DNA of 36,492 bases. Source: a virus. The notes below the pieces were generated by a model. The model made no database searches. It saw only the letters and a list, made by a program, of their open reading frames with translations, and was not told the origin of the DNA. The translations under genes and the position numbers were made by a program. The DNA lies in the IMG/VR virus record IMGVR_UViG_3300046388_000197, positions 1 through 36,492 of that record; one strand, written 5' to 3'. This document shows positions 1 through 36,492 of the stretch, in pieces (position 1 is the stretch's first letter; each line of letters starts with the position of its first letter).

Positions 1-11
1 ACAATGGCTAA

Positions 12-440
12 GTGTGTGATTACGAAAATCCCTGGATTTATAATGGCAAAGTTTTTAACTCTGATAATATTCTCGACAACTTTGGTTTTGTTTATAACAT
101 TACCAATCTCAAGAACCAACGACAATATATTGGGCGAAAGTATTTTTGGCAGTTCAGAACTCCAAAGGGAAAAAAACGAAAAGTAAAATCAGAATCAGAT
201 TGGAAAAAGTATTATGGGTCTTGTCCTGAACTTAAAGACGACGTTACAAAATACGGACAAGAGTCTTTTAGTAGAGAGATCCTTTCACTCCACGGATCTT
301 TAGGTAAAGTAAATTTTGAAGAGACCCGTCAGTTATTTCTACATGAGGTCTTGTCACAAAAGTTGACAGATGATATGCCACTATATTATAATTCCAACAT
401 CCTTGGTCGTTATTATCGTAAGGATTATTTTAACAAGTAA
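12..440 (+). CDS. SegE-like GIY-YIG family protein
   Basis: This 142-residue protein resembles the SegE-type GIY-YIG endonuclease-like proteins of T4-like phages. The GIY-YIG core is visible near residues 25-45: GFVY, then ITN, then YIGRKYF. A basic stretch with KGKKRKVKS lies at residues 53-60, and the SDWKKYYGS block near 62-70 is typical of the family. The start is a GTG directly after an in-frame TAA (9-11), so the ATG at position 4 is in another frame and the TAA may end an upstream gene. Whether it cuts DNA as a homing enzyme is not shown; many phage relatives are stand-alone and uncharacterised. Confidence 0.8.
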   Translation: MCDYENPWIYNGKVFNSDNILDNFGFVYNITNLKNQRQYIGRKYFWQFRTPKGKKRKVKSESDWKKYYGSCPELKDDVTKYGQESFSREILSLHGSLGKVNFEETRQLFLHEVLSQKLTDDMPLYYNSNILGRYYRKDYFNK

Positions 441-455
441 ATTAATTTTTGATTA

Positions 456-1037
456 ATGATTAAGAAAATTTTAATTGGGTTGGTAAGTTATTCTCTTCTT
501 GGTGCAGCAGTATGCGTTGCACAATCATCCCTTGAGAAAAAATCTAACCAAACCACAGAAAATTCAATAAAAGTAAAACGATGGACTTGTCCTACCTGTA
601 CTGAATCTGAACAAATAGTTCTTCAGAAACTTCAAGAACGTACTAAGATTAGTGATCGTAATTCCCTTTCTACCATTATGGGTAATATTAAACAAGAGAG
701 TGATTTTAAGTCTAATATTTGTGAAGGTGGTGCAAGGGTTAATTATGACCAATGTCATCGGGGTGGTTACGGATTGATTCAATGGACCACTATTGGTCGT
801 TACAATAACCTTGGAAAGTTTTGTAAAAATTATGGGTGTGATCCTAGTTCACTAGAAGGTCAGACTCGTTATATGATTAATGAGAATATTTTCCAGACAC
901 AACTCCCTTACTTTGAGGGTAGTGGGCAGACTGTTAGTTACTATATGAATGCTGCTTACAGTTGGTTAGGTTGGGGTATTCACGGAAATCGTACTAATTA
1001 TTCTTATGATTATGTTCACAAACTTGTATACGAATGA
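456..1037 (+). CDS. Secreted tail-lysozyme-like peptidoglycan hydrolase
   Basis: This 193-residue protein has an N-terminal hydrophobic signal-like segment (residues 1-22), a short linker with a CPTC pair (45-48), and a domain from about 55 to 190 resembling the phage tail lysozyme family (Phage_lysozyme2). Supporting motifs are IMGNIKQES (74-82) with a candidate catalytic Glu81, GGYGLIQWT (103-111) and LEGQTRYM (133-140). Cys89, Cys100, Cys123 and Cys128 could form disulfides in an exported protein. The signal-like segment suggests periplasmic delivery, as a lysin or a cell-wall-degrading virion part. Its stop overlaps the next start (ATGA), so the two are probably co-translated. Confidence 0.78.
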   Translation: MIKKILIGLVSYSLLGAAVCVAQSSLEKKSNQTTENSIKVKRWTCPTCTESEQIVLQKLQERTKISDRNSLSTIMGNIKQESDFKSNICEGGARVNYDQCHRGGYGLIQWTTIGRYNNLGKFCKNYGCDPSSLEGQTRYMINENIFQTQLPYFEGSGQTVSYYMNAAYSWLGWGIHGNRTNYSYDYVHKLVYE

Positions 1038-1426
1038 CTAAACAAATTAAGTCTCGATTGGGTAAAATTCTTACTGGTAATAAGATTAAAATAAAGATGA
1101 AGAATTCTATTAGGATTAAAACCAAGAAGAAGAATACTATTAAGGAACAGGTATTTTATAGGTCAATACCAGCACCAATCAAGATTCCTGATGATCCTTG
1201 GTTTAGTTGTACAACAAATACTGAAAAGAGGTTTGACATTTCACCCGAAATGGATTATAATACACAAGTTAAGATGGTACATCCTCATTCTGGTGAGTCT
1301 CCAACCATACATCAAGATATGTATGAGGAGGCAACAAAGAATTGGACTTCTCTACAGGCTCAAGGAGGTTCTGAGACCTTCCAAGAATGCCCAGGAGGTT
1401 GGAATTCTGGAACTGGTTATAAGTAG
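1034..1426 (+). CDS. Hypothetical protein, basic N-terminus
   Basis: I do not recognise this 130-residue protein. Residues 1-35 are very Lys/Arg rich, and the remainder is polar with several Pro and Gly residues (a PAPIKIPDDPW segment near 47-57) and a Gly-rich end. The ATGA overlap with the upstream lysozyme-like gene suggests a shared transcript and perhaps a linked role in cell-wall attack. No signal peptide or membrane segment is visible. Confidence 0.6.
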   Translation: MTKQIKSRLGKILTGNKIKIKMKNSIRIKTKKKNTIKEQVFYRSIPAPIKIPDDPWFSCTTNTEKRFDISPEMDYNTQVKMVHPHSGESPTIHQDMYEEATKNWTSLQAQGGSETFQECPGGWNSGTGYK

Positions 1427-1448
1427 TTTCTCTCTTGACTGCGGTAAT

Positions 1449-1494
1449 CCCCTTGGTAGTTTAGGATTAGCGGCGATAGGAACTACCACAGGGG
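1449..1494 (+). promoter_or_regulatory. Interrupted inverted repeat abutting tRNA-Arg
   Basis: Arms CCCC (1449-1452) plus GGTAGTT (1455-1461) can pair with AACTACC (1481-1487) plus GGGG (1491-1494), leaving a 19-base loop and a small internal loop. The last arm includes the first three bases of the tRNA, so this hairpin and the tRNA acceptor stem cannot form together. It may act in transcript folding or 5' processing; this is inferred from pairing only. Confidence 0.4.
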
Positions 1495-1563
1495 CTCATA
1501 GTTAAACGGATATAACTACGCTCTTCTAAAGCGTTATTCTAGGTTCGATTCCTAGTGAGCCTG
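1492..1563 (+). tRNA. tRNA-Arg (anticodon UCU)
   Basis: A full cloverleaf is readable. The 7-bp acceptor stem is GGGCTCA (1492-1498) with TGAGCCT (1556-1562, one G-U pair). The D stem is GTTA/TAAC. The anticodon stem is ACGCT/AGCGT with loop CTTCTAA and anticodon TCT at 1525-1527. The T arm is CTAGG/CCTAG with TTCGATT loop, and the discriminator is G. CCA is not encoded. The tRNA reads AGA, a codon used heavily in the neighbouring AT-rich phage genes. Confidence 0.95.
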
Positions 1564-1599
1564 TTGTGACATAGTGGATCTTATTTTTTCTAATCGACA

Positions 1600-2175
1600 A
1601 TGAAACCATTTAAAATTCTTACGGATGATTATTTTGTAGGGAACTTTGGATCTGTTGAAGCAACTGATGATGTTTTAAAAAATTGTAAGATAAATTTTCC
1701 TGATGATGATATCCTAAATCCTGGTGGACTTGGTAGTGCTGGGGTTGAAGACCATAGTATTAGAAAATGCAAGACCAAAGGTATTAGTATAAGTCAAGTC
1801 AACTTTATTGAACAAGGACTGAGAAACACTATCAGGTATATTAATGACATGAAGTGGAAAATGGATCTTAAACATAAATGGGAGTCATCTATACAATACA
1901 CTAGGTATATTGGTAAGGGAGATTTTTATGGTTGGCACAAAGATAACTCTGAACCTACAAGTAGTATAGGTCATAGAAAAATCTCTATTGTATATTGTTT
2001 AAGTTATGAGAAAGATTATACTGGTGCAGAGTTTGAAATAAAGGCAAGTAATGGTAATATATACAGAAGAAAGTTTAATTATGGAGACTTTATTGTCTTC
2101 CCTTCAGATAAACTACATAGAGTGAATCCTTTAAAGTCTGGAAGCAGAACAACTTTAGTTGGTTGGTACATGTAG
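1600..2175 (+). CDS. 2OG-Fe(II) oxygenase (prolyl-4-hydroxylase-like)
   Basis: This 191-residue protein has the double-stranded beta-helix signature of 2-oxoglutarate/Fe(II) dioxygenases. The iron triad is His113-x-Asp115 (in YGWHKDN) and His173 (in DKLHRVNP), and Arg183 (in SGSRTTLVGW) would bind 2-oxoglutarate. Conserved strands ISIVYCLS and GAEFEI lie between. Such proteins are common in cyanomyoviruses, but their substrates are unknown; hydroxylation of a protein or small molecule is possible. The gene starts 36 bases after tRNA-Arg and ends just before the secreted-protein gene. Confidence 0.85.
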   Translation: MKPFKILTDDYFVGNFGSVEATDDVLKNCKINFPDDDILNPGGLGSAGVEDHSIRKCKTKGISISQVNFIEQGLRNTIRYINDMKWKMDLKHKWESSIQYTRYIGKGDFYGWHKDNSEPTSSIGHRKISIVYCLSYEKDYTGAEFEIKASNGNIYRRKFNYGDFIVFPSDKLHRVNPLKSGSRTTLVGWYM

Positions 2176-2198
2176 AGTCCATTTATCATATAGATATT

Positions 2199-2861
2199 AT
2201 GAAAAAAATTATTACCACATTGATTTCATCACTGATGCTTACCAGTCCAGTGATGGCTGATCCTGAAGTTAAGGGTTGGAAGACATATGATTCTATGGGT
2301 TGTATGTTACTTGGAGAATGTACAGACAATGTTCAACAAGTCAGATCAATTAGAGACATTCAAAAATATTATCATAGTTCTAACTATTCTGTTGTTTCTT
2401 CTGAGTTTAATTCAATTCTCAGGTCCCTTGATAGAGTCGGAGTTAAAGTATTTTTAGCAGATGAGAAATATTTTCCGTCAGGTCACAGAGGGGCGTATCA
2501 TACAGTCAGTAATACCTTCTTTTTAAATACCAATTTCATGCACGAACAAGGTATATTGATGAGTGTAATGAGACATGAAGGATGGCATGCTGCACAGGAC
2601 TGTATGGCAGGAACAATTGATAATAGTATGATTGCTATAATTCTTCCAGAGGAAGAGATTCCTGTCATTTGGAGAGTGATGGCAGAGAGAACATATCCAG
2701 AATCAGCAGTACCATGGGAAGCAGAAGCAGGTTGGGCAGGTAGAACAGATGATGTAACTGCAAAGGCACTTGAAGCATGTGCAGAAGGTAACATGTGGGA
2801 AACATACTCACCAACGCCTTTAACAAGAAAATGGTTAGTTGAAAATGGATTTATTAAATGA
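2199..2861 (+). CDS. Secreted protein with HExxH-type motif
   Basis: The 220-residue product starts at ATG 2199 because this gives a clean signal peptide (MKKIITTLISS to a VMA cleavage site near residue 20); the longer reading frame back to 2163 overlaps the previous gene. The mature part contains RHEGWHAA (125-132), matching the HExxH zinc-peptidase motif at His126-Glu127-His130. Glu174 or Glu176 could be the third ligand of a gluzincin-like site. Cys35, Cys41, Cys135 and Cys194 suggest disulfides. The family is not recognised; a periplasmic metallopeptidase is an inference from the motif. Confidence 0.7.
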   Translation: MKKIITTLISSLMLTSPVMADPEVKGWKTYDSMGCMLLGECTDNVQQVRSIRDIQKYYHSSNYSVVSSEFNSILRSLDRVGVKVFLADEKYFPSGHRGAYHTVSNTFFLNTNFMHEQGILMSVMRHEGWHAAQDCMAGTIDNSMIAIILPEEEIPVIWRVMAERTYPESAVPWEAEAGWAGRTDDVTAKALEACAEGNMWETYSPTPLTRKWLVENGFIK

Positions 2862-2897
2862 TTAAAGATTTTACTTTAGTTAAGAGGGTATACTATC

Positions 2898-3146
2898 ATG
2901 TTGGCAGTAAGATGCAAACAATGCAACACTGAGATTCGTAGTACTAATAAACCAAAGTCCTGCGGATGTCCTAATATGATGACAGTCACTGGAGAAAACA
3001 TTACTGCTGTTGACTTAAATGATGTTGTTATGATAAATTTGAATGAAAATACCAAACAGAAAAATGTTTTGTCTTCTCAAGATTTGATGTATCAGGAACA
3101 GAGAAGACATCGTAAGGTTCGTAAATTGGATTTTGAAGTTCGTTAA
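2898..3146 (+). CDS. Small zinc-ribbon-like conserved phage protein
   Basis: This 82-residue protein begins with a CxxC (residues 6-9) and a CGC at about 22-24, which looks like a small metal-binding ribbon. The C-terminus is basic (RRHRKVRK). It resembles small conserved cyanomyovirus proteins of unknown function. The stop overlaps the next start by one base (TAATG), indicating translational coupling. A TATACT box lies at about 2889-2894, shortly before the start. Confidence 0.65.
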   Translation: MLAVRCKQCNTEIRSTNKPKSCGCPNMMTVTGENITAVDLNDVVMINLNENTKQKNVLSSQDLMYQEQRRHRKVRKLDFEVR

Positions 3147-3463
3147 TGACTATTGAAATGGATAAAGAGATAGTCTATACTAAGACTGAAGTTGATCGTC
3201 TTATTGCTGTTGTCAAACATGAGGTTATTGAAGAAGCAAGAGAGATTGATAGGGCTTCTATGGCTAAGCACAACTGGGATGCTACTATTATTAGTATGAT
3301 TCTTGGATTCATTGCACTGTCTTTATTTGTTGATGGGTTGTTAAGGATACTTGGCATCATTCCACCTTTCATGGATTTGGATGTGGATATTATTGATGTT
3401 ATTGTGGAGAGGGTAGAGAATGATCTTATTCCATATATCTCTAATAATCTACCAGGAATATAG
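3146..3463 (+). CDS. Single-pass membrane protein, unknown
   Basis: This 105-residue protein has an acidic, helical N-terminal part (1-45), one hydrophobic span at about 46-72 (ATIISMILGFIALSLFVDG region) and an acidic C-terminal tail. It is coupled to the preceding gene by TAATG. The last codons and stop lie inside a perfect inverted repeat. Function is unknown. Confidence 0.6.
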   Translation: MTIEMDKEIVYTKTEVDRLIAVVKHEVIEEAREIDRASMAKHNWDATIISMILGFIALSLFVDGLLRILGIIPPFMDLDVDIIDVIVERVENDLIPYISNNLPGI

Positions 3464-3475
3464 GTAGATTATTAG
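3441..3475 (+). terminator. Perfect 13-bp inverted repeat over a gene end
   Basis: Left arm CTAATAATCTACC (3441-3453) pairs perfectly with GGTAGATTATTAG (3463-3475) around a 9-base loop. The stop codon of the membrane protein (TAG 3461-3463) sits at the base of the loop. No T-run follows, so it is either a weak terminator or an mRNA 3' end stabiliser; the repeat itself is certain. Confidence 0.6.
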
Positions 3476-3514
3476 TGAAAAATTACACACTCAACTTACA
3501 TACATATATCAACA

Positions 3515-3694
3515 ATGAAATTTTACACCGTGGAAGAATTTCAAAAACATTGGGATCAGCTGATTACAAACGTTGAAAGTGGAGAGATTATAGGTATAAC
3601 AAATGGAGAGGAGACGGCAATATTAACGACAATGGAAGAAGAATTTGAAGAAGAACTTGTGAGGATTTATACTGAGCACAATGATGCGTCGTAA
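3515..3694 (+). CDS. Phd/YefM-like antitoxin-type microprotein
   Basis: This 59-residue protein follows the N-terminal pattern of Phd/YefM antitoxins: MKFYTVEEFQKHWDQL (beta strand then helix), NVESGEIIGITNGEETAIL (turn and two strands), then an acidic helical tail (MEEEFEEEL). Phd/YefM proteins bind DNA as dimers through this fold and neutralise a toxin with the tail. No recognisable Doc, YoeB or PIN toxin is adjacent. The next gene overlaps it by 14 bases and encodes a ParB-like protein. It may be an orphan antitoxin against a host toxin or a small transcription regulator; the fold assignment is by eye. Confidence 0.65.
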   Translation: MKFYTVEEFQKHWDQLITNVESGEIIGITNGEETAILTTMEEEFEEELVRIYTEHNDAS

Positions 3695-4034
3695 GAAGAA
3701 TAAGTCATACAAGAGAGTTACGGACAACAGAGAACCAATTGTTATTGAACATTCTAAAATATGTTATCCATCAGGACCAAAGAAACAAAAACTTGTAGAT
3801 GAAGCAGATCCTTCATATCCAGGTATTGTTATACAATATGATAATGGATATTATCTGATAGAAGATGGAGTTCATAGAATAACAAAACTTCAACAACAAG
3901 GTGTCTATGAGTCACTGTTTTATGTGGTCACAGTGGGCGAATACAAAAGTGGCCTAGTAGAAATGATATGTGGCTCTAACTCTGTTACATTAGGAGAGTG
4001 GAACCACAATAAACTAACTCCACAACCTCATTGA
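3681..4034 (+). CDS. ParB/sulfiredoxin-like small protein
   Basis: This 117-residue protein has a basic start (MMRRKKNKSYKR) and a segment YYLIEDGVHRITKLQQQG near residues 57-74 recalling the DGxHR motif of ParB/Srx-type domains. A following strand has the form YVVTVGEYKSG. ParB-like folds include DNA-binding, nuclease and nucleotidase members; which applies here is unclear. The start at 3681 or the second Met at 3684 is equally possible. It overlaps the Phd-like gene and ends seven bases before the CAU tRNA. Confidence 0.55.
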   Translation: MMRRKKNKSYKRVTDNREPIVIEHSKICYPSGPKKQKLVDEADPSYPGIVIQYDNGYYLIEDGVHRITKLQQQGVYESLFYVVTVGEYKSGLVEMICGSNSVTLGEWNHNKLTPQPH

Positions 4035-4040
4035 GGTAAG

Positions 4041-4114
4041 GGGGGTTTAGCAATCTGGTTGAATGCAGCAAGCTCATAACTTGCCGAAGGTGGGTTCAAT
4101 CCCCACAACCCCCA
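4041..4114 (+). tRNA. tRNA with anticodon CAU (Met or Ile2)
   Basis: The acceptor stem GGGGGTT (4041-4047) pairs with AACCCCC (4107-4113), discriminator A4114. The anticodon stem is GCAAG/CTTGC with loop CTCATAA and anticodon CAT at 4075-4077. The T arm is GTGGG/CCCAC with loop TTCAATC. The paired first base argues against an initiator tRNA. It is elongator Met, or Ile2 if C34 is modified to lysidine; the sequence read here does not decide. CCA is not encoded. Confidence 0.92.
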
Positions 4115-4143
4115 TTGACACTTCAGTGTCATTCCCTTATAAT
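4115..4143 (+). promoter_or_regulatory. Perfect consensus sigma70 promoter with palindrome
   Basis: TTGACA (4115-4120) and TATAAT (4138-4143) are separated by exactly 17 bases, an exact sigma70 consensus. It begins on the base after the tRNA discriminator. A perfect 7-bp palindrome, TGACACT (4116-4122) and AGTGTCA (4125-4131) around TC, overlaps the -35 box and could be a repressor operator. Transcription would start near 4150, just before the gene at 4166. This is an expected layout for an early phage gene. Confidence 0.85.
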
Positions 4144-4165
4144 ACTAAGGTCAACAAACGAGACA

Positions 4166-4381
4166 ATGACTATTACTTCTAAGTTCAAAAAAGATCTTCA
4201 AACCCTTCGTGGTGCTGTAAATGGCGAATTTTTCCTGGACGTAAAGAATCCGAAACTTTTTAAAAAGGTTCGTAAGTATTATGAAAATAGTGGAGTAGTA
4301 TTCTCTGGTGATCCTCTGGATGACTATGACATTCTCATCGACTGTATCGCAGAAGATCTAGAGACTGTTGAAGTTGGATAA
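4166..4381 (+). CDS. Small conserved phage protein, early-promoter driven
   Basis: The 71-residue product is read from ATG 4166. The frame extends upstream to a TTG at 4115, but that would lie inside the promoter. It is mixed-charge with an acidic C-terminus (DDYDILIDCIAEDLETVE). No domain is recognised; similar small proteins occur in cyanomyoviruses. Its position behind a perfect consensus promoter suggests early expression and perhaps a role in host takeover. The end overlaps the cupin gene by 14 bases. Confidence 0.7.
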   Translation: MTITSKFKKDLQTLRGAVNGEFFLDVKNPKLFKKVRKYYENSGVVFSGDPLDDYDILIDCIAEDLETVEVG

Positions 4382-4724
4382 TATAGTAAAAAAACCGTGG
4401 GGATCATATAAGGACTTGGATAGGAATCCCTTTCAAGTCATTAAACTCATAACGATCTTTCCTAATCAAAGATTCTCTCTTCAAAAACATCAGAAGAGAG
4501 AAGAGTTCTGGCACATCTTGTCTGGAACAGGGATTATAACTTTGGACTCTGAAACCAAAGAGGTTAGACCTAAAGATCATTTTCACATTTCCGTAGGAAT
4601 GATTCATAGACTTCAAGGTGGTATTGAAGGGATTAAGTTTCTGGAAATCCAACAAGGAGAATGTGAAGAGACTGATATTATCAGAATTGAAGATGATTAT
4701 AACAGAGTCACGGAAGGACTATAA
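4368..4724 (+). CDS. Phosphomannose isomerase-type cupin
   Basis: This 118-residue single-domain cupin matches the C-terminal domain of type II mannose-6-phosphate isomerase/ManC proteins. Motifs are KPWGSYKDL (9-17), FSLQKHQKREEFWHILSG (36-53) with metal ligands Gln39, His41 and Glu46, and GMIHRLQGG with His80, ending EETDIIRIEDDYNR. It would interconvert fructose-6-phosphate and mannose-6-phosphate, or act as another sugar-phosphate cupin. That could feed GDP-mannose to the epimerase at 5443. The start is a TTG at 4368 inside the previous gene; TTG at 4374 is an alternative. Confidence 0.75.
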   Translation: MKLDNIVKKPWGSYKDLDRNPFQVIKLITIFPNQRFSLQKHQKREEFWHILSGTGIITLDSETKEVRPKDHFHISVGMIHRLQGGIEGIKFLEIQQGECEETDIIRIEDDYNRVTEGL

Positions 4725-4769
4725 TAGAGTCAAATCCCATGGTTTCATGTTTCCATTTAAAGAAAAAGT

Positions 4770-4781
4770 TTAGTTACTAAT
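4770..4781 (+). repeat. TTAGTTACTAAT repeat, copy 1
   Basis: The 12-mer TTAGTTACTAAT lies upstream of the gene at 4840 and recurs at 5163-5174 upstream of the next gene. Its first eleven bases form a palindrome, TTAGT-T-ACTAA. Flanking bases are also similar (TTT then GAAA). It may be a shared operator or RNA signal. Confidence 0.45.
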
Positions 4782-4839
4782 CTTTGGGAAATGTGGTATG
4801 GGTATATAGATACCATGTAGAGTTTTAAACTAGTTTATT

Positions 4840-5118
4840 ATGACTGATGCACCAACCAAAGTTAAAGGTAGTTTATATAAACCACCAGTAGAGCGACCAG
4901 AAGATACACAGATTTCTCTTGCTGAGTATATTGAGGATGCTAAGGTACGATGGCAGATACATTTGTATGAGTGGAATGAATTTACCATGGATATACTTGT
5001 ACCATTTGCTAAGACAACAGTATCTTGGTCTAAGATTGCTGTTGATAGAGTGAAAGAAGCGTACCATAGTATGGACAGTGGTACTACTGAAGTCAAGACA
5101 GATGATAAAGCAGTATAA
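4840..5118 (+). CDS. Hypothetical protein
   Basis: This 92-residue protein is not recognised. It has an extended Pro-containing N-terminus (YKPPVERPED) and a mostly helical middle, with acidic C-terminal residues and no membrane span. It is preceded by a 115-base non-coding stretch with an inverted repeat (TGGTAT 4794-4799 and ATACCA 4810-4815) and is followed by a hairpin, so it may be a single-gene unit. Confidence 0.55.
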   Translation: MTDAPTKVKGSLYKPPVERPEDTQISLAEYIEDAKVRWQIHLYEWNEFTMDILVPFAKTTVSWSKIAVDRVKEAYHSMDSGTTEVKTDDKAV

Positions 5119-5123
5119 TGGGA

Positions 5124-5150
5124 GGACTTCTACCAGAAGTCCCTCTCCTT
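5124..5150 (+). terminator. Stem-loop after the 4840 gene
   Basis: Perfect 8-bp arms GGACTTCT (5124-5131) and AGAAGTCC (5135-5142) enclose a 3-base loop, followed by CTCTCCTT. The short T-run makes this a moderate rho-independent terminator. Confidence 0.6.
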
Positions 5151-5162
5151 TACTAAATACGG

Positions 5163-5174
5163 TTAGTTACTAAT
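5163..5174 (+). repeat. TTAGTTACTAAT repeat, copy 2
   Basis: Second copy of the palindromic 12-mer seen at 4770, ten bases before the start codon at 5184. An ACTAAATA box (5152-5159), a weak late-promoter look-alike, lies just upstream. Confidence 0.45.
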
Positions 5175-5183
5175 TTTAAGAAA

Positions 5184-5411
5184 ATGAAAGGTACATCAGG
5201 CAAGTCTTCAAGTGGAGCATCTATGTCAAAGTATGATGTAGAAGTTGAAGAAAGACTTAAGGTATTGGAAGCGGCAGTAGCAGCACTCCAAGCACAACCA
5301 TCCGGTGGTGGTGGAGATGTTTCAAAACTTATTGATAGACTGAATGAGTTTCCCGCTATCACACAGTACTGTACCAAAGATTCAGATGGTGTCAGAAGAA
5401 TAAAACTCTGA
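5184..5411 (+). CDS. Small coiled-coil-like phage protein
   Basis: This 75-residue protein has a Ser/Gly-rich start, a heptad-like helix (VEERLKVLEAAVAALQAQ near residues 20-37), a GGGG linker and a second helical part (KLIDRLNEF). The layout suggests an oligomerising coiled coil. Starts at 5184 or at the later Met in MSKYDVEVEE (5223) are both possible. Function unknown. Confidence 0.6.
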   Translation: MKGTSGKSSSGASMSKYDVEVEERLKVLEAAVAALQAQPSGGGGDVSKLIDRLNEFPAITQYCTKDSDGVRRIKL

Positions 5412-5412
5412 T

Positions 5413-5418
5413 ATAATA
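5413..5418 (+). promoter_or_regulatory. TATAAT -10 box before the glycan operon
   Basis: An exact TATAAT lies 24 bases before the GDP-mannose epimerase start. No TTGACA-like -35 is at the usual distance, so this would be a weak or activator-dependent (middle-type) promoter for the fourteen-gene cassette. Confidence 0.4.
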
Positions 5419-5442
5419 TTGAAAGTAAAACCAAAAAAAATT

Positions 5443-6489
5443 ATGAGTGATAATAAAAAGACAGCACTAGTTCTTGGTGCTGGTGGATTTATTGGTAGTC
5501 ACATGGTGAAGAGACTACGTTCAGAAGGTTACTGGGTTCGTGGAGTTGATCTCAAAGAACCAGAATACGGTGAAACAGAAGCAGATGAATTCATCGTTGG
5601 TGACCTTCGTGACGTAGATCTTGTCAGTCGTGTGATTCGATTCAAAGGGTATTCTGGTAATTTTTATGCCAGTGTTCCTGAAAGATACATTCTTCCTTTT
5701 GATGAAATCTATCAGTTCGCTGCTGATATGGGTGGAGCAGGATTTGTATTTACTGGTGAGAATGATGCAGATATTATGCATAACTCCGTGACTATCAACT
5801 TGAATGTTCTTGACGAACAACGTAAGTTTAATGAGTCGGTAGGAAATAATACTAAGATTTTTTATTCTGGATCTGCATGTATGTATCCAGAACATAATCA
5901 ATTAGATCCTGATAATCCAGATTGTCGTGAAGATTCTGCATACCCAGCTGCACCAGATTCCGAATATGGATGGGAGAAATTGTTTAGCGAACGTCTATAC
6001 TTTGCTTACAATCGTAACCATGGGATCCCTGTTCGTGTTGCTAGGTATCATAATATCTTTGGACCTGAAGGAACCTGGGATGGAGGAAGAGAGAAGGCTC
6101 CAGCTGCTATCTGCCGGAAGGTTATTAACCTCCCGTCACAAGGTGGAGCAATCGAAGTGTGGGGAGATGGTTTACAGACTCGTTCCTTCTTGTTCATTGA
6201 TGAATGCATCGAAGCGACTAGAAGGCTGATGGATAGTGACTTTATGGGACCAGTTAATATCGGTTCTGAAGAGATGGTCACTATCAATGAATTGGTAGAT
6301 ACTGCTGCTAAGGTTGCTGGTAAAGACGTTCAAAAGATTCATATTGACGGACCTCTTGGAGTTCGTGGTCGTAACTCAAACAATAATCTCATCCGTGAGA
6401 AACTTGGATGGGACTATTCACAGACTCTAGAAGAGGGTATTCGTAAGACATACAACTGGATTTCTCAACAAATTAATTTAAATGAATAA
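5443..6489 (+). CDS. GDP-mannose 3,5-epimerase
   Basis: The 348-residue product (ATG 5443; an upstream in-frame TTG at 5419 is less likely) closely matches GDP-mannose 3,5-epimerases of plants and bacteria, extended SDR enzymes that make GDP-L-galactose/gulose. Visible features are the NAD motif GAGGFIG (12-18), AADMGGAGF (93-101), SGSACMYPE with catalytic Cys146, YGWEK with Tyr175 and Lys179, GGREKAPAA with Lys218, GDGLQTRSFLFIDE, and VRGRNSNNNLI. All expected catalytic residues are present. It is the first gene of the glycan cassette and overlaps the next by 8 bases. The upstream cupin may help supply mannose phosphate. Confidence 0.9.
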   Translation: MSDNKKTALVLGAGGFIGSHMVKRLRSEGYWVRGVDLKEPEYGETEADEFIVGDLRDVDLVSRVIRFKGYSGNFYASVPERYILPFDEIYQFAADMGGAGFVFTGENDADIMHNSVTINLNVLDEQRKFNESVGNNTKIFYSGSACMYPEHNQLDPDNPDCREDSAYPAAPDSEYGWEKLFSERLYFAYNRNHGIPVRVARYHNIFGPEGTWDGGREKAPAAICRKVINLPSQGGAIEVWGDGLQTRSFLFIDECIEATRRLMDSDFMGPVNIGSEEMVTINELVDTAAKVAGKDVQKIHIDGPLGVRGRNSNNNLIREKLGWDYSQTLEEGIRKTYNWISQQINLNE

Positions 6490-7195
6490 GGTACCTTTAT
6501 TTGGAACACAATCTTTAAACTCAATAACAAATCTAAAAAGATTAATCGAATCAATTGATTATCCTGTAGAAATTTTATCTATTGTTATCAATAATGAAAA
6601 TGTTAATTTCTTTTTGGATATGTTAGAGTATTCTAAAAATGAAATTGATAAAGATCTTATTGAGAAGGTTGATATTAGTTTTCATCCTACCAATTTAGGA
6701 TGTCCAGGTGGATGGAATTATCACTTTACATCGTATCCTCAGTGTGATTATTTCGTCAAAGCTGATGATGATGTAATCTTCCATCCAGGAGGATTAGAAA
6801 AGATGATCAAAGGATTAGATGAATGTGATATTCTTTTTCATAACGAATCAAATACAAAATATGCTTGTTTTGCTTTGAAAAAGAAAGTTCTTAAAGAAGT
6901 TGGATTGTTTGATACTAATCATTACCCTTGTAACTATGAAGACGCTGATTATGAAAAACGTTTGAGAGGAGTGAATGTAGGGATGTTTAATGAAGAAATA
7001 ACATATCATCATCCATGTGGAACTAGTAGAAATATGTCGAAAGAAGACCATGAAAAATATCTTCAAAAGTACATAATCACCACAGAAGAATATCACAAGA
7101 AAAAGTGGAATGGTGAATTTGGAGACCCATTAAACTGGAATTATAATTTTGATTATAGAGAAAACAAAGTTTTGAGATTTGGTGATTACAAATGA
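6482..7195 (+). CDS. Family 2-type glycosyltransferase
   Basis: This 237-residue protein has a GT-A fold pattern. LGCPGGWNYHF (about 73-83) is typical of rhamnosyl/GT2 enzymes, and DYFVKADDDVIF (about 89-100) carries a DDD/DxD metal-nucleotide motif. ALKKKVLKEVGLFD and YEDADYEKRL carry the expected acceptor-side acidic residues. It would transfer a sugar from a nucleotide-sugar donor. It overlaps its neighbours by 8 and 4 bases. This gene is visibly more AT-rich than several later cassette genes. Confidence 0.85.
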   Translation: MNKVPLFGTQSLNSITNLKRLIESIDYPVEILSIVINNENVNFFLDMLEYSKNEIDKDLIEKVDISFHPTNLGCPGGWNYHFTSYPQCDYFVKADDDVIFHPGGLEKMIKGLDECDILFHNESNTKYACFALKKKVLKEVGLFDTNHYPCNYEDADYEKRLRGVNVGMFNEEITYHHPCGTSRNMSKEDHEKYLQKYIITTEEYHKKKWNGEFGDPLNWNYNFDYRENKVLRFGDYK

Positions 7196-7767
7196 AGACA
7201 TTACAAGAAATTCTAAAAGAACATAACCTGAACATTACGGATAATCCAGATTATGGGACAGACAAGGGAGAACCAAAGTCATTCGTCGATGGGTTCTATC
7301 GGGAGAAGTTTGAACCACTGAGAAACAAGAAAATCACACTGGTTGAGATTGGTGTTCGTTCTGGAGCTTCTTTGAAATTGTGGAAGGAGTTCTTCTCTAA
7401 TAGAGCAACGATCATTGGTATCGATAACTTTACTGATTTTAATCAACACAAGATACCATATCATGAGGAATGGTTATCTGATGGTGTTCAGTTCATCGAT
7501 GCTGATGGATACACTCAAGAGACTGTAGATAAGATCGATGGTGGTATTGATATCCTCATCGATGACGGTCCTCATACTCCTGAGAGTCATCAGAAACTTC
7601 TAGAATTATATCTTCCCAAAATGAATAAGGGTGGATATATTGTCATCGAAGATATCTCATATAATCCAGATGCTATCTTCTCATCTGTCCCAGAGGAACT
7701 TCAAGACGATGCATATGTCTGTGACTTTGGTGGATACGACGACAGATTGATAATTATTCCCACTTAA
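7192..7767 (+). CDS. SAM-dependent methyltransferase, sugar-type
   Basis: This 191-residue class I methyltransferase has motif I VEIGVRSGASLKLW (about 51-64), an acidic strand end IIGIDNF, IDILIDDGPHTPESH (about 119-133) and GGYIVIEDI. The pattern recalls cephalosporin-hydroxylase-like and sugar O-methyltransferases that modify surface glycans. In this cassette it could cap or decorate a sugar. It is joined by ATGA to the upstream glycosyltransferase and followed by a 4-base gap. Confidence 0.75.
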   Translation: MKTLQEILKEHNLNITDNPDYGTDKGEPKSFVDGFYREKFEPLRNKKITLVEIGVRSGASLKLWKEFFSNRATIIGIDNFTDFNQHKIPYHEEWLSDGVQFIDADGYTQETVDKIDGGIDILIDDGPHTPESHQKLLELYLPKMNKGGYIVIEDISYNPDAIFSSVPEELQDDAYVCDFGGYDDRLIIIPT

Positions 7768-7771
7768 TTCT

Positions 7772-8563
7772 ATGAAGATCTACGATTGTTTTATTTTCCA
7801 CAATGAAATCGAATTGTTGGAATTGCGTCTGAACATCTTGAATGATGTTGTTGATAAGTTTGTCATCATTGAAGGTGATACAACCTTCTCTGGTGTTAGG
7901 AAGGAGAGTAACTTTCTGAAGAACAAGGAAAAATTTAAACAATGGGAAGATAAAATCATTTATGAATTTGTTGAAATCCCTGACTACAATGTTTCATGGG
8001 ACAGGGAGATCTTCTCTAGAAATTATTTCTTGAAACTCCCTATCTTTGAAGATGAAGACGTGTTGATATCGAGTGATCTGGATGAAATTCCTAATCCTGA
8101 TGCAATTGAACAGGTAGAAGACTGGATGGAAAGTGATACTCACTTTACTTTCCGTATGAATTTTTACATGTATTACTTGAATAATTTCAAAACATCAGAA
8201 TGGTTTGGATCAAGAGTTGCTACTTATGGATATTTGAAAGATAAGACTGTTGACGATCTTCGGGAAGCCACTGAAGATGAAAATAAAATTAGTGGACCTA
8301 TCATTGATGGTGGAGGATGGCATTTCAGTTACCTGGGTGGTGAAGAAATGATCCGAGAGAAGATTGAGTCTTTCTCTCATGTAGAACACAATAATGATTA
8401 TACAAAATCAAATATTACTAGTAATCTTGAGAGGAATGTAGATCTTTTTGGTAGAAATTATCAACCATATAAAGTGGTTAGTATGGAGAAAGATGAATAT
8501 CCAGAGTATCTCCTAAACAATATTGAAAAATACTCACACTTGATTAAAGATGTTAGCAACTGA
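7772..8563 (+). CDS. GT17 family glycosyltransferase (MGAT3-like)
   Basis: This 263-residue protein matches family 17, named for the eukaryotic beta-1,4-N-acetylglucosaminyltransferase III. Motifs are MKIYDCFIFHNEIELLELRL (1-20), DKFVIIEGDTTFSG, SSDLDEIPNPD (around 99-109, the acidic nucleotide-sugar site), and GGWHFSYLGG. The substrate in a phage is unknown. It overlaps the next gene by 14 bases. Confidence 0.85.
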   Translation: MKIYDCFIFHNEIELLELRLNILNDVVDKFVIIEGDTTFSGVRKESNFLKNKEKFKQWEDKIIYEFVEIPDYNVSWDREIFSRNYFLKLPIFEDEDVLISSDLDEIPNPDAIEQVEDWMESDTHFTFRMNFYMYYLNNFKTSEWFGSRVATYGYLKDKTVDDLREATEDENKISGPIIDGGGWHFSYLGGEEMIREKIESFSHVEHNNDYTKSNITSNLERNVDLFGRNYQPYKVVSMEKDEYPEYLLNNIEKYSHLIKDVSN

Positions 8564-9425
8564 AATTCTTAGAGGTCAGGGTATTGGTAATCAACTATCC
8601 TGCTATGTAACTGCGAGGTCTATCGCTCACACTAGGGGACTAGACTTTGGTGTCAAGGACACTGGTTGGAGTGGAGATAAGAGGTATAATCAGAGTGGTT
8701 TTTATTGGTTTGATCTTGACTGGGGACAAGAAGTTCCAGATGGTTTAGATGTTTATTATGAAAAAGAGGTAAGAAAGAAACTCAACACATGTCATCATGA
8801 TATGACTATTGGGTGTGATGTTAGAGGTTATGACCAGGGACTCATAGATGTTCCTGACAATACTATAATCTTTGGTAACATGCAAGATGAAAAGTACTTT
8901 CACCATAACAAAGAGTTAATCAAAGAGTGGTTAAAGGTCAAGGAAGAGTATGATACATATGAATACATGGACGATGATGTCTGTGTATTAAATTATAGAG
9001 GTGGTGAGTATGTTGGATTTGGTGAGTTGTATTTGACCAGAGAATACTGGTTGAACGCTATGGAAAACATGACAAAGATTAATCCAAACATGAAATTTGT
9101 CGCCATTACTGATGATGTGAAGGCATCACAGGACATGTTACCAGAGATTCCAGCTTATCATTTCACTGTTGATAAGGATTATGCTATCATTAAAAATTCA
9201 AAACATGTGATTCTGTCCAATTCTAGTTTCCCATTCTTCGCTGTATATACTAGTGATACCATCGAAAACATTATTGCTCCCAAGTACTGGGCTAGACATA
9301 ATGTATCTGATGGATATTGGGCAATGTCACAGAACATCTACAGTGGTTGGACATATCAAGACAGAGATGGTAATCTATCAACATCTGAGGAGTGTGTAAA
9401 AGAATTGAAGAAGTACAATGGATAA
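8550..9425 (+). CDS. Divergent GT11-like fucosyltransferase
   Basis: This 291-residue protein resembles alpha-1,2-fucosyltransferases. It has GQGIGNQLSCYVTARSIA at the start (GLGNQ-type motif), FGNMQDEKYF (near 108-117, cf. YGYFQTEKYF) and NSSFPFFAVY near the end (cf. NSSFSWWGAW). The usual HxRRxDY donor motif is altered to NYRGGEY at 148-154, so the donor or activity may differ from the true GT11 at 13732. Confidence 0.7.
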   Translation: MLATEILRGQGIGNQLSCYVTARSIAHTRGLDFGVKDTGWSGDKRYNQSGFYWFDLDWGQEVPDGLDVYYEKEVRKKLNTCHHDMTIGCDVRGYDQGLIDVPDNTIIFGNMQDEKYFHHNKELIKEWLKVKEEYDTYEYMDDDVCVLNYRGGEYVGFGELYLTREYWLNAMENMTKINPNMKFVAITDDVKASQDMLPEIPAYHFTVDKDYAIIKNSKHVILSNSSFPFFAVYTSDTIENIIAPKYWARHNVSDGYWAMSQNIYSGWTYQDRDGNLSTSEECVKELKKYNG

Positions 9426-10107
9426 GGTTTTGATAGTATCGAATCACAACTCTGATCTTGAATGGTTGAGTACCACATATGATTATGGTTTCTCTCCTGA
9501 GAACACAATCATCTATGACAGAAGTGATGAGGTAAAGGACTGGAGTCACCTTGGTGAAAGTATTCGATCCCCCAATGTTGGTGAGAATATCTACGATATT
9601 ATGAGATATATCGTAGAACATTATGATAGTCTCCCTGATATTTGTATCTTTATCAAGGGTAATATGTTCCAACGTCAAATGGGTGGTGCAGAGTATTATA
9701 CAACTTATGATAGGTTCTGTCGTGCTCTAAATGTTGAATATTTCTTGCCTATCGAACGTTTTCACCAAAGCACATATGTGGTTGTTAATGGTGGTGGATT
9801 CATTGAACCAAATTGGGAACCAAAATCTTGTCCAACAATTTATTCAAGATATTTTTCTACAATTCCAGAGATGATTCAAAAGTTATTTGTAAATCCACCA
9901 AACTTTTCTTATAATAGATTCGCTCCTGGAGGAAATTATGTTGTTCCTAAGGGAAACATTTTAAAATTTAGTAAACATTTCTACGAAAAATTAAAATCTT
10001 ATGTATCATATGAACCTCCTGAAGGATTTCAAAGTACTTCTGGTGAATCATACTTGATCGAAAGACTTCTTTATTTGATGTGGACAGAGGATTTGGTTGA
10101 ATTATGA
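9418..10107 (+). CDS. DUF3431-like putative glycosyltransferase
   Basis: This 229-residue protein resembles DUF3431 proteins. The supporting part is NVGENIYDIMRYIVEHYDSL followed by PDICIFIKGNMFQRQ (near 53-86), then FAPGGNYVVPKGNILKFS and ERLLYLMW near the end. Such proteins are commonly found with glycosyltransferases; biochemical function is not established. It overlaps its neighbours by 8 and 4 bases. Confidence 0.65.
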   Translation: MDKVLIVSNHNSDLEWLSTTYDYGFSPENTIIYDRSDEVKDWSHLGESIRSPNVGENIYDIMRYIVEHYDSLPDICIFIKGNMFQRQMGGAEYYTTYDRFCRALNVEYFLPIERFHQSTYVVVNGGGFIEPNWEPKSCPTIYSRYFSTIPEMIQKLFVNPPNFSYNRFAPGGNYVVPKGNILKFSKHFYEKLKSYVSYEPPEGFQSTSGESYLIERLLYLMWTEDLVEL

Positions 10108-10922
10108 TTTCTGTATATGGTGGTACTGGATTTATTGGTGGAGTATTTTGTGACCTATATCCCGATGAAGTTATAAAGATACCCAGAGAGTCTAGGAAAC
10201 CTGAGTCGAAAGACATACTGTACCTTATAAGTACAACTTCAAACTATAATATACTTGAAGACCTGCATGTAGATATCAATACTAATTTGAATGTGTTGAT
10301 GGAAACCCTTCAATATTGTAAGGATACTGATACTACCATTAACTTCATCAGTACTGGATTTGTTTATGGTCTAGATGTTATTGATGCTAAAGAGACAGAT
10401 CTCCCAGATCCTAGAGGACTGTACTCGATCACAAAGAGATCTGCGGAAGAAATTTTAGTTTGTTTCTGTGAGAACTTTGGGTGTAAGTATCGTATTATTA
10501 GGCTCTCTAATGTATATGGAACTGATAAGACTATCTCTATGAAGAAAAATGTTCTCGGTTTCATGGTGAATAAGTTGAAGAATAACGAAGACGTGTGTCT
10601 GTATGAGGGAGGAATGGTCTACAGAGACTATATGCACGTCGATGACGTGTGTCGAGCCATCAAGTTCCTGATGGAACACGGAGAAGAAAACGAAATATAC
10701 AACGTTGGCACTGGACATCCTATGTACTTCTATGATATTATAGGAATGGTTAGGGACACTATACCAGGATGTACCAGTGAAATTACTTCTATGGAGACTC
10801 CAGAGTTTTACGCAAAGAATCAGTCTAAGAATTTTCATTTGAATTGTGAAAAATTAATTCAATTAGGCTTTAAACCAAATATTTTATTACAGGCTGGAAT
10901 TGAGAAATTATGTACCAATTGA
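10104..10922 (+). CDS. NAD-dependent sugar epimerase/reductase (SDR)
   Basis: This 272-residue extended SDR protein has the dinucleotide motif GGTGFIG (6-12), the catalytic Ser/Thr region STGFVYG (83-89) and YSITK (Tyr107, Lys111), followed by RLSNVYG. The protein is short for a 4,6-dehydratase and resembles 4-keto reductases. Its position directly before the E1-type dehydrase recalls the RfbH-RfbJ/RfbS arrangement that completes 3,6-dideoxyhexoses, but that role is inference. It overlaps the next gene by 13 bases. Confidence 0.75.
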   Translation: MISVYGGTGFIGGVFCDLYPDEVIKIPRESRKPESKDILYLISTTSNYNILEDLHVDINTNLNVLMETLQYCKDTDTTINFISTGFVYGLDVIDAKETDLPDPRGLYSITKRSAEEILVCFCENFGCKYRIIRLSNVYGTDKTISMKKNVLGFMVNKLKNNEDVCLYEGGMVYRDYMHVDDVCRAIKFLMEHGEENEIYNVGTGHPMYFYDIIGMVRDTIPGCTSEITSMETPEFYAKNQSKNFHLNCEKLIQLGFKPNILLQAGIEKLCTN

Positions 10923-12205
10923 TTGAAAAGTTCATCCAAGACGCCAAGGAGATGGACGACAATGTGTTTCCATTCATGGCTAACAAGGATTGGAAACCTG
11001 GAAAGAATGTATACTACTCTGGTCCCTATTGGGATGATTTAGAAGCACAGGAACTCATCTATGGTGTCATGAAGGGTAAGTGGTTATCCTCTGGTGAGAA
11101 GGTGAATAAGTTTGAGAAGGAGTTCTCTCAGAGATTTGGGTTTGATTACTCAGTCATGGTGAACTCTGGGTCATCAGCAAACCTGGTGATGATTGCCGCA
11201 CTCAAGAAATATTTTGGATGGGAAGATGGTGACGAGATCATCGTCTGTTCCTGTGGTTTTGCTACAACCATTGCACCTATTGTTCAGGCTGGTCTGAAAC
11301 CAGTGTTTGTTGATATCAACTGGCAAGACCTGAACTGGAATATGGATGAGGTCTTCTCAAAGGTAACACCTAGAACTCGTGCCGTATTCTCTTCTCCTGT
11401 CTTGGGTAACGCATATGACATGAACAGACTGGTGAAGTTCTGTAATGGTAAGGGTATCCATATCATTGCAGACAACTGTGACAGTCTGGGTAGTAAGTAC
11501 AAAGATGATTACCTGACTAAACATTCTATCGCTGCATCTTGTTCCTTCTATCCTGCACACCACATCTGTACCATCGAAGGTGGTATGGTATCGTCTAACA
11601 TCAAAGCAATTGTAGACCTGGCTCGTAGTTTTGCTTGGTGGGGTCGTGGTTGTTATTGTGTTGGACAACAGAATCTGTTGAGTAATGGTGTCTGTGGCCG
11701 TCGTTTTGATAAGTGGTTAGAAGGATATGATGACATCGTTGACCACAAGTATATGTTCGGTCAGATGGGATACAATCTAAAACCATTGGACATGCAGGGT
11801 GGAGTTGGTTCAGTTCAACTCATGAAGTTTGATGAGATTCATAGATTGAGGAGGAAAAACAAGAAGAGTATTCAGAAGATCATTGAGACTATTCCTGGTT
11901 GTCGTGTTGTGAATGAACGTGACGATAGTGAGACAAGTTGGTTTGGTGTTCCTATCATTTGTGATGACGGTAAACTTAAACGCTCTTTGGTTGCTTTCCT
12001 AGAACAGAACAAGATCCAGACTAGGAACTATTTTGCTGGTAATATTCTCCTACATCCTGGTTATTCACACCTTGATGATGCCAAGAAGTATCCAGAAGCC
12101 AACAAGGTTCTTAACAAAGTATTCTTCTTGGGTTGTTCTCCCGTCATCACTGATGATATGATTGGATATATTACTGACACTGTGAAAAGATTCAAGAATG
12201 ATTGA
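10910..12205 (+). CDS. E1/RfbH-type CDP-hexulose 3-dehydrase
   Basis: This 431-residue DegT/AHBA-fold protein is E1-like rather than an aminotransferase. The PLP lysine of the family is replaced by His217 in SFYPAHHIC (212-220). Cys190, Cys248, Cys250 and Cys262 form a C-x57-C-x-C-x11-C pattern, close to the [2Fe-2S] ligands of E1/RfbH. E1 enzymes use PMP plus electrons from a reductase (E3/RfbI) to remove the 3-hydroxyl of a 4-keto-6-deoxyhexose. No E3, RfbF or RfbG gene lies in this window, so electrons and substrate must come from elsewhere. Bases look less AT-rich than in neighbouring genes. Confidence 0.85.
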   Translation: MYQLIEKFIQDAKEMDDNVFPFMANKDWKPGKNVYYSGPYWDDLEAQELIYGVMKGKWLSSGEKVNKFEKEFSQRFGFDYSVMVNSGSSANLVMIAALKKYFGWEDGDEIIVCSCGFATTIAPIVQAGLKPVFVDINWQDLNWNMDEVFSKVTPRTRAVFSSPVLGNAYDMNRLVKFCNGKGIHIIADNCDSLGSKYKDDYLTKHSIAASCSFYPAHHICTIEGGMVSSNIKAIVDLARSFAWWGRGCYCVGQQNLLSNGVCGRRFDKWLEGYDDIVDHKYMFGQMGYNLKPLDMQGGVGSVQLMKFDEIHRLRRKNKKSIQKIIETIPGCRVVNERDDSETSWFGVPIICDDGKLKRSLVAFLEQNKIQTRNYFAGNILLHPGYSHLDDAKKYPEANKVLNKVFFLGCSPVITDDMIGYITDTVKRFKND

Positions 12206-12875
12206 TTTGCCTGAAGTGACACTTATTTGTGTCTCTAGTATAAATTTTGAACAGACCTTGTATGCTTTTCAAAAAAGTATGCAGGGTATTCGTTTTGGTG
12301 CAGTAAAACTAATATCAGATCAAGACCGTCCTGACTTTGAAGAAGCAGGTATTAGTGTAGAGAAGTGTCCAAAGATCACTTCTATTGATGAGTATAGTCA
12401 TTACATGGTCTATGACCTACAGAAACATGTAGACACAACTCACTGTATTACTATCCAGGCTGATGGGTTTATTATCAACCCTGAGAAGTGGGATCCACTG
12501 TGGTTAGAGTATGATTACATTGGAGCACCATGGGAACACTCTGACGGGGCATACATTGACCCTTGGGGAGGACATCAGAGAGTTGGTAATGGTGGATTCA
12601 CTCTCCGCTCTAAGAAACTCCTAGAGGTTCCTAACAATGCTTACGTTCACTTTGATGTGAACTGGGGTAACTTCTATAAACACATGGATGCAAACAACAC
12701 CGCAGAAGACGGATGTATCTGTGTTCACAACAGACATATATATGAAGTATTAGGTTGTAAGTTTGCTCCTGTAACTGTTGCGGCAAGGTTTGCACACGAG
12801 AAACCTGTTCCAGAAACCAGAGGTATCACACCTTTTGGATTCCATTATCATCTCCCACCGGGGACTGTTTTATGA
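12198..12875 (+). CDS. DUF5672 putative glycosyltransferase
   Basis: This 225-residue protein matches DUF5672: YDYIGAPWEH (about 105-114), RVGNGGFTLRSKKLLEVP (128-145) and a downstream EDGCICV (about 171-177). The first part, FEQTLYAFQKSM, is also typical. The family is regarded as glycosyltransferase-like and lies in surface-polysaccharide clusters. It overlaps the E1-type gene by 8 bases and the next by 4. Confidence 0.75.
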   Translation: MIDLPEVTLICVSSINFEQTLYAFQKSMQGIRFGAVKLISDQDRPDFEEAGISVEKCPKITSIDEYSHYMVYDLQKHVDTTHCITIQADGFIINPEKWDPLWLEYDYIGAPWEHSDGAYIDPWGGHQRVGNGGFTLRSKKLLEVPNNAYVHFDVNWGNFYKHMDANNTAEDGCICVHNRHIYEVLGCKFAPVTVAARFAHEKPVPETRGITPFGFHYHLPPGTVL

Positions 12876-13735
12876 AAATTATTATTTGGGGACACTATCC
12901 CCTTCATAGTTCAACGCACGGATATATTCACGACACATATTACAAAGCTTTCACTAGTCTAGGTCATGATGTAATGTGGGTCTCTAATGAACCACACAAT
13001 CTAGATTACACTGACGCTGTATTTTTTGTAGAGGACTCACAGAAGTCCCATATGCCAGTCATAAAAGATTGTAGGTACATTACTCACCATGTACCTACAG
13101 AGTATTTGACTGATCGTGGAGTTCCTTATGAGAATGTATTAAAACTGGGTAATTGTATCCGTGATACTGTTCATTTTGAAAAGATTGAAGACCTCTGTCA
13201 TTGGGATGAATCAACCAGGACTCTGTATCAAACCTGGGGTACTGACCTTCTTCCTGATGAGATTGATGTTGATAATTATGAAAAGTTTGACCCATCAAGG
13301 AAGAACATCAACTATGTTGGTATGATGTATGAACAGGGTCCTTACTGGCTTGAGAGCTTTGCACACTATGCAGAGAATAATGGTAAGAAAATTCAATTAT
13401 ATACCCAATCAATCGAACACTCAGAGAATCGTAGATTGATTCGTGACTCCTATATCTGTCCAGATTTCAGGAGTGACTGGCATCTTCAGTGTGGTTATAT
13501 TCCCTGTCGTATACAAAAGAACATCAGTTATGGTAGAATTCCAGGGACGAATTCACCATTCATCAAGGAAGCCTTTGGTGACTATGTGGTTTTTGGTGGT
13601 ACTCCAGAAACTCTCTATAATAACCTTGTTCAAGCAGAGAGGAGTAGTAGTATTAATATGAGAGAAGCCATGCAGTTCATTAAGGACAAACATACTTACG
13701 TCAACCGCATTAATAATATTCTGAAATTCTTATGA
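12872..13735 (+). CDS. Putative GT-B-type glycosyltransferase
   Basis: This 287-residue protein begins MKIIIWGHYPLHSSTHGYIH, a GT-B-like first strand and loop, and carries KNINYVGMMYEQGPYW near the middle and GRIPGTNSPFIKEAFGDYV near the C-terminal donor region. Similar proteins are seen in cyanophages, but I cannot assign a CAZy family. It is coupled by ATGA on both sides to glycosyltransferase-type genes. Confidence 0.55.
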   Translation: MKIIIWGHYPLHSSTHGYIHDTYYKAFTSLGHDVMWVSNEPHNLDYTDAVFFVEDSQKSHMPVIKDCRYITHHVPTEYLTDRGVPYENVLKLGNCIRDTVHFEKIEDLCHWDESTRTLYQTWGTDLLPDEIDVDNYEKFDPSRKNINYVGMMYEQGPYWLESFAHYAENNGKKIQLYTQSIEHSENRRLIRDSYICPDFRSDWHLQCGYIPCRIQKNISYGRIPGTNSPFIKEAFGDYVVFGGTPETLYNNLVQAERSSSINMREAMQFIKDKHTYVNRINNILKFL

Positions 13736-14523
13736 TTGGTTTTAATCATCTTGGTATCGTTGGAAGACTGGGTAACCAGATGTTCCAATATGCTACACTT
13801 CGTGGTATTGCACATCACAGAGGGTATGAATTCACTATCCCCGAAAGTGATTTTAAGGATGAGTGGAATGAACATCAACTCTTTGATGCATTCAATCTTC
13901 CACACTTAAAGAACAGAGGAAGAGTTTCTGATAAGTTTGTACAGGAAAGACAATTCAATTATGATTCTGAATTGGTTGAACAGTGTCCTGACGATATTAG
14001 TCTCTACGGATATTTTCAGACTGAAAAATACTTCTCACACATTGCAGACTCTATTAAAGAAGACTTTACATTCAAGAAGGATGTAGTGACAAACTGTAAA
14101 GAGGTTATGGAGGAACTGTCAGAACCTATTGCACTTCATGTTCGTAGGACTGACTATGTTGAGAAAGCACAAGACCATCCCCCTTGTAGTTTGAAGTATT
14201 ATCATACTGCACTAAAACGTTTCAATGAGAAGAGACCTGTTGTTATCTTTACTGATGATGTAAAGTGGTGTAAGGAACAGGATATCTTTAAACCAGACAG
14301 GTTTATGATATCAGAGACAAACAACAATGTTTATGATCTATGTCTTATGACTCTATGTACTGATTATATCATTGCAAATTCTTCATTCTCTTGGTGGGGT
14401 GCATGGTTGAGTCAGAATCCTGATCCAGAAGTTGTTGCACCTAAGACTTGGTTTGGTTCTACTGGTTATACTGCCAAGAACAACACTGTTGATATTGTTC
14501 CTAATCGTTGGTCTAAGATCTAA
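13732..14523 (+). CDS. GT11 alpha-1,2-fucosyltransferase family protein
   Basis: This 263-residue protein carries the GT11 signatures GRLGNQMFQYA (11-21), LYGYFQTEKYF (91-101), the HxRRxDY motif as HVRRTDY (136-142), VIFTDDVKWC and NSSFSWWGAWLS. Family members transfer L-fucose, or in some cases another GDP-sugar, in 1,2 linkage. GDP-L-galactose from the upstream epimerase would be a chemically close donor, which is speculative. It overlaps the previous gene by 4 bases; the next starts one base after its stop. Confidence 0.88.
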   Translation: MIGFNHLGIVGRLGNQMFQYATLRGIAHHRGYEFTIPESDFKDEWNEHQLFDAFNLPHLKNRGRVSDKFVQERQFNYDSELVEQCPDDISLYGYFQTEKYFSHIADSIKEDFTFKKDVVTNCKEVMEELSEPIALHVRRTDYVEKAQDHPPCSLKYYHTALKRFNEKRPVVIFTDDVKWCKEQDIFKPDRFMISETNNNVYDLCLMTLCTDYIIANSSFSWWGAWLSQNPDPEVVAPKTWFGSTGYTAKNNTVDIVPNRWSKI

Positions 14524-14524
14524 A

Positions 14525-15466
14525 ATGATTTTTGTTACTGGAGCTGCTGGTTTTATCGGTAGTAATTTTGTTCATCATCTTGTCAGTAAAGGGCATGATG
14601 ATATTATAATTCTTGATAAGTTATCCTATGCCGCAAACATGGATAACTTATTTCCATTTAAATTTCCTGTAGAAGTAGTTGATCTGGTTAATAAGAATTA
14701 CCTTGAAGAGTTGTTTCAAAAATATGAACCAGATATTATATTTCATTTTGCGGCAGAGTCTCATGTAGATAATTCTATTGATGACGCAAAACCTTTTGTT
14801 GATTCTAATATTATAGGTACACTCAATCTTCTTGAGTTATCTGTAAAGTATAAGGTACAGAAGTTCCATCACATCTCTACTGATGAGGTCTATGGTGCAT
14901 TGGGGTATGATGATCCTCCTTTCACAGAAGAAACACCTTATAATCCTCAGAATCCTTACTCTGCATCTAAGGCTGCTAGTGATCACTTCGTAACAGCATT
15001 TGGGAATACCTATGGGTTACCAGTTATTATTACTAACTGTTCTAATAACTATGGTCCACGTCAACATAGAGAGAAGTTAATTCCTAAAACTATTACTAAT
15101 ATTCTTGAAGGTAAAAAGATTCCTGTCTACGGTAGAGGTCAGAATATTAGAGATTGGATTTATGTTGAAGATCATTGTCAAGGAATCTTAGATGTTTTTT
15201 ATGGTGGTGGAGTGGGTCAGAAATATAATATTGGTGGTGAATGTGAGGTTAAAAATATTGATTTGATTAAAACTATTATTAATATAATGGGAGCAAGTGA
15301 GGATTTAATTGAATATGTTGATGATAGACCAGGACATGACTTGCGATATGCGATTGATAATACTAAAATTAAAAAGACATTAAACTTTTATCCTCAACAT
15401 ACTCTTGAAGAAGGGTTAAGAAAAACTATCGATTGGTATAAAAATGTTATGGGAGTAACTAAATGA
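14525..15466 (+). CDS. rfbB: dTDP-glucose 4,6-dehydratase
   Basis: The 313-residue product is read from ATG 14525, giving a start at the NAD strand MIFVTGAAGFIGSN; the longer frame back to 14432 overlaps GT11. RmlB/RfbB features are GAAGFIG (6-12), FAAESHVDNSI (75-85), STDEVYG with Asp120-Glu121, YSASK (145-149), NNYGPRQHREKLIP and RDWIYVEDHC. It makes dTDP-4-keto-6-deoxyglucose, precursor of rhamnose and other deoxysugars. No rmlA, rmlC or rmlD is present here, so these are probably host-supplied or the product is used otherwise. Confidence 0.9.
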   Translation: MIFVTGAAGFIGSNFVHHLVSKGHDDIIILDKLSYAANMDNLFPFKFPVEVVDLVNKNYLEELFQKYEPDIIFHFAAESHVDNSIDDAKPFVDSNIIGTLNLLELSVKYKVQKFHHISTDEVYGALGYDDPPFTEETPYNPQNPYSASKAASDHFVTAFGNTYGLPVIITNCSNNYGPRQHREKLIPKTITNILEGKKIPVYGRGQNIRDWIYVEDHCQGILDVFYGGGVGQKYNIGGECEVKNIDLIKTIINIMGASEDLIEYVDDRPGHDLRYAIDNTKIKKTLNFYPQHTLEEGLRKTIDWYKNVMGVTK

Positions 15467-16227
15467 CTGAAATATCCATATGTATACCCACTTATGAGTT
15501 CAAAGGTGAAGGAGTAAAGTACCTCTCAGAGTTGTTTGACACCTTACAATCTCAGACCTTTCAAGATTTTAATATTGTTGTATCAGATCATAGTGTTGAT
15601 TATGAGATTCATGACTTCTGTAAGGAGAAGAGTGAAATTTTTGAGATCATCTATGTTAGAAATGAATATAGTAGAGGAAATTTAGGTCCTAATACTAATG
15701 TAGCACTGGAGCATGGTACCGGTAGGATATTGAAAGTAGTTTATCAAGATGACTTGTTCGTGGATAATGAAGCCTTACAGAAGTTGAAAGATACTTATGA
15801 TAATGGATGTAAGTGGGCATTCAATTCTTTCTGTCATACAAAGGATGGTGTTACCTTTTTTAGAGAGGTAGTTCCTAGATGGTGTGATAAAATGTTGGAG
15901 GGAAGGAATCTATTAGGCAATCCTTCTGGTATTTCATTACTTAACTCTTGTAAGATGTATATGAGTGAAGACCTAAATCTTTTGGTAGACACTGATTTGT
16001 ATCATAGAATGAGAATTACACACGGTCTTCCATATATTATTGAAGATGTTCTTACAGCAACAAGAGAACATGAGAATCGAACCAGTTCTAGTAGAATAGT
16101 CTATGATTATCAAATAAATCATCCTGAGGGTGGTTGGATTGTTAATAAAGCAGAATTAGATATATTACACTCTACATATAAAGAGTTCTTTGAAGGAGGT
16201 GAGAAGTATCCAGATGAACAAATTTGA
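15463..16227 (+). CDS. Family 2 glycosyltransferase
   Basis: This 254-residue protein starts with the GT2 pattern ISICIPTYEFKG (4-15), LQSQTFQDFNIVVSDHS (28-44), and a donor site at VYQDDLFVD (about 93-101). It would be cytoplasmic and use a nucleotide sugar. It is joined by ATGA to the dehydratase and overlaps the next gene by 14 bases. Confidence 0.85.
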   Translation: MTEISICIPTYEFKGEGVKYLSELFDTLQSQTFQDFNIVVSDHSVDYEIHDFCKEKSEIFEIIYVRNEYSRGNLGPNTNVALEHGTGRILKVVYQDDLFVDNEALQKLKDTYDNGCKWAFNSFCHTKDGVTFFREVVPRWCDKMLEGRNLLGNPSGISLLNSCKMYMSEDLNLLVDTDLYHRMRITHGLPYIIEDVLTATREHENRTSSSRIVYDYQINHPEGGWIVNKAELDILHSTYKEFFEGGEKYPDEQI

Positions 16228-17044
16228 TCTATCAAGGGCAACCTTTATTATCCCAATCAGAATTGAATCTGATGACAGACTGAGGAATGTAATTACTTCA
16301 GTCTGTTTTTTGTTGTCTAATTTTAAAACCCATGTTATCATCAAGGAGGTTGATAAGACCTCTGTGTTTCATGAGAAAGCACTACCACAGATCAAAGAGT
16401 TCTGTGGAGACATTGGTGATTTAACTCATGTATTTGAACAGTCAGACTCTCCTACTTTCCATAGACAGAGAGTTCTGAATGACATGATTATGATGGCAAA
16501 CACAGAAGTGGTTGTTAACTATGATTGTGACGTTATCCTTCCTATTGCTTCTTACATGCAAGCATATGATAGGATCGTCACTCATCGATCTGATGTGGTG
16601 TATCCCTATGGTAATGGAGACTTCCAAATACAAGTCTTTGCTGATGATCAAGTCGTCACAAATTTTCTTGTGAGTGACTTTGACTTCAATGCCTTTAAGG
16701 GTGTATCAAAAACCTATGACGCCAAGTATGGTTTCGTTCAATTCTTCAATAGAGATGTCTATATTGAAGGTGGACTGGAGAATGAGAACTTCATTGCTTA
16801 TGCTCCGGAGGATGTTGAAAGATATTATAGATACACTACATTAGGATACGGTGTTTCTAGAATCAATGATGTTATCTATCACTTAGAACATTCTAGAACT
16901 CCAAATTCATGGTTCAATAACCCATACATGTCTTCAAACAACATTGAATGGGAAAAGATTCAAAGGATGGATAAAGAAACTTTGAGAGAGTATATTACAA
17001 ATCAAGATTATTTAAAGGTGAGACTCGATGATAATAAGGGATAA
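16214..17044 (+). CDS. GT2/GT7C-like glycosyltransferase
   Basis: The 276-residue product is read from ATG 16214. It has FIIPIRIESDDRLRNV near the start, FHRQRVLNDMIMMANTEVVV with NYDCDVILP (a DCD donor motif) and YGFVQFFNRDVYIEGGLENE followed by YAPEDVERYYR. This C-terminal block is typical of galactosyltransferase/chondroitin-polymerase type (Glyco_transf_7C) domains. It overlaps the following GT25 gene by 17 bases. Confidence 0.75.
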   Translation: MNKFDLSRATFIIPIRIESDDRLRNVITSVCFLLSNFKTHVIIKEVDKTSVFHEKALPQIKEFCGDIGDLTHVFEQSDSPTFHRQRVLNDMIMMANTEVVVNYDCDVILPIASYMQAYDRIVTHRSDVVYPYGNGDFQIQVFADDQVVTNFLVSDFDFNAFKGVSKTYDAKYGFVQFFNRDVYIEGGLENENFIAYAPEDVERYYRYTTLGYGVSRINDVIYHLEHSRTPNSWFNNPYMSSNNIEWEKIQRMDKETLREYITNQDYLKVRLDDNKG

Positions 17045-17825
17045 GAACAAATCAGCATTCAAACTAAGGAATTTTGGTCCTGTATATTGTATAAATCTCG
17101 ATGATCAACCTGAGAGATGGGAGTATATGGAGGACCAGTTTAGATACTGGGACATCACAAACTACCATCGTATCTCTGCCTATGATGGTAGAGATGATGA
17201 TCTAAGTGAAATTCTCAAGGGTCGTTATCCAGATATGATGACTTCTGGTGAGATTGGTTGTACTACGTCTCATTTAAAAGCAATCAAAGAATTTTATGAT
17301 TCGGGTGAACCCTATGCAATCATGATGGAAGATGATTGCGAACTTGATTTGGTAAGGTTCTGGAACTTTACTTGGCAAGACTTCCACGCTAAGATTCCTT
17401 ATGATTGGGATGTATGTCAGATTGCAATCATCTGTACAGGAGACATTCACATTAAGATTCATAAAAGGTTTGTGAATGAATTCTCTACAGCATGTTATAT
17501 TATTACTAGGCACCATGCAGAGAAGTTAATTAGACTTCACTGTAGAGGTGATAAGTACAAATTGGATAATGGTGTTAGGCCACGTCCAGTTGCTGACGAT
17601 TTGATTTACAATTCGGGCAATACTTATGCCCTTCCACTTCTCTTATACAAGACAGAGTTGGGATCAAGTATTCATCCCGATCATGTAGAGGTCTTCCATA
17701 AAGGTAATTATCAGGCCCAGATGAATTTCTGGAGTCAGAAGGGAGCACAGATGTCTATCGATGAATTGATGGAGTTTGATCCTTATTTGGGTCGGGTATC
17801 CGATCCGACACAAAATAAGGGTTGA
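17028..17825 (+). CDS. GT25 LPS-type glycosyltransferase
   Basis: This 265-residue protein matches glycosyltransferase family 25: VYCINLDDQPERWEYMEDQF (about 19-38), GEIGCTTSHLKAIKEFYDSG (75-94) and AIMMEDDCELD (97-107) with the acidic donor site. Family members add galactose or related sugars to LPS cores. It is the last gene of the cassette; the next promoter overlaps its stop region. Confidence 0.85.
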   Translation: MIIRDKNKSAFKLRNFGPVYCINLDDQPERWEYMEDQFRYWDITNYHRISAYDGRDDDLSEILKGRYPDMMTSGEIGCTTSHLKAIKEFYDSGEPYAIMMEDDCELDLVRFWNFTWQDFHAKIPYDWDVCQIAIICTGDIHIKIHKRFVNEFSTACYIITRHHAEKLIRLHCRGDKYKLDNGVRPRPVADDLIYNSGNTYALPLLLYKTELGSSIHPDHVEVFHKGNYQAQMNFWSQKGAQMSIDELMEFDPYLGRVSDPTQNKG

Positions 17826-17855
17826 CAAAATTCAATGTCCCTACTATTATAAATA
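17822..17855 (+). promoter_or_regulatory. Overlapping early and late promoter
   Basis: TTGACA (17822-17827), a 17-base spacer and TATTAT (17845-17850) make a near-consensus sigma70 promoter. The late box TATAAATA (17848-17855) overlaps the -10. The 12-mer CTATTATAAATA is shared exactly with the late box at 28491-28502. The downstream outer-membrane gene could thus be expressed in both phases. Confidence 0.75.
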
Positions 17856-17884
17856 CTTAACCTTTTGCTTATATCTAATTTTTG

Positions 17885-17943
17885 TAACGAAAGGTAACGG
17901 AGAGCTAACGATTCTCCTTTCATCTGCGGGTAACCATTCCGCA
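17885..17943 (+). promoter_or_regulatory. Structured leader with three TAACG repeats
   Basis: TAACG occurs at 17885, 17895 and 17906, spaced 10 and 11 bases, as in multi-site operators. Hairpin arms GAAAGG (17889-17894)/CCTTTC (17916-17921) and GGAGA (17899-17903)/TCTCC (17913-17917) share bases and are mutually exclusive. TGCGG (17925-17929)/CCGCA (17939-17943) forms another stem. The region lies in the 110-base leader of the next gene and could bind a protein or switch structure. Confidence 0.5.
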
Positions 17944-17966
17944 AGTAAACTAAGAGGTAAAATCAA

Positions 17967-18332
17967 ATGATTAAATCTGTATTCGCAGCAACTGCTGCTC
18001 TGTCAATGTCCGCAGGAGCTGCCCTTGCAGGTCCATATGTTAACGTCGAAACCAATGCTGGTTGGACGGGTGATGACTATACAGGAGCTACAACTGATCT
18101 TCACGTAGGTTATGAGGGTTCTTTTGGAACCGCATCATACTATATCCAGGGTGGTCCTGCTGTAGTTGCTGTTGACGGTGTTGACACTGAAACTCAATTC
18201 TCTGGCAAAGCAGGTCTTGGTTTCCCTGTAACTGACAGCTTTGGTGCATATGGTGAACTTAGCTTCTTGACTGCTGATGACTCCGATGATCTTGGAGTTG
18301 GTGGTAAGTTGGGCGTTAAGTACAACTTCTGA
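17967..18332 (+). CDS. Small outer-membrane beta-barrel (porin-like)
   Basis: This 121-residue protein has a signal peptide (MIKSVFAATAALSMSAGAALAG, cleavage after ALA near residue 21). The mature part is made of alternating polar/hydrophobic strands with aromatic ends (VNVETNAGW, HVGYEGSFG, GAYGELSF) and finishes in Phe (GVKYNF), the usual outer-membrane C-terminal signature. It is too short for a full porin, so an 8-strand or incomplete barrel is likely. Its position before pstS suggests a role in the host envelope or nutrient entry. Confidence 0.75.
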   Translation: MIKSVFAATAALSMSAGAALAGPYVNVETNAGWTGDDYTGATTDLHVGYEGSFGTASYYIQGGPAVVAVDGVDTETQFSGKAGLGFPVTDSFGAYGELSFLTADDSDDLGVGGKLGVKYNF

Positions 18333-18352
18333 TATCAAGTCAGATAACATAC

Positions 18353-18379
18353 AAGAGGGACTTATGTCCCTCTTTTTTT
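18353..18379 (+). terminator. Rho-independent terminator
   Basis: A 9-bp stem AAGAGGGAC (18353-18361)/GTCCCTCTT (18366-18374) with TTAT loop is followed by a T-run to 18379. It ends the outer-membrane gene transcript. Confidence 0.92.
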
Positions 18380-18406
18380 ATGTCAAAATTAGATTAAATT
18401 GCTATA

Positions 18407-18412
18407 TATAAT
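18407..18412 (+). promoter_or_regulatory. TATAAT -10 box before pstS
   Basis: An exact TATAAT lies 19 bases before the pstS start. No good TTGACA is present at the right distance, suggesting an activator-dependent promoter. I saw no convincing cyanobacterial Pho box array. Confidence 0.5.
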
Positions 18413-18431
18413 TTGCCCTAAGCGGATCCAA

Positions 18432-19385
18432 ATGAAAAGGCTTATCGCGTTCACAACACTCGCATCTACTCTAGTAGCATGTGGAGGATCTAATAGTGTT
18501 AGACTAACAGGTTCAGGTGCTACATTTCCAGCAACATTTTATCAACGTGCTTTTAATGATTACACTAACAAGACAGAAGGAGTTTTTGTAAACTATCAGG
18601 CAACTGGTAGTGGTGCAGGAGTTCGTCAGTACAATGGAGGTACAATTGACTTTGGTGCTTCTGATAAAGTAATATCTGATTCTAAAATTAAAGAACCAGT
18701 CGTACAAATACCAATGACTGGTGGAGCTATTGTTCCCACATATAATAAACCAGGATGTGATTTGAAATTAACTCAGGTACAACTGGTTCGTGTGTTCAAT
18801 GGTTCTATTTCTGATTGGAAGGATCTGGGATGTGAAGAGGGTAAGATTACTGTAGTGTATAGATCAGATGGATCAGGTACTACTGCAGGGTTTACTAGTT
18901 CCCTCAAGTCATTCTCTCCTGAGTGGACTATTGGATCAGGTAAATCTGTTGCATGGCCGACTGGTGTTGGTTCTAAAGGTAATGCTGGTGTTTCTGCGAC
19001 TATCAAAAATACCCCTGGTTCTATTGGGTATCTTAATTATAGTTTTATAAAACAGAATAATTTTCAACAACCTTTATTAGAAAATAAGGAAGGTAATTAT
19101 GTTAAAGCAAGTGCTGAAACTTCCGCTGAGGGTTTATCAAAGATTATACTCGATGATAAACTCAGGGGTTCTAACCCTAATCCGGTTGGTGCGAACTCTT
19201 ATCCTATTGTTTCGTTGACTTGGATTCTTGCACGTCCAGAGCATCCTAAAAATGATGTTATGAAGGATTTGTTTAGATATATGTTGAGTGATGAAGCACA
19301 AGACAAAGCAGATTCACTAGGGTATGTTCCTTTACCATCAGAGTTACGACAGATATCATTAGATATTATTGAAACACTTAAGTAA
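18432..19385 (+). CDS. pstS: Phosphate-binding lipoprotein PstS
   Basis: The 317-residue product is read from ATG 18432, giving a lipoprotein signal with lipobox LVAC (Cys17). PstS motifs are LTGSGATFPATFYQRAF (25-41), NYQATGSGAGVRQYNGG (54-70), DFGASDK (73-79) and YRSDGSGTTAGFTS, which contribute phosphate-binding loops. It is the periplasmic binding protein of the Pst ABC transporter; the phage copy would use the host membrane components. It is flanked by terminators, so it is a single-gene unit. Confidence 0.95.
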   Translation: MKRLIAFTTLASTLVACGGSNSVRLTGSGATFPATFYQRAFNDYTNKTEGVFVNYQATGSGAGVRQYNGGTIDFGASDKVISDSKIKEPVVQIPMTGGAIVPTYNKPGCDLKLTQVQLVRVFNGSISDWKDLGCEEGKITVVYRSDGSGTTAGFTSSLKSFSPEWTIGSGKSVAWPTGVGSKGNAGVSATIKNTPGSIGYLNYSFIKQNNFQQPLLENKEGNYVKASAETSAEGLSKIILDDKLRGSNPNPVGANSYPIVSLTWILARPEHPKNDVMKDLFRYMLSDEAQDKADSLGYVPLPSELRQISLDIIETLK

Positions 19386-19400
19386 ATCTTATAGGGGGGG

Positions 19401-19424
19401 GGAGGGTATTAATCCTCCTTTTTT
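19401..19424 (+). terminator. Rho-independent terminator after pstS
   Basis: GGAGG (19401-19405) pairs with CCTCC (19414-19418), extended by a G-T pair, and a T-run follows to 19424. A run of nine G (19394-19402) precedes it. Confidence 0.8.
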
Positions 19425-19449
19425 CTATGAGTAAATGAGTATCAATACC

Positions 19450-19478
19450 TTGACAAAAGTTTACATATCATATATAAT
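19450..19478 (+). promoter_or_regulatory. Perfect consensus promoter before hli
   Basis: TTGACA (19450-19455) and TATAAT (19473-19478) are separated by exactly 17 bases, an exact sigma70 consensus and the second in the window. Transcription would start about 20 bases before the hli ATG. Confidence 0.9.
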
Positions 19479-19506
19479 GTTGTAATGTTTCTTTACATAA
19501 GATAAA

Positions 19507-19728
19507 ATGACTTCATCAACAGCTGTAGTTACAACTGAAGACGGCAACCGTCAGAACATGTTTGCTAAGGAACCACGTATGTACGTTGATCCTAAGGATG
19601 TATCCGTAACTCAAGCAGAAAGATCAGAACTTCTTAATGGTCGTGTGGCAATGCTTGGTTTTGTTGCTGGTTTTATTTCTTATATCACTACAGGTAGTTT
19701 CTTCTTTTTTGGTGCTCTGAATTTCTGA
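19507..19728 (+). CDS. hli: High-light-inducible protein
   Basis: This 73-residue single-helix Hlip has the chlorophyll-binding motif ERSELLNGRVAMLGFVAG (residues 38-55), with Glu and Arg for helix pairing and Asn/His-type pigment ligation, followed by FISYITTG. It protects photosystems by dissipating energy and assists assembly. The N-terminal half is soluble. A strong early promoter drives it. Confidence 0.95.
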   Translation: MTSSTAVVTTEDGNRQNMFAKEPRMYVDPKDVSVTQAERSELLNGRVAMLGFVAGFISYITTGSFFFFGALNF

Positions 19729-19732
19729 TAGG

Positions 19733-19749
19733 TTATGGTTTCACCATAA
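19733..19749 (+). other. Stem-loop after hli
   Basis: TTATGGT (19733-19739) and ACCATAA (19743-19749) form a perfect 7-bp stem with a 3-base loop. An A-run follows rather than T, so it probably stabilises the hli transcript end rather than terminating it on its own. Confidence 0.5.
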
Positions 19750-19769
19750 AAAATTGTTACAATTAATAC

Positions 19770-19798
19770 TTGACAATGACTTAAATTTTATCTACTAT
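19770..19798 (+). promoter_or_regulatory. Early promoter before ferredoxin
   Basis: TTGACA (19770-19775), 17-base spacer and TACTAT (19793-19798, four of six). The leader to the ferredoxin start is about 60 bases. Confidence 0.65.
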
Positions 19799-19864
19799 AA
19801 CTAGTGTAAGCCTTCTATATTTTGTTGGCGTATTCCCTTTTAAAATTATCATAGATCTAATAAT

Positions 19865-20158
19865 ATGACATTCAATATCACTCTTCGTTCTCCAGACGGT
19901 TCTGAACAAACTATCGATTGTGAGGAAGATCAATACATTTTAGATTCTGCAGAAGAGCAAGGAATTGATCTTCCATTTTCTTGTCGAGCAGGTGCTTGTT
20001 CATCTTGTTGTGGTAAGATTGTAAGTGGAACAGTTGATCAGGGTGATCAGTCATTCCTTGATGATGATCAGATCAAAGAAGGATATGCACTTCTCTGTGT
20101 ATCGTATCCAACTTCTGATTGTGTAATTGAAAGTGAAAAAGAGGAGGACCTTTACTGA
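19865..20158 (+). CDS. petF: Plant-type [2Fe-2S] ferredoxin
   Basis: This 97-residue protein has the plant-type cluster ligands Cys40, Cys45, Cys48 ([12 protein letters not shown]) and Cys78 (LLCVSYP), normal length for cyanobacterial PetF. It carries electrons from photosystem I to reductases such as FNR, ribonucleotide reductase or bilin reductases. Its stop overlaps the start of a 23-residue gene (TGATG), showing translational coupling. Confidence 0.95.
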
Positions 20159-20229
20159 TGGAAGTATTAATGATTGCTCTTATTAGTGGGGCTATTATCG
20201 GTGCATACAAACTTACTCCTAGAAAATAA
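20158..20229 (+). CDS. 23-residue membrane microprotein
   Basis: A short reading frame starts in the ferredoxin stop (TGATG) and ends in the next start (TAATG). GAGGAGG lies 13-19 bases upstream as a possible ribosome site. The product is one hydrophobic helix (VLMIALISGAIIGAY) with a basic end (KLTPRK). Precise coupling on both sides supports translation; a small photosystem or cytochrome-type subunit is possible but not shown. Confidence 0.6.
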   Translation: MEVLMIALISGAIIGAYKLTPRK

Positions 20230-20453
20230 TGTCTTGTGATGTTCGTACTAATATTCTGAATGCCCTTCGTGCTAATGCCGAAGGTAACATTGAGAAAGCA
20301 AAAATGAATGTAGAAGTATACCTACACAATCCTGTAGGTATCGGTGAACATCCTGATGTACTTGGAGCAATTCAAGAACAACTGGACATTATTGCACATG
20401 AAGAAGAAAGGATCAAAGTTCTTACGATTTATTTTGATACACATACGCATTGA
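20229..20453 (+). CDS. Conserved small cyanophage protein
   Basis: This 74-residue helical protein (ILNALRANAEGNIEKAKMNV near 9-28; VGIGEHPDVLGAIQEQLDII) resembles a small protein common in T4-like cyanophages. No function is known. It is co-translated with the 23-residue microprotein. Confidence 0.7.
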   Translation: MSCDVRTNILNALRANAEGNIEKAKMNVEVYLHNPVGIGEHPDVLGAIQEQLDIIAHEEERIKVLTIYFDTHTH

Positions 20454-20455
20454 TT

Positions 20456-20638
20456 ATGACAAATCCAAATGGTCTCTATGAAGACATGGAGAAACTTAAT
20501 GACCTTTATGATGAACTTTGTTGGGGACATGATGACGAATTAGAATTTCAAATAGAATACTTAACAGATAAAGGTAGAATTGTTATTAAAAACAAAACTT
20601 TAGAGAAAAACAATGAACGAAAACACAGAGTACGTTAA
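20456..20638 (+). CDS. Conserved small cyanophage protein
   Basis: The 60-residue product is read from ATG 20456 (a TTG at 20450 is the alternative). It is acidic at the start (NGLYEDMEKLNDLYDEL) with a basic tail, and resembles small cyanophage proteins of unknown role. Confidence 0.65.
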   Translation: MTNPNGLYEDMEKLNDLYDELCWGHDDELEFQIEYLTDKGRIVIKNKTLEKNNERKHRVR

Positions 20639-20650
20639 TTACCAAGACTC

Positions 20651-20806
20651 ATGAATTATAATTGGATAATATTTCAATATTTTTTATTTGTTATAACTCC
20701 TTACTTAATCATTTTAGTTTTATCAAATAAAGATGATGATGATGATGAAGGTGATGATGGTGGTATAATGCAACCAATGTATGTTCCCTCAGCAAATCCA
20801 ATATGA
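20651..20806 (+). CDS. 51-residue membrane microprotein, Asp-rich tail
   Basis: A hydrophobic helix (residues 5-25, WIIFQYFLFVITPYLIILV) is followed by NKDDDDDEGDDGG and a short tail. GAT repeats in the DNA encode the Asp run. The stop overlaps the start of the next gene (ATGA), supporting translation. Function unknown. Confidence 0.55.
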   Translation: MNYNWIIFQYFLFVITPYLIILVLSNKDDDDDEGDDGGIMQPMYVPSANPI

Positions 20807-21093
20807 TACACACATTAATAATATTCATGGCTCTCCTGAACTTTATGTTCTATCCATTGGTAATAGCAACTATAATTGCTGTTATCATAGAGCAATTGAT
20901 AAGAAGGTTTGCAGATTCAGATCCTCAATCTGTTGATGATACCCGTGATATTCGTATCTCTATGGGTGTTAGAAAGTATTTGTATAGACAGGCCTGGATT
21001 GTTAATATCCTATGGTTCTTAGGGTACTTGGTGCTCATGTTTATGAATAGACAAGGACCACAACAGATGCCAGATATGATTTGGCAAGGATAA
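20803..21093 (+). CDS. Two-span membrane protein, unknown
   Basis: This 96-residue protein has hydrophobic spans at about 3-30 and 65-82, with a charged loop between. It is coupled by ATGA to the preceding microprotein. It precedes a strong terminator and ends the ferredoxin unit. Confidence 0.65.
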   Translation: MIHTLIIFMALLNFMFYPLVIATIIAVIIEQLIRRFADSDPQSVDDTRDIRISMGVRKYLYRQAWIVNILWFLGYLVLMFMNRQGPQQMPDMIWQG

Positions 21094-21126
21094 TATAAAA
21101 ATGATATCACCAATATATTAACGTGT

Positions 21127-21154
21127 AAGGGCCCTCCTCAAAAGGGCCCTTTTT
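21127..21154 (+). terminator. Strong rho-independent terminator
   Basis: A 9-bp stem AAGGGCCCT (21127-21135)/AGGGCCCTT (21143-21151) with a 7-base loop is followed by T residues to 21154. It directly abuts a late promoter box. Confidence 0.93.
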
Positions 21155-21162
21155 CATAAATA
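21155..21162 (+). promoter_or_regulatory. T4-type late promoter box
   Basis: CATAAATA, one base from the TATAAATA consensus, lies 20 bases before the start at 21183 and directly after a terminator. Confidence 0.7.
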
Positions 21163-21182
21163 ATTTGAACTGCTTTACCAAA

Positions 21183-21629
21183 ATGCCAGAAGAGATTAAG
21201 AAGGAAGATGATAAGAAGAAAGGTATTATTGGTAAACTTAAAGAGGTGACAGATGACAAAGAAGAACAACTCGCTATTCTTAGTACCTTTGTTCGTCTTG
21301 GTATTCTTGTTTGGAGTGGCGGGATACTCACTCTCGCCTACATTAAACTTCCTCCAGCACTTGGAATACCAGAACAAAAACTAGATCCGACTTTCATAGC
21401 CAGTGTTTTTACTGGTGTTTTAGCAACGTTCGGCGTCCAAGCTGCTAAAGGTAAAGATGGTGGAAATGGTAATGGTAATGGTGGTAATGGTAATATAACT
21501 AAGGCAGACATGGAGAGACTGATTGAGAAAGCATCTCAGACTGCTCCTACACAGACAATTAGAATTGAACAAGGACCGGTTCAACTAACTCAAGCACCAC
21601 CTCAAACTGACGAAAACTATACAATGTAA
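21183..21629 (+). CDS. Two-helix membrane protein, holin candidate
   Basis: The 148-residue product is read from ATG 21183. The highly charged N-terminus is followed by helices at about 32-55 and 70-88, a Gly-Asn linker (94-104) and a polar tail. Two helices with charged ends, small size and late expression fit a class II holin or other membrane pore protein, but no family motif proves it. Similar proteins occur in cyanomyoviruses. Confidence 0.6.
   Translation: MPEEIKKEDDKKKGIIGKLKEVTDDKEEQLAILSTFVRLGILVWSGGILTLAYIKLPPALGIPEQKLDPTFIASVFTGVLATFGVQAAKGKDGGNGNGNGGNGNITKADMERLIEKASQTAPTQTIRIEQGPVQLTQAPPQTDENYTM
21468..21494 (+). repeat. GGT-AAT codon repeats
   Basis: Short tandem GGTAAT units encode a Gly-Asn linker between the membrane part and the tail of the holin candidate. 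Such repeats may vary in copy number. Confidence 0.7.
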
Positions 21630-21706
21630 GATAATAAGGTCTTGTTTAGGTTCTCTAACACTGTCTTGAAATACCCATAATAATAGTTAATAATACCTAT
21701 TAGAAA

Positions 21707-21714
21707 AATAAATA
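21707..21714 (+). promoter_or_regulatory. Possible late promoter box
   Basis: AATAAATA lies 25 bases before the next start. It matches seven of eight late-box positions. Confidence 0.45.
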
Positions 21715-21739
21715 TTAGTGTTGTTGGGATTGAAAGATC

Positions 21740-21928
21740 ATGCCCCAGGCACATTATATGGTTCAGTATTTGGATCAAACAAAACGTCATCAAAGTATTG
21801 GTGTATATGCCGAAGATGCTTTTCAAGCAAAGAAGCAAGCAGTAAACGATGTACCATATTTACATTCTCATCCTAGTTCAATTGATTGTATATTGACTGA
21901 AGAGTCTCAATTTTGTGTAGTAGTATAA
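21740..21928 (+). CDS. Small hypothetical protein
   Basis: This 62-residue protein with the pattern HYMVQYLD, YAEDAFQAKKQAVND and HPSSID resembles small conserved cyanophage proteins. Three bases separate it from plastocyanin, so the two are probably on one transcript. Confidence 0.6.
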   Translation: MPQAHYMVQYLDQTKRHQSIGVYAEDAFQAKKQAVNDVPYLHSHPSSIDCILTEESQFCVVV

Positions 21929-21931
21929 ATT

Positions 21932-22273
21932 ATGATTATTCTTAAAATTCTTATCTGGGGATTAATCGCCTCGGTTTGTTTTGCATTGCCAGGATATGCA
22001 TACGGTGCTGAAGTTTTTATGGGAGCAAATGGAAATCTGGTATTCGATCCAAGTGATATTAGCATTAGTGCTGGTGAGCAAGTTACATTCACTAATGGTG
22101 CTCTTCCACCACATAACATGGTAGTCATTGACCATCCAGAACTATCGCATCCAGACTTAGCATTTGCTACTGGAGATAGTTTTGATGTTACCTTTGACAC
22201 TCCTGGTGATTATGAAATTCAGTGTGAACCTCATGCTGGTGCTGGTATGAAAGGAGTGGTTCACGTATCATGA
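21932..22273 (+). CDS. petE: Plastocyanin
   Basis: This 113-residue precursor has a signal peptide to about residue 26 (YAYGA end) and copper ligands His61 (LPPHNMVV), Cys98 and His101 (QCEPH) and Met106 (GAGMKG), with correct spacing. The mature part of about 87 residues is somewhat shorter than typical cyanobacterial plastocyanin. It carries electrons from cytochrome b6f to photosystem I in the thylakoid lumen. It is followed by a coupled 44-residue membrane protein (ATGA). Confidence 0.93.
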   Translation: MIILKILIWGLIASVCFALPGYAYGAEVFMGANGNLVFDPSDISISAGEQVTFTNGALPPHNMVVIDHPELSHPDLAFATGDSFDVTFDTPGDYEIQCEPHAGAGMKGVVHVS

Positions 22274-22404
22274 TATTACAATTTGCACACCTCATTGGCG
22301 AACATACAAACTTCTTGATAGTAGGAAGTAGTCTTATGTTGGCTCCTTTTTCTTTTTTCTGTATAGACTCTATGAAAAATCCTCATAGATATCAGGGTCA
22401 CTGA
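22270..22404 (+). CDS. 44-residue membrane microprotein
   Basis: A short frame starting in the plastocyanin stop (ATGA) encodes one hydrophobic helix (NFLIVGSSLMLAPFSFFCI) with a basic tail. Coupling to plastocyanin suggests a thylakoid or membrane partner, but its role is unknown. Confidence 0.55.
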   Translation: MILQFAHLIGEHTNFLIVGSSLMLAPFSFFCIDSMKNPHRYQGH

Positions 22405-22435
22405 TACAGATAATTTTATTTGGAAAGTATTTGGT

Positions 22436-22443
22436 CATAAATA
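22436..22443 (+). promoter_or_regulatory. T4-type late promoter box
   Basis: CATAAATA lies 39 bases before the gene at 22483. Confidence 0.6.
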
Positions 22444-22482
22444 TTGATAGAAAAACTGGGTACCTTTTACAAGTAAGAATAA

Positions 22483-22713
22483 ATGAACACTTTGATGATT
22501 CCTAAGATCAATCTTGTATTGATAGGGTGTTTGTTACCATTAGGTTTAATAATTGTTATTCTAAAATTGTCAGTTTGGGTGTCAGCTGCTAATACTGAAC
22601 GGATTTATGTCAGAAAAGAACCTCTACGAAAACGAGGACCCTTTGTGGAAAATCCGTATGCAGACGTTGATGAGAAAGAAGAAGAGTATGGAGATAGAAC
22701 AGATTATCGATGA
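22483..22713 (+). CDS. Single-span membrane protein
   Basis: This 76-residue protein has an N-terminal hydrophobic helix (residues 10-35) and an acidic tail (DVDEKEEEYGD). Function unknown. The end overlaps the next gene by 26 bases. Confidence 0.6.
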   Translation: MNTLMIPKINLVLIGCLLPLGLIIVILKLSVWVSAANTERIYVRKEPLRKRGPFVENPYADVDEKEEEYGDRTDYR

Positions 22714-22837
22714 TAGTCTGCACCAATATTACACAGTTGAGAGAGGGAAACCTGTACCCAATTGGAGATATATTAAGGATCAAGATTGGTGGTTGGAATA
22801 TCTTAAAAGGTTAGGACTAGATCCAAGAAATCCATGA
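22688..22837 (+). CDS. Small hypothetical protein
   Basis: The 49-residue product is read from ATG 22688, preceded by an AAGAAGAG ribosome-site-like stretch; the frame runs further upstream to 22607 inside the previous gene. It is rich in Trp and charged residues (NWRYIKDQDWWLEYLKRLG). Function unknown. Confidence 0.55.
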   Translation: MEIEQIIDDSLHQYYTVERGKPVPNWRYIKDQDWWLEYLKRLGLDPRNP

Positions 22838-22844
22838 TAGATGG

Positions 22845-22873
22845 TTGACTAAATAGGGAAAATATGCTATAAT
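22845..22873 (+). promoter_or_regulatory. Early promoter touching the SNase start
   Basis: TTGACT (22845-22850, five of six), 17-base spacer and exact TATAAT (22868-22873). The expected start of transcription is about 22880, three bases after the annotated start codon at 22877, so the mRNA would be leaderless or use the Met at 22886. Confidence 0.75.
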
Positions 22874-22876
22874 ACA

Positions 22877-23344
22877 ATGGCGAAAATGGTGCCACCCAGT
22901 AGGAATAGTTGTTATAACTTTCGGGTTGTAGAGGTTACTAAAGTCGTCGATGGCGATACAATTGATGTGCGGATAGATTTAGGCTTCGGGATTTATAAAG
23001 AAGAACGAGTCCGCATAGCCGGGATTGATACTCCAGAAAAACGTACCAAAGACCTTGAAGAAAAGGCATTGGGTATTGATGCTACCAACTATATGAAGAG
23101 TAGGTTAGAAGGAGTTCTGAGTGGTGATGAAGAACTTACTATTCGTACAGAACTTAAAGGTGGTGTAGGTAAATACGGTCGTCTTTTAGGATGGATTTAC
23201 TCCACAGATGGTGATCCAGAACTCTCTATCAATGAAGAGATGATTAAGTTTGGTTATGCACTTGAGTATGATGGTGGTACAAAAAATAAGGATTGGGAAG
23301 TATTAAGAGAAATTAGGAGAGAATATGGTACACTTGTTGACTAA
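22877..23344 (+). CDS. SNase-like (thermonuclease) nuclease
   Basis: This 155-residue protein has a staphylococcal-nuclease fold: VVDGDTIDVRIDLG (23-36), VRIAGIDTPEKR with Arg46, Asp51 and Glu54 (matching Arg35, Asp40 and Glu43 of SNase), and KYGRLLGWIY with Arg102 (Arg87). All main catalytic positions are kept, so it may be active on host DNA or RNA. No signal peptide is seen, so it would work in the cytoplasm. Start Met1 or Met4 is uncertain given the promoter position. Confidence 0.88.
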   Translation: MAKMVPPSRNSCYNFRVVEVTKVVDGDTIDVRIDLGFGIYKEERVRIAGIDTPEKRTKDLEEKALGIDATNYMKSRLEGVLSGDEELTIRTELKGGVGKYGRLLGWIYSTDGDPELSINEEMIKFGYALEYDGGTKNKDWEVLREIRREYGTLVD

Positions 23345-23465
23345 GATTAAAGATTGGGATAAGGCATGGGCAAAGAAAATTCAGGACAAGTTTAACTTGA
23401 CTGATTATCAGATGCTTTGCCTTGCATTCGGAAAGGGATTTATTATTGGAGCAATACTATTATGA
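23325..23465 (+). CDS. 46-residue conserved small protein
   Basis: The frame overlaps the SNase end by 20 bases and the next start by ATGA. The product has a basic helix (KIKDWDKAWAKKIQDKF) then a hydrophobic helix (YQMLCLAFGKGFIIGAILL). Similar small proteins recur in cyanophages. Function unknown. Confidence 0.65.
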   Translation: MVHLLTKIKDWDKAWAKKIQDKFNLTDYQMLCLAFGKGFIIGAILL

Positions 23466-23554
23466 CTGTATTCGTTGCAACATTTCCATTCCTTTTTGTT
23501 ATACTATTAGTGACAGGGATGCATATGGCATGGCCACTTCGATATAGAAGATGA
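23462..23554 (+). CDS. 30-residue membrane microprotein
   Basis: One hydrophobic helix (VFVATFPFLFVILLVTGM) with basic tail (PLRYRR), coupled on both sides by ATGA overlaps, which supports translation. Confidence 0.55.
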   Translation: MTVFVATFPFLFVILLVTGMHMAWPLRYRR

Positions 23555-23787
23555 ATACTAAATATATCGATCGCCCTCCAACATATCTTGGTAATGATGG
23601 TTGGACACATAAAGCACCTATTAGTGATGAGAAATGTATTCTCGTTTGTTTGAGGAATTGTATGAAATTGGATGGGATGGATAAAAAACAAGTGGCTAGA
23701 CTTGTTCAGGAGTGGCAGGTAATATCTGACAATACTCCAGCACCACCACTTCCAATAGATTCAGTTAAATATGATGGATGTAATTGA
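23551..23787 (+). CDS. Hypothetical protein
   Basis: This 78-residue soluble protein has three Cys residues in its middle and C-terminal parts and a Pro-rich segment (PAPPLPIDS). Not recognised. Coupled to the preceding microprotein. Confidence 0.55.
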   Translation: MNTKYIDRPPTYLGNDGWTHKAPISDEKCILVCLRNCMKLDGMDKKQVARLVQEWQVISDNTPAPPLPIDSVKYDGCN

Positions 23788-23798
23788 AGGTTGGTATT

Positions 23799-24020
23799 AT
23801 GGTTAATTCGTGGAGTTTACTTTACGACGAACTTTATGGAGATGATAAAATGAGTGAGGAAGAATTAAAAGATTTTGCTATGAATTATAAGAGTAATAGA
23901 CAACTAATAGAAGAACAAGAGAAAAGGATCAAAGCATTGGAAGGTTATTGTACCAGATTAGAAGGTAAGTTAATTGGTATGATGAAAGTATCAGAGTTGT
24001 ACAGTTTAGATAAAAAATAG
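23799..24020 (+). CDS. Hypothetical coiled-coil protein
   Basis: The 73-residue product is read from ATG 23799 (a TTG at 23784 overlaps the previous stop). It has an acidic start and a heptad-like helix (RQLIEEQEKRIKALEGY). Function unknown. Confidence 0.55.
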   Translation: MVNSWSLLYDELYGDDKMSEEELKDFAMNYKSNRQLIEEQEKRIKALEGYCTRLEGKLIGMMKVSELYSLDKK

Positions 24021-24053
24021 ACAAAACAACACAACAATTAATGAGCACAACTA

Positions 24054-24146
24054 ATGTCAACACCTCTTATAGAACTTATATGTCTTATTGTAGGATTCGT
24101 TTGGATGGGTATATTGATACAGTATATGCAAGGGAGGGATGAGTGA
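24054..24146 (+). CDS. 30-residue membrane microprotein
   Basis: One hydrophobic helix (LIELICLIVGFVWMGILIQY) and a polar tail. Its stop overlaps the GTG start of the next gene (GTGA), supporting translation. Confidence 0.55.
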   Translation: MSTPLIELICLIVGFVWMGILIQYMQGRDE

Positions 24147-24349
24147 GTTGGTTACCAGATTCTTTTAGTGTTTATAATTTACGTAAATTGAATGTGGATT
24201 ATGGATGGGAAGAAAGACTAAAAAAGGATGATGAGAACTGCGAAGAAAAAAAACTTCGTATGATGTATGGAAATAAGAAGGTTGGTAAAGATTGGAAAAA
24301 GTTTAAAAGGAGAATTTATAATGAGACCATATCAGAAGAGGGCTATTGA
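24143..24349 (+). CDS. Small basic hypothetical protein
   Basis: This 68-residue protein starts at a GTG in the preceding stop. It is strongly basic in its second half (KKVGKDWKKFKRR). Not recognised. Confidence 0.5.
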   Translation: MSWLPDSFSVYNLRKLNVDYGWEERLKKDDENCEEKKLRMMYGNKKVGKDWKKFKRRIYNETISEEGY

Positions 24350-24557
24350 ATGGATTGCTTCTCAGTTAAATACATCTTTAAAAATACAAGAGAAGAAGGA
24401 TTGGAAAGGTCGAAGAATTAGGAGAGTTGGTTTTGATTATGTCCCAGAAGAGTATGAAGAGGATTGGGGTAACGATATAAAGGAGTGGAAAGAAGAATTT
24501 GAATCTGCTAGATTAGAATCAATAGATAGAGGAAAAAAATGGATGAAAAGAGGATAG
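24321..24557 (+). CDS. Small charged hypothetical protein
   Basis: The 78-residue product is read from ATG 24321, which has an AGGAG ribosome site 8 bases upstream; it overlaps the previous gene by 29 bases. Highly charged with several Trp. Function unknown. Confidence 0.55.
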   Translation: MRPYQKRAIEWIASQLNTSLKIQEKKDWKGRRIRRVGFDYVPEEYEEDWGNDIKEWKEEFESARLESIDRGKKWMKRG

Positions 24558-25114
24558 GAGTAGTAGGTATGAGAGATGAACTTTTAAAAATGCTAAGAGA
24601 GAAATCTTATCGTAGAGGTGAGTTTAAACTTTCTTCTGGTGAGATTAGTGAGCATTATATAAATTGTAAACCTGTTATTTTAAGTCCAGAAGGTCTTAGA
24701 CTTACAAGTTATTCTATGTTGGAATATATTGAATCTGATTCAGTATCGGTAGCAGGACTTACTCTTGGTGCCGATCCTTTGGTATGTGGAGTTTCTTTAG
24801 TATCTTTAGAATCTGCTTGGTGTACAACACAAAGTGGTTTGATTGTTCGTAAGCAAGCAAAGGGACATGGTACAGGTGCCTGGATAGAGGGCCCACTCCC
24901 TCCTGAAGGGTCCAAAGTAACTGTCTTGGAGGATGTAGTCACTACTGGCGGATCATCCCTTAAAGCAGTGGAGAAGTTGCGTGATGCTGGATATGTAGTA
25001 GAAACTATTGTTGCTATTATAGATCGGCAAGAAGGTGGTAAAGAGGCAATGGAAAAATCTGGGATAACTTTAAAATCTTTATTTACTATAGAGGATTTTG
25101 TGAAGGAAGATTAA
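24539..25114 (+). CDS. pyrE: Orotate phosphoribosyltransferase
   Basis: This 191-residue protein (ATG 24539 has GAGG six bases upstream; ATG 24569 matches the family's usual start better) is a type I PRTase. Key motifs are RRGEFKLSSGEISEHYINCK, the PRPP motif VTVLEDVVTTGGSS with the Glu-Asp pair, and GLIVRKQAKGHGTG for the catalytic loop. It converts orotate plus PRPP to OMP in pyrimidine synthesis, complementing the purine genes further on. Confidence 0.92.
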   Translation: MDEKRIGVVGMRDELLKMLREKSYRRGEFKLSSGEISEHYINCKPVILSPEGLRLTSYSMLEYIESDSVSVAGLTLGADPLVCGVSLVSLESAWCTTQSGLIVRKQAKGHGTGAWIEGPLPPEGSKVTVLEDVVTTGGSSLKAVEKLRDAGYVVETIVAIIDRQEGGKEAMEKSGITLKSLFTIEDFVKED

Positions 25115-25153
25115 AATTAATAATTTACATACATAAAGAAGAACTTTGGATGA

Positions 25154-25453
25154 ATGAAAATGCAAAAGATTGTTAACGGTCTTGCAATTTTTTCAAGTGT
25201 TATATCCTTGTCAGTAGTGGGTGCAGGTGGTTGGATTTATCTTGAGAAGGATAATATTATAGATGGTGTTAAGACTCAAATGATCAACAGTGTTACTGAT
25301 GTAGTTACAGGTTCACTTCCTGGTCTAGTAGGTTCATCCATTCCAGAATTACCTGGTACTACAGGTGGAGCATTAGTTCCTGAAGTAGGATCTGGTATTC
25401 CTAGTGGTTCTTTTGGTGGTGCTAGTGGTTCATCTGCGGGCCTTCCATTCTAA
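25154..25453 (+). CDS. Membrane-anchored Gly/Ser-rich phage protein
   Basis: This 99-residue protein has one hydrophobic segment (10-30) followed by a Gly/Ser/Pro-rich tail with low-complexity GG and SS pairs. Similar proteins precede a Pro-rich partner in cyanomyoviruses. Possibly virion or envelope associated; the role is unknown. Six bases separate it from the next gene. Confidence 0.6.
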   Translation: MKMQKIVNGLAIFSSVISLSVVGAGGWIYLEKDNIIDGVKTQMINSVTDVVTGSLPGLVGSSIPELPGTTGGALVPEVGSGIPSGSFGGASGSSAGLPF

Positions 25454-25459
25454 TGACTA

Positions 25460-26290
25460 ATGAGTATCCCTCGTATTGACACTAACAATATTAGAATTAA
25501 TGGTGTGAATATTGGTAATGTGAATATTGGTAATGTGAATATTCCACCAGTTAGAAATATTTTTGATACTGTACCTCCAGTTAGAGAATATTCACCTCCA
25601 GTTACTTCAGGTATAGGTAATCCTATCATTGATGTCCCTGGTTGTGTTGAAGCACATGAAAATAATAATCCTCTAAATGAGAATCTTTCTGAAGATGATT
25701 CGAGAGGGATAGTTACCTATTGTGATAGTGGTGTTCCCAGTTTTAATGCTCCTGATTATGAACCCAATCAGATGATATTTACTAGGCCTGCATCAGTAGA
25801 TAATAAGACTGAGAAATCACCAGAACCAAAAGCACAAACCCCTAAGAGAACAGATCCTCCACCACCACCACCACCCACCCCAAAATGTCCCACAGATGTG
25901 CAGAAAGCACAAGAACCTGTTGGGACATATATTAATGGATATAGAGAACAAGTAATTGAATATAAGTTGATTGACAATATCTGTGTTCAGATCACAGAAC
26001 CTGTACCTGTTCCAGAACAAGTATTGGCTGGATTACCTAGTGGTGGTCAAGTTATGCAGGTAGGTGGTATTGCTGTGATCGCAACATCATCGGCTCTATT
26101 AGCAAAACCTTTGGCTGACATACTATTGAAAGTGGTTAAACCAACTATCAAGAAAGTTATGAAAAAGATTGCGACGATTAGGGGGAAACAATTGAAGACT
26201 TTATCTGTAAGGGAGCGCCAAGTAGAACAGAGAGATCGGAGTCAAGCGATTGCAAAACTTCGGTCTGTGAAGGCGAAGACGAAGAAGTAG
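25460..26290 (+). CDS. Pro-rich membrane-associated phage protein
   Basis: The 276-residue protein has NIGNVNIGNVNI repeats near residues 16-29, a poly-Pro run near 133-139, a hydrophobic segment with VGGIAVIATSSALLAKPLADILL (about 202-224) and a strongly basic C-terminus. The last 113 bases overlap the 3' end of a minus-strand gene. It could be a structural or host-envelope protein. Confidence 0.6.
   Translation: MSIPRIDTNNIRINGVNIGNVNIGNVNIPPVRNIFDTVPPVREYSPPVTSGIGNPIIDVPGCVEAHENNNPLNENLSEDDSRGIVTYCDSGVPSFNAPDYEPNQMIFTRPASVDNKTEKSPEPKAQTPKRTDPPPPPPPTPKCPTDVQKAQEPVGTYINGYREQVIEYKLIDNICVQITEPVPVPEQVLAGLPSGGQVMQVGGIAVIATSSALLAKPLADILLKVVKPTIKKVMKKIATIRGKQLKTLSVRERQVEQRDRSQAIAKLRSVKAKTKK
25505..25543 (+). 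repeat. 15-bp tandem repeat, 2.6 copies
   Basis: The unit GTGAATATTGGTAAT repeats from 25505 and breaks off at 25543. It encodes VNIGN units in the Pro-rich protein. Confidence 0.9.
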
Positions 26291-27002
26291 TGGGAGTAGG
26301 AGTAGGAATAGGATGAATATGTTGTGGGACAGTAGCAACATTTTGGACTATCACATCAGCACAGATTTTATAGTAAGGACTCTTAGGGTGGAATGATATA
26401 CCATTCTGCATAAGTTCACCGCAGTTCTTAAGTCTTGCAATCTCAAAGTCCAGTCTCTTATTGGCTGTGAGTTGTTGTTGTAATTCTATTTGAGTTTGTG
26501 CTGCCAATTTACATTGGTCTTGAAGTTTTTTATCTAATGGACGTGACCAAGTAACTGAGAAACCAACACCAAGGTTATAGTTATCTTTCTGACCAGTTCT
26601 TACCGGTACTTCATAAACAATACGTCCAGGGTTGTCTGGAATACCATCACCAATATCATTACCATCTTCATCAAATCGACCCTTAAAGTCAGACATATCA
26701 TAGACAGGATCATTGTAATAAGGTTCCCATGGTAACTGTCTAGAAGCAGCGGCAGTGACATAAGGACTGAAGTTCATCGTAGGACCCTGACATTGGATCC
26801 CTCCGCCGTATGTGTTTGTAATATAAGGACCTTGGAGGACTTGAATTGCTTGGTTAGTGACAGATCCAGAACTATTAGCAACGGGAGAAGCAGTAGCAGA
26901 AACACCCCCAACAGCTTCACTGAGAACTTTTGTAGGAGATAATAAACCACAGGTCATGGTCCCAAGTAATACAAGTCTAATTTGTTTTTTCAAGAAATGC
27001 AT
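26178..27002 (-). CDS. Exported protein, unknown
   Basis: This 274-residue protein begins MHFLKKQIRLVLLGTMTCG, a signal-peptide-like start. It contains low-complexity Ser/Thr/Asn-rich parts, a DEDGNDIGDGIPD region near residues 111-123 that could bind calcium, and a PIPTPTPTTSSSSPS linker near the end. Family not recognised. It is the last gene of the minus-strand group and overlaps the 3' end of the facing plus-strand gene. Confidence 0.6.
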   Translation of the reverse strand: MHFLKKQIRLVLLGTMTCGLLSPTKVLSEAVGGVSATASPVANSSGSVTNQAIQVLQGPYITNTYGGGIQCQGPTMNFSPYVTAAASRQLPWEPYYNDPVYDMSDFKGRFDEDGNDIGDGIPDNPGRIVYEVPVRTGQKDNYNLGVGFSVTWSRPLDKKLQDQCKLAAQTQIELQQQLTANKRLDFEIARLKNCGELMQNGISFHPKSPYYKICADVIVQNVATVPQHIHPIPTPTPTTSSSSPSQTEVLQSLDSDLSVLLGAPLQIKSSIVSP

Positions 27003-27043
27003 GTTACAACAATTATCCTGGTAGTATATATGAAAAGTTTAAA

Positions 27044-27466
27044 TCACTGGCTAAAGATTGAGGTTGTGTCAGTAACACTCTCAATTATGGTTTCACGTTG
27101 TATTATTGTTTGATTTTGTAATCCAGGACCCGAATATGTTTCTGTGTACATAAATCCCCCTCCTGGAGTAGTCTGAGAGAAACTTGGTCTGTTCGACAAT
27201 CCTACCCATTGTGAATTCACTCCTTCAATTTCATTTTCAATCGCTGATTGTGATGGTCTTAATTCACCTGATGCGGTAATTCCACTACCAGTTACAGAGT
27301 ATTCATACCCTGTTCTATAGTCCATACTATTAATAGTTTCAGTAATATTTTGTGTAGTTTCTGTATGAGTGGTCATACTGCCTTGAGTAAAGTTTGGCAC
27401 GACTGGCACTGCCTTTGCAACACCAGTACTACCTAACAACACTATTAGTGCTATAAGCCTTTTCAT
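27044..27466 (-). CDS. Exported Thr/Ser-rich protein
   Basis: This 140-residue protein has a signal peptide (MKRLIALIVLLGSTGVAKA, cleavage after AKA) and a mature part rich in Thr, Ser and Gly with alternating strand patterns (TTHTETTQNITETIN). Likely secreted or surface-located; function unknown. It lies between two other exported-protein genes in the same direction. Confidence 0.6.
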   Translation of the reverse strand: MKRLIALIVLLGSTGVAKAVPVVPNFTQGSMTTHTETTQNITETINSMDYRTGYEYSVTGSGITASGELRPSQSAIENEIEGVNSQWVGLSNRPSFSQTTPGGGFMYTETYSGPGLQNQTIIQRETIIESVTDTTSIFSQ

Positions 27467-27477
27467 AACCCACGTTC

Positions 27478-27978
27478 CTAGTCGATTTGGAGTTCAGTTA
27501 CGAACTGACCTGTAGCTGTTGTACCAGCTCCACCAGCCGTTACGGTCAGAAGACCTTGAGTAGTAACAGTTCCAGTCAAGTTTCCAGCAGTTCCAGCTGC
27601 AGTAGATAATTGATTAGAAAATGGTGAAACATCACCTACGTCAGGTCCAGCGGTATGTAAAGCATCACCTTGAATAAATGAAGTCGAAAAGCTGAATGCC
27701 TCACCTGGGTCGTCTTGTGTTGCAGAAATAGTACCAGGAGCATAGACTCCACTAGTAATAGCACCAGCACTTATTGTATTTGCAGTAGTTCCATCAGTTG
27801 TGTCTATGTTATTACCAGAGATACTATAAGAATTTCCCACTCTCTGCATTTGTGTTGCAGCAGCATTGACTGTTAGTTGAACACTAGAAGTCATTCTAGA
27901 TGTAATATCAGCCTTAGCTACTGGTGCTGCCACAGCACCTGTCATCAATAAAATAACAAAAGGTAAGAACCTTTGCAT
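27478..27978 (-). CDS. Exported Ala/Gly/Thr-rich protein
   Basis: This 166-residue protein has a signal peptide ending near AKA (residues 1-23) and a mature part of short Ala, Gly, Ser and Thr-rich strands (AAGTAGNLTGTVTTQG and a GGAGTTATGQF end). This resembles extracellular fibre or adhesin material, but no family is recognised. It is first in the minus-strand group. Confidence 0.6.
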   Translation of the reverse strand: MQRFLPFVILLMTGAVAAPVAKADITSRMTSSVQLTVNAAATQMQRVGNSYSISGNNIDTTDGTTANTISAGAITSGVYAPGTISATQDDPGEAFSFSTSFIQGDALHTAGPDVGDVSPFSNQLSTAAGTAGNLTGTVTTQGLLTVTAGGAGTTATGQFVTELQID

Positions 27979-28004
27979 TTGTTTCCGATTTCATACACTG
28001 ACTT

Positions 28005-28012
28005 TATTTAGT
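28005..28012 (-). promoter_or_regulatory. Possible minus-strand late box
   Basis: ACTAAATA read on the minus strand lies 26 bases before the start at 27978. It matches six of eight late-box positions. A plus-strand late box lies nearby at 28024. Confidence 0.3.
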
Positions 28013-28023
28013 GAAAAGTGAGT

Positions 28024-28031
28024 TATAAATA
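28024..28031 (+). promoter_or_regulatory. T4-type late promoter box
   Basis: Exact TATAAATA, 31 bases before the start at 28063. Confidence 0.75.
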
Positions 28032-28062
28032 ATGTATCTGTATTCTACTGAACAATTTATAC

Positions 28063-28320
28063 ATGTCCGATAAAGAGCTGTCTGACCTGTCATTTAACAG
28101 AGAAGAATGTTCCAAATGTGGAGCTGTGTGGTTAAATGGAACTCATACTTGGAGAACAGGTAATAAAGGTGATGAAGAATCTCTTCATAATCTAGTTTGT
28201 TCAGTAGCGAATGATCCTCAATGTATTAATAAAAAATACAAGAGAGATTACATGTATAAAGATGCAGATTCTTGGGAAAAGAGACTGAAATTTATTAGAA
28301 ATTGGGACCCAAATGCATAA
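28063..28320 (+). CDS. Small CxxC protein, conserved in cyanophages
   Basis: This 85-residue protein has ECSKCGAVWLNGTHTW near residues 15-30 and two later Cys residues (LVC, PQC), so a small zinc site is possible. Resembles conserved cyanomyovirus proteins of unknown function. Confidence 0.65.
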   Translation: MSDKELSDLSFNREECSKCGAVWLNGTHTWRTGNKGDEESLHNLVCSVANDPQCINKKYKRDYMYKDADSWEKRLKFIRNWDPNA

Positions 28321-28327
28321 AATTAAA

Positions 28328-28471
28328 ATGAAAAAAGAAGAACTTATTGTAAAAGTCTTAAAGCTTAAGAATAATCTTTATAATGAACCAGATACTGTGT
28401 GGCAAGGGGAAAGAGATCTTGCTCACAAATATCTCAATAGAGTTTTAGATATACTTGAGGAAATTAAATAG
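28328..28471 (+). CDS. 47-residue helical protein
   Basis: This frame encodes a charged helical protein (EELIVKVLKLKNNLYNEPD, then RDLAHKYLNRVLDILEEIK). Similar short proteins occur in cyanophages. It starts 7 bases after the CxxC gene. Function unknown. Confidence 0.65.
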   Translation: MKKEELIVKVLKLKNNLYNEPDTVWQGERDLAHKYLNRVLDILEEIK

Positions 28472-28494
28472 ATATTAAAAAAATTGACGACTAT

Positions 28495-28502
28495 TATAAA
28501 TA
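28495..28502 (+). promoter_or_regulatory. T4-type late promoter box
   Basis: Exact TATAAATA, 24 bases before the start at 28527, in a 12-mer (CTATTATAAATA) identical to that at 17844-17855. Confidence 0.8.
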
Positions 28503-28526
28503 GTAAATGATTATTATCTTAGCATA

Positions 28527-29060
28527 ATGTCCACTGCTGCAGTAATTATTGATAATTTTCTGACTAATGATCAATGGAATACTATTCAGTCGGGTATAAC
28601 TGGTTATCTTAATTCGTCCATTTATATTGAAGAAAGAAATTCTCTTCAGATTCAAATTCATGATTGGATAGAATCTAAATTGATTGAGTTAAATCTTTGG
28701 CAATCTTCTTGGAAGGATGAAATTCCATTGTTTTCTTCTATCAATGTTGCACCTGTAGGACTTAATAGAGAATCATCAGATCCTAGTAATGGTGGGTATC
28801 ATGCAGAGTCGGGAGGATATATTTATTACATTCATCCTACATGGGAATCTTCATGGGGTGGTCATTTAAAATTTAAAGATTGTGATGTGGCACAAATAGA
28901 ACCTACTCCTAATAGATTTGTTTGGGTTAATCCTAAGATTTGGCATGGTATAGAAGTGGTTGATACTTCTGCTACTACTCCTCGTATATCTGTAGTAGCA
29001 TGGCCGACAGGTACAGTGGAATATGATGCATCTGATTTAAAAATAAATACTTTGGTATAG
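28527..29060 (+). CDS. 2OG-Fe(II) oxygenase, HxE variant
   Basis: This 177-residue protein has a dioxygenase pattern with iron ligands His92-x-Glu94 (GGYHAESGG) and His140 (KIWHGIEVV), and Arg153 (TPRISVVAWP) for 2-oxoglutarate. Glu replaces the more usual Asp, a known variant. It differs strongly from the oxygenase at 1600. Substrate unknown. It heads the unit containing the large structural protein. Confidence 0.75.
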   Translation: MSTAAVIIDNFLTNDQWNTIQSGITGYLNSSIYIEERNSLQIQIHDWIESKLIELNLWQSSWKDEIPLFSSINVAPVGLNRESSDPSNGGYHAESGGYIYYIHPTWESSWGGHLKFKDCDVAQIEPTPNRFVWVNPKIWHGIEVVDTSATTPRISVVAWPTGTVEYDASDLKINTLV

Positions 29061-29070
29061 GATATTATCC

Positions 29071-31200
29071 ATGAGTCGTAAGAATACATTTTCTAGAGCA
29101 CTGCGTCATCTTAATCAGATTAATGAGCAGATACCAACTAATAATACTCAGGGATTGTATACAATAGGTGATCCATCTGAATGGATTCCTCCTGAAGATA
29201 ATACATATACTGAATTGGATTTTGATAAAGATAATGATATTGATGAAGGTAAGAATACTGATGGGTTATTTTTGAGTGATGGAACCATTTTAACTGTAGA
29301 ACCTCCTGGAGATACAAGTTATGTTTTGGGTCCTATGTCTTCAATGTGGTATGCATGGGGTAATTTTACAAGGATAGGTTATATACGACAGTCAGATCGT
29401 AAGATGGTTAATCTTGGGAGTATTACTGGTCAACTTGGTTCTTGGGATGAAGAAACTTTTACTTCTTATGGTCAATTAACACTAGAACAGGCTGTATGGT
29501 TTAAGAATATTCAAAAGAAAGATGGGGGTAGTAATGATGATCCAAATTATCGAGCATTTTATCCTGGACCTCCATCCAATACACCGGATGAATTTGGTAG
29601 ATACTTATGCGTTATAACAGGGAAACCTAAAGAGTTTGGAGACAAAATACCTGGATACTCAACCAGTCCTGAGCAAGGACCAGGGGATGCTAGCGATAAT
29701 TATTCTGCTCAGAAAGGAAGGGATGGAGATAGGGATAAAGATAAAGATGATGGTTTTGATTGGGATAAATTATGGGATATGGTTGATGCTGGATTAATAG
29801 TTTTAGATGCTATTTCTTTGGCAGGTCTTCTTTTTCCTGAACTTGGTAGTAGTGTTTTAGGTGGTTTAGGATTAGGTGTGGTAAGAGTTCTTAGGGGATT
29901 AAAGACTGTTTTAAGAGGTGGAAGTACGGCTAGAAAACTCAACAGAAGAAATAGAATCAGGTATGAAAAACCGAAGAAATCAAACATCACGTATGATAAC
30001 CCCTCAGGCAAACCCAAAGATCCCATGGATAAGGTCCTGAGAGATATTGACAACGCAGGCACCGGACCATGGACATCCAGTAGTTATAACCCCAATAAAC
30101 CTGGAGGAGGTCCCGGAAGAAAGAGATTTGGTGGAGGAGAATCTTTTGAATTACAAGGTAATACTCTATTAGAACAAAACTTAGATACAGTAGATCTACC
30201 AGAAATTATTCGTAATTTAGTTAAAGATAATATTACAAGTAATATGAAAAAAACATCTGGTAATCTTACTAATAAAGATATAGAAGATTACATGGTTGAT
30301 CGTCTTATAACTTTAACTAAAGATCCTAAGTTTGAGAAAAATTTAGATAAGTTGATGTCTAAACTTGACAAAAGTAAAGGTGTTAAGGAATCTCTATCAG
30401 AATCTTTCTTTACTCAAAGGAAGAAAAAGATTCTAAGAGAGGTTAAGAAACCCTATAATATGCCTGAGGTTCCTACTAAGTTTAAGGTAAAACCAAAGGT
30501 TAGAGTTGTGGGAGATGGTTTAATGAAGAATAAGTCAGTTCCTCCACAGTTTAAATCTACTAGTGACAATAGGATGTGGAGAAAATCTGAGTATAGTGAG
30601 AATATTAGAGCATCCCAAGAGAAGAAAAATCAAGTACTTGAATTGATTGGAGAAGGAGATCATCAATGGGATTATATGCTTAATAATGAGAGATGGAGAA
30701 CTTCTCAACAAATGGAGAAGTTATATGGTAATCATGATTATCTTTATGACTATTATTATGGTGGTAAAAATCACAAGGTACTCCGTAAGGAGAATCTAGA
30801 AAAAGATTTTTTACTTTTTCTTGAGGATGAGGATGGAGTTAAATCTAATATTCTTCAGTCTGAGTTGAATGATCTATTGGCATACGAAAAAGATAATGAA
30901 GATTTTAAAGATCATTATCTATATGAGACTGAACAGAATGAAAGAGAAAAGAATTTTGATAGGGTCAATAAGATTAAGAAAGTAGTTTCTCAAAGTACAA
31001 AGAAGAGAGATATTGCTCCAGAATATCCTAAAGATCCTCCACCAGAAATGATAAATGGATGGCATCCTAAGTTAGCTGATGGTAAGGATATAGCAAATAG
31101 ATATAATAAGTTAGATCCTCAGAGTGCAGAGGCAATGCCTGAGACTGGTAATCCTCATATTGATGCTAAGGTAGAGAAAGCAAAGAATAAACCTAAGTGA
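29071..31200 (+). CDS. Large probable virion structural protein
   Basis: This 709-residue protein is the largest in the window. Visible parts are a YAWGNFTRIGYIRQ region (about 94-107), a calcium-loop-like DKDNDIDEG (52-60), an Asp/Lys run (217-227), a hydrophobic Gly-rich segment (237-285), a basic Gly/Pro stretch, and long charged helices to the C-terminus. Late promoter and size suggest a particle protein; a membrane-active or ejected role is possible because of the hydrophobic segment. No known domain is assigned. Confidence 0.6.
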   Translation: MSRKNTFSRALRHLNQINEQIPTNNTQGLYTIGDPSEWIPPEDNTYTELDFDKDNDIDEGKNTDGLFLSDGTILTVEPPGDTSYVLGPMSSMWYAWGNFTRIGYIRQSDRKMVNLGSITGQLGSWDEETFTSYGQLTLEQAVWFKNIQKKDGGSNDDPNYRAFYPGPPSNTPDEFGRYLCVITGKPKEFGDKIPGYSTSPEQGPGDASDNYSAQKGRDGDRDKDKDDGFDWDKLWDMVDAGLIVLDAISLAGLLFPELGSSVLGGLGLGVVRVLRGLKTVLRGGSTARKLNRRNRIRYEKPKKSNITYDNPSGKPKDPMDKVLRDIDNAGTGPWTSSSYNPNKPGGGPGRKRFGGGESFELQGNTLLEQNLDTVDLPEIIRNLVKDNITSNMKKTSGNLTNKDIEDYMVDRLITLTKDPKFEKNLDKLMSKLDKSKGVKESLSESFFTQRKKKILREVKKPYNMPEVPTKFKVKPKVRVVGDGLMKNKSVPPQFKSTSDNRMWRKSEYSENIRASQEKKNQVLELIGEGDHQWDYMLNNERWRTSQQMEKLYGNHDYLYDYYYGGKNHKVLRKENLEKDFLLFLEDEDGVKSNILQSELNDLLAYEKDNEDFKDHYLYETEQNEREKNFDRVNKIKKVVSQSTKKRDIAPEYPKDPPPEMINGWHPKLADGKDIANRYNKLDPQSAEAMPETGNPHIDAKVEKAKNKPK

Positions 31201-31231
31201 TATCCATCAAACCTGACAAGCCTAGTCTAGA

Positions 31232-31245
31232 CAGTTTTTAAACTG
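31232..31245 (+). other. Small stem-loop after the structural gene
   Basis: CAGTTT (31232-31237) and AAACTG (31240-31245) form a perfect 6-bp stem around TT. No T-run follows, so terminator activity would be weak. Confidence 0.4.
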
Positions 31246-31256
31246 GTGTCAAGGGG

Positions 31257-31290
31257 TTGACGGATTGGTTAAAATGTCTTAATATAAATA
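31257..31290 (+). promoter_or_regulatory. psbA: psbA promoter region with late box
   Basis: TTGACG (31257-31262), a 17-base spacer and TAATAT (31280-31285) resemble an early promoter, and the exact late box TATAAATA (31283-31290) overlaps the -10. This would leave a leader of more than 100 bases. Confidence 0.6.
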
Positions 31291-31297
31291 CATGGAC

Positions 31298-31319
31298 CAG
31301 TGAGGTTTATTTCTCACTG
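31298..31319 (+). promoter_or_regulatory. psbA leader stem-loop
   Basis: CAGTGAG (31298-31304) and CTCACTG (31313-31319) form a perfect 7-bp stem with an 8-base loop near the expected 5' end of the psbA mRNA; it may protect or regulate it. Confidence 0.5.
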
Positions 31320-31405
31320 TCTAATTATACTTCCCCTAACTGAGACCAGGGGGTTATAATGTCTCTTATCCTACAGGTTACAAATAAAATCGCTCTTATT
31401 CTTAA

Positions 31406-32488
31406 ATGGCTCAAACTCTACAAAAGCAGAGTTCGCTATCTGGATGGAACGAGTTCTGTGAATGGGTAACATCAACTAACAACCGCCTTTATATTGGTTG
31501 GTTCGGAACACTGATGGTCCCTACCCTTCTCACTGCTGCAACTTGTTACATCATAGCGTTCATTGCTGCTCCTCCTGTCGATATCGACGGAATCCGTGAA
31601 CCTGTTGCTGGTTCACTTCTATATGGAAACAACATCATTTCTGGTGCTGTCGTTCCATCTTCTAATGCTATTGGTTTGCACTTCTATCCTATTTGGGAAG
31701 CTGCAACTCTTGATGAATGGTTATACAACGGTGGTCCTTACCAGTTAGTTGTATTCCACTTCCTGATTGGCATCTCTTGCTACTTAGGACGCCAATGGGA
31801 ACTATCATACCGTCTAGGTATGCGTCCTTGGATCTGCGTTGCATACTCTGCACCATTGTCTGCTGCTTTTGCAGTATTCTTCATCTATCCAATCGGTCAA
31901 GGTAGTTTCTCTGATGGTATGCCTCTAGGTATCTCAGGTACTTTTAACTTCATGTTTGTTTTCCAGGCAGAACATAACATCCTAATGCACCCATTCCACA
32001 TGGCAGGTGTTGCTGGTATGTTTGGAGGTTCATTGTTCTCTGCTATGCATGGTTCACTTGTTACCAGTTCACTCATTCGTGAGACAACTGAAACAGAATC
32101 GCAGAACTATGGTTACAAATTTGGACAAGAAGAAGAGACATACAACATTGTTGCTGCACATGGATACTTTGGTCGTCTGATCTTCCAGTATGCATCCTTC
32201 AACAACAGTCGAAGTCTACACTTCTTCCTTGCTGCATGGCCTGTGGTTTGTATTTGGCTTACTTCACTTGGAGTAAGTACAATGGCATTCAACCTGAATG
32301 GATTTAACTTCAACCAGTCTGTACAAGACTCACAAGGTAGAGTTATTCCTACTTGGGCTGACATTCTCAACCGCTCTAACCTTGGATTTGAGGTTATGCA
32401 TGAGAGAAATGCTCACAATTTTCCGCTGGACCTTGCTGCTGTAGAGTCACCTACACCAGTTGCACTAGTAGCACCTGCTGTTGGTTAA
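31406..32488 (+). CDS. psbA: Photosystem II D1 protein
   Basis: This 360-residue protein is a full D1 protein without an intron. Redox and cluster residues are present: Tyr161, Asp170, Glu189, His190, His198, His215, Ser264, His272, His332, Glu333, Asp342 and Ala344, with the C-terminal extension removed after Ala344. Gln130 marks the D1:1 type. Five membrane helices are expected. Phage D1 replaces damaged host D1 during infection. The gene has its own promoter, leader and terminator. Confidence 0.99.
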
Positions 32489-32540
32489 TAAATAAGACTG
32501 AGACTCCTTTCGTGCGGTCTCTACAAAAGTCGGAACACCC

Positions 32541-32568
32541 AAAGACCCCTAGAGTAGGGGTCTTTTTT
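32541..32568 (+). terminator. Strong rho-independent terminator after psbA
   Basis: A 10-bp stem, AAAGACCCCT (32541-32550)/AGGGGTCTTT (32556-32565), with AGAGT loop is followed by a T-run to 32568. Confidence 0.95.
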
Positions 32569-32617
32569 ATGTTTGGTGACTCCGACATTGGAACAATACC
32601 AAAAATTCCAAAAATTG

Positions 32618-32626
32618 TGGTATACT
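32618..32626 (+). promoter_or_regulatory. Extended -10 promoter before talC
   Basis: TGG followed by TATACT (32621-32626) makes an extended -10 element (TGnTATACT), 26 bases before the start. No -35 is apparent. GGTATACTA also occurs near 2887. Confidence 0.55.
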
Positions 32627-32652
32627 AGATATACAAGTTATTCAAACCAACC

Positions 32653-33324
32653 GTGAAAATATTTCTTGATACTGCAGACCTTGATATGATCAGACCAGCA
32701 TACGAGACAGGATTGATTGATGGTGTCACAACAAACCCTAGTATCATTTTAAAGAGTGGTAGAGACCTTAAAGAAGTGGCAGAAGAACTTTCATCTTTCC
32801 TCAACCTTGAAAGTGTTTCTACTGAAGTGGTAGCAGATAATGCGGAAGAAATGTTGAGTCAAGCACAAGAGTTTGTTTCTATTTCTCCAGCAATTACAAT
32901 TAAAGTTCCTTGTACAGTAGAAGGACTTAAGGCATGTAGACAACTTACAATGAGTGGTATAAAAACCAATGTAACTCTTGTGTTCTCTGTAGCACAAGCA
33001 ATTCTAGCAGCAAAAGCAGGAGCAACTTATATCTCACCATTTATTGGTAGATGGGAAGACAACTCTATAGATGGTCTTGAATTGATTCAAAAGATTCGTA
33101 AAGTTTATGATCGTTTAGAAAATACTCTAGATCACATTCCAAATATTCTTGGTGCATCAATTCGTGATGTAAGACAAGTTGAATATTGTGCAGAGTATGG
33201 TGCAGATGTCGTTACTATTCCTCCTATCGTGTTCTGGAAAATGTATAAGAATGTAATGACAGATAAAGGTCTTGAACAATTTCAAAAAGATTGGGAGCTA
33301 GCAACGTATAATAATCCAAGTTAG
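32653..33324 (+). CDS. talC: Transaldolase (TalC/FSA family)
   Basis: This 223-residue protein starts at GTG and matches the short transaldolase family: MKIFLDTADL with Asp6, GVTTNPS (24-30), ITIKVPCT with Schiff-base Lys84, GIKTNVTLVFS, AGATYISPFIGRW. It moves carbon in the pentose phosphate pathway. In cyanophages it is thought to divert host carbon toward ribose and NADPH for phage DNA. A coupled small gene and the purine genes follow. Confidence 0.97.
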   Translation: MKIFLDTADLDMIRPAYETGLIDGVTTNPSIILKSGRDLKEVAEELSSFLNLESVSTEVVADNAEEMLSQAQEFVSISPAITIKVPCTVEGLKACRQLTMSGIKTNVTLVFSVAQAILAAKAGATYISPFIGRWEDNSIDGLELIQKIRKVYDRLENTLDHIPNILGASIRDVRQVEYCAEYGADVVTIPPIVFWKMYKNVMTDKGLEQFQKDWELATYNNPS

Positions 33325-33335
33325 AGGAGAAATTT

Positions 33336-33509
33336 ATGAACAAGTTGGATAATGAGGAGATGAGATCTAAGATTAAAGAATTTTCGGAACTTCTTAAAAG
33401 TCAAAGGAAATATTGGGAGGAGGAGAAAGAGATTGGATTTGCATATTCATGTGATTTGATATCACAAGCATTGATTACACTATACATTCGATTAGCAAAG
33501 AAAAATTAA
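33336..33509 (+). CDS. 57-residue hypothetical protein
   Basis: The frame starts after a clear GAGGAG ribosome site and ends in the purM start (TAATG). The product is helical and charged (KIKEFSELLKSQRKYWEEE) with a hydrophobic end. Function unknown. Confidence 0.65.
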   Translation: MNKLDNEEMRSKIKEFSELLKSQRKYWEEEKEIGFAYSCDLISQALITLYIRLAKKN

Positions 33510-34480
33510 TGAACTATAAAGATTCTGGAGTTGATATTGAAGCAGGAAATGCTTTTGTAGAAAAAATCAAAAAAATTGTTCCTACTATTGGTGGGTTCAA
33601 TGGTATGATGAGAGTTCCTTCTGGATATGAAAAACCAGTATTGGTTTCTGGTACTGACGGAGTAGGAACCAAATTGAATGTAGCAGGTGTTGCTAATACT
33701 CATAACTCACATAAAGGTATGGGTATTGACCTTGTTGCAATGTGTGTTAATGATGTGATTACTAGTGGTGCAAAACCATTATACTTCCTTGATTATATTG
33801 CAACAGGAAAGTTGGATTCATTGGTATTGGAAGCAGTAATAGAAGGTATTGTAGAAGGATGTAATCAGTCTGGTATGGATCTTCTAGGTGGAGAGACTGC
33901 AGAGATGCCAAGAATGTATGATGATGGTAAGTATGATCTTGCAGGATTCTGTACTGGTATTGTGGAAGAGTTTGACGTAGTTGATGGTAGGCTTATCAAA
34001 CCAGGAGATAAGGTTATTGGTCTTGCAAGTAGTGGACTTCATAGTAATGGATTTAGTTTAATTAATAAACTAATGATTATGTTGGATAGGCGTGATGATA
34101 TTAATGAATATAAAGACTTCTTTGATTTACATCCAATAGAAGAAGTTCTTACACCAACCAGAATCTATGCTCCTATTGTTAAAGAACTATTAGATGAATT
34201 TCCTATCCTTGGTATGGCACATATCACAGGCGGTGGACTACCTGAGAACCTTCCTAGGTGTCTTCCAGAAGGAATCAAAGTTGATATTGATTATAACTCC
34301 TGGCCACGTCCCAAGATATTTGATAGTATTGCAAAGTATGGTACTGTTATGGAAGAAGAAATGATAAATATATTTAATCTTGGTATTGGATTCTGTTTAG
34401 TAGTTCCTCCTGATGTAGTAGATGATGTTATAAAGTTTATTGATATTGATGCCTGGGTTATTGGAACATGTGAGCACTAA
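33509..34480 (+). CDS. purM: AIR synthetase (PurM)
   Basis: This 323-residue enzyme forms aminoimidazole ribonucleotide from FGAM with ATP in step 5 of purine synthesis. Motifs: VSGTDGVGTKLNVA (46-59), KGMGIDLVAMCVNDV, GGETAEMPRMY, LASSGLHSNGFSL and AHITGGGLPENLPR. Length is near the usual 340-350. It is coupled to the 57-residue gene before it and lies 26 bases upstream of purN. Confidence 0.97.
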   Translation: MNYKDSGVDIEAGNAFVEKIKKIVPTIGGFNGMMRVPSGYEKPVLVSGTDGVGTKLNVAGVANTHNSHKGMGIDLVAMCVNDVITSGAKPLYFLDYIATGKLDSLVLEAVIEGIVEGCNQSGMDLLGGETAEMPRMYDDGKYDLAGFCTGIVEEFDVVDGRLIKPGDKVIGLASSGLHSNGFSLINKLMIMLDRRDDINEYKDFFDLHPIEEVLTPTRIYAPIVKELLDEFPILGMAHITGGGLPENLPRCLPEGIKVDIDYNSWPRPKIFDSIAKYGTVMEEEMINIFNLGIGFCLVVPPDVVDDVIKFIDIDAWVIGTCEH

Positions 34481-34506
34481 TCTAAATAATATTATAGAGA
34501 AGTTAA

Positions 34507-35040
34507 ATGAGAATTGGAGTCATGTGTTCCGGTAATGGAACTAACTTTGAAAACATAGTTCGTACTTGTAGGAACCATGAAGTTGTGTTGATGGTACACA
34601 ACAAAAGAGAATGTGGTGCTAAAAAAAGAGCAATTAAATTGGGTATCCCTCATGTTCATATTAAAAGTGTAGATGAGGAAGAGATCATTAAATTATTTCA
34701 AGCATGGCGTGTAGATCTTATTGTTCTTGCTGGATGGATGAGGATTGTATCACCAAAGTTGATTGATGCATTTCCTAATAGGATTATAAATATTCATCCA
34801 TCATTACTCCCAAAACATAAAGGATTGAATGCTGTTCAACAGGCACTTGATGCTGGAGATGTAGTTAGTGGGTGTACTGTTCATTATGTGACAGAGGAAC
34901 TTGATTCTGGTAAGATAATAGAACAGTCACTGGTTAGTATTTTTTCGGATGATACTGTGGACACCCTAACTCAAAGAGTTCAACAGGCAGAACATAGATT
35001 ACTACCTATGGTTATTGATAATCTAATTAAGAGAAGTTAA
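34507..35040 (+). CDS. purN: GAR transformylase (PurN)
   Basis: This 177-residue protein transfers formyl from 10-formyl-THF to GAR. Active-site motif INIHPSLLP contains the Asn and His, and SGCTVHYVTEELDSG contains the catalytic Asp. The start MRIGVMCSGNGTNFENI is typical. Slightly shorter than bacterial PurN. Confidence 0.97.
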   Translation: MRIGVMCSGNGTNFENIVRTCRNHEVVLMVHNKRECGAKKRAIKLGIPHVHIKSVDEEEIIKLFQAWRVDLIVLAGWMRIVSPKLIDAFPNRIINIHPSLLPKHKGLNAVQQALDAGDVVSGCTVHYVTEELDSGKIIEQSLVSIFSDDTVDTLTQRVQQAEHRLLPMVIDNLIKRS

Positions 35041-35044
35041 CACC

Positions 35045-35287
35045 ATGACCATTGGAGATAGATATGATCAACCAGATTGGGATCCTGAAGAAATTAATTA
35101 TGATTGGTATTGTACGACTAAAATGGGTATTGTAGAAACTAGGATGCTATATAATGTTGTGTGTGGATACTTGGAAATCTGGCCAGGTTATCCCAAAAGA
35201 CCTGTCGAAGAGCAACGGTATCTTCAAGAATTGAAAACTAAATTATTTGCAATGATTACTGATTACAATTTCACACATATGTCATGA
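35045..35287 (+). CDS. Small hypothetical protein
   Basis: This 80-residue protein, acidic and Trp/Tyr-rich at the start (DWDPEEINYDWY), lies in the purine operon. Not recognised. Confidence 0.6.
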   Translation: MTIGDRYDQPDWDPEEINYDWYCTTKMGIVETRMLYNVVCGYLEIWPGYPKRPVEEQRYLQELKTKLFAMITDYNFTHMS

Positions 35288-35433
35288 GCGAAAAAGATAG
35301 AGTAGATCCTAAACTTCTAGCACCAGGACAAAAACCTGAGGATGTTATTGACTATACTGATGAAGAGATTAAAGCACTAATTGAAAAATGTTATCCATTG
35401 AGTAAGAAGGATAAAATTAAAGATGGCAGTTGA
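35284..35433 (+). CDS. 49-residue hypothetical protein
   Basis: The frame overlaps the previous stop by four bases (ATGA) and the next start by 11. The product is charged (YTDEEIKALIEKCYPL). Function unknown. Confidence 0.6.
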   Translation: MSEKDRVDPKLLAPGQKPEDVIDYTDEEIKALIEKCYPLSKKDKIKDGS

Positions 35434-35812
35434 AACTTGGGCACAAGTAAGAACATACATGGATCATTCATGGGATGTTCCAGATGATCATTTTACAGAA
35501 GATGTATTATGTAATTGGAAGTGTTTAATAACTTGTCTTACAGATGATGAAAGAGATTTTGTTAGGAGTAGAGGTAAGTGGACACCATCACTTGAAGAAG
35601 AAGATTATATAATTCCTAGTGGTGGGTTTGGTTTTAAAGGTTGGAATCCTAAATGTATTCCAACCTTTTATTATATCAACTGGAAGATAGAACAAGAAAG
35701 AATGCTTAGAGAACGTGGAACAACACCTCAATTTGTAGAGAAGAAAACTTCCTCAGACTTAAGAAGAGAAGAAGGTGAAAGAAAAAGAAGAGAAGGTATT
35801 AAGTACTTCTAA
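35423..35812 (+). CDS. Hypothetical protein
   Basis: This 129-residue protein has several Trp residues, a Gly-rich GGFGFKGWNP segment, and a very basic C-terminus (RREEGERKRREG). Not recognised; interleaved with purine genes. Confidence 0.6.
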   Translation: MAVETWAQVRTYMDHSWDVPDDHFTEDVLCNWKCLITCLTDDERDFVRSRGKWTPSLEEEDYIIPSGGFGFKGWNPKCIPTFYYINWKIEQERMLRERGTTPQFVEKKTSSDLRREEGERKRREGIKYF

Positions 35813-35836
35813 ATAAGGAAAATCAGTATGTGACTT

Positions 35837-36040
35837 ATGAGAAAGAAAGATAAGATTGATACACAAGGAATGACTGGACCCACTAAAGCTTCTGGGTTGA
35901 TGTTTACAAAACCTGGTAAGAGACCTGAAGAAGCAGGAGAAATGCCTGTAGTTAGACATAGAATGCTTCCTAAGAATGAGAGTTTGTATATGGAATTAAA
36001 AGAACTTATCAATGAGGTTCTTGACGAAAGGGGAACATAG
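35837..36040 (+). CDS. Small basic hypothetical protein
   Basis: This 67-residue protein has a basic Gly/Pro-containing start and a helical end (YMELKELINEVLDER). It lies three bases upstream of purS. Function unknown. Confidence 0.55.
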   Translation: MRKKDKIDTQGMTGPTKASGLMFTKPGKRPEEAGEMPVVRHRMLPKNESLYMELKELINEVLDERGT

Positions 36041-36043
36041 AAT

Positions 36044-36325
36044 ATGAAATTTAAAGCACTAGTATACATTCGATTAAGATCACAAGTAGATGATTCTCCT
36101 GGTAATGCAGTAAGGGATTGTTGTGGTAGAATGTCTGACTTAGACATTAAGAAGTTAAGGTTGGGTAAGGTCATTGATATTTGGTTAGATGCGCCAGACA
36201 GAGAATATGCTATTCAAGAATTGGATCATCTTAGTGATAAATTTCTTGCCAATACTGTTATGGAAGATTGGGATTATGAATTGACTGAAATTGAAAGTTT
36301 CCCCAGAGGTGTTGCTGATGGGTGA
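36044..36325 (+). CDS. purS: FGAM synthase small subunit (PurS)
   Basis: This 93-residue protein fits the PurS fold: FKALVYIRLRSQVDDSPGNA, LGKVIDIWLDAPDREYAIQE, FLANTVMEDWDYEL. PurS joins PurL and PurQ in the split FGAM synthase. No purL or purQ is seen in this window; they may lie beyond it or be host-supplied. Confidence 0.9.
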   Translation: MKFKALVYIRLRSQVDDSPGNAVRDCCGRMSDLDIKKLRLGKVIDIWLDAPDREYAIQELDHLSDKFLANTVMEDWDYELTEIESFPRGVADG

Positions 36326-36361
36326 TTGTAATTTTATTAAATATGGAATGGAGGTAAAAAT

Positions 36362-36492
36362 ATGTTATTAATTACACACGGTAAAGTCAAGTCAGTCTAT
36401 CAACACGAATATGGCGAAGTGATGATCGAGTACATCGATAAAGTCACTGCTGGCAATGGCGAGAAAGAAGAATATCCAGAGGGTAAAGGAGC
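36362..36492 (+). CDS. purC: SAICAR synthetase (PurC), N-terminal part
   Basis: The first 43 codons of a PurC-like gene run off the window end. THGKVKSVYQHEYGEVMIEY and NGEKEEYPEGKG match the family's nucleotide-binding start. GGAGG lies 10 bases upstream of the ATG. It catalyses ATP-dependent CAIR-aspartate ligation in purine synthesis. Confidence 0.9.
   Translation, partial: MLLITHGKVKSVYQHEYGEVMIEYIDKVTAGNGEKEEYPEGKG

Follow-up and report, generated by a model that had tools for sequence, protein, structure and literature searches.

A gene for a small protein with the predicted N-terminal fold of the Phd/YefM antitoxins occupies a fixed slot among the tRNA genes of many marine cyanophages, and in some of them it is overlapped by an optional gene for a single-domain protein of the ParB/sulfiredoxin fold. 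We tentatively propose that the first product is an orphan antitoxin-like microprotein that is expressed with the tRNAs and silences host toxins targeting translation, and that the second is a coupled passenger. Each family had already been recognised, and the label 'Phd-like antitoxin' was given to PHROG_375 by the authors of PHROGs. What looks new is the fixed location among the tRNA genes, together with the conserved gene overlap; no prior description of the slot regularity, of the overlapping pair or of a 'Phd-like antitoxin' in a cyanophage was found among open-licence papers.

The stretch of DNA analysed, referred to as the window, comprises 36,492 nucleotides (IMG/VR record IMGVR_UViG_3300046388_000197). 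It is a cyanomyovirus contig with psbA-, talC-, purM-, purN- and ferredoxin-like open reading frames (ORF list judged by eye), and its DNA relatives are Synechococcus and Prochlorococcus phages. The features considered are the following.

1492..1563, + strand: tRNA-Arg (UCU), the other tRNA gene of the window
3515..3694, + strand: Phd/YefM-fold microprotein of 59 amino acids, PHROG_375; N-terminal domain at residues 1-40, conserved acidic tail at residues 41-59
3681..3694, + strand: 14-nt overlap of the Phd-like and ParB-like genes, ATGATGCGTCGTAA
3681..4034, + strand: ParB/sulfiredoxin-fold protein of 117 amino acids, single-domain, with DGVHR (GxxR, P motif)
4041..4114, + strand: tRNA-Met (CAU), 7 nt 3' of the ParB-like gene; in relatives it bounds the Phd slot on the 3' side
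4115..4143, + strand: sigma-70-type promoter, perfect TTGACA-17-TATAAT, preceding the next gene (PHROG_552)

The original prediction had reported genes of 59 and 117 residues overlapping by 14 bases, and both frames were confirmed; the tRNA-Met gene that follows them had been missed. Both are real genes and neither is due to chance, because they have relatives in many contigs and their dN/dS values over four contig pairs were 0.19-0.40 (Phd) and 0.08-0.22 (ParB). The comparison of the window with the relative L017 gave 0.40 and 0.22, and the other pairs gave 0.19-0.23 and 0.08-0.18, respectively. Both genes are under purifying selection and maintained, with no sign of positive selection. Fast evolution of the Phd-like protein in an arms race was considered, as it shares 80% identity with its L017 counterpart while the neighbours share 90-98%, but it was rejected given the dN/dS of 0.40 and a dS that was also raised. 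Elsewhere in the window, a 142-amino acid ORF (12-440) had a weak PADLOC match to a homing-endonuclease model (E 6.3e-5), positions 2163-2861 encode a PHROG_591 protein with a HEGWH zinc-protease-like motif and a signal-like N-terminus, and a long series of sugar epimerase/glycosyltransferase-like genes (5500-17900, ORF list judged by eye) stands right behind the tRNA region.

The strand-helix-strand pattern of Phd/YefM that had been read from the 59-residue sequence was reproduced by an AlphaFold2 model built from 44 sequences (the window and IMG/VR). Residues 1-40 were modelled with a pLDDT of 91-95 as a strand (2-5), two helices (6-11 and 13-21) and two strands (26-29 and 34-37), and the tail was predicted to be disordered. 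Foldseek matched the model to Phd, VapB46 and YefM with a probability of 1.00, the rmsd to Phd being 1.0-1.3 over 41 columns, and VIA-align superposed it on the Phd DNA-binding domain (4zlx) with Z 6.5 and an rmsd of 1.2 over 44 aligned residues. Sequence profiles agreed with the modelled resemblance. PHROG_375 matched the protein with E 5.5e-7 (residues 1-59 against profile positions 4-73 of 74), and a profile of its relatives found VapB46 as the best PDB sequence match (E 4e-4) and also Phd (E 0.16). The comparison with PF02604 that had been suggested gave a divided answer: 12 of 13 relatives matched at E <1 (best 2.2e-5), and the window protein itself scored 14.2 bits against a Pfam gathering score of 29.8. 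It is therefore a member of PHROG_375 that is not filed under PF02604. PADLOC and NCBIfam returned nothing informative on it. Taken together, the model and the profiles support well a Phd/YefM N-terminal fold, in a protein about the size of the Phd N-terminal domain plus a short tail.

Phd of phage P1, YefM of E. coli, VapB46 of M. tuberculosis and PF02604 share with this protein the beta-alpha-alpha-beta-beta N-terminal fold and a disordered acidic C-terminal tail. Unlike Phd, YefM and VapB46, it has a shorter tail, lacks the TRRGR turn, falls under the Pfam gathering score and has no toxin gene beside it. The PHROG_375 members of the cyanomyoviruses S-SM2, Bellamy, S-TIM5 and RB11-B resemble it in family, length, N-terminal motif and adjacency to tRNA genes, while the window copy diverges from them in lacking the PADD hinge, in a 4-residue acidic insertion with respect to its nearest relative and in having the ParB-fold gene next to it. 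No relatives of the family were found when 84,980 cellular genomes were scanned by pattern, and hence no bacterial relative adjoining a toxin.

The acidic tail noted in the original prediction was confirmed, the net charge of the whole window protein being -12. Conservation across 44 relatives is higher in the tail than in the folded region (mean column entropy 0.84 and 1.06, respectively); E47, L48, R50 and T53 are each present in at least 90% of them and D/E45 and D/E57 are also nearly fixed. A tail that is conserved yet predicted to be disordered is what would be expected of an antitoxin tail that binds a partner. The domain and the tail are both acidic in these relatives (mean -4.4 and -4.3), and where Phd has a basic TRRGR turn they have TN-GK, the Asn being present in 41 of the 44 and replaced by Asp in 3; the R/K at position 19 is retained in 43. 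The loss of the turn would disfavour a purely DNA-binding role, and the conserved disordered tail and weakened basic surface would fit partner binding better than DNA binding alone.

A profile scan of IMG/VR yielded at least 446 relatives of the Phd-like protein, of which the best 80, representing 65 distinct loci, were analysed. Among these loci, a tRNA gene stood directly beside the Phd gene in 51. A downstream tRNA gene within 50 nt was found in 48 of the 65 (40 tRNA-Ile and 8 tRNA-Met), as compared to 92 of 924 other ORFs of the same loci; an upstream one within 70 nt was found in 39, being tRNA-Pro in 36, and 36 loci had tRNA genes on both sides. In 8 of the 14 loci lacking a near tRNA gene the ParB gene intervenes. 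The Phd gene is also located beside tRNA genes in the cultured phages S-SM2, Bellamy, RB11-B, S-TIM5, SynMITS9220M01, S-BM3 and S-SCSM2R; no toxin genes were found beside it in cultured relatives, where the flanks consist of tRNA genes and hypothetical genes. This fixed slot among the tRNA genes is a stronger regularity than the pairing with ParB. Because the tRNA region of cyanophages contains many genes, the position by itself is weak evidence of function.

The second gene had been described as ParB-like with a DGVHR motif, and the motif is present in its product. AlphaFold2 predicted a ParB/Srx domain only (mean pLDDT 83.8), which Foldseek matched with a probability of about 1.00 to SerK, sulfiredoxin (Srx), Noc and ParB; structural alignment to ParB/Srx-fold structures reached a Z of 9.3, and the nearest structure was SerK, whose catalytic glutamate is E30. 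Residues D62, G63, H65 and R66 of the motif (D62-G63-x-H65-R66, GxxR P motif) were invariant in 49 relatives. The protein had no match to a Pfam family; a profile of its relatives gave weak matches to free serine kinase and SbnI, and NCBIfam gave a hint of SbnI far under the cut-off (E 0.0044). Canonical partition ParB proteins carry an HTH and a C-terminal dimer domain and are encoded adjacent to parA, whereas this protein has no room for either domain and no parA was found among the neighbours of its gene with PHROGs or Pfam. On the basis of the model, it is most likely an NTP-binding protein of the ParB/Srx fold and not a partition ParB. Single-domain ParB-CTPase-fold proteins of about 100 amino acids occur in phages, and the fold can bind CTP, ATP or GTP (PMC12704722). 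The 117-residue protein resembles those phage proteins, as well as SerK, SbnI and sulfiredoxin, in being a stand-alone ParB/Srx fold of about 100 residues with a GxxR P motif. Unlike the short proteins surveyed in that work, it belongs to a cyanophage-specific family (PHROG_35149/17560-like) with no Pfam match and its gene overlaps a Phd-like gene.

Conservation of the pair in cyanomyoviruses, which had been proposed as a check, was borne out: the ParB gene starts within the end of the Phd gene in 21 environmental contigs. In 20 of them the two genes share 11-17 nt; the value is 50 nt in L131, where the longest ORF was used and the start was probably taken upstream of the true one. Some of the ParB partners are identical, and the most distant share about 55% identity. 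Both the similarity to Phd and the co-occurrence of the two genes, the absence of which had been named as counting against the original prediction, were thus found. The pairing is not obligatory. Close ParB genes without an adjacent Phd gene were found in 19 other contigs, mostly behind a 2OG-Fe(II) oxygenase gene, and 57 of the 65 distinct Phd loci (from the best 80 of at least 446 relatives) lack ParB. The only complete cultured genome with a close ParB gene, S-SCSM2R, has its Phd gene elsewhere, beside tRNA-Pro. The second home of ParB has its own regular arrangement, the start codon lying within the end of the oxygenase gene, typically with a 16-nt overlap (L115, L117, L119-L126, L128-L130, L132, L133 and L137; the same home is found in S-SCSM2R at 23966-24897). 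Two contigs with nearly identical Phd genes represent the empty and filled states: in L036 tRNA-Met follows Phd after 12 nt and in L037 ParB is located at that point, which shows ParB to be a cassette lying between Phd and the tRNA gene that follows. In three contigs (L022 2606-3226, L025 3303-3923 and L027 3344-3946) the slot also holds a third ORF of about 200 amino acids that overlaps the last part of the ParB-like gene; the copies tested had no matches in Pfam, PHROGs or PADLOC.

These arrangements raise the possibility that Phd and ParB are cargo with no relation to each other in a hypervariable tRNA region, with an overlap that reflects ordinary gene packing and no joint function. The presence or absence of ParB beside near-identical Phd genes, its 16-nt overlap with the oxygenase gene and the insertion of another ORF in the same slot all speak for this explanation. 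Against it, the pair recurs in several ParB groups, the Phd-linked state needing at least 4 changes on the ParB tree, at least 2 of them forced by well-supported branches, and the length of the overlap is nearly constant. We regard unrelated cargo as rather unlikely.

Alternatively, the Phd-like protein could be a small regulator of transcription, acting on the tRNA operon or on the promoter that follows it and using only the half of the Phd fold that binds DNA. Its model fits best to the Phd N-terminal DNA-binding domain, to truncated Phd and to operator complexes; its gene has a fixed position in the tRNA array, and the array is followed by a strong promoter whose -35 carries an inverted repeat. 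In the window, the TTGACA of this promoter is the 5' arm of a hairpin with arms at 4116-4122 and 4125-4131, and the perfect promoter starts straight after tRNA-Met in many relatives as well (for example L003 2830, L023 3428, L036 838 and L099 2209). As an operator for Phd, the inverted repeat was rejected. Its arms covary: in 19 relatives a change on one side of either of the two variable pairs is matched on the other (15 cells), the observed covariation score was reached in 0 of 500 shuffles, and the loops are often TTCG or TTCT. Such compensatory changes are expected of an RNA hairpin, unlike an operator, and the repeat looks like a hairpin that closes the tRNA array and shares bases with the promoter of the next gene. 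The acidic domain and tail and the lost basic turn also argue against a regulator, although R/K19 is retained, and it seems to us an unlikely role. Another hairpin (3433-3483, 13-bp stem CTAATAATCTACC/GGTAGATTATTAG, no U tract) is located between the end of a 105-amino acid ORF and the Phd gene; it was discarded as a conserved element, being present in the window and L017 and absent from the other relatives folded. The late promoter motif CTAAATA was not more frequent in the window than expected by chance.

The original prediction had also offered a new toxin-antitoxin-like module, in which the toxin would be the ParB-fold protein; the antitoxin-like gene does come first with the second gene overlapping it, the pairing is conserved in 21 contigs and S-SCSM2R does have a Phd gene elsewhere, but this was dropped as the main reading and is highly improbable, since ParB occurs without an adjacent Phd gene in 19 contigs (11 partial records searched whole contained no Phd, which as fragments counts weakly), most Phd genes lack ParB, the ParB gene is a removable cassette and we know of no ParB-fold type II toxin. 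The absence of an adjacent Doc, RelE or PIN toxin had been predicted correctly: no toxin was found among the neighbours of the pair in Pfam or PADLOC, and they match PHROGs 8074, 7360, 552 and 7851 only. With a pairing that is not obligatory and no toxin beside it, the Phd-like protein is probably not half of a type II toxin-antitoxin module.

The reading that we prefer, with rather less than even confidence, remains that of an orphan antitoxin-like microprotein of Synechococcus myoviruses with an optional ParB-fold passenger. The decoy against a host toxin that the original prediction had listed is compatible with it. Since its gene lies inside the array tRNA-Pro, Phd, tRNA-Ile, tRNA-Met, it is presumably co-transcribed with the tRNAs. 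Most likely, its tail would bind and silence a translation-attacking type II toxin of the host (of the YoeB, Doc or VapC type), and the tRNAs of the array would support translation. The ParB gene would have been inserted between Phd and the next tRNA gene as a passenger or accessory and not as the toxin of Phd; its translation is probably coupled to that of Phd through the overlap, as its start lies inside the Phd gene, and its product probably binds NTP.

Matching toxin-antitoxin systems in the hosts count in favor of the antitoxin reading of PHROG_375. Synechococcus CB0101 has yefM/yoeB, two phd/doc and vapBC pairs, and pairs were found in eight other marine Synechococcus and none in Prochlorococcus (PMC5498466). 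In Synechococcus WH8102, a PIN-PhoH operon thought to be a toxin-antitoxin module limits phage Syn9 (PMC5490813). The cultured carriers of the Phd gene were all Synechococcus phages or cyanophages; that it is absent from Prochlorococcus phages carries no significance, given how few such records there are and how rare the gene is in cultured phages. Antitoxin genes in another cyanomyovirus, S-CREM1, have likewise been proposed to counter host toxin-antitoxin systems (PMC9964418); they are of three types, YefM, TacA and MazE, and the part of that report considered here describes neither a tRNA slot nor a ParB-fold partner. Counting against the antitoxin reading are the tail of about 19 residues, shorter than in Phd or YefM, dN/dS values with no sign of an arms race, and the lack of an adjacent toxin partner and, in the pattern scan, of cellular relatives beside a toxin.

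It has long been asked why phages carry tRNA arrays. A broader and decidedly speculative possibility is that the array is a translation-protection operon, in which the tRNAs would replace those destroyed, the Phd-fold protein would silence toxins that cut tRNA or mRNA, and one lineage would have added a coupled, nucleotide-sensing ParB-fold protein to switch or assist the antitoxin. As to why phages have such arrays, recent work points towards host defences that target tRNAs (PMC10264068, PMC11555353). The ParB-fold partner offers a small natural case of a phage ParB-CTPase-fold protein that has a single domain and whose gene partner is defined. An antitoxin-fold gene in a fixed array slot of many marine cyanophages would link the tRNA arrays with tRNA-targeting defences, a link that can be tested with known Synechococcus toxins.
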